From Sporosarcina sp. FSL K6-2383 (lineage in GTDB: Bacteria; Bacillota; Bacilli; Bacillales_A; Planococcaceae), in assembly GCF_038618305.1 (NCBI RefSeq), contig NZ_CP152017.1:3600001-3664000 (forward strand): 64,000 nt of DNA. The letters run 5' to 3'. A program made the translations under genes and the position numbers. The notes under the pieces were generated by a model. That model made no database searches. It was not told where the DNA came from and saw only the letters and a program-made list of their open reading frames with translations. Shown piece by piece: positions 1-64,000 of this stretch (position 1 is the first letter of the stretch; each line of letters starts with the position of its first letter).

Positions 1-2
1 TT

Positions 3-50
3 AATGAGAAGTCTTTAGAGATTGTATCACAGCATATTTTAGCTGAATAA
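3..50 (+). CDS. C-terminal end of an unidentified gene cut by the window edge
   Basis: Frame 3 is open from the first base and gives a 15-residue tail (NEKSLEIVSQHILAE) before a TAA at 48-50. A hairpin terminator follows about 70 bases later, which fits the end of a plus-strand gene. The piece is too short to name and could be a chance open frame. Confidence 0.35.
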   Translation, partial: NEKSLEIVSQHILAE

Positions 51-118
51 ACAAAGCTAATACCGATATTCGGGCAGCTTTTCAATTGAACAGAAGACAG
101 TATAATATATATTGCATT

Positions 119-166
119 AAAAAGGTATCTTCCAGTTCACACAACGAACAAGGAAGATACCTTTTC
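119..166. terminator. bidirectional terminator
   Basis: Inverted arms at 119-133 and 152-166 (AAAAGGTATCTTCC paired with GGAAGATACCTTTT) are flanked by A-runs and T-runs, so the hairpin can stop transcription from both sides. It lies between the plus-strand gene end at 50 and the minus-strand yitJ stop at 170. Confidence 0.8.
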
Positions 167-169
167 ATT

Positions 170-2038
170 TTAATGTACAATACTCGCTGTTCTCATGACC
201 TTATTCGTCGCACCTGCATCTACTTTTTCATTAATGTACTCTGTCAAATCGACAGTCATATCGTAACGCATAAACGGCGTAATTAAATAGATCCCATGGA
301 AATGCTCCAAAGCCACGTCAATCAATTCCTTCGCCACTGCAATACCTTCTCGCGTAGACTGTTCACGGTCTCCCGCAAATAGTCCCATTCTTGCACGGAC
401 TTCATCTGTTAGCTTAATACCTGGCACTTCATTGTGAAGAAACTCTGCATTTTGTGACGACGTCAATGGCATAATACCAATATAAATCGGCGCTTGAATA
501 TGCTTTGTCGCTTCATACAATTCAATAATTTTTTCTGGGCTATAGATTGGCTGCGTGATAAAGTAATCAGCCCCAGCATCTATTTTTTTCTCCATTCGTT
601 GTACAGCTCGCTCGATATGACGCACATTTGGGTTAAAGGCTGCCGCCACTGTAAACGATGTTTTTTGTTGTAACGACTTACCTGACCATGAGATTCCTTC
701 ATTAAATTGCTTAATGAGTTGAATCAATTCAAAAGATGTCACATCGAAAACAGATGTCGCACCAGGAAAATCACCAATTTTCGTTGGATCTCCTGTGATT
801 GCCAATAATTCAGTAATGCCCATTGTGTGCAGTCCCATAAGATGCGATTGCAAGCCGATGAGGTTACGATCTCGACAGGTCACATGGACAAGAGGCGTTG
901 CACCAATATTTTGCTTCACTAATGATCCCATTGATGCATTACAAATTCTTGGGGATGCCAGGGAGTTATCAGCCAATGTAATAGCATCCACACCTGCATC
1001 ATGCAAAGCCTGTGCCCCTTCAAAAAACTTAGCCGTGTTTAGATGCTTAGGCGCATCCAATTCCACAATAATCGAATGCCGCTTTTTCACTGTTTCAAGC
1101 AAGGTCGGTTTATCCAAATCCTTCGATTCTGTAGCACTCACCGGAGCTGAATGCTCTTTCACTTGCTTATCTTGCACATGTACCCGATTCGTTAGCCCTT
1201 CTACCAGTGCGCGAATATGCGCCGGCGTAGTACCACAACATCCTCCTAGTAAACCAACACCCTCCTTACGGAAATTAAGCGCCAGTTTACCAAAATAATC
1301 GGGTTCATTTTCATACGTTAATTTGCCATCCGTATAGCTCGGGAAGCTAGCATTCGGGTACACAGCCAATAAGGCATGTTTCGGCAATGGGACTTCCTCT
1401 AAAGCTTTTAACATATGGTAAGGCCCTAATCCACAATTAACTCCCACAACATCCGCACCTATCACTTCCAACTGCTGCAAAGCATCTGCCAGCGCCAAGC
1501 CATTTTGTAGCACTCCTGCTTCATGCATCGAGACATTCGTAATAATTGGAATATCCGTCGCTTCCCGTGCAATTTTGAGCACTGCTGTTAATTCATCAAA
1601 ATCATAATAGGTTTCTAATAAAATGCCATCCACACCTTCAGCAAGCAGGCATTGTAGTTGTTGCTTAAAGCTTTGCTCGATTTCTTCTTTTGTACCAATC
1701 AGTGTTTTGGAGCCATGAATGCCACCAATCGTCCCGAGAATAAACGTATTTTTCCCGGCCGCTTTTTTAGCAATAGCAACGGCTGCCCTATTGATTTCTT
1801 CGACATTATCCTCTAGTCCATAACGTGCTAATTTTATGTAGTTGGCGCCGTATGTATTCGTTTGAATCACATCAGCCCCTGCCTGAATATAAGCTTGATG
1901 AATATTTAACACTTGCTCAGGATGTGTCAAATTTAGCTCCTCAAAACAACGGTCTACCCCATTTGTATACAGCAATGTTCCCATCGCACCATCACCAATC
2001 AAAATACGCTCTTTCATCGTCTCAAGTAAATTTGCCAA
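170..2038 (-). CDS. yitJ: bifunctional homocysteine S-methyltransferase / methylenetetrahydrofolate reductase
   Basis: The 622-residue protein joins two enzymes of methionine synthesis. Residues about 1-285 are a homocysteine S-methyltransferase barrel with the zinc-ligand cysteines seen in VGVNCGLGP and GGCCGTTP. Residues about 315-600 are a methylenetetrahydrofolate reductase domain (GITELLAITGDPTK, DYFITQPIYSPE). The length and order match Bacillus YitJ. The start is a TTG preceded by GAGAGGGGAT at good spacing. An S-box leader lies directly upstream, so expression should fall when S-adenosylmethionine is plentiful. The gene appears to be transcribed alone and ends at the shared terminator at 119-166. 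Confidence 0.93.
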   Translation of the reverse strand: MANLLETMKERILIGDGAMGTLLYTNGVDRCFEELNLTHPEQVLNIHQAYIQAGADVIQTNTYGANYIKLARYGLEDNVEEINRAAVAIAKKAAGKNTFILGTIGGIHGSKTLIGTKEEIEQSFKQQLQCLLAEGVDGILLETYYDFDELTAVLKIAREATDIPIITNVSMHEAGVLQNGLALADALQQLEVIGADVVGVNCGLGPYHMLKALEEVPLPKHALLAVYPNASFPSYTDGKLTYENEPDYFGKLALNFRKEGVGLLGGCCGTTPAHIRALVEGLTNRVHVQDKQVKEHSAPVSATESKDLDKPTLLETVKKRHSIIVELDAPKHLNTAKFFEGAQALHDAGVDAITLADNSLASPRICNASMGSLVKQNIGATPLVHVTCRDRNLIGLQSHLMGLHTMGITELLAITGDPTKIGDFPGATSVFDVTSFELIQLIKQFNEGISWSGKSLQQKTSFTVAAAFNPNVRHIERAVQRMEKKIDAGADYFITQPIYSPEKIIELYEATKHIQAPIYIGIMPLTSSQNAEFLHNEVPGIKLTDEVRARMGLFAGDREQSTREGIAVAKELIDVALEHFHGIYLITPFMRYDMTVDLTEYINEKVDAGATNKVMRTASIVH

Positions 2039-2100
2039 CTGTCTATCCCCTCTCTATTTTCACCTTTTATTTATCCTGTTTTAAAAATTAATATAGAAAC

Positions 2101-2140
2101 AAAAAAGCCTCTTCCTTTAATTGAATAAAGGAAGAAGACT
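2101..2140 (-). terminator. S-box expression-platform terminator
   Basis: On the minus strand, AGTCTTCTTCCTTTA pairs with TAAAGGAAGAGGCT and is followed by a run of T. It sits between the SAM aptamer and the yitJ start, where a SAM-I riboswitch places its intrinsic terminator. Confidence 0.8.
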
Positions 2141-2154
2141 CTACATTTGACTAA

Positions 2155-2268
2155 GTCTTTTCCTCATCTATCAAGCCGATTTCTCGACTTGCTGGAATTA
2201 GCACCGTACCAATTATGGCGGTTGCTGAGGTGTCAATGGGCCAGTCCCTATACCTCTCTAGATAAGAA
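2155..2268 (-). promoter_or_regulatory. SAM-I (S-box) riboswitch aptamer
   Basis: Read on the minus strand from 2268, the leader contains the S-box consensus blocks in order: TTATCTAGAGAGGT, then AGGGACTGGCCC, then CACCTCAGCAACC, then GGTACGGTGCTAATTCC, closing with GATAGATGAGGA. The P1 strand pairs near its ends. This family binds S-adenosylmethionine and turns off methionine genes, which fits the yitJ gene downstream. Confidence 0.92.
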
Positions 2269-2274
2269 AAACTA

Positions 2275-2303
2275 TTATTAAGTTAAATTTCTGTTATTGA
2301 TAA
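2275..2303 (-). promoter_or_regulatory. candidate SigA promoter of yitJ
   Basis: On the minus strand TTATCA and TAATAA are separated by 17 bases and lie just upstream of the predicted start of the S-box leader. The position is right; the -35 is imperfect. Confidence 0.45.
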
Positions 2304-2419
2304 CCATACGCTATTTAGTGAAAATTAGCAATACCTTTTTGGGAAGTGATGAATAATAAGCATTTCCCATCATTGTGTTAAGATTAATAACAGGTTTACA
2401 ATCGAAAGGTGGATGCACG

Positions 2420-3469
2420 ATGGACAATACGATTCCAGTAAAATTGACTTCACTCACAACAAAAGGCGGCTGCGGCTGTAAAATTGGACCTGCTGATTTA
2501 GCGCAAGTATTGCGTAGTCTTCCTCCTGCAACACCTGATCCTAATTTACTCGTTGGTCTTGATACAAGTGATGATGCAGGTGTTTATAAACTAACGGACG
2601 ACATTGCAATGGTGCAAACGCTCGACTTTTTCACACCGATTGTTGATGATCCTTATGATTTCGGGCAAATTGCGGCGACCAATGCGATTAGCGATGTCTA
2701 TGCGATGGGTGGTAAACCAATTACAGCACTCAATATTGTAGCTTTCCCGATTGCCACTTTAGATAAAAACATCCTTGCAGCCATTTTACGCGGCGCGGGT
2801 GATAAATTAAAAGAAGCTGGCGTTACACTGGTCGGCGGACATTCCATCGACGATCAGGAACCGAAATTCGGACTGGCGGTTACAGGAGTCGTTCACCCCG
2901 ATAAAGTACGGACCAATGCCGGAGCTAAGCCTGGCGATAAGCTGTTATTAACAAAACCGATTGGTGTTGGTATTTACACGACTTCATTGAAAAATGGATT
3001 ATTGACTGAAGATGAAGTGGTTGAAGTGACAAAAGTGATGACTACACTTAATAAAACAGCTGCAGAAGCAATGGCTACATATGATGTCCATGCTGCCACT
3101 GATGTAACAGGCTTCGGATTATTAGGACATACATCTGAAATGGCCAAAGCAAGTAACGTTGGCATTCATATACATGCCAACCAAGTACCTGTTTTACCAC
3201 GTACAAAAGAACTTGCCGCAGTAGGTAAAGTACCTGGAGGCACAAAAAATAACTTTGCTCATGTAGCGGATATCGTAACGTATGCAGATACATTAGATCA
3301 AATTGATCGTTGGATTTTATGCGACGCGGTCACTTCTGGTGGATTGCTCATTGCACTAGCAGAACATGAGGCCACCAACTTGTTGAATGACCTTCAGCAA
3401 CAAGGCGTTGATGCACGAATCATCGGAGAGGTAACAGAGGACAACAAAGGTCGTATCACGGTTTCATAA
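2420..3469 (+). CDS. selD: selenide, water dikinase (selenophosphate synthase)
   Basis: This enzyme makes selenophosphate from selenide and ATP, the selenium donor for selenoproteins and for 2-selenouridine in tRNA. The protein has the N-terminal GGCGCK signature with cysteine rather than selenocysteine at the catalytic position, then the ATP-binding LDTSDDAGVY and the later VTGVVHPD and DVTGFGLLGH blocks. The chosen ATG gives 349 residues, the usual family size, and follows AAAGGTGG at good spacing; an upstream in-frame ATG at 2375 lacks such a site. The mnmH gene follows after about 20 bases, so the selenophosphate is probably meant for tRNA. No selA or selB is seen in this window. Confidence 0.95.
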   Translation: MDNTIPVKLTSLTTKGGCGCKIGPADLAQVLRSLPPATPDPNLLVGLDTSDDAGVYKLTDDIAMVQTLDFFTPIVDDPYDFGQIAATNAISDVYAMGGKPITALNIVAFPIATLDKNILAAILRGAGDKLKEAGVTLVGGHSIDDQEPKFGLAVTGVVHPDKVRTNAGAKPGDKLLLTKPIGVGIYTTSLKNGLLTEDEVVEVTKVMTTLNKTAAEAMATYDVHAATDVTGFGLLGHTSEMAKASNVGIHIHANQVPVLPRTKELAAVGKVPGGTKNNFAHVADIVTYADTLDQIDRWILCDAVTSGGLLIALAEHEATNLLNDLQQQGVDARIIGEVTEDNKGRITVS

Positions 3470-3490
3470 TTTAGCTAGAAGGTGAAAGAG

Positions 3491-4540
3491 ATGTTTAAAG
3501 ACTTGACAATAGACGAATTATTGGCTGTGCAAGCAAAGGGACCACATACATTTATTGATGTTCGGTCCCCGAAAGAATTTAATGAGGCCACAATTCCTGG
3601 AAGCATCAATATTCCTGTTTTTGATGATGAAGAACGAGCTGAAATTGGAACGCTATACAAACAGGTCGGGCAAGATGTCGCCAAGGATAGGGGACTTGAA
3701 ATCTTTTCGAAAAAACTGCCCGACTTCATCCGCGCCTTCAAAAACATTGATACACCGATGACCGTATTTTGTTGGCGTGGCGGTATTCGCAGTAAAACGG
3801 CCGCCACTGTCCTTGATTTAATGGGTATCCATACAACTCGGTTGACAGGTGGGGTTCGTACTTTTCGACAATGGGTCGTCCATGAGTTGGAACGTGAGGA
3901 CTTCGCACCGACCTTTGTTGTACTTAACGGCTATACCGGATCAGGCAAAACTGCTATTTTGAAGAGGCTAGCTGACAAAGGATTTCCCGTCCTCGATTTC
4001 GAACATATCGCGGGCCACCGTGGTTCTATTTTCGGTCAAATTGGACTGGAGCCAAGCAATCAAAAGAAATTCGACTCACTGCTCGTTCATGAATTGGTTC
4101 GACTGAGAACAGCACCGTATGTTTTCATCGAAGGCGAAAGTAGACGGATTGGCAAAGTCAGTATGCCTGCCTTCTTATTCCATAAAAAAGAAACAGGCGT
4201 ACAACTCAGCATACACTTACCTATTGAAGAACGAGTCAATAATATTCTTGCTGATTATGAGCCACAAAAATATCCAGTTCATTTCAAAGATGCCTTTCAA
4301 ATTATTAAAAAACGGCTGCATACCCCCATTGCCAAACAAATCGAAGATGACTTGGCAATCGGTGACTTTGCATCAGTTACAAAACTCTTACTCGAACACT
4401 ACTACGACCCGCGCTATGAGCATTCTATCCATCAGCATACAGAGATTGAACATGTTCATATCACTGCTAGCAATATGGACGATGCTTTTCGACAACTACT
4501 TTTGATTATCAGAAATTTAAATCTATGTAAGTTAAAATAA
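3491..4540 (+). CDS. mnmH: tRNA 2-selenouridine synthase
   Basis: MnmH (SelU, YbbB) replaces sulfur by selenium in the wobble 2-thiouridine of certain tRNAs. The N-terminal 130 residues form a rhodanese domain with the catalytic cysteine in FCWRGGIRS. A P-loop domain follows with the Walker A motif GYTGSGKTAIL near residue 150. I place the start at the ATG at 3491, after AGAAGGTG with good spacing, giving 349 residues; a GTG nine bases upstream is possible. It forms a two-gene operon with selD. Confidence 0.93.
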   Translation: MFKDLTIDELLAVQAKGPHTFIDVRSPKEFNEATIPGSINIPVFDDEERAEIGTLYKQVGQDVAKDRGLEIFSKKLPDFIRAFKNIDTPMTVFCWRGGIRSKTAATVLDLMGIHTTRLTGGVRTFRQWVVHELEREDFAPTFVVLNGYTGSGKTAILKRLADKGFPVLDFEHIAGHRGSIFGQIGLEPSNQKKFDSLLVHELVRLRTAPYVFIEGESRRIGKVSMPAFLFHKKETGVQLSIHLPIEERVNNILADYEPQKYPVHFKDAFQIIKKRLHTPIAKQIEDDLAIGDFASVTKLLLEHYYDPRYEHSIHQHTEIEHVHITASNMDDAFRQLLLIIRNLNLCKLK

Positions 4541-4573
4541 GGAAATAACCGTACAAATTATATACCACTTTAC

Positions 4574-4650
4574 ATTCATCCCACTACTAAGGAGAGATTG
4601 AACTTCATCTCACCTTAGTAGTGGGGACTTCTGCCGATTCAAGTTAAAAC
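4574..4650. repeat. hairpin and fragment related to the 13.1/28.0 kb repeat family
   Basis: A 13-bp inverted repeat (CCCACTACTAAGG with CCTTAGTAGTGGG, 4580-4592 and 4613-4625) is followed by GGGACTTCTGCCGATTCAAG. Nearly the same tail occurs at 13291-13313 and, reversed, around 28010-28030. It may also separate the convergent mnmH and permease transcripts, but there is no clear T-run. Confidence 0.55.
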
Positions 4651-4719
4651 CACACACTTTTAACACGACGATTACATATACATATAAGGGACTACATACG
4701 AGCATGACCAGCGTAGATG

Positions 4720-6078
4720 TCAATTGGCAAAGACCATTTGCACCCAGAAGTATAACAATGTCAGCGTTACTATCGTTGTGATCGGTATGACGATTAACGA
4801 TATGCTCAAATAATCTTTCCAAGACACTTTTATCTTATTTCTTCTTAGGATACTCATCCAAATTAGCGAAGCGAGGGTACCAATCGGTAACAATAACGAT
4901 CCCATGTCACTACCTATAATATTCGCAAGATAGATAGTCTTTAATGTGATTGGATCTAGCCCCATTTCAGTTAAAGTGATTGTCCCAATCATTAGAGCCG
5001 GGTGATTATTAAAGATGTTCGCCAGTAATGAAACTACCCCCCCCATGATAAAACTTGCTTGAAATAATCCCTGCGTTACAATTGGTTCGCACCATTGCAC
5101 GAGCAAAGCTGTTAGTCCCACATTGTGCAAGCCATAAATGATTACATACATAGAGAAGGCGAATATAAGAATGTGCCAAGGCGTCTTCTTCAAAAGATCC
5201 ACCGGGTTCGTGCGCAAATGATACCATCTCCAGCCTAACAGGGCGACTGATCCAAGTACTGCCACAATTTCAATGGGAACATTGATAAAAGAGGCAACGA
5301 AAAGGAGACAACGCATTACAAAGACAAACAGTAAAATTTTCATCATAAATTTTGTGCGTTTTTGTTTTGTTTCAACAGAAATCTTTGTTTTTAATGGATG
5401 GAAATTTTTATTGAAAAAAATTTCTTCTATATCATTCGCGGAGCTAGGTAATGTTTTGAGTAGCTTATTTTTCACTACCATATACATCAGACCTGACATA
5501 AACAACAAGCCTATCGTCGCCGGGACAAACATCATAGCCGTGTGCATCCAAAGAGACATGTCCACAATTTCCAAAGCAATCAAGTTCACGATATTACTTA
5601 CGCCAATTGGTGCACTCGAAGCTGTGGCAATGAGAGCGCCACTTAATAGATAAGGTATTTGTTGGTGAGGTTTTAGTCGGAGATTTTTAAGTAGTAAAAT
5701 TAAAATTGGGGTCGTTATTAAAATACTCCCATCGTTATTAAATAAAAGTGTCATCAAAAAGCATAGCAACTGGATATTCCAATAAAGACGGTGACCTGAG
5801 TCTTTCGAGAAATGGGCTAGCTTGGCGGCTGCCCAATGGAAAAAACCAAAACTCTCTAAGATAACAGCCATAACAATCGTCGCAATAATCGTAACGGATG
5901 CACCACCAATTTTACTGATGATATCCATAATGTCTGCTTGTGAAACAATCCCCGTCAATAAAATGATTGCTGCACCAATCGACGCTGGCCATGCCTCATT
6001 CATTCCTCTAGGTCTCCAAAATATGACTAACATAGTTGTTAAGAAGACCAAACCGGTAATTCCAATTTGAAAGCTCAT
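4720..6078 (-). CDS. ArsB/NhaD-type ion permease
   Basis: A 452-residue integral membrane protein with about 11-12 hydrophobic segments. It has the layout of the ArsB/NhaD (ion transporter) superfamily: an early RPRGMNEAWPASIGA stretch, the LLFNNDGSILITTPI loop in the first half and NIFNNHPALMIGTITL in the second. These paired asparagine-rich re-entrant loops are typical. Arsenite efflux is a possible role, but no arsR or arsC lies nearby, so the substrate is open. The start ATG lies about 12 bases from GAAGGG, a long spacing. It appears to be a single gene. Confidence 0.75.
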   Translation of the reverse strand: MSFQIGITGLVFLTTMLVIFWRPRGMNEAWPASIGAAIILLTGIVSQADIMDIISKIGGASVTIIATIVMAVILESFGFFHWAAAKLAHFSKDSGHRLYWNIQLLCFLMTLLFNNDGSILITTPILILLLKNLRLKPHQQIPYLLSGALIATASSAPIGVSNIVNLIALEIVDMSLWMHTAMMFVPATIGLLFMSGLMYMVVKNKLLKTLPSSANDIEEIFFNKNFHPLKTKISVETKQKRTKFMMKILLFVFVMRCLLFVASFINVPIEIVAVLGSVALLGWRWYHLRTNPVDLLKKTPWHILIFAFSMYVIIYGLHNVGLTALLVQWCEPIVTQGLFQASFIMGGVVSLLANIFNNHPALMIGTITLTEMGLDPITLKTIYLANIIGSDMGSLLLPIGTLASLIWMSILRRNKIKVSWKDYLSISLIVIPITTIVTLTLLYFWVQMVFAN

Positions 6079-6270
6079 GCATATACATATCCCTTCTTTT
6101 TATTGTTTGTCCGTTTCCTTGTATGTATATTCACTCTGTACAACCGAAAACAAGATGTATGTCCACCTCTTTCAAAATGTATATTCGGACTAAACGCAAA
6201 ACCGACCTTAAAAAGATGGACAACCGTTCAAATTTCAGATGACAACAACATCCTAAGGAAACTTGTCCAC

Positions 6271-6305
6271 AAAAAAATAGGCTGTCGATGGTTTCTCGTC
6301 AGCCT
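6271..6305 (-). terminator. terminator of the CotB-like gene pair
   Basis: Minus-strand AGGCTG and CAGCCT arms with inner GA/TC pairing are followed by ATTTTTTTG, just beyond the stop at 6351. The rest of 6079-6350 shows no other gene. Confidence 0.7.
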
Positions 6306-6350
6306 GAAAAGGGGTCTTCCCTTCAGCAAAGTTGCATGGATGCAACTGAC

Positions 6351-7019
6351 TCACACTACATGTAATGTCTTAATATGGCTCAAGTTCACATACATAGAGT
6401 CCGCTCTTGCAGTTTGAATCTTGGCAAATTGTTGCTCAACATTTGTTATTTTTCCTATATGACTTTTAGGGCCGCCAATATTTAATACTACAATTTCATC
6501 TTTAAACTGTTCAACCTGAACTTCAAAGGTGCTTGCTAGTGTTTCATTATTAGGCTGCACTAAGAGATTCAAGCCGTAAGGAAGCTCATTTTGAGCATAA
6601 GGAATCAGCCATTTCAGATGTTTTAAGGAAATGTACATTGTTTTATAAATCGGGGATTGGAATACAAAATAGTTATCCATAATACTCGTAATATAGCCAT
6701 GCAAAGGCTCTCCGCCTGTTACGTAGATTTCAACATATTTTCCCCGAGCTAGAGTAAGAACCTTTCTAAATGATAAATCTACATCCATTTCATCTGCACT
6801 TATACTTGGCAACTCTGTCGGGGCTTGTATACAATCGTCATTATTGTAATCAACCTCAAAGTTTTGGATATGATCTAAGGGAATATAGACAAATACTTTC
6901 CCATTAAAAAGTACCATCGCGTCCATGCCTGAATCAATTACAGTTCCATTCAGTAGTTTTTTTCCGGAAACCTCCAGTCGAACAACTTCCTTGACCAAGC
7001 TTTGAATAATTTGATTCAC
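6351..7019 (-). CDS. CotB-like spore coat protein, three-repeat form
   Basis: About 222 residues made almost wholly of three copies of a roughly 55-residue unit. The units lie near residues 5-55, 90-140 and 165-222. Each has a hydrophobic V(K/R) start, a GGP or SGK turn, and a closing segment of the type YIPLDHI, YISLKHL and YVNLSHI. The same unit builds the N-terminal part of Bacillus CotB. Unlike CotB it has no long low-complexity tail. I prefer the GTG at 7019 after AAAGGAG over the ATG at 7061, because it starts at the repeat as its paralog does. It follows the 511-residue paralog by 50 bases and is probably co-transcribed. Confidence 0.75.
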   Translation of the reverse strand: MNQIIQSLVKEVVRLEVSGKKLLNGTVIDSGMDAMVLFNGKVFVYIPLDHIQNFEVDYNNDDCIQAPTELPSISADEMDVDLSFRKVLTLARGKYVEIYVTGGEPLHGYITSIMDNYFVFQSPIYKTMYISLKHLKWLIPYAQNELPYGLNLLVQPNNETLASTFEVQVEQFKDEIVVLNIGGPKSHIGKITNVEQQFAKIQTARADSMYVNLSHIKTLHVV

Positions 7020-7068
7020 ATCCACAGCTCCTTTTGATTTATGCCTAGTAATACCCAACATACTTCTC

Positions 7069-8604
7069 TTATCGTAAATCTCTCAATTGATGGTACATCT
7101 TTTCTGCATACTTCATTAATGAACGATACTGTTTCTCTTCCATTCCTTCAGGATTCGTTTGTCTTACAGACAGATAAGAGGGATTTTCATCAACAACATT
7201 TCCAGCTGCATGCATCATTAATGAATGGTACTGCATCTTCAAGCTTGCTTGTTGTTCTTCACGACTTATTTGTCTAGTAGTATCAGCTGTTATTCCAGCG
7301 AGCTCGTTTTTTTTATCTACAATTTCAAAATCGTTCTCCACTGCTTTTATTGAATTCGTTTTAAGCAACGAGTGCTTTATGCGTTTAAGTCGTTTCTTAC
7401 GCCGTCTCTTTTTTAAAGCAATGCTATCATCGACTAAAGATTCACTTTCCACATCGACGTTAAAATGATCTAGTATTTCCTTTTTATCATCTTGTTCAGA
7501 GTTATTTTGGCCTAACAATTTATGATGATCAGTCATAATGGTGTTCCATTCAGAAAGGAGTATCCTTTTTTCATTTAGCCTAGACTGATATTCAGCTAGG
7601 TTAAATCGTTCTTCATGACTAGACGATTCATATTCGTCCTGTTTACCCAATAAAAGTATATCTGTAGTCTCTGCATAAAATTCTGAAGATTCTTGCCTAC
7701 TACTTGCGATACTTCTTACTGCTCCAATCAGATTTTCTATTGCTAGCGCCATTCCTGGATTGTCGTTTATTGGTTTAAGTTGTTGAATGACAATTTGCTC
7801 CTCCTGAAGAGGATTATGTTGGATATCCTCACTGGTTTGGGGTGCAAATCCACGAATCACCTTTTCTTGATTGCTTTCTATATGCAGTTCTCCACCCCAC
7901 CCTAGTTCATTAGGTTTGTTACTACTCACAGACTTAGAATTAACCTCTAGATTTCCTGCGACATCGTACTCTATTTGTAATTCTATTCCCTGTCCTGTTA
8001 CCTTTTCTAAAATTGGATTTTCACTACTTTTTCCCGACTCATTGTTGCTCATTAATGAGGGTTGTTCGATGACAACCTGTTTTACTTGCTGCTCGTTAAT
8101 TTCTGCTATCTCACTAGGGATGATTGATATATGCTTTTTCTGACTAGCTAGTTGTTCCATTTGATTGAGCAAGATAATTTGTTCATCCGTTATTTCACTA
8201 TACATATTGGATATATGGGATTGGGGAATATAGAGGAGTTCCCCACTATTTATTACTATGATGTAATCCTCAGATATCTTGCTTAACACCCCGAAAACTT
8301 TTTCGTTACTCAGGCTATTAATAGTGACCCAGGTGTACCGAAGAGCCGTCCATACATTGGCTAGTGAGCTTCTATTGAGATATGGAACTTTTACAGTCAC
8401 AATATGAGCATCTTTAGAATTCTTAGAAAGAACCTTAATATGTTGGAGTGTTACATACATAACCTTTTGATCGATATCAACGACAAGATGATCTTGTTTA
8501 ACGTCCAACAAAATACCCTCTATGAATTGATTGCCACAAAGTAATAAACCAATTTTTAAACCTTTAAGGCCGCCTACTATTTCTTCAAATTTTCGCTTTT
8601 GCAA
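7069..8604 (-). CDS. cotB: CotB-like spore coat protein with long C-terminal extension
   Basis: A 511-residue protein. Residues about 6-62 and 87-137 are two CotB-type units (ending YVTLQHI and YIPQSHI). They are followed by a long polar, low-complexity linker, a very basic KKRRRKKRLKRIK patch near residue 400, and a tail in which QYHSLMMHA and QYRSLMKYA form a near repeat. In B. subtilis CotB is an outer-coat protein whose Ser-rich C-terminal half is phosphorylated by CotH; cotH lies about 1.2 kb away here. The start is TTG after GGGAGG. The name is by family resemblance and neighbourhood. Confidence 0.75.
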   Translation of the reverse strand: MQKRKFEEIVGGLKGLKIGLLLCGNQFIEGILLDVKQDHLVVDIDQKVMYVTLQHIKVLSKNSKDAHIVTVKVPYLNRSSLANVWTALRYTWVTINSLSNEKVFGVLSKISEDYIIVINSGELLYIPQSHISNMYSEITDEQIILLNQMEQLASQKKHISIIPSEIAEINEQQVKQVVIEQPSLMSNNESGKSSENPILEKVTGQGIELQIEYDVAGNLEVNSKSVSSNKPNELGWGGELHIESNQEKVIRGFAPQTSEDIQHNPLQEEQIVIQQLKPINDNPGMALAIENLIGAVRSIASSRQESSEFYAETTDILLLGKQDEYESSSHEERFNLAEYQSRLNEKRILLSEWNTIMTDHHKLLGQNNSEQDDKKEILDHFNVDVESESLVDDSIALKKRRRKKRLKRIKHSLLKTNSIKAVENDFEIVDKKNELAGITADTTRQISREEQQASLKMQYHSLMMHAAGNVVDENPSYLSVRQTNPEGMEEKQYRSLMKYAEKMYHQLRDLR

Positions 8605-8629
8605 TTTGGGGCGCCTCCCTCATAAGAAT

Positions 8630-8660
8630 ATCGTCGCTTCTGATTTACAGAAGCGACGAT
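8630..8660. terminator. hairpin between CotB-like genes
   Basis: A perfect 13-bp stem (ATCGTCGCTTCTG with CAGAAGCGACGAT) lies between the 161-residue and 511-residue CotB-like genes. The T-tract is short on the minus strand, so it may be an attenuator rather than a full stop. Confidence 0.6.
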
Positions 8661-8677
8661 TTTATTCATATACCCAT

Positions 8678-9163
8678 TTATTCATTTTCTTTTTTTGAAT
8701 CTTCCTGTTTATTCTTTTCATCATCTTTAACTGCTTTTTCAATTTTCACACCATAGCTGATGTTACGGATATGGAACAGGGAAACTCGGATTATTTCCTC
8801 ATTCGCGACAATTGTTACAAAATCATCTGTAACAGCGTCCATAACCCCCTCTAAAGTTTCAGGCCCACCACGGTTGATTTTCACCCAACGAAGTGTGAGT
8901 TGTTGTAAAATATCCTTGAAATCTGCAGCTTGAATGAACGTAAAATCCTCTGGAATTTCAACGTTGAGTTCTACCTGATTTTTCGCATCATACGTTAGGC
9001 TTTTGATATGCTGTGTATTATAATAGATTACTCCTTCATCAACATTCAGCAACGTAATATAATCCTCTTCCGCTGCTAACAACTTACCCACACGAGATTC
9101 TGGTCCACCTCTATCAACTTTAATGACTCTGTCTACGAGCGAGTGTATCATTTCCTTATTCAT
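8678..9163 (-). CDS. short CotB-like spore coat protein
   Basis: A 161-residue protein with two clear CotB units: residues about 7-60 (VDRGGPESRVGKLL, ending YYNTQHI) and 88-140 (INRGGPETLEGVM, ending RVSLFHI). A short charged KDDEKNKQEDSKK tail follows. It keeps the RGGPE motif best of the three paralogs and probably represents the ancestral form. It is first in a minus-strand series of three CotB-like genes and is divergent from the cotG-like/cotH pair. A spore-coat role is inferred from family and location. Confidence 0.78.
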   Translation of the reverse strand: MNKEMIHSLVDRVIKVDRGGPESRVGKLLAAEEDYITLLNVDEGVIYYNTQHIKSLTYDAKNQVELNVEIPEDFTFIQAADFKDILQQLTLRWVKINRGGPETLEGVMDAVTDDFVTIVANEEIIRVSLFHIRNISYGVKIEKAVKDDEKNKQEDSKKENE

Positions 9164-9486
9164 AGTTTTCTAACCCTCCTCTATAGTATCCTAGTATCTA
9201 TATGTGGCTTTGAATGACGAAGCCACGTACATATGCCTATAAGTAGATGAATGGGTCAAGCACTTACTAGATCTTTTTCATTAACTACAATATTAAAGTG
9301 CTTTTTTATCGCTACCTTCCACTTTCAGACTCGTCCACTCTGCCTTATCTACGTCCTATGTACGTATTCTACAATCAACCCTTGCTATTTTATGGGTGCT
9401 TTTAACTTTAAAAAGTGAGCTGCCGGCACAGTAAAAAATTCACTGAATACATTGGTAGTAGACTTAAAATAAAAGGTGGGATTTTT
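9164..9486. promoter_or_regulatory. divergent intergenic region of the spore-coat locus
   Basis: This 323-base stretch separates the CotB-like genes from the cotG-like gene and should hold late sporulation promoters for both sides. I found no convincing SigK -35/-10 pair by eye. A hairpin (GTGGCTT with AAGCCAC, about 9204-9226) lies in the leader of the minus-strand gene. No other gene is visible. Confidence 0.4.
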
Positions 9487-9681
9487 ATGCCAAAAGGAAA
9501 AAAAGCTAGAGCCGGTCAAAATTCAACAGATGGAAATGCATCGACAGGTAACGCGTCAGCAGGTAACGCTTCGACAGGTAATGGTAATGCATCGGAAGGT
9601 GCCGCGTCAAAAGGTCATGCATCAAAAGGTAAGTCCTCAAAAGGCAATAATTCATCGGGTTCACGTAAAAGTCGTCGTTAG
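9487..9681 (+). CDS. CotG-like small Ser/Gly/Lys/Asn-rich coat protein
   Basis: The 64-residue protein is almost all low complexity. It opens with a basic MPKGKKARAG, has repeated G-N-A-S-T/A units in the middle and S-K-G-H/K/N units after that, and ends SRKSRR. It lies directly upstream of cotH and opposite the CotB-like genes, the place cotG holds in the B. subtilis cotB-cotG-cotH locus. CotG-type proteins are Ser/Lys-rich substrates of the CotH kinase, so this is a candidate CotH target; that is inference. The ATG at 9487 follows AAAGGTGG; the longer frame from 9415 has no such site. Composition differs sharply from its neighbours. Confidence 0.68.
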   Translation: MPKGKKARAGQNSTDGNASTGNASAGNASTGNGNASEGAASKGHASKGKSSKGNNSSGSRKSRR

Positions 9682-9697
9682 CAACGATTGATTAGCC

Positions 9698-9735
9698 ACT
9701 TACGCTTGAACAATCATCCTTTGATCAAGCGTAAG
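9698..9735 (+). terminator. intercistronic hairpin between cotG-like and cotH
   Basis: A perfect 12-bp stem (ACTTACGCTTGA with TCAAGCGTAAGT) has no T-run after it. It could partly stop or stabilise the transcript, so that the small protein is made in excess over the kinase. Confidence 0.5.
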
Positions 9736-9769
9736 TAGCAGATTGAATAATTGAAAGGAAAGAAGTTTA

Positions 9770-10855
9770 ATGTCCCATTTAATTCCTTCTTATGCTTTAA
9801 TACTTAAGGAAAAGGATTTAAAAGAATTACGGGGTGATTTATGGAACGATGATCCTGTCCCTGCTTCTTTACAGGTTGAAGGCACTACATATGACGTTGA
9901 TATTGCCTATCGGGGATCCTATACACGCAAATTCCGAAAAAGATCCTATCGCATCGAGTTTATCGACCCAAAAACATTCTCCGGAGCCCGCGAAATTCAT
10001 CTAAATGCCGAATACAAAGACCCTTCCTTATTCCGCAGTAAACTTTCCTTCGACTTCTTCAATGATATAGGTGTTTTATCACCAGAAAGTCAGCATGTTA
10101 ATTTGACTAGAAACGGTTCCCTCAAAGGTGTCTATTTACAATTAGAATCTGTTGATGAGTTTTTCTTACAAAAGAGGGGACTCCCTTCTGGTCCTATTTA
10201 CTACGCAGCCAACAATGATGCCAATTTTTCCTTGATGAGAGATGAAAAGATGAAAGAGACACTACTTTCTGGTTATCAAAGGGCTATTGGAGAACCGTCC
10301 GATGATGAACTCCTCCTCGAACTAATAAATAAAATAAATACCGTGCCTCTAGCTGATTTCCCTCATGAAATTTCTCAGTCTTTCAATATTGATAGATTGT
10401 TACGCTGGCTTGCTGGGGCTGTTTGCACAATGAATAATGATGGCTTCACGCACAACTATGCACTGTATCGCAATAGTGGGACGGGTCTATTTGAAATTAT
10501 CCCTTGGGACTATGACGCGACTTGGGGCAGAAAGGTCGACGGAGGAATCATGCCATACGATTACGTTCCTTTAGAAGGTAAAAAGAGCAATCACCTTTGC
10601 TACCTTCTTATGCGCGTTCCGGAATTCCGGAAATTTTACCGTGACATCTTGGAAGAAATTTTGGAAACTAAGTTTACAGTTGATTATATGGAAAGCAACG
10701 TAGTTTCCCTACATGAAGCTCTAAGGCCACATATCCTTCTTGACCCTTATAAAAAAAGTAAGATTGATGCATTTGATAGTGAACCTGAGCTCATATTTCA
10801 ATTTATTCGCGACCGTAATAGCTTTTTGAAAGAACAATTTGTAAATTTTAATTGA
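9770..10855 (+). CDS. cotH: spore coat protein kinase CotH
   Basis: CotH is an atypical protein kinase of the spore coat that phosphorylates CotB and CotG and is needed for outer-coat assembly. The 361 residues match the known size (about 360). Visible family marks are RGSYTRKFRKRSYRIEF near residue 48, EIHLNAEYKDPSLFRSKL near 75, GVYLQLESVDEFF near 124, and the metal-binding IIPWDYDATWGR near 245. The ATG follows AAAGGAAAG. The SET-domain gene starts 28 bases downstream and may share the transcript. Confidence 0.93.
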   Translation: MSHLIPSYALILKEKDLKELRGDLWNDDPVPASLQVEGTTYDVDIAYRGSYTRKFRKRSYRIEFIDPKTFSGAREIHLNAEYKDPSLFRSKLSFDFFNDIGVLSPESQHVNLTRNGSLKGVYLQLESVDEFFLQKRGLPSGPIYYAANNDANFSLMRDEKMKETLLSGYQRAIGEPSDDELLLELINKINTVPLADFPHEISQSFNIDRLLRWLAGAVCTMNNDGFTHNYALYRNSGTGLFEIIPWDYDATWGRKVDGGIMPYDYVPLEGKKSNHLCYLLMRVPEFRKFYRDILEEILETKFTVDYMESNVVSLHEALRPHILLDPYKKSKIDAFDSEPELIFQFIRDRNSFLKEQFVNFN

Positions 10856-10883
10856 ATGAGGAATTATTGAAAGGAGATACATT

Positions 10884-11270
10884 GTGCAGCCAATATGCAT
10901 AAAAGATACCGGTAAGTATGGCAGGGGAATCTATGCTACGCGTGATATTAAAACAGGTGAAATCATCGAGGTATCGCCTGTTTTAATATCGCATAAAAAT
11001 GAATGGAAGTATTTACAGAAGACTATCCTTTTTGATTACTGCTTTACTTGGGGTAACAATTATGAGCATATTGCAATTGCGCTAGGGTATGGATCACTTT
11101 ATAACCACTCCTATACTCCCAATGCAACGTTTGATAATAATACAGATAATTTGTCAATCGATTTTTATGCGCTAGATGACATTAAGATGGGTGATGAAAT
11201 TACTATAAATTATAATGAGCATGCCAATGATAGATCTCCATTATGGTTTGATGTCATATCTGTTGATTAA
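10884..11270 (+). CDS. SET-domain protein, C-terminus altered by a mobile element
   Basis: A compact 128-residue SET domain, the fold of lysine methyltransferases. It shows KYGRGIYATRDIKTGE at the start, ALGYGSLYNHSYTPNA (the NH motif of the cofactor pocket) and MGDEITINYNEH near the end. Bacterial stand-alone SET proteins are poorly understood. The GTG start follows AAGGAG. The last three residues and stop are supplied by the inverted end of the 621-bp element inserted at 11259. Joining the flanks across the 15-bp duplication restores an ending WFDVID followed by TGA, so the change is minimal. Location after cotH suggests sporulation expression, which is untested. Confidence 0.82.
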   Translation: MQPICIKDTGKYGRGIYATRDIKTGEIIEVSPVLISHKNEWKYLQKTILFDYCFTWGNNYEHIAIALGYGSLYNHSYTPNATFDNNTDNLSIDFYALDDIKMGDEITINYNEHANDRSPLWFDVISVD

Positions 11271-11879
11271 CCATTTACTTGTATAAATTGTAACTAAAAA
11301 AAGGATTGAAACCCCATTTTCACTGGACTATTTCCGGTTCGCTTTCGGCGAAATATTCAAGACATAATTACCGGGGAGCAAGTGTGGCTACAATGTTTAA
11401 GTGAAAAATGCAGTTGCTTGGAAAGAAAAGAATAGAATAGATGACTTTCTATAAAGGACGTAAGTGCTCGAAGATGCAATTTCGGGCACTCTTGCACATT
11501 GTATAAAGTGTTGTTACTTTACTTTTTAGCAAGCCCTATAAGAAAGTGACACTTTATAAACTAAAAATGGAAAAGACCATGGTGAAAGCTTCGGTCGCCA
11601 AAATTGCATCCTTGGCGGCTCTTTCCAGTTAGAAGCCATCTATTCCCTCGTCCCCAAAAGCATTAGCACTTCATGTATCTGCATTTTTGGAGAGCGGCGG
11701 ATGAACGACCACTATACGATTACCCAAAAGAATGAATAGGGATGCGGCGAAGTCGCATCCCTATTCATAAAACAGCACGGTTATTGTATAGAAGTCGTTC
11801 AATCCCAAAGCGGTCAAAAGCGTCTAGACGCAGAGCGCCTAGTGTTTAATTAAGTTATGTTTGGTTAAATCAACAGACG
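11259..11879 (+). mobile_element. structured non-coding element, copy 1
   Basis: A 621-bp segment without convincing ORFs. Its ends are inverted: TCTGTTGATTAACC at the left and GGTTAAATCAACAGA(CG) at the right. It is flanked by a perfect 15-bp direct repeat, TGGTTTGATGTCATA, at 11244-11258 and 11880-11894, a clear insertion footprint. It aligns along its length with 21574-22254 and with the reverse of 38989-41459. It lacks a block of about 120 bases that the other two have. Internal hairpins lie at 11463-11490, 11594-11619 and 11732-11768. No transposase is encoded, so it must be mobilised in trans or by an RNA route. Confidence 0.85.
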
Positions 11880-11917
11880 TGGTTTGATGTCATAGATTGA
11901 ACAGGAAACACTATAGA

Positions 11918-11946
11918 AAAACCACTGTGAATACTCACAATGGTTT
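11918..11946 (-). terminator. terminator of the sugar-sensing operon
   Basis: On the minus strand AACCATTGTGA pairs with TCACAGTGGTT and is followed by TTT, downstream of the binding-protein stop at 12034. Confidence 0.7.
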
Positions 11947-12033
11947 CAGGTAGTCTCGATATACTTTCAAGGTTAGCCCATTTTTCAAATCTATTTCTTC
12001 ATTTCCACGGTTAGCCATTTAAAATACTCATTC

Positions 12034-13107
12034 TTATTCCTTTGATGTCGCTCGGTACACATCCTCTAAAGAATGGAATCCATCTGCAATGACTGTACTT
12101 TCCACATTGTCTTTATCTACCGCAGTGGGTGTTAACAACACGGAAGGGACTTCAATTTTACCATTATTCACTTTCCGTTCTGTAATTACGTCCTCACCTT
12201 TAGCCATTGCAACCGCTAATTTTGCAATTTCCTGCGAAAGCATATGAAGGGGCTTATAGACCGTCATCGTTTGTGTCCCAGCAACAATACGCTGTACCCC
12301 TGCCAAATCCGCATCCTGTCCAGTAACCGGCACTTGACCCGCTAACCCTACAGCTGCAAGTGCTTGGATGACTCCGCCTGCTGTCGCATCATTCGCAACA
12401 ATCACCGCATCAATTTGCATATTTGTCGTTCGAAGGGCTTCTTCCATATTGGCTTTTGCATTCACCGGAGTCCAATCCTTCGTCCACTGATCATAGACGA
12501 TGGTAATATCACCCCGTTCAATATAGGGACGCAGTACATTAAATACACCTTTTTTCAATAAATGCGCATTGTTATCCGTAATCGCACCACCAATAAAGAC
12601 GTAATTCCCCTTCGGCACGAGTGCAGTAATCGCTTCGGCCTGCAACTCACCCACCCGCTCATTATCAAAAGATACATACAAATCAAGATCCGCATTTTTA
12701 ACAAGCCTGTCATAAGCAATAACTTTTATTCCCTCAAGATGTGCCTTGTGGACAATCGCGGCTGTCGCCTCAGAATTATGTGGAACAATGACTAAAAGAT
12801 CAATCCCGCTTTGAATCAGCGTCTCTGCCTGTGATATCTGAAGCGCATCATTCCCATATGCCGCAACAATCTCGACCTCGGCTCCCAGTGCTTCGACAGA
12901 TTCCTTAAACATTTCACGGTCTCTCAGCCACCGTTCTTCAAGAAATGAATCCATCGCAAATCCAATACGAATTGGACCCTCTTTCCCAACATGAGGAACT
13001 TGTTCTTCTGGCTTAACAGCCTCCAACTCCTTCGGTGGCGTGTTTGTACAAGCACTCAGTAAGAAAAACATCCAAAAAAATAACGCGATGATTACCTTTT
13101 GTTTCAA
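12034..13107 (-). CDS. XylF-type sugar-binding lipoprotein
   Basis: A 357-residue periplasmic-binding-protein-like lipoprotein. It has a hydrophobic signal ending FLLSAC, the lipobox cysteine, and the type I sugar-binding fold (IRIGFAMDSFLEERW, VIAYDRLV, AVIVANDATAGGVIQAL, PVTGQDADLAGVQRI, MTVYKPLH). It resembles xylose/ChvE binding proteins and the ChvE-like protein at 20303. I choose the TTG at 13107 after AGGGGTG, not the TTG at 13125. It is the last gene of the SBP-kinase-regulator group and may feed the transporter or act as a sensor partner of the kinase. The true sugar is unknown. Confidence 0.8.
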   Translation of the reverse strand: MKQKVIIALFFWMFFLLSACTNTPPKELEAVKPEEQVPHVGKEGPIRIGFAMDSFLEERWLRDREMFKESVEALGAEVEIVAAYGNDALQISQAETLIQSGIDLLVIVPHNSEATAAIVHKAHLEGIKVIAYDRLVKNADLDLYVSFDNERVGELQAEAITALVPKGNYVFIGGAITDNNAHLLKKGVFNVLRPYIERGDITIVYDQWTKDWTPVNAKANMEEALRTTNMQIDAVIVANDATAGGVIQALAAVGLAGQVPVTGQDADLAGVQRIVAGTQTMTVYKPLHMLSQEIAKLAVAMAKGEDVITERKVNNGKIEVPSVLLTPTAVDKDNVESTVIADGFHSLEDVYRATSKE

Positions 13108-13116
13108 CCAATCACC

Positions 13117-13316
13117 CCTAATCAATTACGCCTCGGCGTGATTGCGTCGAGATTTTGAATTGAGCTTGCTCAATTGACTCCTTTCAAAATCTCTGACATC
13201 CGCCGGAGGCTTAACTTGAATCAGCAGGGGGTTTGAACCCCTACTGAATTGAAATGCTTTTTCGCCATTCATCCCGCCACTTATAAAAATGGGGGACTTC
13301 TGCTGAATCAAGTCAA
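13117..13316 (+). repeat. hairpin repeat family 2, copy A
   Basis: The element holds a long imperfect inverted repeat: GCCTCGGCG...GCGTC-AGATTTTGAA on the left and TTCAAAATCT...GAC-CGCCGGAGGC on the right. An inner hairpin AATTGAGC/GCTCAATT lies between them, and a tail runs to GGGGGACTTCTGCTGAATCAAG. Related copies occur at 17345-17450 and, reversed, at 27962-28255, with a tail fragment at 4574. It fills the gap between the regulator stop and the next gene. A 65-codon minus-strand ORF here is not believed. Confidence 0.8.
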
Positions 13317-14863
13317 ACTTCAACTTTTTTACTCACTAACGTTTTCCGGTATTCCTTTGGGGATACTCCGCACATTTTCTTAAACACCTTACTGAAATAA
13401 TTCGGCTCATTATAACCAATTTCAAACGTAATCTCCTTTAAACTTAGCTCTGGATCATGCATCAACTTCTTCGCTTTTTCAATTCGGCACTCCGTCAAAA
13501 AATCGATATAGTTAATGCCTAACTTTTCCTTGAACATTTTGCTGATATAAATTGGACTTAAATTGACCCTCTGCGCAAGAACATCTAGTGAAATATCCTG
13601 ATGTGAATGCTCACTAATATAGTGTTTTATTTGATGGATTTTATCAGCTTCTAACCGATCATAGTGTGTTTCGTAACTTGCATTCATTCGCTCAATCAAT
13701 AGAAGCGTCTCTGTACATAATTGACGATAATCCTGTACTTGAAAGGAGAAAAATGAAGTTTCTGTTGTAATCCCCATCTCATCCATCACCCGATGCGCAA
13801 CCCACAACAACTCGAGTACTCGCTGCTGCGTATACACTAGTGAATTCCCTGCATTCTCATACTGACGAATTAAATCCAATACGCCAGATCGAAGAGACAC
13901 CCAGTCCCCTAAGCGTATTTGGTCAAAGAAATCTTTCTGTTGTTGTTTAATCAACTGATTGTCCGTTTCTAAACTAAGAGCTGGAACATCAGAATAAAAC
14001 CGGCTTTTAACAGCCAACGTTGTATCCATTGTGGCAATTAGTGCCTCTTGATAGGACTGACGAATTTCGTCCAATGACTCATATACTTGACCTATTCCTA
14101 TAAACCAATCTGAGCCCACTTTCTCTTTATCCAACCATATAATCGAATTGGCCAATGCAATTGCCTGCGAGCGGAAGGACTTCGTTTGGTCTCGGAAAAC
14201 AATAATAGGAAGTTGCCGCCCATACAATGCACCTACCCACGCATCTCCCAATTCACGTACCTTTTCTTTAATCGGCACATAATAACGCTCTGCTTTTTCT
14301 GGTAGTAATATGACCATAACAAATTTTTCGTAAGTAGAACGAATTGCTAACATCTCGACGAGCATATCAATATGCACTTCATGTACATGGTCAAATAATA
14401 ACTGTGTCACAATATCTGTTTCTACTAATGCCAACGTCTTTTGCCACTTTTTCTGTTGTACCTGACTGATGGCCTCTATCTCACGTTCCTGCTGACATTG
14501 CTCTAATAATTTTCCTACTGTCGCTACAATTTCACTTGCTTTACTAGGCTTCAACAGATAATCTTTTACACCCAGCTTAATAGCCTGTCTCGCATAATCA
14601 AACATATCAAATGCCGTCACCATGACAAATTTGGTCGTCGGATGACTCACCTGAATTTTTTCAATGGCTTCAAGTCCCGTCATACCAGGCATCATTATAT
14701 CCATTAAAACCAAATCTGGTTGAACGATATCGGCCAATTCAATCGCCATTTTGCCATTCTTCCCTTGGTAAATCGTCAGTTCAGGGAATGCCTTTTGTAA
14801 TATCACTTGCATCCCTTCTAGCTCAGTCGGTTCATCATCCACTATAAGAAGTTTCATCATCAT
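13313..14863 (-). CDS. YesN-type response regulator with AraC DNA-binding domain
   Basis: A 516-residue two-component regulator. Residues 1-120 form a receiver domain with the acidic pocket at IVDDE, the phospho-acceptor aspartate near residue 55 in LVLMDIMMPG, and the KPSK lysine. A long middle region follows. The last 100 residues are an AraC double helix-turn-helix (DISLDVLAQRVNLSPIYISKMFKEKLG and LKEITFEIGYNEPNYFSKVFKKMCG). The start is one of three successive ATG codons after GGGAGG and overlaps the kinase gene by about 29 bases. It probably activates the sugar transport genes upstream. Confidence 0.9.
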   Translation of the reverse strand: MMMKLLIVDDEPTELEGMQVILQKAFPELTIYQGKNGKMAIELADIVQPDLVLMDIMMPGMTGLEAIEKIQVSHPTTKFVMVTAFDMFDYARQAIKLGVKDYLLKPSKASEIVATVGKLLEQCQQEREIEAISQVQQKKWQKTLALVETDIVTQLLFDHVHEVHIDMLVEMLAIRSTYEKFVMVILLPEKAERYYVPIKEKVRELGDAWVGALYGRQLPIIVFRDQTKSFRSQAIALANSIIWLDKEKVGSDWFIGIGQVYESLDEIRQSYQEALIATMDTTLAVKSRFYSDVPALSLETDNQLIKQQQKDFFDQIRLGDWVSLRSGVLDLIRQYENAGNSLVYTQQRVLELLWVAHRVMDEMGITTETSFFSFQVQDYRQLCTETLLLIERMNASYETHYDRLEADKIHQIKHYISEHSHQDISLDVLAQRVNLSPIYISKMFKEKLGINYIDFLTECRIEKAKKLMHDPELSLKEITFEIGYNEPNYFSKVFKKMCGVSPKEYRKTLVSKKVEV

Positions 14864-16304
14864 TTTCCTCCCTTACCGTTGGAATTTGTATGACTACCCT
14901 TGTCCCTCGCCCTTCTCTACTATCAATCGTAACGATATTCTCTTGTCCGTAAAACAAATACAATCTTTTTACGACATTTTGAAAGCCTATACCCGTGGAA
15001 TGCCCTTCTGTTGGGACAACATTCCCTAGCAATAACTGCTCGGTCTTCTCTTGCGTCATTCCTTGTCCACTGTCCTCGATTTCTATAATGACACCAGCGA
15101 CATCCCTTTTAATAGTAAACCAAATAGTACCGCCATTCTCCTCTGGCTCAATCGCATGGATGACTGCGTTCTCAATAATCGGCTGAAGTGTTAAACCAGG
15201 AATTTTCACTTGTAGGCACGACTCATCAATGTCCATCTTAAATTGCAAACGATCTCTAAAACGCGCTTTTTGAATGTCCATATACTGATTCAATACGACC
15301 ACTTCTTCAAATAGCGTCACGGAGCGGTCAATTCGCTTCAAGTTATAACGCAGTAAACCCGCTACACTGACGATAAGATCACTCGTTTCCTCTGCACCAT
15401 CCAAATAAGCCTTTTTCGATAAAGTGTTCAATGTGTTAAATAAAAAGTGTGGATTTATTTGGCTTTGTAAGCTTTTAAATTGGCTCTCCTTCAACAATAA
15501 CTTACTTTGCTGAAGCTCATGCTCAAGCAACGCCTTTTGTTGGATTTCTACTATTAAATCATTAATATTTATCCGCATCTTATCAAATGTTTTTGCCAAA
15601 AAGGCAATTTCATCGTTCGACTTCACTTCAATTTGTTGTGTAAAGCGCCCTTTAGACAATTCATTAGCCGCCTTCGTCAGTCGATGAATCGGACGTGTAA
15701 TACTGAGTGAAAACCAGTAAGTGGCTAATAATAACACAGCAGTCATCAGTAGTAGCAACCAAATACCAAGCTTTTTCAACTCCTCTGACTGCTGAATAAT
15801 ATCTCTGTAAAATCGATTTGAAGACTTTAATTCGCGGTCTAAAATCGTCAAGGTCATTTCTGATATGTACAAAGAAATACGATTTGCCTCATTGAATTGA
15901 TTGGTCGCCCCTTCCACTTCTCGCTCCTCTGAAAAGAGAATGGAACGGTTCGTCGTCTCAATAAGACTATCTATCAAATGAATATAATTCGTTACTGAAA
16001 ATGTATTTTCAGCGTTCCGTAGCTCCGCTACATCCTGCTGCACTTCTTCCAAAATAACTATGCTCTTCTCGATTTTCTGCTGATGTTGGTCTGTTGGATT
16101 GACTAAGTAATTATTTAAATGCGTAATGATTTGTTGACTAGCTGTTGTCACTTCATTCATCCGCAAATAGCGCTGTAAAATTGTATTCGATTGCTCTTGT
16201 GTTTTCTGATTATAATGTGTCAGCGTCAACCAAATAATCCCCATGATCAGGAGCATCATCGTTACTAACATCCAAATCTTTTTTTGAATCGTTGTCGTTG
16301 TCAT
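14835..16304 (-). CDS. YesM-type sensor histidine kinase
   Basis: An about 489-residue membrane kinase. One transmembrane helix lies near residues 10-28, an extracytoplasmic domain of about 150 residues follows, and a second helix lies near 185-203. A HAMP linker (SITRPIHRLTKAANELSKGRF) comes next. The histidine is in SQINPHFLFNTLNTLS, and the ATPase part has LQPIIENAVIHAIEP and GQGMTQEKTE. The ATG overlaps the upstream stop by one base, so translation is coupled to the binding protein. Together they form a likely three-component sugar sensor: lipoprotein or anchored binding protein, kinase, regulator. Confidence 0.9.
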   Translation of the reverse strand: MTTTTIQKKIWMLVTMMLLIMGIIWLTLTHYNQKTQEQSNTILQRYLRMNEVTTASQQIITHLNNYLVNPTDQHQQKIEKSIVILEEVQQDVAELRNAENTFSVTNYIHLIDSLIETTNRSILFSEEREVEGATNQFNEANRISLYISEMTLTILDRELKSSNRFYRDIIQQSEELKKLGIWLLLLMTAVLLLATYWFSLSITRPIHRLTKAANELSKGRFTQQIEVKSNDEIAFLAKTFDKMRININDLIVEIQQKALLEHELQQSKLLLKESQFKSLQSQINPHFLFNTLNTLSKKAYLDGAEETSDLIVSVAGLLRYNLKRIDRSVTLFEEVVVLNQYMDIQKARFRDRLQFKMDIDESCLQVKIPGLTLQPIIENAVIHAIEPEENGGTIWFTIKRDVAGVIIEIEDSGQGMTQEKTEQLLLGNVVPTEGHSTGIGFQNVVKRLYLFYGQENIVTIDSREGRGTRVVIQIPTVREENDDETSYSG

Positions 16305-17281
16305 CACTCTTCACCTTTCGCTTCAATCATTCGCGTTTCGGTGAGATAACCGTTTGAATCAAGTGGAACAGTCTTGCCTGATATCCATTCCATCATTCTT
16401 TTTACACTCTCACTACCCATCTTTTCCGGCTTCTGCCCTAAAACCCCATCGAGTTTGCCTTGCGCTAGGAGGGTAGTTGACTCCACTCCATCATCAAACG
16501 TGTAAATATAATAAGGTTTCACTTGCGTGCGTCTCTCAATTTCTTGAATCATCGGACCTGTATAATTTGCATTGATTGTGATAAAGGCGGTGGCACTAGG
16601 GACTTCATTCATCACCCTTTGCATCGTAGCAATTACTTGTTCCTTTGTATCAGCTGTCTCCTTCACAATCATACTGATATTTGGAAACTTACCTAATATA
16701 TCTTGAATACCATCCAAACGCTCTTTTTGATAATGGGCTTGTTGTTGATCACCAAGAATAACGACTTCACCTGATGTCCCCATTTCGTCTATCAATTGAC
16801 TGGCTACTATTTCCCCTGCTAAATACTGGTCTGAACCAATATATGTTTTGCGCAAACTTTCTTCTACAGGTACGTCATTTGCTACGGTAATGACAGGTAT
16901 TCCATAAAAAGCTGCCTTCACCTTTGTGAGCTCTTTGAATTCCTCATTATCGAGTCCCTGCACGATAATGCCGTCTACCTTCGAATGAATGGCAACCTCC
17001 ATCTTCTTCAAAAAAGCATCTTTGTTATTGCCATAACTTCCCCATACTTCAAGCTGAACATTTTCTTCTTTTGCTTGCTGAATAGCCCCTTGTCCCACTA
17101 AATTCCAAAAAGGGGTGTCCAGCTCTTGCGTAATGAGTACAAGACGAATAGTTGCCGGTGCCGAGGAGAGGTTAGCAGGCATTTCACTCGTTGAACGGAA
17201 TGCCTTAACAGCTGACAGTACCGTCATATAGGTAAAAACAACAATGAGTACAACAAGTATAAGCACAACTTTCTTCCGCAT
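16304..17281 (-). CDS. RbsB-type sugar-binding protein, likely sensor subunit
   Basis: About 325 residues with a single N-terminal hydrophobic helix (VVLILVVLIVVFTYMTVLSAV) and no lipobox cysteine, so it is probably membrane-anchored. The rest is a type I periplasmic binding fold (LVLITQELDTPFWNLVGQGA, DGIIVQGLDNEEF, TVANDVPVEES, YTFDDGVESTTLL). The direct translational overlap with the kinase and the anchored N-terminus suggest it senses a sugar for the kinase rather than feeding the transporter. The start is uncertain: the ATG at 17281 is close to a GGGGGAGG, and an ATG at 17314 is also possible. Confidence 0.8.
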   Translation of the reverse strand: MRKKVVLILVVLIVVFTYMTVLSAVKAFRSTSEMPANLSSAPATIRLVLITQELDTPFWNLVGQGAIQQAKEENVQLEVWGSYGNNKDAFLKKMEVAIHSKVDGIIVQGLDNEEFKELTKVKAAFYGIPVITVANDVPVEESLRKTYIGSDQYLAGEIVASQLIDEMGTSGEVVILGDQQQAHYQKERLDGIQDILGKFPNISMIVKETADTKEQVIATMQRVMNEVPSATAFITINANYTGPMIQEIERRTQVKPYYIYTFDDGVESTTLLAQGKLDGVLGQKPEKMGSESVKRMMEWISGKTVPLDSNGYLTETRMIEAKGEE

Positions 17282-17344
17282 ATGCCTCCCCCTCTCTAAT
17301 CCTTTTACTTTCATCTTACCACCTGTCGAAAAATTGACAAAGTG

Positions 17345-17450
17345 CAATCAATCATGCCTTGGCGTGATTGCGTCCGGATTTTTTCGAGCTCGCTCGAAAA
17401 GTCTCCCTAAAAAAATCCGTGACATCCGCCGGAGGCTTTATCTGAATTCA
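17345..17450 (+). repeat. hairpin repeat family 2, copy B
   Basis: A short form of the repeat: TCAATCATGCC-TTGGCGTGATTGCGTCCGG on the left, an inner hairpin TTCGAGC/GCTCGAA, and TCCGTGACATCCGCCGGAGGC on the right. The inner stem differs from copy A by paired changes (AATTGAGC/GCTCAATT there). The tail found in A and C is missing. Confidence 0.75.
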
Positions 17451-17454
17451 GATA

Positions 17455-17492
17455 AATAACTAGGCACCCTAATTATAGGGTGCCTAGTTATT
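17455..17492 (-). terminator. terminator after mmsB
   Basis: A perfect 16-bp stem (AATAACTAGGCACCCT with AGGGTGCCTAGTTATT) lies 13 bases past the permease stop. It separates the transport genes from the sensor genes, so the latter may depend on read-through or their own promoter. Confidence 0.75.
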
Positions 17493-17504
17493 CTACTATT
17501 CTCT

Positions 17505-18683
17505 TTAGGCTCTTTGCTTGCGCGTCATCACGTCAAAGATGACTGCCCCAGCTAAAACCCCTCCGCGAATCATATACTGATAAGATATTCCTACGCCTAG
17601 CAAGTTCATACCGCTTGATAACGAAGCCATTACGATGGCTCCAATAATCGCACCTGTTACTTTACCAACACCACCTGCAGAAGAAACCCCACCGACGTAC
17701 GCTGCTGCAATCGCATCGAGTTCAAAAAGAGTTCCAGCTGTTGTCGTTGCCGACTGAAGGCGTGACGTAAACAGTATTCCAGATAATGCTGCGAGCATCC
17801 CCATCGAGCCAAACACGATGTATGTAATCTTTTGAACATTGATTCCGCTTAAATGCGCCGCCTCTGGATTACTACCAACTGCGTAAATATGACGACCAAG
17901 CACTGTTTTAGTCGTTAAGAAGTGGTAGATGATGACAACTGCTATGATAATCATAACAGTCCATGACAACCCATTATACCCAGCTAAAATCCAAGTGATA
18001 TAAGCAATAACTGCTGCGATCATAGCAATCTTTACGCTAAATAATTTCTTAGACATCACGTCGAAGCCATATGTCAATTTGTTGCGTCGATTGGCAATTT
18101 CATTATAAATAAAGAAAAGGATTCCAACCAATCCTACTAATAACGTCAATAGATGCAAGCCATTAATTTGCATAATGGATGGAATAAATCCATTCCCTAT
18201 CGCATTAAATTGATCATCTCTTACAATAATTGTTCCCGTTTTCTCCGTAACTTGAAGCAGTGCACCACGGAATATTAGCATTCCTGCCAACGTAGCAACG
18301 AATGATGGAATTCCAATCTTCGCAACCAATACCCCGTTAAGCAAACCAATAGCGGCACCTAAAATTAAAATCAATGGAATCGCAATCCATACCGACAGAC
18401 CCATTTGCATCAAGAAAATGGCTGTAATCGCACCTAAAAATCCTGCTAAAAAACCCACCGATAAGTCAATATGACGAATGACTATGACAAGCGTCATCCC
18501 AACTGCCAAAACTGCAATATAACCAGCAGAATCTAACAAGTTACTAATATTGCGAGAGGACATAAACAAACCGTTCGTCATAATCGTAAACGTTATCAAA
18601 ATAACAACTAACGCAATATACATCCCGTAATCTCGAATATTGGCCTTGACGAGCGCTTTCCCTTCTTTAAAAAATCCCATCAT
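17505..18683 (-). CDS. mmsB: monosaccharide ABC transporter permease (MmsB/GguB type)
   Basis: A 392-residue membrane permease of the ribose/xylose class with about ten hydrophobic helices. Family blocks include DLSVGFLAGFLGAITAIF near residue 75, FVATLAGMLIFRGALL near 128, the cytoplasmic GSNPEAAHLSGINVQKI near 275 and SSAGGVGKVTGAIIGA near 335. The size is that of the ChvE-associated GguB/MmsB permeases, longer than RbsC. It follows mmsA by 8 bases and would form a homodimer with the fused ATPase. Confidence 0.9.
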   Translation of the reverse strand: MMGFFKEGKALVKANIRDYGMYIALVVILITFTIMTNGLFMSSRNISNLLDSAGYIAVLAVGMTLVIVIRHIDLSVGFLAGFLGAITAIFLMQMGLSVWIAIPLILILGAAIGLLNGVLVAKIGIPSFVATLAGMLIFRGALLQVTEKTGTIIVRDDQFNAIGNGFIPSIMQINGLHLLTLLVGLVGILFFIYNEIANRRNKLTYGFDVMSKKLFSVKIAMIAAVIAYITWILAGYNGLSWTVMIIIAVVIIYHFLTTKTVLGRHIYAVGSNPEAAHLSGINVQKITYIVFGSMGMLAALSGILFTSRLQSATTTAGTLFELDAIAAAYVGGVSSAGGVGKVTGAIIGAIVMASLSSGMNLLGVGISYQYMIRGGVLAGAVIFDVMTRKQRA

Positions 18684-18691
18684 TATCCTCC

Positions 18692-20212
18692 TTATTGCGT
18701 CGCAAGTTCCATAATTGTTTCCTGTGTCGCATTTGTCTTGTCTAGTTCTCCCTTAATGGCACCGTTTGCCATCACATAAATACGATCACTCATCCCTAAT
18801 ACTTCACCAAGTTCAGAAGAAATCATAATGATACTCATGCCTTCATCAATCAATTGATTCATAATCGTATAAATTTCGAACTTTGCCCCAACATCAATTC
18901 CACGTGTTGGTTCATCTAAAATCAAGATCTTAGGTCCAGTAAACAACCATTTACCAAGCGATACTTTTTGTTGGTTTCCGCCACTCAGATTGCCGACTTC
19001 TTGCTCCAGTGAGCTTGCTTTAATATATAACGAATCTTTATATTCTGAACCAACCTTCACTTCTTCGTTTAAATTAAGAATCCCCTTTTTCGAGATTCCC
19101 TTCAGATGCGCGGCTGAGACATTGCTTTTAATATCCTGTAATAAAAACAGTCCGTCGCCTTTTCGGTCCTCTGTTACATAGGCAATACCCGCCTTTATGG
19201 CTTCACTCGTATGTTTCAACACTGCAGGCGCCCCGTGAATCTCCAAATCTCCTTGCAACTTATAGTTTTTCGGATTTCCAAAGATACTCAGCGCAAGTTC
19301 TGTACGACCAGATCCCATAAGACCAGCAATGCCAATAATCTCGCCTTTTTTCACTTGAAGGTTGACATCTTTCACGACGTTTCTTCCTAATTGCACGTCA
19401 TAGGCCGACCAATTAGTCAGCTCAAGAACAGTGTCTCCGATTATCTTATCTGGATGTTTCGGGTAAATGTCTTCAATTTCACGTCCCACCATGTTTTTGA
19501 TGATGACATTTTCCGACACTTCTCCTTTACTAGCATCCAGCGTGCAAATCGTCTTTCCATCACGTAAAACAGTTACCTTGTCCGCTATGTGAATGACTTC
19601 CTTCAGCTTATGTGAAATCATGATGCAGCTAATCCCTTGGTTTTTCAGTTCCTTCAGGAGCTCTAATAAATTTTCACTATCATCCTCATTCAGTGCTGCT
19701 GTTGGCTCATCTAAAATAAGCAGATTGACATCTTTACTTAATGCTTTGGCAATTTCAACGAGTTGTTGTTTTCCTACACCTAATTCCTTGATCAATGTTT
19801 CCGGTGTCACATCTAGCTTTACCTTTTTTAGTAGTTGTGTAGCTTGGACAATCGTTTGGTTCCAATCAACGAAAGGCCCTTTCTTCACTTCATTGCCGGC
19901 AAATATATTTTCATAGACTGTCAAATCAGGAAAAAGTGCTAGCTCTTGATAAATGATGCCAATACCCGTTTTTACACTATCGTTAATCTCACGGAACTGT
20001 TGAACTTGGTCTTCAAACACGATATCTCCATCGTATGTGCCATGTGGATAGACGCCGCTCAATACCTTCATCAATGTCGATTTCCCCGCGCCGTTCTCGC
20101 CGACCAAACAATGAATCTCTCCTTTTTTCACTTTGAAATTCACGTTCGATAGGGCTTTGACTCCTGGGAACTCTTTCGATATATCATTCATCTCTAAAAT
20201 GTATTCGCTCAT
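18692..20212 (-). CDS. mmsA: monosaccharide ABC transporter ATP-binding protein (MmsA/GguA type)
   Basis: A 506-residue double ATPase. The first half has Walker A GENGAGKST, the signature region ELGVGKQQLVEIA and Walker B LLILDEPTAAL. The second half has the degenerate GLMGSGRTEL and then LSGGNQQKVSLGKWL and ILILDEPTRGIDVGA. This pattern, with a defective second Walker A, is usual for ribose-type importers. It lies between the binding protein and the permease in one operon, with GGGAGGCG before the ATG. Confidence 0.93.
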   Translation of the reverse strand: MSEYILEMNDISKEFPGVKALSNVNFKVKKGEIHCLVGENGAGKSTLMKVLSGVYPHGTYDGDIVFEDQVQQFREINDSVKTGIGIIYQELALFPDLTVYENIFAGNEVKKGPFVDWNQTIVQATQLLKKVKLDVTPETLIKELGVGKQQLVEIAKALSKDVNLLILDEPTAALNEDDSENLLELLKELKNQGISCIMISHKLKEVIHIADKVTVLRDGKTICTLDASKGEVSENVIIKNMVGREIEDIYPKHPDKIIGDTVLELTNWSAYDVQLGRNVVKDVNLQVKKGEIIGIAGLMGSGRTELALSIFGNPKNYKLQGDLEIHGAPAVLKHTSEAIKAGIAYVTEDRKGDGLFLLQDIKSNVSAAHLKGISKKGILNLNEEVKVGSEYKDSLYIKASSLEQEVGNLSGGNQQKVSLGKWLFTGPKILILDEPTRGIDVGAKFEIYTIMNQLIDEGMSIIMISSELGEVLGMSDRIYVMANGAIKGELDKTNATQETIMELATQ

Positions 20213-20250
20213 TTCATCGCCTCCCTAACCCAAACAAAATAGAAATGGAG

Positions 20251-20280
20251 AAATAGTGATAGAAAAACCTATCACTATTT
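20251..20280 (-). terminator. intercistronic hairpin between binding protein and mmsA
   Basis: A perfect 12-bp stem, AAATAGTGATAG with CTATCACTATTT, lies in the 90-base gap. It lacks a long T-run on the minus strand, so it probably stabilises the upstream message and keeps binding protein in excess. Confidence 0.6.
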
Positions 20281-20302
20281 TTCCCTTTCCAATGCAGTAC
20301 TT

Positions 20303-21409
20303 TTACTCTAACCCTGTGAAGTCGCTTGCTTCGTAGTATTCAGAATCGACTAACTCAGCTTTCACATTGTTTTTATCCACTACGATAACGTCCGTTTGTT
20401 TCGCTTTCACTTCAATCGAACCATTATCATAAGAACCTGTTGTTTCTGGTGTATTGCCATCTAGTACTTCAACAGCCATCCCCATTGCATCTTTTACTAA
20501 TGTACGAACGTCTTTGAACACTGTCATCGATTGTTTTTCATCAATGATGTATTGGATTGATGCTTTCTCTGCATCTTGCCCTGTTACAAAGTAGTTTGAA
20601 ATCGCACTATCAGAGGCAAATACGTCTGCGATAGAACGAGCTGTTCCATCATTCGGTGCTAGAATAGCAACATCACCTTTTTGGTCGTCGCTTGCTGCTG
20701 TTAAGTGAGTTTGTGCTTTGTTTTTCGCTTCATTTGCATCCCAGTTTGTTGTAACTTGCCCAATAATTTTCCCTAACTGCTCCCGTGAGAGATCAGCTGA
20801 ATCTTTTAACGCTTCTGCTTCACTTGAGTTAGCAATTTTAAATGTACCATCCGCAATTTTGGGTTGAAGTACTTGCCATGCTCCTTCAAAGAATAGGAAC
20901 GCATTGTTGTCAAAAGAACCCCCTGCATATAGGTATAGTGGAACATCAGAACCCTGTGCATTGTCTACTAAATACTGTGCTTGTGCAGCACCTACTGCTA
21001 AACTATCAAAAGTTACATAATAATCGACTGCATCTGTATCTGTGATTAGACGGTCATATGCGATGACTGTTACGCCTTCTTTTTTCGCTGCTTCTACTGC
21101 CGATGCAGCTGCTGCGCCATCATGAGGCGTGATGATCAATACTTTAATGCCTTTATTTAGTAATGCCTCTACATTTTCTTTCTCTTTCGCTGAAGATCCT
21201 TGGCTAAATAGAATTTCTGTTGAATAATCAGAATCTGCTAACGCATCCTTGAAGCGTTGCTCATCTTGTACCCATCGTGGCTCATCCTTTGTTGGCAATA
21301 CAATTCCCACGTCAATTGAGTTACTACTGCCGTTGTTACATGCAGCAGCTACTACTGCGAACACCATCAAAATCGCTAATAACATGAACCCCTTGAACTT
21401 CTTGAACAT
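20303..21409 (-). CDS. chvE: ChvE-like multiple sugar-binding lipoprotein
   Basis: A 368-residue binding lipoprotein. The signal FKGFMLLAILMVFAVVAAAC ends at the lipobox cysteine. The mature part starts IDVGIVLPTKDEPRWVQDE and contains VTVIAYDRLITDTDAVDYYV, LYAGGSFDNNAFLF, ILAPNDGTARSI, YFVTGQDAEKAS and MTVFKDVRTL, all typical of the ChvE family that partners GguAB. The ATG at 21409 follows AGGGAGAGGG; the frame runs open to 21490 but without a start site. It is first in the operon, and a cre-like sequence lies just upstream. Confidence 0.9.
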   Translation of the reverse strand: MFKKFKGFMLLAILMVFAVVAAACNNGSSNSIDVGIVLPTKDEPRWVQDEQRFKDALADSDYSTEILFSQGSSAKEKENVEALLNKGIKVLIITPHDGAAAASAVEAAKKEGVTVIAYDRLITDTDAVDYYVTFDSLAVGAAQAQYLVDNAQGSDVPLYLYAGGSFDNNAFLFFEGAWQVLQPKIADGTFKIANSSEAEALKDSADLSREQLGKIIGQVTTNWDANEAKNKAQTHLTAASDDQKGDVAILAPNDGTARSIADVFASDSAISNYFVTGQDAEKASIQYIIDEKQSMTVFKDVRTLVKDAMGMAVEVLDGNTPETTGSYDNGSIEVKAKQTDVIVVDKNNVKAELVDSEYYEASDFTGLE

Positions 21410-21472
21410 TTGTTTATCCCTCTCCCTTTGTCTAAAATTAACTACAATTACATCATAGACTCTGAATATTCG

Positions 21473-21490
21473 AGAAGAAAGCGCTATCAA
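21473..21490 (-). promoter_or_regulatory. candidate cre (CcpA) site of the sugar operon
   Basis: The minus strand reads TTGATAGCGCTTTCTT, close to the catabolite-responsive element consensus. A possible -10, TATGAT, lies about 27 bases downstream of its start. The same string with one change occurs at 37973. Catabolite repression of a sugar importer would be expected. Confidence 0.45.
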
Positions 21491-21573
21491 TGGTATTCTT
21501 TTAACATTTACAGTACTTTTTTAACACGACACCTTCATTAAGCATATTCATGAATGAATAATAAACAGCATAC

Positions 21574-22254
21574 CTAGTGATTAACTATTTATTGCATTAA
21601 TCACCGACACGCAAAGGTTTGAAAATTTATATTTTCACTAGGCCATTTTCGGTTCGCTTTCGGCGAACTATTCACGATACTATTACCGTATGACAAGTAT
21701 GTTTAGAAATGACTCCGTCATTTCTAAACATATTTTTTCGGTTATCTTATTGCGAATACTCGCCTGTCGCGCACCTACAACATTCAAGTGAAAAATGCAG
21801 TTACTTGGAAAGAAAAGAATTGATAAATTTCTAGAGCGAATGTAAGTGCCCGAAGATGAAATTTCGGGCACTCTGTCGCTATGTACAAGTTGCTCCTACT
21901 CTACTTGTAGCAAGTTTTATAAAAAATGACACTTCCTAAAATAAAAATGGAACAGACCATGGTGAAAGCCTCAGCCGCCAAAATTGTATCTTTGGCGGCC
22001 CTCTCCAGTTAAGTAGTCCTTTATTCCCTCGTCTACAAAAGCATTAGTACTTCATGCATCTGCCTTTTTGAAGAGCGACGGATGAACGACCACAATACGA
22101 TTACCGAAAAAAGTATAGGGATGCGACGAAGTCGCATCCCTATACTTGAAAATAGCACGGTTATTATAGAGTAGTCGTTCAAGCTAAAGCGAACCAAAGG
22201 GAATTATACATAGAGTGCCTCGTATGGATTAAGTTGTTTTTGATTAATCAATAG
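21574..22254 (+). mobile_element. structured non-coding element, copy 2
   Basis: A 681-bp relative of the element at 11259, same orientation. The ends are CTAGTGATTAACT and TGATTAATCAATAG. It carries all four hairpins: 21701-21729 (GTTTAGAAATGAC stem), 21845-21872, 21974-21999 and 22111-22147. Target duplication is no longer clear; weak flanking similarity (ACAGCATA and ACAACATA) suggests an old insertion. ORFs in it are under 65 codons and are not conserved in the other copies. Confidence 0.8.
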
Positions 22255-22271
22255 CCGTGACAACATAAATA

Positions 22272-22301
22272 GCGTGCCTGAAATAGTATCTTCAGGCACG
22301 C
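22272..22301 (-). terminator. terminator of the amino-acid transporter operon
   Basis: The GCGTGCCTGAA/TTCAGGCACGC perfect stem lies about 50 bases past the ATPase stop; the T-rich tail is short. Confidence 0.6.
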
Positions 22302-22354
22302 ACATTGTGAATAAGTATATGATTTGATGAATTAACTGCTTTTGCTTTGAAACA

Positions 22355-23083
22355 TTACAACACTTTGCTTAAGAATGATTGAGTTCTAGCCTCCTGAGGG
22401 TTGCCGAACAATTCCTCTGGAACATTTTCCTCTACGATATAGCCCCCATCCATGAAAATAACACGGTCCCCTACTTCACGTGCAAACCCCATCTCATGTG
22501 TGACGACAACCATCGTCATTCCTTCAAGTGCAAGTTGCTTCATAACCTCCAGAACATCACCAACTACTTCAGGATCAAGTGCTGATGTCGGTTCATCAAA
22601 CAGCATAATATTTGGATCCATCGCTAACGATCGTGCAATTGCGACACGTTGCTTTTGACCTCCTGATAATTCTCCAGGGTATACATGTGCTTTATCAGAC
22701 AGACCTACTTTTCGAAGTAGCTCCAGTGCTTTCTTCTCAATTTCGCCCTTGTCACTTTTACGAAGCTTCATTGGCGCAAGCATAACATTTTGTAAGGCGC
22801 TCATATGCGGAAACAGATTAAATTGTTGGAACACCATCCCAACATTTTCTCTAATTTTATTAATATCAAGCTTTGTATCCGTGATATCTTGGCCATCAAT
22901 GACAACATGGCCGCCCGATATATCCTCTAAACGATTTAAACAGCGAAGAAACGTACTTTTTCCAGAACCAGAAGGTCCAATTACACAAACAACTTCACGC
23001 TCTTTGATTTCTACATTAATATCTTTCAATACTTCAAGTTGACCAAAGGACTTCTTTAAATTTCTCACTTGAATTAAAGTCAT
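22355..23083 (-). CDS. glnQ: polar amino-acid ABC transporter ATP-binding protein
   Basis: A 242-residue ATPase of the GlnQ/ArtM type with Walker [10 protein letters not shown], the Q-loop in [15 protein letters not shown], the signature [13 protein letters not shown] and Walker [15 protein letters not shown]. Every motif is intact and the length is typical. It overlaps the permease gene by four bases and powers uptake with the permease and binding protein. The nearby GlnK/GlnL-like pair hints at glutamine or a related amino acid. Confidence 0.92.
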
Positions 23084-23724
23084 CTTAGTTCAAATCTCCT
23101 TTCAACAAAGCTGGAGAGTAACGACAATAGATAAATAGCAATAAAGTAGATAACCCCAACCGTTAACCAAATCTCAAAGTGTTGAAAAGTAGCACTCGCT
23201 TGAACTTTACCTTTTTGCACAATATCGGCAATCCCAATGATAGAAAGGAGAGAAGTATCTTTAAAACTAATAATCGTTTGGTTCGTAATTGTTGGTAGCA
23301 TTCTTCTAAATGCTTGTGGCAAAATAACGGCACGCATCGTATACGCTTGCGAAAGACCAAGTGATCTCGATGCTTCCGTCTGCCCTTTATCAATCGATTG
23401 GATTCCTGTACGAATAATCTCCGAGAAATAGGCTCCAGCATTTAGCGAAACGGTTAAAATTCCGGCCACTGTTCGATCTAACGAAATAAATTCAAGTGAA
23501 TTCATCCCGAAGTAAATGAAAAATAATTGAACAATAAACGGTGTTCCCCGAATGATATCAACAAAAGCCTTCGCAATCCAGTTCAAAATTTTAAATGGCG
23601 TAAGACGTATCAGTGCAACAACTAACCCGATTAAAAAACCAAAAATAATTGAAAAGAAAAAGATGTACAACGTAACTTTTAGCCCCTGCATTAAGTAGGG
23701 CAAAGCCGCAATAATCGTATCCAT
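23080..23724 (-). CDS. polar amino-acid ABC transporter permease
   Basis: A 214-residue permease of the HisM/GlnP class with about five helices. It shows [20 protein letters not shown] near residue 50 and the cytoplasmic EAA loop [28 protein letters not shown] near 137, which contacts the ATPase. A single permease gene suggests a homodimer. Confidence 0.92.
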
Positions 23725-23797
23725 TTACTCACTCCCTCGAGAATGCCAAATTTCCAAACAAACATATCAAGCTATCATTTAGGTCGCTTGATATTTT

Positions 23798-23826
23798 ACG
23801 GAGGCTGCCCCTGAAGGCGCCTCCGT
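23798..23826 (-). terminator. intercistronic hairpin between binding protein and permease
   Basis: The stem ACGGAGGC/GCCTCCGT has no T-run after it. It probably protects the binding-protein message and lowers expression of the genes downstream. Confidence 0.55.
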
Positions 23827-23867
23827 TATCAAATATCCAAATTATTCACTTCACCATGCAATACGAC

Positions 23868-24659
23868 TTACTCAGCAAGATATTTTGAAAGGATCTTGTC
23901 ATATTCTCCGCTATCACGAAGATCTTTTAGTCCATCATTAATTTTTTGCAATACATCACTATTTTGCCCTTTAAGGACAGCAATTCCATACTGATCTCCA
24001 TTTAAACGGTCGCCGATTATTTGAAGTTCAAGATTGTTTTGAGAAATTGCATAAGCAATGACAGGATAGTCTTCAATTAATGCAACAGCATTTCCGTTTG
24101 AAACTTCTTGGAACATTGCAGGACTGTCATCGAACAATACAAGTGTGTAGCCATATTCAGCTTCATGTTCTTGCGCGAATTTTGCTCCAGTCGTTCCATT
24201 CTTTGCTACAATTGTCTTCCCTTTTAAATCTTCAATAGATGCAATATCTGTTGTTTTTGCATCAACAACTAATGTAAGACCAGCATCAAAATATGGATCT
24301 GAGAAATCTACAACTTCTTTACGCTCGTCAGTAATACTCATTCCTGCAATTGCGATATCTAACTGATTTGCTTGCATAGCTGGAATGATTCCCCCAAAGT
24401 CCATTGCATCAAATTCAATTTCAATCCCTTGATTTTTTGCAATTGCGGTAATAAGATCAATATCGATTCCCGTATATTCTCCATCCACCTCAAATTCGAA
24501 AGGTGGATACGTTGTATCTATCCCAACGATATAGGCTTTATTACCATCCCCCGAACTTTTGTCTGTCCCCTCTGACGAACTATCCCCTTTATCAGCACCA
24601 CATGCTGCGACCAATAACAAAATTGCTACGAACATTGTATATATTCCAAACCTCTTCAT
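23868..24659 (-). CDS. polar amino-acid-binding lipoprotein
   Basis: A 263-residue family 3 solute-binding protein. The lipobox is LLVAAC, followed by a Ser/Gly-rich linker and VGIDTTYPPFEFEVDGEYTG, DLITAIAKNQGIEIEFDAM, and AGMSITDERKEVVDFSDPYF. The ATG at 24659 has AAGGGGGA upstream; the frame extends further without a start site. It is first in the three-gene transporter operon, with a cre-like site ahead of it. Confidence 0.92.
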   Translation of the reverse strand: MKRFGIYTMFVAILLLVAACGADKGDSSSEGTDKSSGDGNKAYIVGIDTTYPPFEFEVDGEYTGIDIDLITAIAKNQGIEIEFDAMDFGGIIPAMQANQLDIAIAGMSITDERKEVVDFSDPYFDAGLTLVVDAKTTDIASIEDLKGKTIVAKNGTTGAKFAQEHEAEYGYTLVLFDDSPAMFQEVSNGNAVALIEDYPVIAYAISQNNLELQIIGDRLNGDQYGIAVLKGQNSDVLQKINDGLKDLRDSGEYDKILSKYLAE

Positions 24660-24708
24660 ACAAATTCCCCCTTTTTCTATTGTAAACATTACTACCATCC
24701 CAAGTTAT

Positions 24709-24724
24709 TAAGCGCTTTCATAAC
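24709..24724 (-). promoter_or_regulatory. candidate cre (CcpA) site
   Basis: The minus strand reads TTATGAAAGCGCTTAA, matching most cre positions, 50 bases upstream of the binding-protein start. It lies in the divergent region between the transporter and the two-component genes. Confidence 0.45.
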
Positions 24725-24935
24725 TTGTTTTTTATTGTATACTAGTAACTACGAAATTAGACGTAAACCTACAATAGTATACGGAATAACCTAAATATTT
24801 AAAATCGGACATTGTTTAAATGAACTAGGAACTGTATACTAATTTTCAAACATCTAAAAAGCAGACATAAAGGGAAGTGGGAACATCTTACGGTTTAATT
24901 TATTACTAAAGAAGGATATTTATATTATTATACTG

Positions 24936-26165
24936 ATGATCATAATCGTTCCCCTTGCTGGTGAAGTAAAATTTTATCCTTTAAATGATACATTTCGGGT
25001 AAGTTTCGGAGCCCCCGCAATCTTCTTTCTTTTACTATTACTAAAAAAAGTCCCGCCTGCCCTTCCAGGCTTCTTGACTGCATCGGCTTTAGTACTCTTC
25101 CGTGTGCTCCTGGATTTTGTCTTTTTGAATGAAACAAATATGATCTATTCATTTCAGCAACATGTTCCAACCTTTTTCTTTTATTTCACCTATGCTTGTT
25201 TGTTTCAATTCATTAATACCAAGCGATTTCGCAAATCATCTTTAACGATCGGGCTCATAGGCTATATCGTCGAATTATTATCAGATGCCGCAGAGCTGCT
25301 CGCACAATACTTTATTTTAAACACAACGATTACACTTTCCGATTTGAATGAAATGAATCTAGCTGCATTTGCACATAGTTTTATTGTCATCAGTTTTTTC
25401 AATATGTTGAAGCTCTATGAAGCAGACTCTAGGGAAAAGCAAATACGGGAAAAAAACGAGCATATGCTATTGCTTATTTCAAATTTACATGAAGAGGCTG
25501 TCTATTTAAAGAAGACATTAAAAAATGCAGAAACTGTGACAGTAGAATCCTATACGTTATACCGTGATTTATTAGTAGACAATAAAGAGGCCAGCCTAAG
25601 AGCCCTACGTCTTGCAGGTGAAATACATGAAATCAAAAAAGATAATCAACGGATTTTTGCTGGTCTTTCAAAATTAATTTCCAAAGAAAGCTTTAAAGAT
25701 TATATTGATGTGACGGAGCTCATTCAACTAATTGTTCGTATAAATGAAAAGTATATATTTTTGCTAAAAAAAAATATTAAAATCACTTATTCAATTGAAG
25801 GTATCCATCCCGATTATCATGTTTACACCGTATTATCGCTACTTAACAACTTAGTCGCAAATGCAGTAGAAGCAATTGAAGAGAACGGGAAGATTGATTT
25901 GATATTTAGTGAATCTGGTGGAGTAGCAGAATTTCATGTTTTTAATAGTGGCTCTACAATACCCGAAAAGTATGCCCACGCTATATTCCAACCCGGTTTT
26001 ACATCTCGGTATGATGCTTTGGGGAATCCATCTACGGGGATTGGCTTATCTTATGTGGAGGAAGCTGTTACGAATCTTGGTGGGGAAATCTTTTTTACCA
26101 ATGAAGCAAACGGTGTTACTTTCTCTATAAAAATTCCTATGAATCAGTTGATACAGAAAGGGTGA
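24936..26165 (+). CDS. glnK: GlnK/YcbA-like sensor histidine kinase
   Basis: A 409-residue membrane kinase. The first 150 residues hold about five hydrophobic helices. A coiled region follows, then the likely phosphorylated histidine in GEIHEIKKDNQR, and an ATPase domain with LNNLVANAVEAIEENG and GNPSTGIGLSYVEEAV. It pairs with the regulator four bases downstream. The layout resembles the B. subtilis glutamine sensor GlnK (YcbA). The start is uncertain: no good ribosome site precedes this ATG. The frame is open upstream, reading LRFNLLLKKDIYIIIL, with GGGAAGTGGG about 60 bases before, so the true N-terminus may be longer and use a rare start codon. Confidence 0.78.
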   Translation: MIIIVPLAGEVKFYPLNDTFRVSFGAPAIFFLLLLLKKVPPALPGFLTASALVLFRVLLDFVFLNETNMIYSFQQHVPTFFFYFTYACLFQFINTKRFRKSSLTIGLIGYIVELLSDAAELLAQYFILNTTITLSDLNEMNLAAFAHSFIVISFFNMLKLYEADSREKQIREKNEHMLLLISNLHEEAVYLKKTLKNAETVTVESYTLYRDLLVDNKEASLRALRLAGEIHEIKKDNQRIFAGLSKLISKESFKDYIDVTELIQLIVRINEKYIFLLKKNIKITYSIEGIHPDYHVYTVLSLLNNLVANAVEAIEENGKIDLIFSESGGVAEFHVFNSGSTIPEKYAHAIFQPGFTSRYDALGNPSTGIGLSYVEEAVTNLGGEIFFTNEANGVTFSIKIPMNQLIQKG

Positions 26166-26169
26166 TGTA

Positions 26170-27102
26170 ATGCGCTTTTTTATAGTGGATGATGATATCG
26201 CCATTCGATCGATATTAACTCAAATTATCGAGGACGAGAACTTAGGTGAAATCGTTGGGGAGGCAGCGGATGGTGATCAGCTAGAAAGTTCTTATTTGAA
26301 CATGCAGAAAGTGGATATTCTTTTTATTGACTTACTCATGCCCAATCGGGATGGAATTGAAACCATTCGACATTTGCTAAACGATTTTAAAGGAAAATTC
26401 ATTATGATTTCCCAAGTAGAAACAAAAGAGTTAATCGGTGAAGCCTATTCGCTTGGGGTCGATTATTACATTATAAAGCCCATCAATCGGATAGAAATCG
26501 TTACCGTTATTCAGAAGGTCATCGAACGTATCCAATTGGAAAATTCAATACATGACATCAAGGCATCCATCGGAAATCTGTTCCATATAAAAGACCCTCC
26601 ACCGGCGACAGCTCCCCATTTCCCTGAAGAAAGTATAACAAAAATTGGTGAATTCCTATTAGCAGAGCTAGGCATTTTGGGAGATAACGGCTCAAGAGAT
26701 TTGATTGATATTCTACATTACTTATTCGCCTTAAGGCGCAATAAAAACGTTGAACAAGATTTCCCTTCTTTAAAGGATCTAATCCTAGAAATTTCAAAGA
26801 AAAAACTAGGACCATCAGCCACACAAGTAGAAATAAATCGAGAAATAAAAGCTTCCGAACAACGACTCCGTAGAGTGATTACTAACTCACTCAACCACTT
26901 AGCGTCTTTGGGCTTAACAGACTATGGAAATCCTAAATTTGAAAATTACGCATCTAGTTTTTTCGATTTCACAGTAGTTCGACAAAAAATGAGAGAATTA
27001 GAGAATGAGTCACCCACTCCCCATACTCCCACTCGGGTCAATACAAAGAAGTTTATTCAAGTGTTATTTTTTGAAGCAAAGCGCTTAAAAGGGAATAATT
27101 GA
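26170..27102 (+). CDS. glnL: GlnL/YcbB-like response regulator
   Basis: A 310-residue regulator. The receiver domain shows FIVDDDIAIRS, the phospho-acceptor aspartate near residue 54 in ILFIDLLMPNRDG, and KPINRIEIV. The C-terminal half is a YcbB-type DNA-binding region (EQRLRRVITNSLNHLASLGLTDYGNPKFENYASSFF), not a common OmpR or LuxR domain. In B. subtilis this pair activates glutamine uptake. Here it is divergent from a GlnQ-type transporter, which it may control. Confidence 0.85.
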   Translation: MRFFIVDDDIAIRSILTQIIEDENLGEIVGEAADGDQLESSYLNMQKVDILFIDLLMPNRDGIETIRHLLNDFKGKFIMISQVETKELIGEAYSLGVDYYIIKPINRIEIVTVIQKVIERIQLENSIHDIKASIGNLFHIKDPPPATAPHFPEESITKIGEFLLAELGILGDNGSRDLIDILHYLFALRRNKNVEQDFPSLKDLILEISKKKLGPSATQVEINREIKASEQRLRRVITNSLNHLASLGLTDYGNPKFENYASSFFDFTVVRQKMRELENESPTPHTPTRVNTKKFIQVLFFEAKRLKGNN

Positions 27103-27121
27103 ACACAAAGGATATAGTCGA

Positions 27122-27165
27122 AAGAAGCCTCTTTGCAGCTAATTAACTGCGAAGAGGCTTCTTTT
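27122..27165 (+). terminator. terminator after glnL, shared-sequence family
   Basis: GAAGCCTCTT and AAGAGGCTTC arms with inner GCAG/CTGC pairing are followed by TTTT. The loop GCTAATTAA and stem sequence recur at 35732-35782 and 48225-48274, so these three terminators are related by descent, not just by shape. Confidence 0.8.
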
Positions 27166-27186
27166 CCAACCTTTAATTTTAATGAC

Positions 27187-27270
27187 CTAATGCCGTCGCG
27201 CATAGCTGAGACCTTTAGGCATATGCTTGTCCTTGCCATATAATTTGTAAAGTCTTTTACCGTTGGCATC
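27187..27270 (-). pseudogene. remnant of a GH3 glycosidase C-terminus
   Basis: On the minus strand a 27-codon frame reads DANGKRLYKLYGKDKHMPKG then LSYARRH and stop. Its middle is close to the end of the GH3 protein at 35789, YDKDKYMPEGLSYA. The best 41-base block differs at about four positions. The order of the two motifs is swapped compared with the intact gene. The adjoining terminator is also related to the GH3 terminator. I read this as what is left of a second, deleted GH3 gene. Confidence 0.65.
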
Positions 27271-27619
27271 AGGCTTCTGACAAATACTTCTCTTTATCAT
27301 GACTATTTAATAAACCTATTCCTCCAACAATCAAAATCATGCCAAACATGGTATTCCATTTTATCGACTCTTCCCAATAGAATGCACCTATAAGTGTAAT
27401 TAAAAAAATGCCTGCCCCCGACCAAATAGCATACCCTATTGATAAACTTATTGTTTTCAATGCTTTGCTAAAAACATAATACGAACTTGCGTAGAAAACA
27501 AAGATAAATAAGGTCGGCAAGAAGTTCTGAAAGCCGTTTGATAATTTTAGCATCATCGCCCCCATTACTTCTAAGGCAATTGCTATCCATAAAAAATAGG
27601 TACCTGTCACCTTCTTCAC
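27269..27619 (-). CDS. small multidrug resistance (SMR) efflux subunit
   Basis: A 116-residue four-helix protein of the EmrE/YkkC class. The membrane glutamate is in ALEVMGAMMLKLSNG of helix 1, and the signature AIWSGAGIFLITLIGAFYWEE is in helix 3. It begins seven bases after its partner, so the two probably form a heterodimeric pump. Substrates could be guanidinium-like or quaternary cations; no ykkC-type riboswitch was recognised upstream. Confidence 0.88.
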   Translation of the reverse strand: MKKVTGTYFLWIAIALEVMGAMMLKLSNGFQNFLPTLFIFVFYASSYYVFSKALKTISLSIGYAIWSGAGIFLITLIGAFYWEESIKWNTMFGMILIVGGIGLLNSHDKEKYLSEA

Positions 27620-27626
27620 CTACACA

Positions 27627-27947
27627 TCATAAATTGATCATCGTAAGACCCGCGACTGTCATTGCTAAGCCGATTCCCTTTTTCTTTGACAGTTTTTCTT
27701 TAAACAACACCATTCCAATGAGAATGACGAAGACTGTCCCCACACCGCTCCAAGTCGCATAAACAATACCTATCGGAAGGGTTTTCATGACAGTTGCCAA
27801 TAAATAAAATGAAAGCGTAAAAAATATACCAATACCCACCATTCGTTTACCTTTACCCATATGCAATGCCGGATTTAAAAGCGTTGTCCCCATTACTTCA
27901 AAAATGATTGCTATTAAAAAAATGAAAAAGATACCATACATAGACAA
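27627..27947 (-). CDS. small multidrug resistance (SMR) efflux subunit
   Basis: A 106-residue SMR protein, the first of the pair. It has IIFEVMGTTLLNPA with the essential glutamate in helix 1 and YATWSGVGTVFVILIGMVLFKEKL in helix 3. Paired unequal SMR genes usually make a dual-topology heterodimer (YkkCD, EbrAB types). Confidence 0.88.
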   Translation of the reverse strand: MSMYGIFFIFLIAIIFEVMGTTLLNPALHMGKGKRMVGIGIFFTLSFYLLATVMKTLPIGIVYATWSGVGTVFVILIGMVLFKEKLSKKKGIGLAMTVAGLTMINL

Positions 27948-27961
27948 TTCCTCACTATCTT

Positions 27962-28255
27962 AACTTAATTCAGCAAATGTATTTGTACTGAAAGCGAAGC
28001 GTCAGCTACAGAAGTCCTCTACTCCTATAAGTGGCAGGGTGAATACTAAAATGCCTGCAATTCAGTGGGGGTTCCAAACCCCAGCTGAATTAAGTTAAGC
28101 CTCCGGCGGATGTCACAGATTTTGAAGGGAGTTAAGGAAGGCAACCTAAGACCGCCGCGTCCTGCGGCAACGGTTGCATGACCTACATCCTGTAGCTCTC
28201 AAGCGCAATTCAAAATCTGGACGCAATCACGCCGAGGCATGATTGATTGAAAATG
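27962..28255 (-). repeat. hairpin repeat family 2, copy C (long form)
   Basis: Read on the minus strand it matches copy A: TCAATCATGCCTCGGCGTGA then TTGCGTCCAGATTTTGAATTG, later TTCAAAATCTGTGACATCCG and CCGGAGGCTTAACTT, then a tail. The loop between the arms is about 90 bases instead of 22 and has its own inverted parts (ccgttgccgcagg/cgcggcggtc). It fills the gap between the SMR genes and the HAD gene. Confidence 0.78.
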
Positions 28256-28258
28256 AAA

Positions 28259-28286
28259 GCTGCTAAACCCAGTCAGGTTCAACAGC
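28259..28286 (-). terminator. terminator of the Ugp-like operon
   Basis: On the minus strand, GCTGTTGAACC and GGTTTAGCAGC pair over 11 positions (two wobble pairs), followed by TTTCATTTT. It slightly precedes repeat copy C. Confidence 0.6.
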
Positions 28287-28296
28287 CTCATTTTTC

Positions 28297-29007
28297 TTAC
28301 GCCGGGAAGGTTACTTTCCCATCTTGATTAACTAATTCCGCAACGTTATTTAACACATACGGCGTATAGGTTGATAGTAGCGATGCAGAGCCGATACCTG
28401 TTAACACACCGACACCATATAAACAATGCTTAGAGAACTCCATATCGATAGAAGTATCACCGACATGGATCACTTCATCTAATTCGATGTCATATTGGTT
28501 ACAAAACACCTGCAATGCTTCTACATTCGGCTTTCGCTCGTACAGATCAGCTGTCGCGATAAAATCCACGTATTCCAACAGCTGAAGAACCTCCAATATG
28601 TACTGTGTAACATCGTAATTATCAGCTGTCACAATCCCAATCTTTAGACCACTTGATTTTAACTGTGCAAATAACTCCGTCAAGTCACAAACAGGTTTGA
28701 TTTTCTCAGGGTTCTCTTTAATTTTCCGATAGTAAAAATCATTCAGTTCTTTTAAAATCCAGTCAAAATCTACTGCTAATGTATTGCTAATAATTCGGGC
28801 TAAATCTGCTGATGTTTTTCCAGCAAGTGCACTGTCTTCACGAACCGTTTTCCCTTCAAGTCCAACCTTGAATGCTAGTTCTTCAAGTTTACTTTCTTGA
28901 TTGTAGATTTCCGTAATATTCTTTAAAAATTCGTAAGTTGAATCAATCCATAAACTATTAAATTCGATTAATGTACCGTCTTTATCAAACAAAATACCCT
29001 TAATCAT
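28297..29007 (-). CDS. HAD-family phosphatase
   Basis: A 236-residue haloacid dehalogenase-like hydrolase. The nucleophile motif is ILFDKDGTLIEF, motif 2 is GIVTADNYDV, and motif 4 is VIHVGDTSIDMEFS; a helical cap sits between about 15 and 90. It resembles phosphoglycolate-phosphatase-like enzymes. It overlaps the PHP gene by eight bases, and its operon carries a Ugp-like transporter, so it may release phosphate from an imported phosphate ester or a breakdown product. The substrate is not known. Confidence 0.85.
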   Translation of the reverse strand: MIKGILFDKDGTLIEFNSLWIDSTYEFLKNITEIYNQESKLEELAFKVGLEGKTVREDSALAGKTSADLARIISNTLAVDFDWILKELNDFYYRKIKENPEKIKPVCDLTELFAQLKSSGLKIGIVTADNYDVTQYILEVLQLLEYVDFIATADLYERKPNVEALQVFCNQYDIELDEVIHVGDTSIDMEFSKHCLYGVGVLTGIGSASLLSTYTPYVLNNVAELVNQDGKVTFPA

Positions 29008-30442
29008 TTACATATACCTTCATAAGCTCTAGCAGCTGCCCCCATGTATGAAGCGATGGACGCTTATCATTAAAATAAATGGGATTTGTAAAGCCATAAA
29101 GTGTGCCATCCTCTTTTCTGACATTTACTCGAATATAATGATAAGTATTTTCGTCCCAATCAAATCCGAAGCTAGACTGATTGCCTGACTCTTTCGATAC
29201 CATTCTACCATCGACAATCCACTCGATTTCAACAGGCTCATGCGACTGAACTTTGGCTTCTATTTTACCTGTTCGTAGATTGCATTGGTCGCCAGCTATG
29301 AATCTGTCAAGTTGGAAATTGATCTGTTCACCTCTTGAAACGAAAACATGTCCTTTTTTCAAGGCCTTCATAAGATTATGAATCGACAGCCCTTCACAAT
29401 AAACAAATGTTCCCGGGTCTCCGATGAGAGAAGCTTCTTCACTCCCCTCATATCTTTCATCCGGTTTCAAGTGGGAGTCCGATCCACCCACTCCAGTAAT
29501 TTTATGACCATCCTTTAATAAGATATCCCAAGCAGTCAATGCCCATTCCGTTGCCTGTGGGTTATCCGCATAGGTCGGATCATTCCAAATTTCAAGCGTG
29601 TCCACTTTATGCAACGGTGTATCTTTCAACAGCCATTTCCATTCGGTTAAGAATGGGTGGTTAATCGAAATAAGCGCATTTCCATAATGACCGTTAATAA
29701 TTTTGTTCATGCCTTGCTCAGTTAACATATCTTCTAGTCGATTTTTAACAAAAGGAGATGTATTCGTATTTACTATATTGAAATGACCGAGTGGCGCTGT
29801 CACTTCTATCCCGGGCAATACCAGTATGGACGAATCATTTACCCAAGAGGTTGGCACAATATTATGATCGGTTGCCACAAAAAAATCCAATTGCCGATTT
29901 TTTGCACTTACCATATTCTCTTCTCTTGTCATTTGTCCATCTGAATAGATTGTGTGCGTATGAAGGTCGCCCTTATACCATCTTGTTTCAGGCTTTATCA
30001 CTTGCTCAGAGCTAGTAGTAGCTAGTAAAAGAGTACCTTCATCTAATTGATTCCAATATAACTCATCTTCCGAATGGGCGTTGCTTTCACCATTAAATTG
30101 TACTTCTAAAAATGGTTTTCCCATCTCTTCTTGTTGCTTCACTACAGCAATGAAGTCAATTGTCCATGTTCCCGCTGCAATGGAGCCTCCGATTGTATAT
30201 GGACTTGTGTCCTTTGGTTGTTCATGAATCATGACTGGCTGCGGTGTTTTCCCTGTTAAATATTGCGCGCGTAATTGTCCGATCGAATCATATACCAAAT
30301 AAGTACCCCAAATACTTTGAGTATGGTGGAGTTGCAAACTAATCGATTGGACATGTTCTGCAACATCCATTGTAAACTTCTTATTCAGTATCTTTGCGCT
30401 GGAATCATCCAGCAGCTCTATTTTGACCGTATCTTGAATCAT
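29000..30442 (-). CDS. CehA/McbA-type PHP-domain metallohydrolase
   Basis: A 480-residue protein with an N-terminal beta-rich region of about 155 residues and a PHP domain. The metal-site motifs are KGDLHTHTIYSDG near residue 160, FFVATDHN near 190, ISINHP near 260 and GVGGSDSH near 325. PHP proteins are phosphoesterases or amidohydrolases. No signal peptide is seen, so it acts in the cytoplasm. Placement between a sugar-phosphate-type transporter and a HAD phosphatase suggests hydrolysis of an imported phosphodiester; this is inference. Confidence 0.85.
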   Translation of the reverse strand: MIQDTVKIELLDDSSAKILNKKFTMDVAEHVQSISLQLHHTQSIWGTYLVYDSIGQLRAQYLTGKTPQPVMIHEQPKDTSPYTIGGSIAAGTWTIDFIAVVKQQEEMGKPFLEVQFNGESNAHSEDELYWNQLDEGTLLLATTSSEQVIKPETRWYKGDLHTHTIYSDGQMTREENMVSAKNRQLDFFVATDHNIVPTSWVNDSSILVLPGIEVTAPLGHFNIVNTNTSPFVKNRLEDMLTEQGMNKIINGHYGNALISINHPFLTEWKWLLKDTPLHKVDTLEIWNDPTYADNPQATEWALTAWDILLKDGHKITGVGGSDSHLKPDERYEGSEEASLIGDPGTFVYCEGLSIHNLMKALKKGHVFVSRGEQINFQLDRFIAGDQCNLRTGKIEAKVQSHEPVEIEWIVDGRMVSKESGNQSSFGFDWDENTYHYIRVNVRKEDGTLYGFTNPIYFNDKRPSLHTWGQLLELMKVYVND

Positions 30443-30460
30443 GCACTCACCTCATCTGAT

Positions 30461-31765
30461 TTATTGATTATTGTGGTTGTCCAATGCTTCCTGCGCTACC
30501 TTTTTCGCTTCTTTCAACGCTTCCTCTACGGAAACATTTTGCAATTCTACTTTATCTGCCGCAATAGAGATGGCATCGAAAATTTTCCCACCAGTTGGAT
30601 CTACAAAATCTGGTGAACCCGTCAATGCTTGTTTATATGGAATTCCTGCATAAGGATTTGCTTCGATGAATGCTGCATATTCTGGCACTTCCATTGCAGA
30701 TTCACGCACCGGAATATAGCCGATATGCTCCGCCCACTCCACATTCACCTCTGCACTTGAGAAATAACTCATAAATTTATAGGCAGCTGCAATTTCTTCA
30801 TCACTATTAATGGCTGGCACAGCCATAAACAATGCACCTACAATAGGAGCTGCTGCATTACCATTCAAACCTGGTTGTGGAATCGAGTCAATAACTGTGA
30901 AGTCAAGATCCCCTTTATCTCCTGATGAACCCGTGTATCCAGCTGCTTTCCCAGCCAATACTTCATCGATTGTTTTATACCAGTATTCCCAGCCCTGTCC
31001 ACCAGAATTGACTTTCATCGTTTTGTCATCGTGAATTTGCTTACGCATAAATTCCCAAGAATCCATCCAAGCCTTGCTATCGATTAATACTTCCTGACCA
31101 TCTTCACTGATTGTTTCTCCACCATTACTTAGTGCAATATCGATTAAGTTTCCGCTCCCCCACATCGGCAAATGACCGTATTCCACTACACCTTGTTCCT
31201 GTAGCATTTTAGACGTTTCAGCTACATTTTCCCAAGATGAAAAGGCTTCTTTCGGATCAATTCCTGCTTGCTCATAAATGTCTTTTCGGAAATACATGAC
31301 TTGCGTTGTCCCGTAAGCTGGTAATGCATATAATTCGTCGCCAACATAGGCTGCGTCAATAAATACATCTAGGAAATCCTCTTTATCGTAGATACTATCT
31401 TCACCTGCATACTTATTTAATGGTGCTAAAGCCGATTTACTCGCTAAATCTACAAGTGAACTAGATTCTGTGATGAATAAACCCGGTGCGTCCTTCGCAG
31501 CAATCGCCGCTTGCAACTTCTGGTAAGTTTCGGAATAGCTTGCCTGAGGAATCGCTTCAACAATTACTTCATCCTGCGAATCATTGAAACCTTTGATAAT
31601 TTCTTTCATTTTTATATCCGCTTCACTACCAAGACCATACCAAAACTCAATTGTAACGGGACCTGTAGATTCTGTGCCCGTACTACTTTCGCCTGCTTCA
31701 CTTGTACACGCTGCTAATATCATCATTGCCGACACGATAAACACAAATAAAAGATTCTTCTTCAT
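30461..31765 (-). CDS. UgpB-like extracellular substrate-binding lipoprotein
   Basis: A 434-residue family 1 binding protein. The signal LLFVFIVSAMMILAAC ends in a lipobox. The mature part has TIEFWYGLGSEADIKMKEII, AAKDAPGLFITESSSLVDLA, YALPAYGTTQVMYFRKDIYE and AAAYKFMSYFSSAEVNVEWAE. It is most like the glycerol-3-phosphate and disaccharide binders. The ATG at 31765 follows GAGGAGTGG. It is the fourth gene of the operon starting with the ATPase. Confidence 0.88.
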   Translation of the reverse strand: MKKNLLFVFIVSAMMILAACTSEAGESSTGTESTGPVTIEFWYGLGSEADIKMKEIIKGFNDSQDEVIVEAIPQASYSETYQKLQAAIAAKDAPGLFITESSSLVDLASKSALAPLNKYAGEDSIYDKEDFLDVFIDAAYVGDELYALPAYGTTQVMYFRKDIYEQAGIDPKEAFSSWENVAETSKMLQEQGVVEYGHLPMWGSGNLIDIALSNGGETISEDGQEVLIDSKAWMDSWEFMRKQIHDDKTMKVNSGGQGWEYWYKTIDEVLAGKAAGYTGSSGDKGDLDFTVIDSIPQPGLNGNAAAPIVGALFMAVPAINSDEEIAAAYKFMSYFSSAEVNVEWAEHIGYIPVRESAMEVPEYAAFIEANPYAGIPYKQALTGSPDFVDPTGGKIFDAISIAADKVELQNVSVEEALKEAKKVAQEALDNHNNQ

Positions 31766-31788
31766 TTCAACCACTCCTCATTTTTTAT

Positions 31789-32628
31789 TTATCCTTTTAA
31801 GCCATTGTCACTAATCCCTTTAATAAACCACTTATTTAACAAAACAAACAATAGTAAAAGAGGTACAACAGTTAACACATTCGCCGCCATGATTAAAGGC
31901 CAAGTATCGGCAAATGATCCTACATTCGTGAAAAATCGGTTAAGTCCAACTGTAATCAAATACTTTTCCTGGCTTTTAACAATTAAAGAAGGCCATAAAT
32001 AATTGTTATACATCGACACAAAGCTAATTAAGCTCGCAATAAAAATAGTCGATTTACACATCGGAATCATAACCTTCAGCAAAACAGTAAAATCATTAGC
32101 ACCTTCGGATCGAGCAGCTTCAATCATTTCCTTTGGTACTTGTAGAAAGGCTTGACGCAGCAAGAAAATAGTAAAGACACTTGCAACGTTGGATATCACA
32201 ATACCGGTCAAAGAATCTAGTAACCCCATTTTGGAGAGCAATATATAACTCGGTACATAAGTAGCTGCGGCCGGTAGCATATACGTAATTAGTATCGAAT
32301 TGAATAACAGTGATTTCCCTCTAAACTTTAGCTGTGTCAGTGCATAAGCAATCATGCTCGATAGAATCACTTGAAGGACAACAATACAAACCGAAGTAAT
32401 AGCACTATTGAACATATATAGCCAAAATGGCGCTAGCTCTAGTGCGCCTGCAAAGTTACTCCATTGCAGCGTTTCCGGAAAAAGTGTTAAGGGTACTGAA
32501 AATATTTCTTCTGTAGTTTTTAGAGAACTTAACATCATCCAAATAAGCGGGAATACCATGATCAGACTAAGAATTATTAGGAAGGTGTAGCGAAAAAAAG
32601 ATTTGGATGTGTGAAGCATTTCATGCAT
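31789..32628 (-). CDS. UgpE/MalG-like ABC permease
   Basis: A 279-residue permease with about six helices and the EAA loop IEAARSEGANDFTVLLKVMIPMCK near residue 168. The N-terminal MVFPLIWMMLSSLKTTEEIF block is typical of the second carbohydrate-type permease. It follows the first permease by 20 bases. Confidence 0.9.
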   Translation of the reverse strand: MHEMLHTSKSFFRYTFLIILSLIMVFPLIWMMLSSLKTTEEIFSVPLTLFPETLQWSNFAGALELAPFWLYMFNSAITSVCIVVLQVILSSMIAYALTQLKFRGKSLLFNSILITYMLPAAATYVPSYILLSKMGLLDSLTGIVISNVASVFTIFLLRQAFLQVPKEMIEAARSEGANDFTVLLKVMIPMCKSTIFIASLISFVSMYNNYLWPSLIVKSQEKYLITVGLNRFFTNVGSFADTWPLIMAANVLTVVPLLLLFVLLNKWFIKGISDNGLKG

Positions 32629-32647
32629 TTTCTACGTCCCCCTTCCC

Positions 32648-33520
32648 TTAATAATGGACCCATTTTTTCGATGTGTAGAATAAGAGAAAAGCAAGTACAC
32701 CCGTTAATAACACGATTAGCGTTGACAGCGCTGTAGCCTGCCCCATATTAAACTGCTCAAATGCCATCTGGTAGTATAAATATAATAGCGTCCGCGTACT
32801 ACCGGCTGGCCCTCCCTGCGTCATAACCTGTATTTGATCGTAGGCCTGAATGGCATCAATTAGAGAGATAATAATTAAAAACAAAGTAGTAGGCGAAACT
32901 AATGGGATTGTAATGAATCGACTATTTTGCCACCAAGATGTCCCTTCAATATCCCCTACCTCATATAATTCACCAGGAATTTTTGATAATGCATCTGCAT
33001 AGAAAATCATTGCCCAGCCCGCATTTTTCCAAATAGATACGATAATAATTGACCACATGGCAGTATCAGAATCTGTTAGCCATGATGGCTGTGGTAAATG
33101 GAGTAAACCCAATAGCTGGTTTAACAAGCCGACATCCGGTTGAAAAATCCATGTCCAAACAATCGACATGGCAACCATCGGTGTAATCCACGGTGAGAAG
33201 AGTAAAGATTTCAGTAACGTGGAGCCCTTCATAACATTTTTCAACAAACTAGCAAATAATAGACCAAAGATAATCGTCGGTATAACTGTCATCACACTGA
33301 AAAAAGCAGTATTTTTTAGTGCTGCATAGAAATTATCACTTGTTAGTATCGTTTGATAGTTCTCTAGCATAACGTGGCTATATTCTGGACTAATATAATC
33401 CCAATCCGTCGTACTCAACCAAAGGGATACAAACATTGGGATAAACCAAAATGCGAGCAATGGAATTAGCGGAATGCCTACAAAAAACAGTAATAATCCA
33501 TAACGTCTTATTAACTCCAC
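32648..33520 (-). CDS. UgpA/MalF-like ABC permease
   Basis: A 290-residue permease with about six helices. The EAA loop is YEVGDIEGTSWWQNSRFITIPLVSPTTL near residue 190. WIFQPDVGLLNQLLG and TQGGPAGSTRTLLYLYYQMAFEQFNMG are family marks. The GTG start shares its first base with the TAG stop of the ATPase gene, so translation is coupled. Confidence 0.9.
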   Translation of the reverse strand: MELIRRYGLLLFFVGIPLIPLLAFWFIPMFVSLWLSTTDWDYISPEYSHVMLENYQTILTSDNFYAALKNTAFFSVMTVIPTIIFGLLFASLLKNVMKGSTLLKSLLFSPWITPMVAMSIVWTWIFQPDVGLLNQLLGLLHLPQPSWLTDSDTAMWSIIIVSIWKNAGWAMIFYADALSKIPGELYEVGDIEGTSWWQNSRFITIPLVSPTTLFLIIISLIDAIQAYDQIQVMTQGGPAGSTRTLLYLYYQMAFEQFNMGQATALSTLIVLLTGVLAFLLFYTSKKWVHY

Positions 33521-34599
33521 TAGTAAGCCACCACCATATCTTTAATGATCGATTTCCCCGTTTTTTTATCAAACAGATGTACTTTATGTGGGCTGAATTT
33601 AATCAGCAAATGCTGCTCTTGAATAGTTAATTCGTTCTGCACACGGACGGTTAGCTTTTGACCATATATTTCTCCGTATACAAATTTATCTGCCCCCATC
33701 ATTTCAACACGATGAATGGTCAATTTAATAGCAGTGGGATCATCTGTCACCTCGATATCCTCTGGTCGAATCCCCGCTATTACTTCACCAAGACTCTCTT
33801 TTTCTAACAGTAAATCAATAATTTTCTCATTATCGATTTTGAGTTCAGTTTTAGTTGCATTCACCGTTAAAAAGTTAATGGTCGGCGAACCAATAAAACT
33901 CGCCACAAACATATTAGCGGGATGCATATAAATTTCATCTGGTGTACCGACTTGCTGGATCTCACCATCTTTTAACACAACAATACGGGATGCCATTGTC
34001 ATTGCCTCGGTTTGATCATGTGTCACATAGACAGTCGTTGTTCCCAGCTGGTTATGTAATTGAATAATCTCTTCACGCATTTGAATACGAAGCTTGGCGT
34101 CTAAATTTGATAGCGGCTCATCCATTAAAAAGATATCAGTATTACGCACGATTGCCCTACCTAATGCAACACGCTGACGCTGTCCTCCAGATAAATCTTT
34201 CGGCTTACGTTTTAAATAGGCGGTGAGTCCTAACTTCTGTGCAGTTTCCTCTACACGTTCTTTTATGACCTTTTTATTTTCTTTTCTAATTTTCAATCCG
34301 AATGCAATATTATCAAATACATTTAAGTGCGGGAAAAGTGCATAGTTTTGAAATACCATTGCGATGCCTCGATTTTTGGGAGGGACATCATTCATGATCT
34401 GTCCATTTATCGAAAGCTCTCCAGCTGTGATGCCTTCCAAACCAGCAATCATGCGTAAAGTTGTTGATTTTCCACAACCTGATGGACCGACTAAGACTAT
34501 GAATTCTTTCTCAAAGATATCCAGGTTGAAATTTTCAAGGATCATTTCTTGACTGTTGTCATATTGTTTACTGATATTTCTCATCGAAATTTTTTTCAC
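33520..34599 (-). CDS. UgpC/MalK-like ABC ATP-binding protein
   Basis: A 359-residue ATPase with Walker A GPSGCGKST, signature LSGGQRQRVALGRAI, Walker B IFLMDEPLSNLDAKL and the switch histidine in VTHDQTEAM. A C-terminal TOBE/OB regulatory region follows (GIRPEDIEV). It heads the operon ATPase, two permeases, binding protein, PHP hydrolase, HAD phosphatase, in that order, and faces a DeoR regulator across a 317-base gap. Confidence 0.9.
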   Translation of the reverse strand: MKKISMRNISKQYDNSQEMILENFNLDIFEKEFIVLVGPSGCGKSTTLRMIAGLEGITAGELSINGQIMNDVPPKNRGIAMVFQNYALFPHLNVFDNIAFGLKIRKENKKVIKERVEETAQKLGLTAYLKRKPKDLSGGQRQRVALGRAIVRNTDIFLMDEPLSNLDAKLRIQMREEIIQLHNQLGTTTVYVTHDQTEAMTMASRIVVLKDGEIQQVGTPDEIYMHPANMFVASFIGSPTINFLTVNATKTELKIDNEKIIDLLLEKESLGEVIAGIRPEDIEVTDDPTAIKLTIHRVEMMGADKFVYGEIYGQKLTVRVQNELTIQEQHLLIKFSPHKVHLFDKKTGKSIIKDMVVAY

Positions 34600-34664
34600 T
34601 ATTTTCCTGCACCTTCTTTTGCTTTAATTTGATTTTCTTTGATAATCCTCTCAAATCAAACAAT

Positions 34665-34722
34665 ACACAACAATTGTAAATATAAATAAAGAATAGTGTA
34701 AAACTAATGTAAATTGTTGTGT
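34665..34722. promoter_or_regulatory. inverted-repeat operator candidate
   Basis: Arms ACACAACAATT (34665-34675) and AATTGTTGTGT (34712-34722) are exact inverse copies, 36 bases apart, in the gap between the Ugp-like operon and the DeoR-type gene. The symmetry and place suggest binding sites of that regulator. The remaining gap, 34600-34916, shows no gene. Confidence 0.55.
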
Positions 34723-34916
34723 TATTTCGACACTATATATTCCACGAAACCCCTTCGGCTATCCTTTCGAAACACTTTAATGTGTTTTGAAAAGAATATG
34801 TCATTCTATTTCTTAACCTTTTATTTTTTTGAAAGTTGTTTATAGTTATAGGTAACAGCATCCTACTATTTCCTTTTCCAATAGGCGGATCTATCTTCTA
34901 AGAATTGAGGGATTAT

Positions 34917-35678
34917 ATGTTAAAAAATGATCGTTATAACTATATAATGACTTATTTAACTAAGTATAAATCTGTGAAAGTGGTGTCATTAAGCGGTTTG
35001 TTAAATGTTACACAGGAGACAATTCGAAGAGATCTAGAATATCTAGAACAGCTAGGAGAAATTGAACGTGTCCACGGCGGAGCTGTTTTAAAGAATAATA
35101 ATATACAAGAAACGAATTTCACAGTACGAGAATCTATTAACATTGCAGAGAAAAAGATGATTGCGAAGCATGCAACTCAATTTGTCAAAGAAGGAAGTTT
35201 TGTATCTTTAGATGTCAGTACAACAAATACAGAAATTGCGAAAGAACTCGTACATAGTTTTAATTCATTATCCGTTATTACAAACTCAATTATTATCGCA
35301 ACCATTTTAAGTGAAAATCCTAACTTTAGTATTTATTTCCCTAGCGGTAAAATTAGAAATTCAGAGCTATGTATAGTAGGCGATTCCTGTGTTACCTATA
35401 TTAAAAAGTTTAATATTGATATTTTTTTTATGAGCGTTAGTGGACTATCGTTAGAAAAAGGATTAACAGATTATGGGTATGGCGAATATGAGGTAAAAAT
35501 GGCTATGCTTCGAAATGCCAATAAAGTATTTGTTGTAGCTGATCATACGAAATTTGATTCCATTGCTATGTTGAATATCGGGAACTTACAAAGTGTGGAT
35601 GGTATTATTACAGACTCCAATATTAGCCAACAACTGCTTGATAAATACGAGAAACATGATATTAATATTTTTAGCTAA
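34917..35678 (+). CDS. DeoR-family transcriptional regulator
   Basis: A 253-residue repressor. The N-terminal helix-turn-helix reads VVSLSGLLNVTQETIRRDLEYLEQLGEIERVHGGAV, the DeoR signature. The C-terminal sugar-phosphate sensor domain has SFVSLDVSTTNTEIAKEL, SIYFPSGKIRNSELCIVG and KVFVVADHTKFDSIA. The ATG at 34917 follows GAGGG; the TTG at 34905 is less likely. It is divergent from the Ugp-like operon and probably represses it, with a phosphorylated compound as inducer. Confidence 0.9.
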   Translation: MLKNDRYNYIMTYLTKYKSVKVVSLSGLLNVTQETIRRDLEYLEQLGEIERVHGGAVLKNNNIQETNFTVRESINIAEKKMIAKHATQFVKEGSFVSLDVSTTNTEIAKELVHSFNSLSVITNSIIIATILSENPNFSIYFPSGKIRNSELCIVGDSCVTYIKKFNIDIFFMSVSGLSLEKGLTDYGYGEYEVKMAMLRNANKVFVVADHTKFDSIAMLNIGNLQSVDGIITDSNISQQLLDKYEKHDINIFS

Positions 35679-35731
35679 ATTGTCAAGTCCAGCGTGGCAA
35701 ATAATTCATGCATATCTTAGATAAAATCACG

Positions 35732-35782
35732 AAAAAAGAAGCCTTTTCGCAGTTAATTGAACTGTCGAATGGCTTCTTTTTT
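35732..35782. terminator. terminator between convergent DeoR and GH3 genes
   Basis: AAAAAAGAAGCC and GGCTTCTTTTTT pair, with inner TTCGCAGTTAATT and AACTGTCGAA. The A- and T-runs make it bidirectional. It shares sequence with the terminators at 27122 and 48225. Confidence 0.85.
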
Positions 35783-35788
35783 CAGCTT

Positions 35789-37912
35789 TTAATAACGTAG
35801 TCCATGACCAAGTTTGTAGACATTGCCATCGCTATCCTTATAGGCATAGCTGAGGCCTTCAGGCATATACTTGTCCTTGTCATAGCCCGGTACATCATTT
35901 CTCGATACACACTCACCATTCTGATAAACAGCAATGACTTGATCGCTTGCAGGCAATGTCAATGGTAGAACGCCTGCAGGATTACTATTTCCTGCGATCA
36001 CTTCAAACTGTGCATTGTAGAAGGTATCATATCCAACGATTAATGCGTCCGCCAATGGTTCAACATTTCCTAGTAACCATGGCAATGTCACATTCACACT
36101 AATGACTACTTTTCCACCACGGCTATGAATATTGTCTGCCACCTCTTGTAGATGATCCATGCCCGTTAGAGTTGTTTCTTGATACAATGAACCATCCAAA
36201 CCTGATACTACTTTATCTTCACAAATATCAAGTTCTAATAATCCTAGTGTTGCATCAAAATAGGATCCGGACTTTGGATGTATGAACATGATCGCGACGT
36301 CAGCTTCTACATAGTTATCAGTCAACGTAAATTGCCCAAGCTCTAAACATTCTTTTCTTGCCTTTTCAGTGTAAGCAGTTGCTCGTGTCGTATCCTTATG
36401 CAATACTTCCACGTAAACCTTTTTATTCGCCAGCTTTTCAGCTGTTAAAGGCAATGTCTGCTGTTGATTTTTAAGGACGGTAACAGATTTTTTATGTCCC
36501 TCATAAGCTGCATCCCAATTCGCTTTGTTACTAACGACAGCTGTCGCCGATTCTGGTGAATTATACGTACGATCATCAAAAAGACCTAGCGTGAACATTT
36601 CCGTAAGGAGTCGGACATTCGCTTCATTAATCCGTTTTTCACTAATCCAGCCTTTGCTAACGGCTAATTTAAGATTTTCGATATCTCCTGTATCCGCAAC
36701 GATATCTGTTCCAGCGTTGACAGCTTTAGCAAAACGTTCCGCCTCGCTCAGTTCTTCAACACCCCAGCTCATCTTATTGACGATACCACTATCACTATTT
36801 ATATAGCCTTTAAATCCAAGTTTATCTCTTAGAATATGGGTAATGAAATAATGATTAAATGTGAAGCCTACCTCTTCGAACGGAATATCTTCACCTTCGA
36901 ACTCTTGGACGACACTTTTCTTAATACTTGGGATAGAATAATACGGCATGATTGACGATGTACCATATTTTATTGCTGCTCTAAACGGCGGCAAATGATA
37001 CTTTTCTAGGCTTCCTGGAGTCGGGTACAGGTTCCACTTTCCTTCTACATAATGGGGATCAAATCCATTTTCCCTAGCTCCACCACCCGGGAAATGCTTC
37101 GTTGTCATCGCAATACTATCTCTTCCTAACTCTTCACCTTGGAAACCTACAACAAGGCGACCAATCGCGTCAGAAATAAATTCTGGATCTTCTCCAAACG
37201 TACCGTATGTCCGCTGCCATCTTGGATCTGTAACGGTATCCGCCATATACATATACCCTTTTCTTATCCCCGTAGCATTCCATTCTGCATGAGCAATTTT
37301 AGCAAATTCGCTAATCAACGATGCGTCTCCACCGTCTTTAATATCTCCTTGTGCTGCCGCTGCAAGTCCTAAAGTTCCAGGCCATGTAGAAAAAATACCA
37401 CCCGCATCATTCATTCCAAAAATAGGTTCAGCATTTTCATTTCTTGAATTAGACGCTATGATAACTGGGATACCTAAACGCGTTCCCTCAGCAACTTCAT
37501 TCATTTTATTAACCCACTCCGCCATTTCAGCTGGACTAAAGTTATCTCTTAAAATGAAGTGCCTTAAATTTCTTTTCGCAATCGTATGTGTGGAGCCATA
37601 AATTTTGGATGCAGCGAATATATTTTCGCCCTTTTCTACAACAGCATCATCCAACACACCATCATGACTGGTCTTCTCCTTATCTTCCTGAGCAAGTCCC
37701 ATCTTACGTGAATTAATGAGCATCATCCCAACCTTCTCGTCGATGTTCATCAATGACACTAAGTTTTCTGCACGCTCTTTCGGGCTCAAACGCCAATCCT
37801 TATAAGGTTCTAGCTTCCCGCTATTATTCAAGTCTTTAAATTTTAATCCATCCACTTCAATGATGTTCTTGACTCTGACCTCTAGATTGGGTTGTTTATG
37901 GTTCATTCCCAT
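35789..37912 (-). CDS. glycoside hydrolase family 3 enzyme
   Basis: A 707-residue beta-glycosidase without a signal peptide, so probably cytoplasmic. The N-terminal barrel has RLGIPVIIASNSRN, MTTKHFPGGGAREN and the catalytic aspartate in GYINSDSGIVNKMSWG. The C-terminal sandwich domain begins near KKSVTVLKNQQQTLPL. The protein ends DSDGNVYKLGHGLRY. The residue pattern fits beta-glucosidase or xylosidase types more than NagZ; the substrate is open. GGAGGCG precedes the ATG. A cre-like site and a divergent AraC gene lie upstream. A degraded relative of its end is at 27187. Confidence 0.88.
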   Translation of the reverse strand: MGMNHKQPNLEVRVKNIIEVDGLKFKDLNNSGKLEPYKDWRLSPKERAENLVSLMNIDEKVGMMLINSRKMGLAQEDKEKTSHDGVLDDAVVEKGENIFAASKIYGSTHTIAKRNLRHFILRDNFSPAEMAEWVNKMNEVAEGTRLGIPVIIASNSRNENAEPIFGMNDAGGIFSTWPGTLGLAAAAQGDIKDGGDASLISEFAKIAHAEWNATGIRKGYMYMADTVTDPRWQRTYGTFGEDPEFISDAIGRLVVGFQGEELGRDSIAMTTKHFPGGGARENGFDPHYVEGKWNLYPTPGSLEKYHLPPFRAAIKYGTSSIMPYYSIPSIKKSVVQEFEGEDIPFEEVGFTFNHYFITHILRDKLGFKGYINSDSGIVNKMSWGVEELSEAERFAKAVNAGTDIVADTGDIENLKLAVSKGWISEKRINEANVRLLTEMFTLGLFDDRTYNSPESATAVVSNKANWDAAYEGHKKSVTVLKNQQQTLPLTAEKLANKKVYVEVLHKDTTRATAYTEKARKECLELGQFTLTDNYVEADVAIMFIHPKSGSYFDATLGLLELDICEDKVVSGLDGSLYQETTLTGMDHLQEVADNIHSRGGKVVISVNVTLPWLLGNVEPLADALIVGYDTFYNAQFEVIAGNSNPAGVLPLTLPASDQVIAVYQNGECVSRNDVPGYDKDKYMPEGLSYAYKDSDGNVYKLGHGLRY

Positions 37913-37972
37913 TTTAACGCCTCCTCAGTATAGTCTTGCCCTAGTTATTCCCTTGCTCTATGCGCATTGAAT

Positions 37973-37989
37973 TTGATAACGCTTTCTTT
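37973..37989. promoter_or_regulatory. candidate cre (CcpA) site
   Basis: TTGATAACGCTTTCTT lies 61 bases upstream of the GH3 start, one base different from the cre-like site at 21473. Catabolite repression of the glycosidase would be in keeping. Confidence 0.45.
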
Positions 37990-38080
37990 TATACTATAAG
38001 AATAACAGCAAAAAATTAAAAATATATAGCGTTTATTGCTTAAAATATTGTAAATGTTGCTGTGTAGGAGATGGTGTCAT

Positions 38081-38989
38081 ATGAAGCAATCTGATTTAAT
38101 TCCAGTCGTCAATAAAGGGTTTGAAATAAATTACTTTAGTAAAAAAAATCATTCCCAAGGTTGGTTCAAAAAATTTAACGAATCATCTGAGGACTTTTCC
38201 CAATGGGAGTCTTTATTCCAATTGCACAGGCATGATGTTTTGGAGGTTCTTGTCTTTTTAAATGGCGAGTGTAAATTCTTTTGTGAAGGGAAGACATATT
38301 CCTTGCGGCGAGGAGACGTTGTGGTCATCCCTCCTTACGCTGTACACAAAGCTACTGTTAAGCATATGGATAGTTACGAACGCATAATTGTTAGCGTGAG
38401 CGAGCAGTTAATGGACGACTTTCTATCCAGCTCACCATCTATGAAAGAAAATATTGTTAATCAAAAGACACAAAGCTCGCACGTATTGCATCTGCATGAA
38501 AAAAAACTCCAAGACGTACATTTTCTACTCAATGAAATAAATCATAAAATTATAAATGAAGAAGAAAACTTTCCTTTCACCATAAATTATCAGTTGTTTC
38601 AGGCTCTTCAAATACTCTTTGATCCCACAAGTAGTATGCCCAACCTTAGCAACAACAATAAACTAGACCAACGATTCGTATCTATACTAGAATATATTGA
38701 ATTACATTTGACTGAACCGGATTTAAGCTTAGACAAAGTATCTACTCATTTTCATTTGAATAAATACTATTTCTCTCATTACTTTAAAAAGAACATGAAC
38801 CTCCCCTTTTACCGTTATGTATCACTGAAGCGTCTATCCTTTGCTGTAACGATGATTAAACAAAATCAGCTCCCCATTGAGGAAGTAGCCTTGAAATGCG
38901 GTTTTCTAGATTATTCAAGTTTCTATAGGCTCTTCAAAAAGGAATACAATCTTTCACCAAAAAAGTTACAAATGGAATATAAAAATTAA
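38081..38989 (+). CDS. AraC-family regulator with cupin sensor domain
   Basis: A 302-residue regulator. Residues about 40-110 form a cupin-type sugar-sensing fold (LHRHDVLEVLVFLNGECKFF, GDVVVIPPYAVHKA). The C-terminal 100 residues are the AraC double helix-turn-helix (PDLSLDKVSTHFHLNKYYFSHYFKK and IEEVALKCGFLDYSSFYRLFKKEYN). The ATG at 38081 is preferred. It is divergent from the GH3 gene and probably controls it. Its stop codon lies inside the direct repeat that flanks element copy 3. Confidence 0.9.
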   Translation: MKQSDLIPVVNKGFEINYFSKKNHSQGWFKKFNESSEDFSQWESLFQLHRHDVLEVLVFLNGECKFFCEGKTYSLRRGDVVVIPPYAVHKATVKHMDSYERIIVSVSEQLMDDFLSSSPSMKENIVNQKTQSSHVLHLHEKKLQDVHFLLNEINHKIINEEENFPFTINYQLFQALQILFDPTSSMPNLSNNNKLDQRFVSILEYIELHLTEPDLSLDKVSTHFHLNKYYFSHYFKKNMNLPFYRYVSLKRLSFAVTMIKQNQLPIEEVALKCGFLDYSSFYRLFKKEYNLSPKKLQMEYKN

Positions 38990-39435
38990 TGTCTGTTGAT
39001 TAACCAAACTTAATCAAATAATGTGCAATCTAAGTTCAATCGCTTTTTAGTTCGCTTTGGATGAAACAACTTCTATACAATAACCGTGCTATTTTCATGT
39101 ATGGGGATGCGACTTCGCCGCATCCCCATACATTATTTTCGGCAATCGTATGATGGTAGTTCATCCGTCGCTCTCCAAAAACGTAGATACACGAAGTGCT
39201 AATATTTTTTAGGACGAGGGAATAGAGGGCTTCTTAACTAGAGAGGGCCGCCAAAGATACAATTTTGGCGGCAGAAGCTATCTTCATCATTTCTACCATT
39301 ATTATTTTAAACCCTATCATTTTCTTCTAAAGTGTTTCGCAACATGAAAAAGTAAGGCTGTTTTCGTATAGATTGTTGCTTTTTTGACCAGACTGTTAAA
39401 ATGTTGATACAATACGGTTAAGAAGGCGTTCAAGT

Positions 39436-40443
39436 ATGTGGACAGATGTATATGAAGACTTCAGCGATTTAACCAAATCAGAGCAATTGGCATTGTTTAA
39501 AGCAATGAAACAAGACTTATTTCCAGATGACCCCGATAAAATCACATCACTACTCAAAAGCATTCGTGAAGCATGCTTTGCTTCTGGTTTGGGTTGCGTT
39601 CATTGTGGGAGTAAATCAGTCAAACGTAATGGCAAATATCGCTCAAGACAACGGTACCTGTGTAGTGATTGCGATAAATCTTTTAACGATATGACAAACA
39701 CGCCATTTTCAGGCTCACATTACCCCGAGAAGTGGGTCAAATACATTGAACTGATGGTTGAAGGCTATACACTGCCGAAAATCGCCAAACGCCTACAAAT
39801 CCATATATCTACGGCTTTTTACTGGAGACATAAAATCCTGAATGCATTAGGAAGCCAAGGCTTTAATCAACTACAAGGTATCGTTGAAAGTGATGAAACC
39901 TTCTTTCGTGAGTCCATGAAAGGAAAGGAAATCACTCACAGAAAAGCGAAAAAACGTGGGGAGAAAGACGAAAAGCGTGGGATATCCAACCTCAAAATTG
40001 CCGTTGTGGTCGCACAAGACCGAAATGGAAGTGTGATTGCTCGTATTGCGGGAAGAGGTCGCCCCAAAGCCGAAGAAATTGACACGGTGATAGGTGAATA
40101 CATTCACCCATCTGCTTTGCTATGTACAGATACAGCCACGAACTACAAGAAGTTCGCCAAAATAAAGGGACTCAAGCACGAAACGGTAAATGAACGTCAA
40201 AAACAGCGTGTTAAGAAGGGTATCTATCACATCCAACACGTCAACAACTTCCACAATCGTTTAAAGGCTTGGATGGTACGTTTTCAAGGAGTTGCCACTA
40301 AGTACCTTGACAACTACCTTTACTGGTTCCGTTGGCTTGAAATAGACAAACAAATAGCATTTGATGAACGAGTCAAACAAATGCTTGTTTCTGCTTGTCG
40401 AAAGTCAAATTACTATACAGTAGAAATGTTAAGATGTCCTTAA
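39436..40443 (+). CDS. IS1595-family (ISXO2-like) transposase
   Basis: A 335-residue transposase. The N-terminal zinc-binding part has CVHCGSKSVKRNGKYRSRQRYLCSDC. A helix-turn-helix follows (LPKIAKRLQIHISTAFYWRHKIL). The catalytic ISXO2-like domain contains VESDETFFRES, LLCTDTATNYKKFA and the late HVNNFHNRLKAWMVRFQGVATKYLDNYLYWF block. The reading frame is intact and the ends match, so it may still be active. AAGAAGG precedes the ATG. Confidence 0.93.
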   Translation: MWTDVYEDFSDLTKSEQLALFKAMKQDLFPDDPDKITSLLKSIREACFASGLGCVHCGSKSVKRNGKYRSRQRYLCSDCDKSFNDMTNTPFSGSHYPEKWVKYIELMVEGYTLPKIAKRLQIHISTAFYWRHKILNALGSQGFNQLQGIVESDETFFRESMKGKEITHRKAKKRGEKDEKRGISNLKIAVVVAQDRNGSVIARIAGRGRPKAEEIDTVIGEYIHPSALLCTDTATNYKKFAKIKGLKHETVNERQKQRVKKGIYHIQHVNNFHNRLKAWMVRFQGVATKYLDNYLYWFRWLEIDKQIAFDERVKQMLVSACRKSNYYTVEMLRCP

Positions 40444-40446
40444 AGG

Positions 40447-41016
40447 TTAATTATTAGGGTCATATTTGTTGCTTCCAGGAAGTTTCTTGATTTTATTCCA
40501 GGCTTCAATTGCTTCTGCACGAGTTTTACCTTGATTCTTCGGGTCAGCAAAAAAGTCACGAGTGAATTGATTGTATTCAAATTGAGGTGCAATCTTTTTC
40601 TTGAATGTGGGGTCTTTCTTTCGTTCTTCTTCCTCATACCAAGCATTTACAACATCACGATACGTTTTTCCTACGTTACTTTTAAAGTAGTTTTGGATAT
40701 ACGTTGAAAAATGAAATTTGGGAATAGTCGCCTTGAAAAAGGCTCTTACATCTTGACTACAACGATGGTTTTCAGTAATAACTGTATCGAGACTTAAATC
40801 AACTTGTGGTTTTATTTTCTTGTTTATACTTGATTTTCTGATAGTTTTTTTTATCTCTCCTGTTTGAAGAAATGTCTCAATCCTATCTGAAATCTCTATT
40901 TTCGAGCCAGAAGAACTAATTCCGCTTTCTCTGCAAAATGCTTGCAATTCTTCTTTTAACCAATAGAAATCTTTAAAACTCTGGAAACTAATATCTTTCG
41001 TTAGATTAGGTCTCAA
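40447..41016 (-). CDS. SAP-domain passenger protein of the IS
   Basis: A 189-residue protein lying wholly inside the IS, tail to tail with the transposase at a 3-base distance. The N-terminal 50 residues resemble a SAP helix-hairpin DNA-binding motif (LKEELQAFCRESGISSSGSKIEISDRIETFL). Two later segments are alike: FSTYIQNYFKSNVGKTYRDVVNAWYEEE and FTRDFFADPKNQGKTRAEAIEAWNKIK, which recall the DUF6434 type. I place the start at a TTG after GGAGGTG. It may help transposition, bind target DNA or be cargo; no function is known to me. Confidence 0.75.
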   Translation of the reverse strand: MRPNLTKDISFQSFKDFYWLKEELQAFCRESGISSSGSKIEISDRIETFLQTGEIKKTIRKSSINKKIKPQVDLSLDTVITENHRCSQDVRAFFKATIPKFHFSTYIQNYFKSNVGKTYRDVVNAWYEEEERKKDPTFKKKIAPQFEYNQFTRDFFADPKNQGKTRAEAIEAWNKIKKLPGSNKYDPNN

Positions 41017-41523
41017 TAGAATCACCTCCAATTATACTTAATCACATTATAGAACAACCGTTCCTGAAAATCAAAAATAATAATATCCAATAGCAATATA
41101 CTTTACGAAAACAGCCAAAAGTAAAGACTTTATTCAATGTCCAATAGTTCCCGAAATTGTATCTTCTGGAACTTACATACTTTTACAATGTCATCTATTC
41201 TTTTCTTTTCTTTTCTTTCCAAGTACCTATATTATTCATTTGAGCATTGGAGGTTTGCGACAGGCAATGATGCACAATAGGATAATCGATAACTGCGTTT
41301 CCGGTAATGACGGAGTCATTGCTGGAAACATGATTCCTACGGTTATTTTATCGTCCATCCATTGCCGAAAGTAAGCCGGAAATGCCCAAGTCAACAGGAA
41401 GTTTTCTGATTCTTGCTTTCTAGTTTTAATTATAAGTAAATGGTTAATAAGCAGACGTGATAAAAATTATAAGTAGGTCGCGTCTAGTACATCACTCATC
41501 CAAGCATATCGCCAGTACAAAGA

Positions 41524-41556
41524 AAGAGCATCCTCATAAACGGGATGCTCTTTCAC
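41524..41556 (-). terminator. terminator of the oligopeptide operon
   Basis: GAAAGAGCATCC pairs with GGATGCTCTTTC just beyond the binding-protein stop; the T-rich tail on the minus strand is short. Confidence 0.65.
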
Positions 41557-41562
41557 TTTTAT

Positions 41563-43377
41563 TTATTTAGTTGCCTTGTATTTCTCTAAAAACTCTTTTG
41601 CTTTTGCAGCATCCGCGACAAGCTCATTACCTGTATTCACAAGTGGGCTTACTGTAGAAAATGCTTTTTTCTTATTCCCTTGGTAATAGCTTAAGAATTC
41701 ATCTTGATTGATTGAATAGAGCACTGCTTTTCTTAAATCATCGCTTGTCGCAACTTCACGATCTGCGGTGTTGAAAAGCAAGTATGATACAGCATTGCTG
41801 TCATTCTTTTGCAAGAACAGCTTCTCATCATTCTCAACCAGTTCATACTTTGTTTCCGGTACGCCATTGAATAAGTGAATTTCGCCATTTCGTAATGCAG
41901 ATAATGAACTATCTGCATCTGCGATGAAACGCACAACGACATTTGAAATGAGTGGTTCAAAATCAGTTCCAGGTCGGTACCCTGGATTTTTCACGAAATC
42001 AGCTTCGTAGTCATTCTTTTTCACCAAAATGTAAGGACCACTTGCATACAACGTATTGTTATAGCTTGCACCTTCCGTAACGGTATTTTGATCACCGTAT
42101 GGGATATCTTTGTTCACGTCAAATGCTGCAACATCATAGGTATTAATACTCTCAACTTGTATTTTCGAAACAATTCCCGCAGATTGATGCGCCAAATAAT
42201 TCAATACTTGTGGGAAAGGTTCAGTCGTTGTCATTTTGATAACTTGGTATTTTCCTTCTTCACTATTTGCCTGTGTTTTATCTTCAACAAGTTCTGAAAT
42301 TTTTACATCTAGGCCTTCTTCAAGCGCCTCTTTAACCGTCCCACTACCATCTGATTGTTGGACTTGATCGAGAACAGCAAGATCTGTTACAACTTCCGCG
42401 TCTTTAATATGCTCATGCAAACTATATGTCCGGTGATCAGGAACGGAGTCTTTGTCTTTCGCCCGGTTCAATGAGAAAATCACATCATCTGCCCCTACAC
42501 GCTCTCCTGTATCTACAGCTTTCCCATCTGAAACTGCTGCAAAGTTGATATCATCTCGAAGAATGAAGTAATACTCAGAATTTCCTTCAGCAATACTGTG
42601 ATTATAAGAGAGTGAACCATCTGAAACGACAACATCATCGTCCGTTAAATTGACAAGTCGAACATATAAATTGGTGTTTAACGTATTAATGGATCCGTCA
42701 TTTCCTTTAACTGGATCAAGCGACGTCAATGAACCCAATGCTTGTTGCGTGATTAAAGGCTCTGTCTCCCTCTTGGACGCATCATTAAAGTCAATTGTTT
42801 CCCATGCAATTGCACGTGATTTTGCAAGTCGAACCGTATCTACATTCAGCACTTCTTTATTAACCCCTTGTGCTTTGAAAGAATTATAAAGTGGTGCAAT
42901 ATAAGCTTTCTCTGCAACAAGCTGCTGTTCCAGTTGCTTATATGTCTCTACAAATTGATCTGGCGTTTCTGTACTTGCTTTATCGACTAGTTCATCCACT
43001 TTGGAATCGGCCAGAATACTATAATCGCCGCCTGTTTTGAATAAAGAACGGACTGCGTAGTCAGGATTTCCCGTAACTGTCGTCCAACTAGATACAGCAA
43101 CATCATAATTCCCCGCATCTTGTTGCGCTTTGAAACTACCATAATCAGGCTGGATATTTAATTCTACGTCGAAGCCGCTTTTAGTCAATTGATCTCGAAC
43201 GATATTCATGTCCTCTTCACTAGAACTCATACCAAGAACTTCAATGACAACCTGTGTATCGTCCTTAACGCCGCCTTTAGCCGGTTCATCTTTTTCATTA
43301 ACATCTGATTTTGTTTGCACACAACCAGCCAAAACCAATATCAATACGAGTAAGACTGGAAATAAAATTTTCTTCAT
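41563..43377 (-). CDS. OppA-type binding lipoprotein with apparently permuted domain order
   Basis: A 604-residue lipoprotein (signal FPVLLVLILVLAGC). After a short linker, residues about 42-200 read like the C-terminal lobe of family 5 peptide-binding proteins (VVIEVLGMSSSEEDMNIVRD, LTKSGFDVELNIQPDYGSF, YDVAVSSWTTVTGNPD, VDELVDKASTETPDQFVETY, YIAPLYNSF). Residues about 205-604 then read like the family's N-terminal part (LGSLTSLDPVKGNDGSINT, YYFILRDDINF, VGADDVIFSLNRAKDKDS, YASGPYILVKKNDYEADFV, DLRKAVLYSINQDEFL). It ends where the normal lobe would follow. This looks like circular permutation. Two permease genes lie upstream in the same operon. Confidence 0.82.
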   Translation of the reverse strand: MKKILFPVLLVLILVLAGCVQTKSDVNEKDEPAKGGVKDDTQVVIEVLGMSSSEEDMNIVRDQLTKSGFDVELNIQPDYGSFKAQQDAGNYDVAVSSWTTVTGNPDYAVRSLFKTGGDYSILADSKVDELVDKASTETPDQFVETYKQLEQQLVAEKAYIAPLYNSFKAQGVNKEVLNVDTVRLAKSRAIAWETIDFNDASKRETEPLITQQALGSLTSLDPVKGNDGSINTLNTNLYVRLVNLTDDDVVVSDGSLSYNHSIAEGNSEYYFILRDDINFAAVSDGKAVDTGERVGADDVIFSLNRAKDKDSVPDHRTYSLHEHIKDAEVVTDLAVLDQVQQSDGSGTVKEALEEGLDVKISELVEDKTQANSEEGKYQVIKMTTTEPFPQVLNYLAHQSAGIVSKIQVESINTYDVAAFDVNKDIPYGDQNTVTEGASYNNTLYASGPYILVKKNDYEADFVKNPGYRPGTDFEPLISNVVVRFIADADSSLSALRNGEIHLFNGVPETKYELVENDEKLFLQKNDSNAVSYLLFNTADREVATSDDLRKAVLYSINQDEFLSYYQGNKKKAFSTVSPLVNTGNELVADAAKAKEFLEKYKATK

Positions 43378-43406
43378 ATGCTTTTTCCTCCTTCAATTGT
43401 GTTCGT

Positions 43407-44909
43407 TTAATCTAACTTCGGATCTAATGCATCCCGTAAACCGTCTCCCAAAAAGTTGAATGACAGCACGAGGGCAATAATCGCAAGTCCAGGAAAAATA
43501 GCCAAATAGGAATGGGATTCAAGATAGGTACTACCAATCTTTAGTATATTCCCCCACTCCGGAATATGTGGCTCTACGCCAAGTCCTAAATAACTTAAAC
43601 TGCTTGTCGCAATGACTGCACTCCCTATTGTCAATGTCGACTTCACAATCATCGGTGCAAGTGAATTCGGCACAATTTGTTTAAATATAATCGAAAAATC
43701 CGATGTCCCAAGTGCACGTGCCGAATCGACAAAGTCATAGTTCGATACCATCAATACATTCGCCCGCATCGTTCTAGCATATGTCGGGATGGACCCAACG
43801 CTGAGTGCGATAATAAGATTTGTTGTATTGGCGCCAAAAGCTGCAATAATAGCAATCGCCAATAGGATTCCAGGAATGGCATATAAAATATCCAGTAGCC
43901 GCATAATGATATTATCCGTTCGATTACTATAATAACCAGCAATTGCTCCTAAAAATCCTCCGATAATGACTGGAATGGCGGTGGAGGCAAATCCAACAAG
44001 CAAGGATATTCTTGCACCGAATATGATTCTTGAAAATAAATCTCGTCCGAAATTATCAGTCCCTAATGGATAGGCAAGGCTCGGGCTCTGCAATAGATTT
44101 CCATAATCATTATCCACTGCAAGATCATAATCAAAGGTGAATTTGCTAATGACTGAAATGGTAAGCAGCAGGATTATGAAAAACAAGCCCATGACCGCCG
44201 TGGAGTTACGTGTAATTTTCAACCACATCGTATTCCACTTTATAATCCTTGATTGATCGCGGCTTCTTGACTTCAGTAGCAAACTATAGCCTAGAATCAG
44301 TGCAAAAAGATTACCTGATAAAGCAGTAATTATAGTGACAATCGCAATCAAAGACATCAATGGCGAAGCCGTTGTATCATCTACAAATTTGATCACGAGT
44401 ATCAATGTAACTACATAAAAAGCTGTGATTCCTATTAAAACACCCATTGCCGGTAAAAATGTATCCGACACATATGGTTTGAATACATTAAGTGCAGATA
44501 TCGCAATTGCAAAAATCTGCGTGAGCAGCATATAAACGGCAAATGTATACTCCGGTGTTTTTTTCTTATTCAATAAACTAAATGCAAATGCAATGGTGAA
44601 AATATTTCCAGTACACAAGCTAAATAATTGAATGAAACCTAGGCGTCTTGTTGCCTTTTGAATATCACCGTATCTAGTTAAATCTCTTTTTACTCTCCAA
44701 GTAATGAATACTTGAATAAGCGTGAACACAGCATACGAAATAGAAAGGATAAGCATATTCCTGTTTATATCACCAGTTTTAAAATTGAAACTGTTCGAAA
44801 GAAAAATTACCGTCAAGGCCAGGGTAATAATCCATGTGAAAATGGACTGTGAATATTCCCCAGACAATTTTATAGCATGCCCTCTGGTTGATGTTGCTTT
44901 CATTTTCAC
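43407..44909 (-). CDS. DppC-like ABC permease with large N-terminal membrane extension
   Basis: A 500-residue protein. The last 290 residues are a DppC/OppC permease (YPLGTDNFGRDLFSRIIFGARISLLVG near residue 267 and the EAA loop DSARALGTSDFSIIFKQIVPNSLAPM near 390). The first 210 residues add about six hydrophobic segments not found in ordinary OppC proteins, which are near 300 residues. The extension shows no signature I recognise. It lies 7 bases from the DppB-like gene. Confidence 0.85.
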   Translation of the reverse strand: MKMKATSTRGHAIKLSGEYSQSIFTWIITLALTVIFLSNSFNFKTGDINRNMLILSISYAVFTLIQVFITWRVKRDLTRYGDIQKATRRLGFIQLFSLCTGNIFTIAFAFSLLNKKKTPEYTFAVYMLLTQIFAIAISALNVFKPYVSDTFLPAMGVLIGITAFYVVTLILVIKFVDDTTASPLMSLIAIVTIITALSGNLFALILGYSLLLKSRSRDQSRIIKWNTMWLKITRNSTAVMGLFFIILLLTISVISKFTFDYDLAVDNDYGNLLQSPSLAYPLGTDNFGRDLFSRIIFGARISLLVGFASTAIPVIIGGFLGAIAGYYSNRTDNIIMRLLDILYAIPGILLAIAIIAAFGANTTNLIIALSVGSIPTYARTMRANVLMVSNYDFVDSARALGTSDFSIIFKQIVPNSLAPMIVKSTLTIGSAVIATSSLSYLGLGVEPHIPEWGNILKIGSTYLESHSYLAIFPGLAIIALVLSFNFLGDGLRDALDPKLD

Positions 44910-44916
44910 ACCTTCT

Positions 44917-46338
44917 TTACGATTGTTTCATTTTGGAACGAATACGTGGATCAAGGAAAGCATACAAAATATCGATAAGCAAATTGACCAGTGAAATGGT
45001 AATCGCAATATAAACAACCCCACCCATAATGGCTGGAATATCCGGAATGAACTGCTTATCAACGATATAGCTACCAATTCCTTTAATATTAAAAACTTTT
45101 TCCGTGACTGCCGCTCCGCCCAACATACCTCCAAATAACAGTCCAATGACCGTAATAACTGGAATCATTGCATTTCCCACCGCATGTTTCCATAACACTT
45201 GATGTTTGTTTAACCCCTTAGCTTTGGCAGTAATGATGTAATCTTCATGAATGATTTCCAATAAAGAAGAGCGCATCATTCTAGCCACTGATGCCGTCAG
45301 CCCTGTTCCCAGCACAATAATCGGCATAATCATCGACAGCGCATTGTTTGGGCTAAACGTAGCAGGCAACCATTGGTGTTTTATCGAAAAGTTCAAGATG
45401 AAGATCAGTCCTTGCCAAAAGTTTGGGATGGATAGGCCTATCAGCGCAATGAACATAAATGTATAATCCAGAAAAGAGTTTGGCTTTGTCGCGGAAATGA
45501 TGCCAACTGGAATGGCGATTAGTATTGCCATCAACACAGAATACATCGCAATTGTAAAAGTGATTGGGAATTTTTTTGCAATGCTTGCTGCTACATCTTC
45601 ATTGCCGGCAAAAGATGCACCCAAATCGAATGTTGCAATCCCCTTGACAGCATTCCACAATTGCTGCCAGTAAGGTAAATCCAATCCATACAAATGATTA
45701 AATGAAGCTATTTGTTCTTTTGTTGCAGAGACCCCAATAATATTGGAGGCGGGGTCAAATGGTGATATGTATAGTATTGTAAACACAAGAACAGCAACAC
45801 CCGCAATAACAAAAATACTTTGTATAAGTCGCTCTACTATATATTTAACAAACGGATTACTGAGCAAAAAAAGAAGAACATACATGAAAATACCAGGAAC
45901 AAAAGAAACTAGTAAAAAGGAAGATCGAGCAAATAGCGACTCAAAATAGCTGGAATAGCTCGGCTTGCCTATCCCTTTTTGTCCAGTAATCTCATCCGTC
46001 TTTTCAATAGCCTTCTTTTCAAATTGTTCTTCAGCCAGTTGAATCGCTTGCTGATTTGTTTTCTCTATATTTTCCTCTTCTCTAAAGAAAACTTGTTTCT
46101 TTAGCAATTGCTCTTTATACAAACCTAGTAATTCTTCCTTATAACCAGCCGCAATCATCTCGCTCCTCACTTCTGCCAGAGAAGAAAAATAGGTGTGATC
46201 CTTTCTTTTAAATAAGTAGAATAAATAAGTGATCAAGTGAATTGGAATACCGGCTAGTAAAAGCAGATACTTATACATCCATCTCCCTTGCATCTTTCGA
46301 TGGGATTGTTGAAGGATATCCGACACCACTTGCTTCAT
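44917..46338 (-). CDS. DppB-like ABC permease with N-terminal extension
   Basis: A 473-residue protein whose ordinary DppB-type part starts near residue 165 (VKYIVERLIQSIFVIAGVAVLVF, SPFDPASNIIGVSATKEQIASFNHLYGLDLPYWQQLW) and includes the EAA loop ITAKAKGLNKHQVLWKHAVGNAMIPV near 385. The first 165 residues hold a hydrophobic segment near 25-45, a charged Glu/Lys/Gln-rich stretch and further helices. Both permeases of this operon are enlarged, so the change is probably linked to the odd binding protein. It is the first gene of the operon. Confidence 0.85.
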   Translation of the reverse strand: MKQVVSDILQQSHRKMQGRWMYKYLLLLAGIPIHLITYLFYLFKRKDHTYFSSLAEVRSEMIAAGYKEELLGLYKEQLLKKQVFFREEENIEKTNQQAIQLAEEQFEKKAIEKTDEITGQKGIGKPSYSSYFESLFARSSFLLVSFVPGIFMYVLLFLLSNPFVKYIVERLIQSIFVIAGVAVLVFTILYISPFDPASNIIGVSATKEQIASFNHLYGLDLPYWQQLWNAVKGIATFDLGASFAGNEDVAASIAKKFPITFTIAMYSVLMAILIAIPVGIISATKPNSFLDYTFMFIALIGLSIPNFWQGLIFILNFSIKHQWLPATFSPNNALSMIMPIIVLGTGLTASVARMMRSSLLEIIHEDYIITAKAKGLNKHQVLWKHAVGNAMIPVITVIGLLFGGMLGGAAVTEKVFNIKGIGSYIVDKQFIPDIPAIMGGVVYIAITISLVNLLIDILYAFLDPRIRSKMKQS

Positions 46339-46462
46339 TTAATAAAACCTCCTCCCTAAATTGCATTATCCCTACCTGTAAACTATACTATATGTAAAGA
46401 GATTAATATTGTCAATTCTATTATCTTTTCTTACTAAATATGTCAACAGGAAGGTGTCTACA

Positions 46463-48202
46463 TTGGATACTGTTTTAAAAGTTACCGATTTGCATGTCTC
46501 CTTTGTATCCCAAGAGGAAGATTTCAATGCAGTGCGCGGTGTTAGTTTCGAAGTTAAAAAGGGAGAGACACTAGGAATCGTAGGTGAGTCGGGTAGTGGT
46601 AAAAGTGTAACGGCCCGCTCTATCATGCGTCTTCTACCATCTCCCCCTTCCTATATGAAAGAAGGCACAATTGAATTCCAAGGTCAGAACCTTACGCTAA
46701 AAACGGAAAAAGAGATGGAAAGCATTCGCGGACGAGATATTAGTATGATTTTTCAGGATCCGATGACATCTCTTAACCCAACAATCAAAATTGGTAAACA
46801 GATTGCTGAAAGCTTGATGAAGCACCAAAACCTTTCAAAGCGAGAAGCTAAAAAGGAAGCGCTAGATTTACTAAAAGTAGTCGGTATTCACAATAGCGAA
46901 GCTCGGTTCAATCAATACCCTCATGAATTTTCGGGAGGCATGCGCCAACGTGTCATGATTGCCATGGCACTTGCCTGCCGCCCTTCTCTACTGATTGCTG
47001 ATGAACCGACAACTGCGCTAGATGTAACGATTCAAGCCCAAATTTTAAATTTAATGAAAGATATGCAAGAACGTTTCGGTACATCCATCATCTTAATTAC
47101 GCATGATCTTGGTGTTGTTGCTGGGATGTGTGATCGTGTTGCTGTTATGAAAGATGGAGAAATTGTAGAAACGGGTACAACAAATGAAATTTTTGAAAAT
47201 CCACAGCATGCTTATACAAAAAAGCTATTGAACGCACTGCCAAGATTAGATGAAAAGAAAAAGACCAAAAAACCTCCCCGTATTAAAGAAGGCTTAGATC
47301 CTGCTAGCCCTTTACTTGAGGTAAAGTCCTTAAAGCAGTATTTTGATGCCGGAAAAGGAAACTTGACGAAGGCTGTGGATAGCATCAGCTTTCATATTCG
47401 ACCTGGTGAAACACTGGGACTCGTTGGCGAATCTGGTTCAGGAAAATCGACAACAGGCCGTGCGATTTTACGTCTTCATGAGCCAACCGATGGTGATGTA
47501 CTTTATCAAGGAATGGCAGTCAATCGATTATCAAAAAATGAAATGAAAACGATGCGGCGCCATATGCAAATGATTTTCCAAGATCCCTATTCATCCTTGA
47601 ATCCGCGCTTCAAAGTACTCGATATTATCGGTCAGGCACTTGATATTCATCGCTTAAGTAAAAATAATGAAGAGCGTAAAAAGAGAGTAGAGGAATTGCT
47701 CGTCATGGTCGGCTTGGAACCGTCGCACGCTATGCGGTACCCACATGAATTTTCAGGCGGACAGCGCCAACGAATCGGCATCGCACGTGCATTGGCCGTA
47801 GAGCCAGACTTCATCGTCTGTGACGAGCCTTTATCAGCACTCGACGTATCGATCCAGTCACAAATCGTAGAATTACTAGAGGACCTTCAACATCGTCTGG
47901 GGTTAACCTATCTGTTCATTGCCCATGATTTGTCGATGGTCAAACATATCAGTGACAGAGTCGCAGTTATGTATGCTGGAAAAATTGTTGAACTTGCCGA
48001 AAGTGAAGAGCTATACAACAATCCGCAACATCCGTATACAAAATCATTACTGGCCGCCATTCCAATTCCAGATCCCCGTATCGAATCGAAGAAAAAGCGA
48101 GTACTGATGGAGGAACAAACGACAGAAGATCGCTACCAACTGGGGAATTCTGAATTTGTGGAGGTATCCAAAGGGCATTGGGTGGCTGTTCCTATTAAAT
48201 GA
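46463..48202 (+). CDS. fused dipeptide/oligopeptide ABC ATP-binding protein (DppD-DppF)
   Basis: A 579-residue protein with two complete ATPase halves. The first has [29 protein letters not shown] and [14 protein letters not shown]. The second has [30 protein letters not shown] and [14 protein letters not shown]. Each half also has the conserved region near [12 protein letters not shown] and [12 protein letters not shown]. The start is TTG after GGAAGGTG, not the ATG at 46409. It is divergent from the permease/binding-protein operon and supplies its energy. Confidence 0.92.
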
Positions 48203-48224
48203 TTTGACACAGCACTTGAAACTA

Positions 48225-48274
48225 AAAAGTAGCCTCTTCGCAGCTAATTAAAACTGTAAAGAGGCTACTTTTTT
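48225..48274 (+). terminator. terminator after the fused ATPase, shared-sequence family
   Basis: AAAAAGTAGCCTCTT pairs with AAGAGGCTACTTTTTT. The inner CGCAGCTAATTAAAACTG is nearly that of the terminators at 27122 and 35732. Confidence 0.85.
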
Positions 48275-48378
48275 GTCTCGTTGACCAACCAAAATTCATC
48301 TCACACTTCTCACTGGACTACACGCTTTACTTGATTGAAGAGGAAGTCTTCTTTCGGTAACTGGCCCTGCAGCGAAAG

Positions 48379-49725
48379 TTATGATGCCCTCGTCACTTTC
48401 CAAATAACTCCAGTACGTGGAACAGCCGCCGCTCCAGAAAACAAACCGAAATCTACTACATAAAGTGTGCCATTTGCGTCGAACACGGCATCAATAGGTC
48501 GTTCAAATCCGCCCCCATTTGTTTCAGAAGCTGGCAGACCAGATCGATTCAATGCAAACCCATGTACTTGCCCTGTTTGCATGTCGATACGAGAAACGCG
48601 ATGGCCGACACGTGGGAGTGGTTTCCCTCCTGTCGTACCTGGTGCATTCGCTCCAAACTCGGCAATAAAAACATCCCCAATCGGCGCGAATGAAGGGTTG
48701 TCATTAAAACTGAAGCCCATCGTAGCAGAATGGGCCGGAAAGTTGGCAACCGGATGTGGGGGTTGCATTGGATGTTCCCTTAACAAAAAGCTTGGTTGAG
48801 GTTTTCCCTCGGGTTGGAACTGGGGTAACGTAACTGGTAACCCTCCGGTGAAATCGGGAAATCCATACCACAATCCTGGACGAATCCATTGAAATTCATC
48901 TGGAGAGTTGGCGACCGGGCGGCTTCCCCGAACATCCATCCCATGATTAGCGGTAAACAATCGATTGAATCGATCGAACCGTAATCTAAAAGGATTTCTA
49001 AGACCCCATGCAACGAGCTCAAGCTCCGATCCATCAGGATTTGCCCGTAATATGCTTCCGCTTGCGCGATTGATTCCATCCACCATTTTCCCCGAGTATG
49101 TTTCGACTCCAAAAGGTACATATGCACCGGTAGTGACGGTTCGATTTTGAAAGCTCTTTAAAAATCCGGATGTTTGAAAGTTTTGGCCACTTAGAGTAAT
49201 CCTGCTACCGGGATAATCATGAAAGAAAGGATGCTCCTTCACCCAATCATTGTCCTTCCCTACAACACCACTGTTAGTAGCGGTGCCTTGACCAAAATAC
49301 ATTTTTCCATCGGGGCCGAATATCACTCGATTATTATGATGATCGCCATTACTTGGTAGCCCTTCGATAATGTCCTTTTTCGATCCATCAGGCTGGATGA
49401 TTGTGACATAGCGACGATGTGCAACATAGATATTCCCTTGATATTCAGTAATTCCTGTTAATGGTGGATGGAATCCATCAGCTATTGTAATAAAACCATG
49501 CTCCGTCAGTTTTAACACCTTTCCATTCCCATCCGTTATTCCCGAATCAGCAACGAGCATTTCTCCCTTGCTCGTAAAAGTGACATTAATAGGTGTCGTT
49601 AACCCCGTTGCAAACACATCTATCGTATAGCCAGGTGGCAACAGGATATCTTTAGGTTCTAGTTTTCGTTGTGGATTTTTATGTTGATTTGAATGAGCCT
49701 GATTCTGAAATCCCTGTTCAGACAT
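48379..49725 (-). CDS. glucose/sorbosone dehydrogenase-like beta-propeller protein
   Basis: A 448-residue protein of the PQQ-dependent sugar dehydrogenase (glucose/sorbosone) fold. It starts its domain with LPPGYTIDVFATGLTTPINVTF, and has NGDHHNNRVIFGPDGKMYFGQG, VAWGLRNPFRLRFDRFNRLFTANHG and a repeated closing strand GTLYVVDFG. No signal peptide or lipobox is present, and the N-terminal 25 residues are polar (Gln/Asn/His-rich). PQQ use is not shown; many relatives bind nothing known. It appears to be a single gene. Confidence 0.8.
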   Translation of the reverse strand: MSEQGFQNQAHSNQHKNPQRKLEPKDILLPPGYTIDVFATGLTTPINVTFTSKGEMLVADSGITDGNGKVLKLTEHGFITIADGFHPPLTGITEYQGNIYVAHRRYVTIIQPDGSKKDIIEGLPSNGDHHNNRVIFGPDGKMYFGQGTATNSGVVGKDNDWVKEHPFFHDYPGSRITLSGQNFQTSGFLKSFQNRTVTTGAYVPFGVETYSGKMVDGINRASGSILRANPDGSELELVAWGLRNPFRLRFDRFNRLFTANHGMDVRGSRPVANSPDEFQWIRPGLWYGFPDFTGGLPVTLPQFQPEGKPQPSFLLREHPMQPPHPVANFPAHSATMGFSFNDNPSFAPIGDVFIAEFGANAPGTTGGKPLPRVGHRVSRIDMQTGQVHGFALNRSGLPASETNGGGFERPIDAVFDANGTLYVVDFGLFSGAAAVPRTGVIWKVTRAS

Positions 49726-49897
49726 AGACGCCTATCCCCTCTCTCCATATTCCTTATCACTTTATGCAGACGCCCACCTATCCGCTACCTATAACAGTCA
49801 CAGAATACTTCTTGAAAAATAGTATAAGAATAGGGCTTGAGATTTGAGTGATATTGAACAGTTGGAGATTTATAGGGAAGGAAGAGGGGGTGGGATC

Positions 49898-50464
49898 ATG
49901 TCTTTTACGAAATCTATTCCAACGCATCCAAAGGATATTCATCGAATACTTACTAGCTGGTCGTCTACAAAAAAGCTGCTTTTTATGGCGTTGATGGCAG
50001 CGCTTGCAGCGATTTTACAATCAGCTGGGGGATTTTTACCTGGTATCGGATACGCCATTAGTCCCTTCGCTACCGCTCCTATATTGTTAGTCGCCTTGAT
50101 GGCCCTGCGCTCAGGGATTTTCACTTATATCGTAACCATCTGTTTATTAGTATTGATTGAGCCAAGTGAGCTAGTTATTTTCCCCTTCACTACCGGATTG
50201 CTTGGATTAGGGTTGGGGTGGTCATTCCACTTGCTAAGTAAGCGCACGGAAATTATCATAACGAATGCTTTACTATTAAGTATAGGGATTTGCACCCCAT
50301 TGTACGTATTCGGCTTTCCTGTTTTCGGCCCAACCGTCTCCTCTTCATTCAATCCAGCGGTCTTGCTTATTATTTTCATCTTTTCACTTCTCTATAGTTG
50401 GCTTTGGATGGAATTAGGTTTATTTATTCTTCGTAGGATTAAAGCCATCTTAGTGCTGAAATAG
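49898..50464 (+). CDS. small integral membrane protein, possibly an ECF-type S component
   Basis: A 188-residue protein with five or six hydrophobic segments starting at KKLLFMALMAALAAILQSAGGFLPGIGYAISPFATAPILLVALM. The pattern recalls vitamin-transport S components or YoaT-like proteins, but no binding signature is certain. I take the ATG at 49898 after GAGGGGGTGGG; the frame is open to 49844. No ATPase or T component lies next to it. Confidence 0.6.
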   Translation: MSFTKSIPTHPKDIHRILTSWSSTKKLLFMALMAALAAILQSAGGFLPGIGYAISPFATAPILLVALMALRSGIFTYIVTICLLVLIEPSELVIFPFTTGLLGLGLGWSFHLLSKRTEIIITNALLLSIGICTPLYVFGFPVFGPTVSSSFNPAVLLIIFIFSLLYSWLWMELGLFILRRIKAILVLK

Positions 50465-50500
50465 TGTTTAGATTGATTCTAAAAAACTTGAGCAGTAGGA

Positions 50501-51550
50501 TTATTTCTCACTGTTTCCAACAGCTGGAGGCGCTTGATTTCCATAGCCATTTTGTTTCTGCGGGTTCTGATTTTCCTTAGGCTGCTTAGATGCCGGGTTT
50601 TGATTTCCGTTATTGGAATTTTTATTTTCCGATGCGGGATTAGATAATTTCTCCTTCTCTGTTGGAGAATGCTTCAGTTTTTCATCCTGCTCATTCTTCG
50701 GCTTTGTATCAGGTTTTTTCAGTTTCGGATCTTTAAGCTCATTTGAATCCTTCCGTTCTTCATTTCCATTGTTTTTCTTGTCAGCAGGTGCTGAAGGGAC
50801 TGATTGCTTATCCGGTTTTTTGAGCTCATCTTGACCTTTTTGCTGATTTCCTGAATTTGTTTTATCGTCATTGATTTCTGTTGATGGTTTCTTTTCATTC
50901 ATCGGAGTGCCTTGTTGACTTGCCTTGAATTTGTGAATGGACATTTCATGCTGATTGGCCTTCACTCTTTCCTCCGCTGTACCTTCGCCAATTTCGATAG
51001 TCAATTCTTGATTCGCATTTCGTACTTCTCGAACTGCACTTTCAACAATTCCTTGCACCTTCTGTTGATTTTTGGCGTTTGGAAAGATTGTCGTAATTAT
51101 TACATTGTTTTCTGCTGATAATTCCGTTACAGCTGTGTCTAATACTGTACTGATTGGCTGGCCTTTCCAATCGCCAAGTTTCTTTTCGTGTTCAATTGGC
51201 TTATCGTTCAAATAACGTAAGGTAATGACCTCTCCAGCCTGATTGACACCAAACTCCAATGCCATACCGTTTTCTAATTGAACATAAGCCATCACTTTAT
51301 CATTCATGGGAAATAAAGATGCTACGATGGCAAGTAGAAGCATTGCAGCAATCATCACTGCTCCAGCGAATCGCGGCTTTACTTTCATACCAAAAAGAGC
51401 AGGAGTAAAAACAGGATGAAAGTCGACTTCTTCTCCAATATCTGGTGTTTTACCAATTGGAATGCCCCGTAGAAAATCGCCTTTATCCGTTAGGAATACA
51501 GTATATTTATTTTTCTTTTCGCAAACAACGCCTCTGTATGTCCGCATCAT
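50501..51550 (-). CDS. rsgI: anti-sigma-I factor RsgI
   Basis: A 349-residue membrane protein. Residues 1-50 are the RsgI N-terminal domain that binds SigI (MRTYRGVVCEKKNKYTVFLTDKGDFLRG). One transmembrane helix lies near residues 62-80. An extracellular part follows with LENGMALEFGVNQAGEVITLRYLND, and the last 130 residues are a Lys/Asn/Gln/Pro/Glu-rich tail with no fold visible. The ATG overlaps the sigI stop by four bases. It holds SigI inactive until a surface signal, such as heat or wall change, is sensed. Confidence 0.92.
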   Translation of the reverse strand: MMRTYRGVVCEKKNKYTVFLTDKGDFLRGIPIGKTPDIGEEVDFHPVFTPALFGMKVKPRFAGAVMIAAMLLLAIVASLFPMNDKVMAYVQLENGMALEFGVNQAGEVITLRYLNDKPIEHEKKLGDWKGQPISTVLDTAVTELSAENNVIITTIFPNAKNQQKVQGIVESAVREVRNANQELTIEIGEGTAEERVKANQHEMSIHKFKASQQGTPMNEKKPSTEINDDKTNSGNQQKGQDELKKPDKQSVPSAPADKKNNGNEERKDSNELKDPKLKKPDTKPKNEQDEKLKHSPTEKEKLSNPASENKNSNNGNQNPASKQPKENQNPQKQNGYGNQAPPAVGNSEK

Positions 51551-52302
51551 ATTAGTTCCCCTTTTATATATTCCTTTATGTACACAAAATGACTATTCAG
51601 TAGTAACGTCACTGCGATTATATATTTTCTATGTCGTTCTATCGTTTTTCTCGAAACCTCAACAGTCGATTCAAGTTCTTTCATCGGCAATCTTTTATTT
51701 GCCATAAGATAAGCATAAAAATCCGGTGTTTCAGCTATGATTTGTGCAATCTGAAAGGCTGTCTTCCTTGAATCTGTATGTTTCGGAGATGACTTGGAAA
51801 GCTCTTGAAAAGATAAACCAAAGTCCTTTAACAGTTTGTTATATTCCATGATCTCTTCACGGCGTTCTGCTGCTTGTTGTTCACTCGAATAGGATACAAT
51901 CGATGCTTGATCAAATACGTAACGTTGAGCATCAGAGGCTGCCGTTTCATCTTCACCTTTCAGTAAGTGAATCGCGCCATTTCTTGCTGCTTCTTTTCGA
52001 AAATGATCGATCAATCTCCTCTTCATAATCAAATGTGAAAAGGTCGTCAACGATGAGTTGTCTTCGGGATTGAACTGCACAATCGCTTCATAAAAAGCAC
52101 TCATTGCTATACTAAATTCGTCATCATGCTCATCGACAAATCGTTTGCATACGAAAGAAGCCGTTTTTTTAATGAACGGAGTAAATGCGATAAGAAGGTC
52201 ATCCATAACCTCCTTATCGCCTCTCTTTGCCTTCAATACAAGCTCATTCAATGCTGTATCAGACTTCTTATTGAATATTCCTTGTATGATAGACAAAAAC
52301 AT
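51547..52302 (-). CDS. sigI: RNA polymerase sigma factor SigI
   Basis: A 251-residue sigma factor, the size of B. subtilis SigI. It has a region 2 (FVDEHDDEFSIAMSAFYEAIVQFNPEDNSSLTTFSHLIMKRRLIDHFRKE) and a C-terminal DNA-binding part (RLPMKELESTVEVSRKTIERHRKYIIAVTLLLNS). The ATG at 52302 follows GGAGGGG. It lies between a secreted-protein gene and rsgI, and a SigI-type promoter precedes the group, so it probably activates itself. Confidence 0.92.
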   Translation of the reverse strand: MFLSIIQGIFNKKSDTALNELVLKAKRGDKEVMDDLLIAFTPFIKKTASFVCKRFVDEHDDEFSIAMSAFYEAIVQFNPEDNSSLTTFSHLIMKRRLIDHFRKEAARNGAIHLLKGEDETAASDAQRYVFDQASIVSYSSEQQAAERREEIMEYNKLLKDFGLSFQELSKSSPKHTDSRKTAFQIAQIIAETPDFYAYLMANKRLPMKELESTVEVSRKTIERHRKYIIAVTLLLNSHFVYIKEYIKGELI

Positions 52303-52388
52303 ACATACCCCTCCGTTCCCATTCAATCGCGTTGCTCTTGATTGTAATGGGTGCAGCGAAAAATGAAAAGAAGTTTGCTAGAAAGTAA

Positions 52389-53057
52389 TTAGTTTTTCTT
52401 TTCTTTTCCCACTTGCTTTTGTTGTTCTTTATTCGCTTTACGTTCTGCTTTTAACGCCTCACGCTCTGCTTTTTGAGTTACTTTCAATTCTTCTCTTTGT
52501 GCTTTATGCTGTGCATTTAATTGTGCTTGTGGAGCTTTTTCTTGTTTCACTTTAGCTGGCTTTTCTTCTTTTACTGGCGCTTCTTCCTCAACTGCTTCTT
52601 CTTTCACCTCTGGCTGTTCAGGTACGACAGTTTCAGGTTGCTCAGGTGTTTCAAGCTCCGGCTGTTCATCGGTTTCTGCTTCTGCCTGCTTATTCTCCCA
52701 TTTTTCAATGGAACGCTCCATGTTACGTTTAATAGCTGCTTTTGCTGTTGGATTTTGGACCTGTTCATAGGCTTTTGCAAGTGCAACAAGATTTCCAGCA
52801 GTATACCCTTCTGGAATTTCTGGAAGTACACTTTCCTCTTCCGTTGTTGCTTTATCCTCATTATCTTCGCTTTCCACTTTAGGTAATTCCACAGTTTTAG
52901 TTGAATTGTCCGCTACATCAGTAGTCGAACCCTTTCCAAGCTGGCGAAGATCAAGTGTTTCAGACGCTTTTTCATCCGCCCATGCATAGCTCGTCCCAGT
53001 TACTGTTAATCCCGCAATTAGCAATGCTGCTCCCGTTTGTTTCCACTTCTTTTGCAT
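52389..53057 (-). CDS. secreted Glu/Lys-rich protein upstream of sigI
   Basis: A 222-residue exported protein. The signal peptide QTGAALLIAGLTVTGTSYAWA is cleaved after AWA. A short helical unit follows (GYTAGNLVALAKAYEQVQNPTAKAAIKRNMERSIEKWE), then acidic repeats of the type EQPE, and a basic, coiled-coil-like tail (HKAQREELKVTQKAEREALKAERKANKEQQKQ). I do not recognise a family. The gap to sigI is 86 bases, and the promoter upstream fits SigI, so it is probably a member of the SigI surface response. The composition could suit binding to wall polymers. Confidence 0.72.
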   Translation of the reverse strand: MQKKWKQTGAALLIAGLTVTGTSYAWADEKASETLDLRQLGKGSTTDVADNSTKTVELPKVESEDNEDKATTEEESVLPEIPEGYTAGNLVALAKAYEQVQNPTAKAAIKRNMERSIEKWENKQAEAETDEQPELETPEQPETVVPEQPEVKEEAVEEEAPVKEEKPAKVKQEKAPQAQLNAQHKAQREELKVTQKAEREALKAERKANKEQQKQVGKEKKN

Positions 53058-53105
53058 TTTAAATCACCTCAACATTTTTTTTGCCCTTTTTGGACATACC
53101 AGTTA

Positions 53106-53134
53106 TTCGTATAGGATTCTTTTTTTGAGGGGGT
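53106..53134 (-). promoter_or_regulatory. SigI-type promoter
   Basis: The minus strand has GACCCCC followed after about 19 bases by TACGAA, lying 50-80 bases upstream of the secreted-protein ATG. Published SigI promoters share ACCCCC and CGAA blocks at similar spacing. The gap 53135-53366 shows no gene. Confidence 0.65.
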
Positions 53135-53366
53135 CGATGAAAACTTTTTTCTAGGAACATACTAAAATATTTATATTCGTATGCTTACCTAAGATTTAAG
53201 AACAATCTTCCAGTATTCCTTTAACAAGGCACCATATTAAAATGGGAGCTCTTTAATGTTCAATAAATGTCTATCAGTGTTTACAATATTATGCTACCAT
53301 TATTTTTAAACGTTATTAAATTAAAATAGAAGGTTAATATATAAAGCCATATAGGGAGTTGGTATT

Positions 53367-53720
53367 TTGGTTGACAAGGAAACGCAGATAAAGGTACTAC
53401 TTTATGGAAACCCATTCGATTTTGCATGCAAAACTCTTGGCGTTGAAAATATGAGATATCATCATTACTCCAAAGTGTTTACGGTTAGCCAAGAGGAAGT
53501 ATATGCATATACTGAAGTCAATGGCATCCCACAAAGTGATTCAACGAGCAAAGATTCTATGGGTGAAGGCTTCCATTACTTTGAAGAGGAAGCTAAATGG
53601 TATACCTTTTTTAGAGAGAGAGGTTCCATCTACCATGAAAAAAACTTTGATGATTATGAGCTCGGTAAAAAATATATAGTCCTTACATTGCTACAGTTAG
53701 CCGGTACCGGACTCTATTAG
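53367..53720 (+). CDS. hypothetical protein, 117 residues
   Basis: A soluble protein with no signal or membrane segment. It is rich in Tyr, Phe and acidic residues (YHHYSKVFTVSQEEVYAYTEV, FHYFEEEAKWYTFFRERGSIYHE). I do not recognise a family. The TTG start is preceded by GGGAG at 8 bases. It stands alone between the SigI operon and groEL, and is followed by a shared terminator. Confidence 0.6.
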   Translation: MVDKETQIKVLLYGNPFDFACKTLGVENMRYHHYSKVFTVSQEEVYAYTEVNGIPQSDSTSKDSMGEGFHYFEEEAKWYTFFRERGSIYHEKNFDDYELGKKYIVLTLLQLAGTGLY

Positions 53721-53792
53721 TAGCTGTTTTTAACAATCTGGCGCGATCAACATTACGATCTCTGTCACTAAAAGCTTAGTGCTTTAAAAATC

Positions 53793-53831
53793 AAAAAGCA
53801 CCAACTCCTATAATCGGAGTTGACGCTTTTT
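53793..53831. terminator. bidirectional terminator of groEL and the hypothetical gene
   Basis: AAAAAGC-CAACTCC pairs with GGAGTTG-GCTTTTT, with A-run and T-run at the sides. It lies between convergent genes. Confidence 0.85.
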
Positions 53832-53848
53832 ATCTTAGATATGACGGA

Positions 53849-55483
<1,635 letters not shown>

Positions 55484-55538
55484 TTATAAGTTCCCTCCTG
55501 ATTTTCGTGTATTTGTAAATTAACCGATTGGTAGCTTA

Positions 55539-55823
55539 TTAGCCGATAATCGCTAAAATGTCGCTTTCACGCAGGATCAGATATTCGTTACCTTCATATT
55601 TCACTTCAGTACCAGCATATTTTGAGAAGATGATCCGATCGCCTTCTTTAACTTCCAGGTCGATGCGCTGGCCATTTTCAAGCACACGTCCAGTACCTGC
55701 CGCAATAACTTTACCTTCTTGCGGTTTCTCTTTCGCGGAATCCGGTATTACAATACCGCTTGATGTTTTTTCTTCTGCCTCGATCAATTCGATTAAGATA
55801 CGGTCACCTAATGGTTTCAACAA
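55539..55823 (-). CDS. groES: 10-kDa co-chaperonin GroES
   Basis: A 94-residue lid protein ([36 protein letters not shown], mobile loop SSGIVIPD). The TTG at 55823 gives the standard length and N-terminus; GAGGAGG lies nine bases upstream. A longer frame to 55841 would include the ribosome site and is rejected. Confidence 0.96.
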
Positions 55824-55857
55824 GTAAAACAACCTCCTCAAAGTAATTTCTACATTT

Positions 55858-55884
55858 TTAGCACTCGGTAGATGTGAGTGCTAA
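55858..55884 (-). promoter_or_regulatory. CIRCE operator
   Basis: A perfect TTAGCACTC-N9-GAGTGCTAA lies directly downstream of the groESL promoter. HrcA binds it and releases it on heat stress. Confidence 0.97.
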
Positions 55885-55894
55885 CACATTTCCT

Positions 55895-55923
55895 ATCATA
55901 ATGAATATTTGCATTAATTGCAA
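55895..55923 (-). promoter_or_regulatory. SigA promoter of groESL
   Basis: The minus strand has TTGCAA and TATGAT separated by exactly 17 bases, with CIRCE at the expected initial transcribed position. Confidence 0.88.
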
Positions 55924-56064
55924 GCGAAATACTTTCAATTACGCTACAGTGTAGTTGCGTCGAGAGTTCACACTTCCTATTGATTCGAGTTAAACATTTC
56001 TCTTTGCTTATCTGGCTTTAAACAGCTAAAATTAACCTCAGCCACAGTTGAAAGGGTGGGTTCG

Positions 56065-56811
56065 TTGAAAAACTGGAAAATCTCTTTATGGCTCTTAGCA
56101 ACATATGCAGCCATGCATATGGGTAGTATCTTTTTAAGCCAAGGTTTGTTTGACTACTTCCCCTGGAATGAACAATATAGTGAAAAAGACATTGCCTATC
56201 GCGCAAGCGCTTGGGCATTGTTCATCAGCAATGCTCTTGCGGCCATTGTATTTTTGGCATTCATCTTTCGCAATAAAAAGTTCTTCCATATTTTCAAAGG
56301 AAAAAAATCTACAACCGGCAATGCGATTCTTTGGGGAATCATCGGTTTCTTCCTCGTTATGGGAGGACAAATGCTCGCTGGTATGATTGAAGGCTTGTTT
56401 GGCATCACGCCGGGGTCTGATAATACGGCTATACTCAGTGACATTGCAAAAGTATCCCCTATCATCATTCTTTCAATCGTCTTATTTGCACCATTCCTAG
56501 AAGAAATAGTGTTTAGACGCATTCTTTTTGGTGGAATTTATCAAAAAACAAATTTCTGGGTTGCCGCCATTGCCAGTGCCCTGATTTTTGCTGCAGTGCA
56601 TAACGAGCTTGAGCATCTTTTAGTCTACATGGCGCCCGGACTCATATTCTCTTATCTGTACTATCGAACCAAACGACTGCTGACACCAATGATTGCCCAC
56701 CTACTCATGAATGGCTTCGTCGTCATTGCCAATCTAAACCTCGAGAAACTTCAAAAATATCTCGAAGAGCTAGAAAGTTTAAAGCAAGGAATTATCATCT
56801 TTTTCCAATAA
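56065..56811 (+). CDS. CPBP-family intramembrane metalloprotease
   Basis: A 248-residue membrane protein with about seven helices. The CAAX-protease motifs are FLEEIVFRRILFG (EExxxR), AAVHNELEH and MIAHLLMNGF. It corresponds by place to B. subtilis YdiL. The TTG at 56065 follows AAAGGGTG. It is divergent from groESL and convergent with tatC. Confidence 0.88.
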   Translation: MKNWKISLWLLATYAAMHMGSIFLSQGLFDYFPWNEQYSEKDIAYRASAWALFISNALAAIVFLAFIFRNKKFFHIFKGKKSTTGNAILWGIIGFFLVMGGQMLAGMIEGLFGITPGSDNTAILSDIAKVSPIIILSIVLFAPFLEEIVFRRILFGGIYQKTNFWVAAIASALIFAAVHNELEHLLVYMAPGLIFSYLYYRTKRLLTPMIAHLLMNGFVVIANLNLEKLQKYLEELESLKQGIIIFFQ

Positions 56812-56853
56812 AAAAATCTTCCTTACCGAAATTTTCGGTTGGAAGACTTTTTT
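56811..56853. terminator. bidirectional terminator
   Basis: AATCTTCC-TACCGAAA pairs with TTTTCGGTTGGAAGA between the CPBP gene and tatC; both sides carry A/T runs. Confidence 0.85.
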
Positions 56854-57703
56854 ATTGTTGCTCCTGTTGACCCATCACTTCGTCAATTTGTCGCTGTTGC
56901 TCTGCACGAACTTCTTCTAACTGTCGCTCTCGCTCTGCCAGCTCTTCATCCGACTTCCGTTGCTTTTCTGCCTTCAAATATTTTCGATAGCCAAATTTGG
57001 ATATGAAAATACTGATTTCATAGAGCGCAAACAATGGAACGGTCACGAATAAGTGAGAAAACAAATCAGGCGGTGTAATAAAGGCTGCAATGACGAACAG
57101 TACGAAATAAGCATACTTTCGAATTTTCACCAATGTTGCCGGATCCAAAATACCAAGTCTTGTTAAAAATAGCAGGACAATCGGCAACTGGAAAACGATA
57201 CCGAATGGTATGAGTAATTGAAACAAGAATGAGAAATACTCATTAATGCCAATTGTTTGGGTAATGCCCAAATCTGACGATAAATTCACCATGAACTTCA
57301 TCACATATGGCAATAGTACAAAATAGGCAAACGAAATCCCCCCGACAAATAGGAAGAACGTGTACGGGATATAACTCAACGTTGCACGTCGTTCCGTTTC
57401 ATGTAACCCAGGCGAGATGAACGCCCATAACTGATACATAGTAACCGGTGAAACAATAATGACCGCAACAAAAATAATCACTTTCAAGTAGATCATAATA
57501 GGATCGAGCACACTGAATGCATTTAACGTAGTACCATCAACTAATCCGTCATGCTCCAAAAACTGAAATTGCAAAAATTGTATGATTGGCTTGGCGATGA
57601 AAAATCCGCCTATTATTGCAACAACAAAGAAAACGACGATTACCATCAGCCGTTTTCTAATTTCATCTATATGTTCAATGATTGTTAAGTTTTTTTCTGC
57701 CAT
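56852..57703 (-). CDS. tatC: twin-arginine translocase subunit TatC
   Basis: A 283-residue receptor subunit of the Tat folded-protein exporter with six helices. Family marks are HIDEIRKRLMVIVVFF near the start, SPVTMYQLWAFISPGLHETERR near residue 85 and FGIVFQLPIVLLFLTRLGI near 170. The last 40 residues form a Gln/Glu-rich coiled tail longer than usual. It follows tatA by 17 bases and matches the TatCy position of B. subtilis. Confidence 0.95.
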   Translation of the reverse strand: MAEKNLTIIEHIDEIRKRLMVIVVFFVVAIIGGFFIAKPIIQFLQFQFLEHDGLVDGTTLNAFSVLDPIMIYLKVIIFVAVIIVSPVTMYQLWAFISPGLHETERRATLSYIPYTFFLFVGGISFAYFVLLPYVMKFMVNLSSDLGITQTIGINEYFSFLFQLLIPFGIVFQLPIVLLFLTRLGILDPATLVKIRKYAYFVLFVIAAFITPPDLFSHLFVTVPLFALYEISIFISKFGYRKYLKAEKQRKSDEELAERERQLEEVRAEQQRQIDEVMGQQEQQ

Positions 57704-57720
57704 TGGACAAACATCCTAAC

Positions 57721-57945
57721 TTACTTCACTTCTTCTTTCTTAACTTCCACTTGCAATACTTCTGCTTTTTTGTCTTCTACTTTCTTTACGTCGTCATTTT
57801 CTACGAGACCTTTCGTCGCGTTTTTAAATTCACGCAATGAAGAACCGAACGCCTTCCCAATCTCAGGCAACTTCTTTGGACCGAAAACAAGCAACGCAAT
57901 AATTGCGATAATGACTAAACTCATTGGACCTGGCATCTCAGACAC
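57721..57945 (-). CDS. tatA: twin-arginine translocase subunit TatA
   Basis: A 74-residue pore subunit: one N-terminal helix (MSLVIIAIIALLVFGPKKLP), the hinge FGPKKLPEIGKAFGSSLREFK amphipathic helix, and a charged tail. It is of the TatAy kind, which works without TatB. Confidence 0.95.
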   Translation of the reverse strand: MSEMPGPMSLVIIAIIALLVFGPKKLPEIGKAFGSSLREFKNATKGLVENDDVKKVEDKKAEVLQVEVKKEEVK

Positions 57946-58030
57946 CTCCCTCGTAGTAGAAGGACTAAACCATCCCTCATTCTGCTATCCATTTTACACG
58001 AAAACAGCTTGTATTACTATTATTGGGCCA

Positions 58031-58681
58031 TTATAATTGTGAATTTTTGACGTCATTTTTCATGAAATAAATGAGTGTCTGTAACTCTACAGATAAATCA
58101 ATCGTATGGACACGCACTTCATCAGGTGCCGTCAAGCGGACTGGTGTAAAGTTCAAAATCCCTTTAATCCCTGCCTCCACCAGCTTATCGGTAACATCCT
58201 GCGCTACCCGTGATGGTACTGTCAGAATGACAAGATCAATGCCTAGTTCAACAATTTTTTCACTAATTGTATCTGGGTGAAACACAGGAATGCCACTCAA
58301 CATTTTTCCCCCTGCCGGAGCTTTTGGATCAAACGCTACGACAATACGTGTATTATGGTTTTTATGAAAATTATACTTTAAAAAAGCACTACCCAAACTG
58401 CCCACACCAATGAGTGCAACATCCGTTCCTTCATCCTGATCAAGAATCTGACGGAAAAATTCGACAAGATAATGCACATCATAGCCATATCCTTTGCGGC
58501 CAAGCGCCCCAAAATGGGAGAAGTCTCGCCGGATTGTTGCCGCATCAATTTTCATCGCTTCACTTAATTCACTTGAAGATACACGTTTCTTCCCTAAATT
58601 TGCGAAGTTTTGAAGAAATCTATAATAGAGAGGCAACCGCTTTGATGTCGCCTGTGGTATTTTTGGCGTTTCTTCTATCAT
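58031..58681 (-). CDS. rex: redox-sensing repressor Rex
   Basis: A 216-residue NADH/NAD-sensing repressor. The winged helix has [33 protein letters not shown], and the Rossmann part has [15 protein letters not shown]. It usually controls fermentation and respiration genes. It is divergent from the ABC-F gene. GGGAGG precedes the ATG. In B. subtilis moaC lies nearby; it is absent here. Confidence 0.95.
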
Positions 58682-58839
58682 TGTATAGCCTCCCGAACCT
58701 ACTCATTCATTACAACCTGGCACAACAGCGGCCAAACATAAACCGATTCTATCGTACAGTAGATACAGAAGGTTGTAAAGTCGACCGTTGCACGCTTCGA
58801 GCCATTCCAGTAAACTAAAGTAGAATAGAGGTGTTCGAT

Positions 58840-60771
58840 ATGATTGTATTACAAGTGAACGGACTGACAAAATCATTCTCAGGAACCAATATATTAGAAA
58901 ATATTCGACTCGAAGTCCAACACCGTGACCGCGTTGCACTCGTTGGACGTAACGGAGCAGGCAAGTCGACACTTCTGAAAATAATTGCTGGTGAAATGAC
59001 AGCAGACTCAGGCGATTTAATTATCCCGAAAGACGTTAGAATTGGTTATCTTGAACAGCATAGTGGTATCGACTCTTCCTTGTCTGTCTGGCAAGAAATG
59101 ATGACCGTCTTCGAACCACTTCATAATATGGAAAGACGGCTACGGACACTTGAGGTGCAGATGGCTGACCCGGCTGTATACGACAACCCAACAGACTATG
59201 AACGGGTAATGTCAGAGTATGACGCCCTTCAAATCGAGTTCAAGGATTCTGGTGGCTATCAATATGAGTCAGACACGCGCTCCGTTCTACACGGTATGCG
59301 CTTTTATCCCGACGATTATGAAAAAAGCGTCAGCCTTCTATCTGGAGGCCAAAAGACACGCTTAGCACTTGCGAAAATGCTGCTTAGCAAGCCTGATCTT
59401 CTCATCCTTGATGAGCCGACAAACCATCTCGATATCGAAACGCTCGGCTGGCTGGAAAAATACCTCGTTTCTTATGAGGGTGCCATTTTAATTGTTTCAC
59501 ACGACCGCTATTTCCTGGATGAAATCGTGACAATCGTCTATGAAGTTTCTAGGCGTAAAGTGGCGAAGTATATAGGTAATTACAGTGCTTATCTCGACGA
59601 AAAATCGAAGAATTACGAACGTGATCAAAAGCTTTTTGAAAAGGACATGAGTGAGAAAGCGAAACTCGAAGATTTCGTCCAGCGCAACATTGCTCGTGCA
59701 TCGACTTCTAAAATGGCGAAGAGCCGTCGCAAACAGCTCGAACGGACAGACTGGATGGATTCGCCTGACGGAGACGAAAAATCAGCTAGCTTTAGCTTTT
59801 CAATTGACCGCCCGAGTGGTAATGATGTGTTAGCGCTCGACAATGTTGCGATTGGCTATAACGATACCCCTGTATCAACAGGCATCAACCTGCGTGTCTA
59901 CAAGCAAGACCGTATTGCTATCATCGGACCGAATGGCGTCGGCAAGTCAACATTGCTGAAAACACTCGTCAAAACAAATGAAGCCATTGCAGGCTTGATA
60001 CGTTATGGGACAAACGTTCAATTTGGTTATTATGATCAGGAACAAGCTACACTAATTGGGACTAGCACTGTTCTTCAGGAATTATGGAATGATTGGCCGA
60101 TGATGAATGAAAAAGATGTGCGCTCTGTGCTAGGTCGCTTTTTATTTACAGGCGAAGATGTGGATAAGCCCGTCACTTCCTTATCAGGTGGCGAAAAAGC
60201 ACGACTATCACTTGCTAAGCTAATGCTCGAAAAATCGAATACACTCGTTCTCGATGAGCCAACAAACCATCTGGACTTAGACAGCAAAGAAATTCTCGAA
60301 AATGCATTGGATGATTTCCCAGGTACACTCATCTTCGTATCACATGACCGTTACTTTATTAACCGTATCGCAACAAAAGTCATTGACATTAGTGCAACAG
60401 GTGCTGTCGAGTATCTCGGCGATTACGATTATTTTGTGGAGAAGAAGTTGGAACAGCAAGAGTTGCTTGACGAGGCGAATCTCACGAAAGCAACTACAAT
60501 ACCTTTACAAGGCAGAAAGAACGAAGAAGATAAAGAACTGAAAAAGCAGGAAAGAAAACTGACGAGGTCGATTGCAGAGCTTGAAGCGGAGCTATCCGGG
60601 TTAGACGAAGCGATAGCATCCCTGCAAGACGAACTTGTTACGCCTGAATATGCAGATGATCACGTGAAGCTAATGGAGCTACAAGCACAAATCGATGCAC
60701 ATCAGATGGATCATGATAACAAATCAGAAGATTGGTTGCTCCTTCAAGAAGAATTGGAATCCCTTTCTTAA
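58840..60771 (+). CDS. ABC-F family ATPase (YdiF type)
   Basis: A 643-residue ribosome-associated ATPase with two ATP domains and no membrane part. The first has GRNGAGKSTLLK, LLSGGQKTRLALAKMLL and LLILDEPTNHLDIETL; the second has GPNGVGKSTLLK, SLSGGEKARLSLAKLM and LVLDEPTNHLDLDS. A charged linker joins them, and the C-terminus is a coiled coil. The ATG at 58840 follows GAGGTG. Its place equals ydiF. Such proteins act on stalled ribosomes; this subtype is not a classic resistance factor. Confidence 0.92.
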   Translation: MIVLQVNGLTKSFSGTNILENIRLEVQHRDRVALVGRNGAGKSTLLKIIAGEMTADSGDLIIPKDVRIGYLEQHSGIDSSLSVWQEMMTVFEPLHNMERRLRTLEVQMADPAVYDNPTDYERVMSEYDALQIEFKDSGGYQYESDTRSVLHGMRFYPDDYEKSVSLLSGGQKTRLALAKMLLSKPDLLILDEPTNHLDIETLGWLEKYLVSYEGAILIVSHDRYFLDEIVTIVYEVSRRKVAKYIGNYSAYLDEKSKNYERDQKLFEKDMSEKAKLEDFVQRNIARASTSKMAKSRRKQLERTDWMDSPDGDEKSASFSFSIDRPSGNDVLALDNVAIGYNDTPVSTGINLRVYKQDRIAIIGPNGVGKSTLLKTLVKTNEAIAGLIRYGTNVQFGYYDQEQATLIGTSTVLQELWNDWPMMNEKDVRSVLGRFLFTGEDVDKPVTSLSGGEKARLSLAKLMLEKSNTLVLDEPTNHLDLDSKEILENALDDFPGTLIFVSHDRYFINRIATKVIDISATGAVEYLGDYDYFVEKKLEQQELLDEANLTKATTIPLQGRKNEEDKELKKQERKLTRSIAELEAELSGLDEAIASLQDELVTPEYADDHVKLMELQAQIDAHQMDHDNKSEDWLLLQEELESLS

Positions 60772-60785
60772 AGAGTAGTGATTTT

Positions 60786-60830
60786 AACGCACCACATCGA
60801 ATCGATAGCACCGATTCAATGTGGTGCGTT
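60786..60830 (+). terminator. terminator after the ABC-F gene
   Basis: AACGCACCACAT-GAATCG pairs with CGATTC-ATGTGGTGCGTT, 15 bases past the stop. Confidence 0.8.
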
Positions 60831-60902
60831 GTCGTTTCGGCTGTCGGAATATGATAGATAATCTTCAGCATTGTTTTTCTCGGGAAATTATTTCCCACAA
60901 TC

Positions 60903-61061
60903 TTATACACAATTAAAATGTTGATAGAATGGGATACAAACAATGTTATGCACATTATCCACAGGTTCTCTATTTTTTATACACAAAGTTATCCTGTCAT
61001 CAACGTTATGAAATGTACAATTTCATATGTTATGCACAACTTGTCCACAGATTGTGCATAA
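60903..61061. other. DnaA-box cluster
   Basis: Six perfect TTATNCACA boxes lie in 159 bases: 60903-60911 (A), 60946-60954 (G), 60955-60963 (C), 60977-60985 (A), 61030-61038 (G) and, reversed, 61053-61061. TTGTCCACA at 61041-61049 has one mismatch. The second and third abut. The cluster lies between the convergent ABC-F and tsaD genes. B. subtilis has DnaA-box clusters outside oriC that titrate DnaA, one of them near gcp (tsaD). No dnaA or dnaN is present here, so this is a titration cluster rather than the origin. Confidence 0.88.
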
Positions 61062-61110
61062 GTACGAATGTTCCCTCTTGACAACTCAGAAATTATTCCA
61101 ACATAAAAAC

Positions 61111-61141
61111 ACGAAAATTGTTGTTTAATGACAATTTTCGT
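61111..61141 (-). terminator. terminator of the tsaEB-rimI-tsaD operon
   Basis: ACGAAAATTGT pairs with ACAATTTTCGT, followed on the minus strand by GTTTTTAT. Confidence 0.8.
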
Positions 61142-61153
61142 ATTTACATTTAT

Positions 61154-62176
61154 TTATTGATTCCACGAAGCGAGTGGCATACCTGGCTTGCCATTCATCG
61201 AAAGATTTCCACGTATTCCATCTACAAACATCGCTGCTCCTGCGGCCGCAATCATGGCTGCATTATCTGTACAAAGAGTAATTGGTGGGACATAAAAGGG
61301 AATTTCCTCTTGCTTAAATGCCTGTTCTAGTGATGCACGCAAGCCTTTGTTTGCTGCAACACCACCAGCCGCAATCACTTGCTTCACCCCATACTCCTTC
61401 GCTGCCTTTAATGCTTTCGTCGTCAGCACCTCAACGACACTCGCCTGAAAGCCAGCTGCAACATGAGCTGGATTAATCTGTTCTCCACGCTGTTCAAGAT
61501 TATGTTTATAATTAATAACGGACGACTTAAGCCCACTAAAACTAAAATCATACGAATCTGACTCAAGCCACGCCCTTGGAAAAGATATTTCCGCATCACT
61601 TTCTGCCGCTAATCGGTCAATTTCTGGTCCACCAGGATAAGGAAGTCCAAGCACGCGAGCGACCTTATCGTAGGCTTCACCAGCAGCGTCATCTCGTGTC
61701 TCTCCAATAAGTTTGAATGACCCGTGTCGTTCCATTAGTACAAGCTCCGTATGCCCTCCAGAAACGATGAGTGCTAGCAACGGAAACTCCATTGGTTGCA
61801 TTAACTCATTCGCGTAAATATGACCCGCAATATGATGAACACCAACAATCGGCAAACCATTGGCAAAGGCAAAAGCTTTAGCTGCATTGACACCGATTAA
61901 TAATGCCCCTACTAGTCCTGGTCCTTCTGTTACAGCAACTGCATCCAGCTGTGCAGGAACTAATCCAGCTTCCGCAAGCGCTTCTTCAATGACCAACGTA
62001 ATCTGTTCTACATGATGTCTCGATGCTATTTCAGGCACAACACCACCAAATCGTTTCTGGCTTACAATTTGGGAAGCAACAACATTTGAAATAATCTCCG
62101 TTCCATTTTTTACAATGGAAGCAGCTGTTTCATCACAGCTTGTTTCAATCCCTAATATATAGTTATCTGTCATCAT
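61154..62176 (-). CDS. tsaD: tRNA threonylcarbamoyladenosine transferase subunit TsaD
   Basis: An about 340-residue protein of the Kae1/Qri7/TsaD family that adds threonylcarbamoyl to A37 of ANN-decoding tRNAs. It has [16 protein letters not shown], the metal-binding [13 protein letters not shown] and [13 protein letters not shown], and [15 protein letters not shown]. The start is one of two adjacent ATG codons overlapping the rimI stop. It works with TsaB and TsaE from the same operon. Confidence 0.97.
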
Positions 62177-62625
62177 TTGAACTCCACCCACATGACGAGC
62201 GCATCTTCATGGTCGTCTGTATAATAGTTTTTTCGTATTCCACCATCCTGGAAACCAAGCTTACGATACAAATTTTGTGCAGTATCATTCGTCAAGCGCA
62301 CTTCAAGCGTCATCAACCGAACTTCCATCTGTTCGCAAAGTGTCATTGCTTCCCTCATTAGGGCTTCACCAATCCCATTGCCCCGCATATGCGGACGTAC
62401 AGCTACATTCGTAATATGACACTCATCCAATACAATCCACATACCACAATGACCAATAACCTCTTGGCCATCGACTGCAACGACATAATGCGCATAGTCA
62501 TTCCCCGTCATCTCATGCTCAAAAACTTCCATCGTCCATGGTATCGCAAAAGACTCTTGCTCAATTTCCACAACGGCAGGAATATCTTCTATCGTCATTT
62601 TTCTATATTGAATATCTTTACTCAC
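62173..62625 (-). CDS. rimI: ribosomal-protein-alanine N-acetyltransferase
   Basis: A 150-residue GNAT acetyltransferase. The acetyl-CoA loop is [19 protein letters not shown], and [30 protein letters not shown] is the RimI-type closing block. It N-acetylates ribosomal protein S18 in other species. It overlaps tsaB and tsaD by a few bases, so the operon is translationally coupled. Confidence 0.94.
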
Positions 62626-63328
62626 TGGCTTTTTCCTTCCCCTGCTCTTTCAACCAATTCGCCTCTGCCTCGGCAATACGGCGATATTCTGGAACAAATG
62701 CATGTACATCTGTTTCTGGTGCCGACTGAGCTGCAATATAAATGAGTGAAGAAGCACGCGGCAAATTGAGATGGAGCGGCGCTATTTCGGCTCGTTCACC
62801 AAGTCGTTTAACAATCTGCTGTTCATGCATAGCCGTATCCTTCCCGACAAATAACAATGGACCTTCTTGCTTCTCCAACTGCTGGATTAATTCTTCTAAA
62901 GAATAATGACCATCCTCTATAACTTCCATCAGCTTTCCAGCATCCAAGCGATAAGCGCCTGCATAAACATTATTTCTTCTAGCATCGACAATTGGACAAA
63001 TTAAACCTGTAAAAAATAATGCATTAGTAGCCAATACCTTCAGGCTAGAAACACCAACGAGTGGTTTGCCAAGTGTCCAAGCCAATGTTTTCGCAATCGT
63101 CACACCTATACGCACACCTGTATAAGAACCCGGTCCTTCCGAAACAGCAATGGCATCAATATTTGCTGGTTCAAGTCCAGCCTTTGCCAGCAACTCTTCA
63201 ATAGCCGGCATTGCGCGTAATGAGTGGTTAACGGCCATTGCAGATATTTCCTCCACCAACAATTCTCCATCCCTCACAACCGCAACTGAAAGTGGTGTAT
63301 TAGCTGTATCTATCCCAAGCCAAATCAT
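62618..63328 (-). CDS. tsaB: tRNA threonylcarbamoyladenosine biosynthesis protein TsaB
   Basis: A 236-residue TsaD paralog without the metal site. It opens MIWLGIDTANTPLSVAVV and has AIAVSEGPGSYTGVRIGVTIAKTLAW. It scaffolds TsaD and TsaE. It overlaps tsaE by four bases. Confidence 0.95.
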   Translation of the reverse strand: MIWLGIDTANTPLSVAVVRDGELLVEEISAMAVNHSLRAMPAIEELLAKAGLEPANIDAIAVSEGPGSYTGVRIGVTIAKTLAWTLGKPLVGVSSLKVLATNALFFTGLICPIVDARRNNVYAGAYRLDAGKLMEVIEDGHYSLEELIQQLEKQEGPLLFVGKDTAMHEQQIVKRLGERAEIAPLHLNLPRASSLIYIAAQSAPETDVHAFVPEYRRIAEAEANWLKEQGKEKASE

Positions 63329-63777
63329 AAGAAAATCCCCTCACAAATCTTTTCATATCGTTCACCTATCGGCTTCAATGTAATCTTCCGCTGATTCCCG
63401 CCTCCATGAACGAGTCGAATTTCCAAACGGTCCGAGGGCAAATCCTCCTCAATCAAATGTGCCCATTCAATAACGGATATTGCATCCCCGTAAAACAATT
63501 CATCCCAACCAAGATCTTCATCACTATCAGCCAAACGGTAAACATCTAAGTGATTGAAAGGGTAATTCCCTTCATACTGCTTTAAAATCGTAAATGTTGG
63601 ACTATTAACCGTTCGAGTAACTCCTAAACCTCTCGCCAGCGCCTTTGTAAACGTCGTTTTACCAGCACCAAGATCACCCTCCAGAGTAAGTACATCCGGT
63701 GGTGAAAGAAGTGCAGCCAACTTTACCGCTAACTGCTCTGTTTCAGCAACAGAATTGACTTCAATTTCCCTAATCAT
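63325..63777 (-). CDS. tsaE: tRNA threonylcarbamoyladenosine biosynthesis ATPase TsaE
   Basis: A 150-residue P-loop ATPase: LEGDLGAGKTTFTKALARGLG, VNSPTFTILKQYEG and HLDVYRL. The ATG at 63777 follows AAAGGAAA. The longer frame to 63990 runs through the tRNA terminator and tRNA, and is not used. It is the first gene of the operon in this window; the tRNA gene with its own terminator lies upstream. Confidence 0.95.
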   Translation of the reverse strand: MIREIEVNSVAETEQLAVKLAALLSPPDVLTLEGDLGAGKTTFTKALARGLGVTRTVNSPTFTILKQYEGNYPFNHLDVYRLADSDEDLGWDELFYGDAISVIEWAHLIEEDLPSDRLEIRLVHGGGNQRKITLKPIGERYEKICEGIFL

Positions 63778-63881
63778 ACGATTTTTCCTTTCCACTGCTT
63801 TGCTATAGTGTACCGAAAATGGCGCCCATCGGAAAGTATAGATGCTTAATGCTCCATTTTCAGTCGTTGTTTGTAAGTAAC

Positions 63882-63921
63882 AAAAAAAACCGACTCTGGA
63901 ATAAATCCCTAGAATCGGTTT
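63882..63921 (-). terminator. terminator after tRNA-Asp
   Basis: On the minus strand AAACCGATTCT pairs with AGAGTCGGTTT and runs into eight T, directly below the tRNA end. Confidence 0.88.
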
Positions 63922-63937
63922 GTAAATTAAAATTAAA

Positions 63938-64000
63938 TGGCGGTCCCGACCGGGATCGAACCGGCGATCTCCTGCGTGACAGGCAGGCATGTTAACCGCT
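63938..64000 (-). tRNA. tRNA-Asp (GTC), 5' end cut by the window edge
   Basis: On the minus strand the anticodon arm CCTGCCTGTCACGCAGG carries anticodon GTC. The T arm has CCGGTTCGATCCCGG, and the 3' end reads GGGACCGCCA with the CCA encoded. The first bases lie beyond the window. Confidence 0.95.

Follow-up and report, generated by a model that had tools for sequence, protein, structure and literature searches.

Paired changes in the hairpins of a Sporosarcina transposable element look more like template-switch footprints than proof of a working RNA

Among the kinds of sequence evidence for a functional RNA, changes that affect both sides of a stem usually rank highest. We analyzed such changes in three related repeats found in a window of 64,000 nucleotides from the genome of Sporosarcina sp. 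FSL K6-2383 (NZ_CP152017.1, positions 3,600,001 to 3,664,000). All three are copies of a non-autonomous Sporosarcina transposable element (MITE), and the paired changes in their hairpins are real, yet they look more like slips of DNA copying that match one arm to the other than proof of a working RNA. At a probability of roughly 0.7, our reading is that the element represents a new MITE family, in which template switching homogenizes the terminator-like palindromes. Selection on an RNA is not needed to explain the pairing, even though some of our counts lean toward G-U pairs, and we regard a mutational footprint as the best reading of the hairpin covariation.

The Three Repeats Are Copies of a MITE

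The copies in the window and their parts are as follows.

11255..11881, plus strand: element copy 1, 627 bp, from the terminal-repeat scan; without hairpin A (a gap in the alignment)
21569..22259, plus strand: element copy 2, 691 bp, from the terminal-repeat scan and the sequence
38988..41459, minus strand: element copy 3, from terminal-repeat matches; split by a 1761-bp insertion sequence
11732..11768, minus strand: hairpin B of copy 1, from sequence and alignment
22111..22147, minus strand: hairpin B of copy 2, the stem of the original prediction; perfect 17-bp stem, 3-nt loop
39097..39133, plus strand: hairpin B of copy 3, in the corresponding sense, this element copy being on the minus strand
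21695..21735, plus strand: hairpin A of copy 2; a stem of 19 pairs with a 3-nt loop, followed by a T-run
41297..41329, minus strand: hairpin A of copy 3; another stem sequence, two unpaired positions
11463..11490, plus strand: hairpin C of copy 1, from sequence
21845..21872, plus strand: hairpin C of copy 2; 8-nt loop
41146..41173, minus strand: hairpin C of copy 3, from sequence
11596..11617, plus strand: hairpin D of copy 1, from sequence
21974..21999, plus strand: hairpin D of copy 2; 8-nt loop
39247..39272, minus strand: hairpin D of copy 3, from sequence
39356..41116, no strand assigned: IS1595-family insertion sequence in copy 3, with ends GGCTGTTTTCG and an 8-bp duplication TTACTTTT

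Elsewhere, the window holds a Bacillaceae-1 RNA at 28130-28196 (RF01690, 75.7 bits), outside any ORF of at least 100 aa, and a SAM riboswitch at 2161-2268 on the minus strand.

The element has 19-bp terminal inverted repeats, with CACGTCTGTTGATTAACCA present at both ends, and the aligned copies show sharp boundaries, CACGTCTGTTGATTAACCA...TGGTTAATCAACAGACGTG. When up to 6 mismatches in 18 were tolerated in the scan, both ends were found in 65 of the 90 oriented loci (64 without a duplicate) and one or none in 25. The identity of the two flanks, computed for 64 copies, was 0.81 at 9 bp vs. 0.39 at 8 bp and 0.32 at 10 bp; 9-bp duplications with at most two mismatches in nine were present in 47 of the 64, compared with 0.9% of randomly paired flanks. 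In the window, perfect 9-bp duplications flank copy 1 (gtttgatgt, 11246-11254 and 11882-11890) and copy 3 (aatttttat, 38979-38987 and 41460-41468); the ends of copy 2 have decayed, with 6 and 3 mismatches in 18, and no 9-bp target duplication was detectable at either of its flanks. Copies 1 and 2 contain no ORF of at least 100 aa, and the ORFs of copy 3 sit in the inserted insertion sequence (IS). That IS, assigned to the IS1595 family by Pfam (PF12762 DDE_Tnp_IS1595, 9.7e-19; also PF18953 and PF20026), bears a SAP/DUF6434 passenger gene and is foreign to the element, copy 3 having been split by it later than its own insertion. Neighboring ORFs overlap the element edges, reaching 16 bases into copy 1 and 2 bases at the end of copy 3. 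The ORF of a SET-domain protein (10884-11270) enters copy 1, and its stop codon lies within the terminal repeat of the element.

Three copies make a thin case for covariation, and we therefore collected more. With copy 2 as the query, the element was found in about 36 places of its own genome, fragments included, a count derived from 49 rows by merging six neighboring pieces and omitting seven reverse-strand matches within copies, with 40 of the 49 candidates scored. Based on the best nine candidates per genome, the same query matched at least 10 of 61 genomes, the element's own included: 10 of the 37 from the same genus and 0 of the 24 outside it; among these best nine candidates, the genomes G007, G025, and G036 had one short match each. 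A pattern scan of named genomes returned 63 stretches; Sporosarcina records contain 52 of them, and contigs under the title Arthrobacter beigongshangensis the other 11. One such assembly, NZ_JADHDX01 (titled Arthrobacter beigongshangensis REN13), has 42 element matches (L154, L166, L173, and others); the taxids 2782538 (Sporosarcina beigongshangi) and 2782539 (A. beigongshangensis) are neighbors, and the labels may therefore be swapped.

From the 90 oriented loci, we removed one duplicate (L049, identical to L130) and three in which neither end was found (L007, L013, and L112), leaving an alignment of 86 copies: 20 each from G002, G009, and G031; 16 from G014; 7 from G000, the genome of the window; and 3 from G027. 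For 22 of the 86, a single end was found and 740 bp were taken from it, so that some flanking DNA is included in the alignment; 80 loci were fetched mostly from the best-scoring, near full-length matches, and short or decayed copies are thus underrepresented.

Full-length elements measure ~630-780 bp and are strongly diverged: among the 86 sampled copies, the nearest neighbor is 87% identical at the median and 93% at the maximum. The two duplications flanking a copy differ at 12.5% of positions, which gives roughly 6% per copy since insertion (57 of the 64 copies, the seven with more than four mismatches being omitted), and the mean change on terminal branches of the tree is 7.0%. Internally deleted versions exist between recognizable ends. 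One of these, L211 (G009:C17:48100-48600), is a 179-bp derivative with both terminal repeats and little of the interior; if its deletion preceded the insertion, movement may not require the hairpins.

We consider the element a new and old MITE family of a known kind, with an unusual nested palindromy. Literature searches found no paper joining Sporosarcina with the phrase miniature inverted-repeat, and those on MITE folds or IS4-linked MITEs returned no matching paper. Like the element, the bcr repeats of Bacillus cereus are dispersed, foldable, mobile-looking intergenic repeats in Bacilli; judged from descriptions rather than sequences, they differ from it in size and ends. The Acinetobacter MITEAba12 (PMC6382973) shares its ends with an autonomous IS, makes 9-bp duplications in AT-rich targets, and occurs in many dispersed copies without a transposase gene, with the similarity to the IS limited to the ends, all as in our element. 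That IS-derived MITE, however, is given there as 111-114 bp long, folding weakly and without predicted terminators; ours is longer and strongly diverged, with nested palindromes and terminator-like hairpins.

A Probable IS4-Family Partner

An IS4-type transposase probably mobilizes the element in trans, since IS4-family ISs of the genus have ends identical or almost identical to its own and make 9-bp duplications. Transposases with PF01609 occur in 30 of 41 genus genomes. Among 33 loci fetched, L223, L227, and L236 differ from the 19-bp terminal repeat by 1-2 mismatches at the better end and by 2-5 at the other; exact 9-bp duplications flank L227 (in G002) and L236, and none is seen at L223. 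In four IS4-type loci of G006 (L266-L269), one terminus is identical to the 19-bp end of the element and the other nearly so; an exact 9-bp duplication is present at L267, L268, and L269, not at L266. Of 11 partner-like IS loci, seven have such a duplication (L255, L256, L260, L263, L267, L268, and L269). The L223 transposase scores 201.6 bits with NF033592 (cut-off 115) and 6e-30 with PF01609; those of L266-L268 are 45% identical to that of L227, the NCBIfam assignment resting on L223, and L269 (1133 bp) is broken by stops.

These ISs (L223, L227, L236, L256, and L266-L269) resemble the element in their terminal repeats and, in most, in their 9-bp duplications, but they are mostly 1.26-1.30 kb long and have a transposase gene; the similarity is limited to ~35 terminal bp and one weak internal match of 22 bp. 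A search by the terminal repeats without the element interior revealed no autonomous element among the matches listed. The L227 transposase matched 11 of 61 genus genomes at E 1e-40 or better, and at this threshold it has no relative in the window's own genome or in G009, G027, and G031; in G014, the L227-type transposase exists only as a broken copy. This pattern is consistent with old, stranded elements, as is the divergence among the copies. ISLre2 elements (PF06782) are known for 9-bp duplications and were considered as the partner; as 2 of 41 genomes had no more than three weak fragments of them, they were dropped in favor of IS4.

Covariation Is Concentrated in Short-Spaced Hairpins

The consensus matches its own reverse complement over columns 115-625, 64-229, 507-680, 200-390, and 432-459. 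Close to each end lies a near-perfect hairpin with a 3-nt loop, hairpin A at columns 131-167 and hairpin B at 574-608; hairpins C and D occupy columns 280-307 and 433-458, and the loop of D is complementary to that of C in most copies. In copy 2, the two outer hairpins are terminator-like and point inward, A from the left end and B, on the minus strand, from the right end.

The original prediction rested on the three window copies, and its observations were accurate. The strongest stem is found at 11732-11768, 22111-22147, and, on the minus strand, 39133-39097, with exactly the arm pairs reported: GAATAGGG/CCCTATTC, GTATAGGG/CCCTATAC, and GTATGGGG/CCCCATAC. In this hairpin B (17-bp stem, 3-nt loop), the copies differ on both sides of the stem at three pairs, each copy having one such difference of its own (columns 4/34 in copy 1, 2/36 in copy 2, and 7/31 in copy 3); a one-sided difference lies by the loop at column 16, where copies 1 and 3 have G-T and copy 2 has A-T. 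The second stem, our hairpin C, reads AGTGC/GCACT at 11463-11490 and 21845-21872 and AGTTC/GAACT at 41173-41146, with the T-G wobble described for copy 1; copy 3 has in addition an A-G mismatch that had gone unmentioned. The GTTTAGAAATGAC stem of copy 2 (21695-21735) has indeed a counterpart of another sequence in copy 3 (41329-41297), two positions of which are unpaired; copy 1 lacks the hairpin. The hairpin is retained while its sequence changes.

The sides also change together beyond shared ancestry. Changes were reconstructed by parsimony on a FastTree tree, and the branches on which both partners had changed were compared with a branch-weighted Poisson expectation. Across 219 consensus pairs in the 86 copies, we counted 202 same-branch co-changes vs. 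90 expected; when the partners were slid by 1, 2, 3, or 7 columns either way, the counts were 85-107. The excess is concentrated in the two hairpins with 3-nt loops (56 vs. 5.7 and 31 vs. 4.3). No single pair passes a 5% false discovery rate among all column pairs in this count, and the evidence is therefore at the level of helices. We also ran a covariation test of the R-scape type, as the original prediction had advised (a G-test with APC and 20 tree-based null alignments). It left a single pair above the highest null score, columns 577-605, 97% canonical and within the very stem first singled out; we judge the test low-powered, as the deep clade structure leads to high null scores.

The excess follows the spacing of the arms. 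For strand-neutral pairs, the co-changes are as follows.

3-nt loops: 85 vs. 10.0 expected, ratio 8.46 (95% interval 6.76-10.46)
8-nt loops: 7 vs. 0.9, ratio 7.79 (3.13-16.05)
Spacing of 53-106 nt: 30 vs. 12.2, ratio 2.45 (1.65-3.50)
Spacing above 110 nt, outside the ends: 32 vs. 25.6, ratio 1.25 (0.85-1.76)
Terminal repeats: 15 vs. 16.3, ratio 0.92 (0.52-1.52)

Covariation is thus strong in the short hairpins, weak in the arms, and not clear in the long-range helices and terminal repeats; such a gradient of arm homogenization with spacing is the one expected of a template-switch hot spot. Mispaired columns of the 3-nt-loop hairpins gave a ratio of 1.34. With the tree rebuilt without the hairpin columns, for all copies and three subsets, the ratios were 4.4-11.8 for hairpin A, 5.9-7.9 for hairpin B, 1.2-2.4 for the arms, and 0.9-1.4 for the long-range helices. 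Double changes from Watson-Crick pairs led in 121 cases to another Watson-Crick pair, in 6 to G-U, and in 28 to an unpaired state. The weak points of these counts are the parsimony reconstruction, the sampling of well-preserved copies, and possible recombination among copies, which could shift whole hairpins and inflate the branch counts. On most branches with double changes, a single pair is affected (24 of 33 in hairpin A and 14 of 19 in hairpin B), and few events are therefore diagnostic alone.

Mismatch Balance and Loop Inversions

By strand symmetry, a neutral or DNA-level process should leave equal numbers of G-T and A-C mismatches, while in an RNA G-U is the favored mismatch of its own strand. 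For the 164 pairs that the folds of both strands predict, changes in one partner of a Watson-Crick pair gave 346 G-T and 351 A-C; hairpins A and B together gave 35 and 48. There is no overall RNA-style wobble tolerance, and the claim that paired change reflects selection on a folded RNA is not supported. (A count on the plus-strand fold, 1467 vs. 575, was not used, since G-U had been allowed on that strand when the fold was chosen.)

Parts of the data lean otherwise. Pairs predicted on one strand only lean mildly to the wobble of their own strand, as those of an RNA would, with G-T vs. A-C at 158 vs. 124 for the plus-strand fold and 137 vs. 157 for the minus-strand fold, and this counts against the template-switch reading. 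So does the lean to G-U where broken pairs were repaired: of the repairs in hairpins A and B, 14 started from G-T, 5 from A-C, and 3 from others, with G000 and G014 responsible for the lean (13 vs. 3) and the other clade without it (1 vs. 2); in helices spaced by more than 110 nt, 39 started from G-T, 16 from A-C, and 24 from others, the breaks there being 151 G-T and 131 A-C. The stems of domain A (columns 83-210) have an excess of A-C (98 vs. 51 G-T) that unpaired columns lack and that would fit either minus-strand wobble tolerance or a strand-biased mutation process; those of domain B, at 94 G-T vs. 80 A-C, do not share the lean. Substitution is slower in stems than in unpaired columns (C>T 0.051 vs. 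0.090 per base), a comparison biased by the choice of complementary columns as stems.

The loops, too, carry a signature. In the alignment, the 73 loops of hairpin A are TCC (32), TTC (21), GAA (6), GGA (5), and others (9), and the 77 of hairpin B are AAA (43), GAA (18), TTT (5), TTC (1), and others (10). GGA, GAA, TTT, and TTC are exact reverse complements of common loop forms, from which they are three substitutions apart. Inverted loops thus make up 11 of 73 in hairpin A and 6 of 77 in hairpin B and require at least 8 and at least 5 switches on the tree. The counts were taken from the alignment; a separate collection of hairpins holds some reversed entries.

Discussion

The mechanism that we propose builds on the palindromes of the element, which are nested at several scales. 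Near each end lies a near-perfect palindrome with a 3-nt loop and a T-run on its inner side, in the sense in which it would stop transcription coming from the flank. Inverted repeats with so short a spacing are hot spots of template switching during replication: the polymerase would copy one arm onto the other, and a mutation in an arm would either be erased or be copied across, appearing as a compensatory change. A switch of templates could also flip the hairpin loop. Covariation would thus arise without selection on an RNA, and the dependence on spacing, the absence of an overall wobble bias, and the loop inversions lead us to this view. An IS4-family transposase that recognizes CACGTCTGTTGATTAACCA ends and makes 9-bp duplications would move the MITE in trans.

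Template switching between inverted repeats has been reported to homogenize their arms and invert the spacer (PMC8604942 and PMC8794818). Quasipalindromic sites with arm homogenization in short-spaced inverted repeats, like those of the element, are described in PMC8794818, PMC8604942, and PMC7202029, and inversions of the loop or spacer in the first two. In rRNA, according to PMC8794818, compensatory changes were accompanied by loop inversion in 6 cases out of 9,931, and G-U pairs were involved in 78.5% of the two-step compensations. PMC8794818 deals with rRNA and microRNA genes and PMC8604942 with coding genes of yeast; here, the target is a multicopy, noncoding mobile element.

Selection could nevertheless have matched the arms in other ways. 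Hairpin A on the plus strand and hairpin B on the minus strand may be intrinsic terminators, the compensatory changes being selected for the RNA stem that shields the element or its neighbors from incoming transcription. Both scored as terminator-like and inward facing in the two copies scanned, copy 2 and L059, where a stable hairpin is followed by a T-run and termination itself is predicted; a T-run follows hairpin A within 10 nt in 62% of 97 copies (outer side 2%) and an A-run precedes hairpin B in 73% of 131 copies (outer side 8%), percentages that include some entries read in reverse, and the pairing is kept as the sequence drifts. On the putative sense strands, however, G-U does not exceed A-C as it should (12 vs. 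24 in hairpin A; 24 vs. 23 in hairpin B, minus strand), the columns of the T-run and the A-run change by 5.8% and 8.9% on terminal branches compared with 7.0% overall, and the loops invert. No terminator constraint is visible after insertion, and we consider it unlikely that selection for termination has shaped the stems. It is highly improbable, in our view, that the whole element is one large structured RNA under selection, multibranched, ~700 nt long, and held by a contact between the loops of C and D. The predicted fold of copy 2 has an energy of -210.1 kcal/mol (z -11), reached by none of 20 shuffles, but a stable fold is found for the minus strand too (-234.6, z -9.1, again none of 20), as a nested DNA palindrome would give. 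The long-range helices lean slightly to G-T over A-C and yet show no clear covariation. Hairpins C and D are the slowest-changing parts, and their commonest loops, GATGCAAT and ATTGCATC, are exactly complementary; the loop variants, however, combine at about the frequencies expected under independence, and we do not claim a loop-loop pair. No Rfam family reaches its gathering score over the element; a relaxed search on one copy, L059, gave six matches to miRNA and sRNA models, far below the gathering scores, which we dismissed as palindrome artifacts.

The original prediction had offered selection on a DNA hairpin as the alternative. In placing the process in DNA, it comes nearer to the evidence than RNA does, the mismatches being without overall strand preference and the palindromes nested; its selective part is unnecessary to explain the pairing. 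A hairpin or cruciform kept matched as, for instance, a recognition or regulatory structure for transposition sits poorly with terminal repeat-bounded copies that lack hairpin A (copy 1, with its perfect duplication) or most of the interior (the 179-bp L211), even if the losses may postdate the insertions, and with compensatory changes that persist on terminal branches (32 of 47 in hairpin A), where selection for transposition should no longer act. We give it very little credence.

Template switching leaves the conservation of the C and D loops unaccounted for. On terminal branches, these hairpins change by 1.9-2.3% in the stems and 2.8-3.1% in the loops vs. 7.0% overall, being two to four times more conserved than the element average, loops and stems alike. 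It is conceivable, if distinctly unlikely, that single copies stay functional once inserted, C and D changing by 1.9-3.1% where the decay of the duplications would lead one to expect ~6%; each copy may then act as a binding site or as an RNA or DNA pairing through its loops. If true, the inward terminators would insulate each copy, and the genome would gain dozens of dispersed regulatory islands.

With clear paired change in a noncoding transposable element, flipped loops, and no overall wobble bias, the family provides a natural case for separating the covariation made by mutation from that made by selection and serves as a warning for RNA discovery in MITE-rich genomes. For the organisms themselves, an IS4-linked MITE with terminator-like hairpins near both ends could affect the surrounding transcription in several Sporosarcina genomes.
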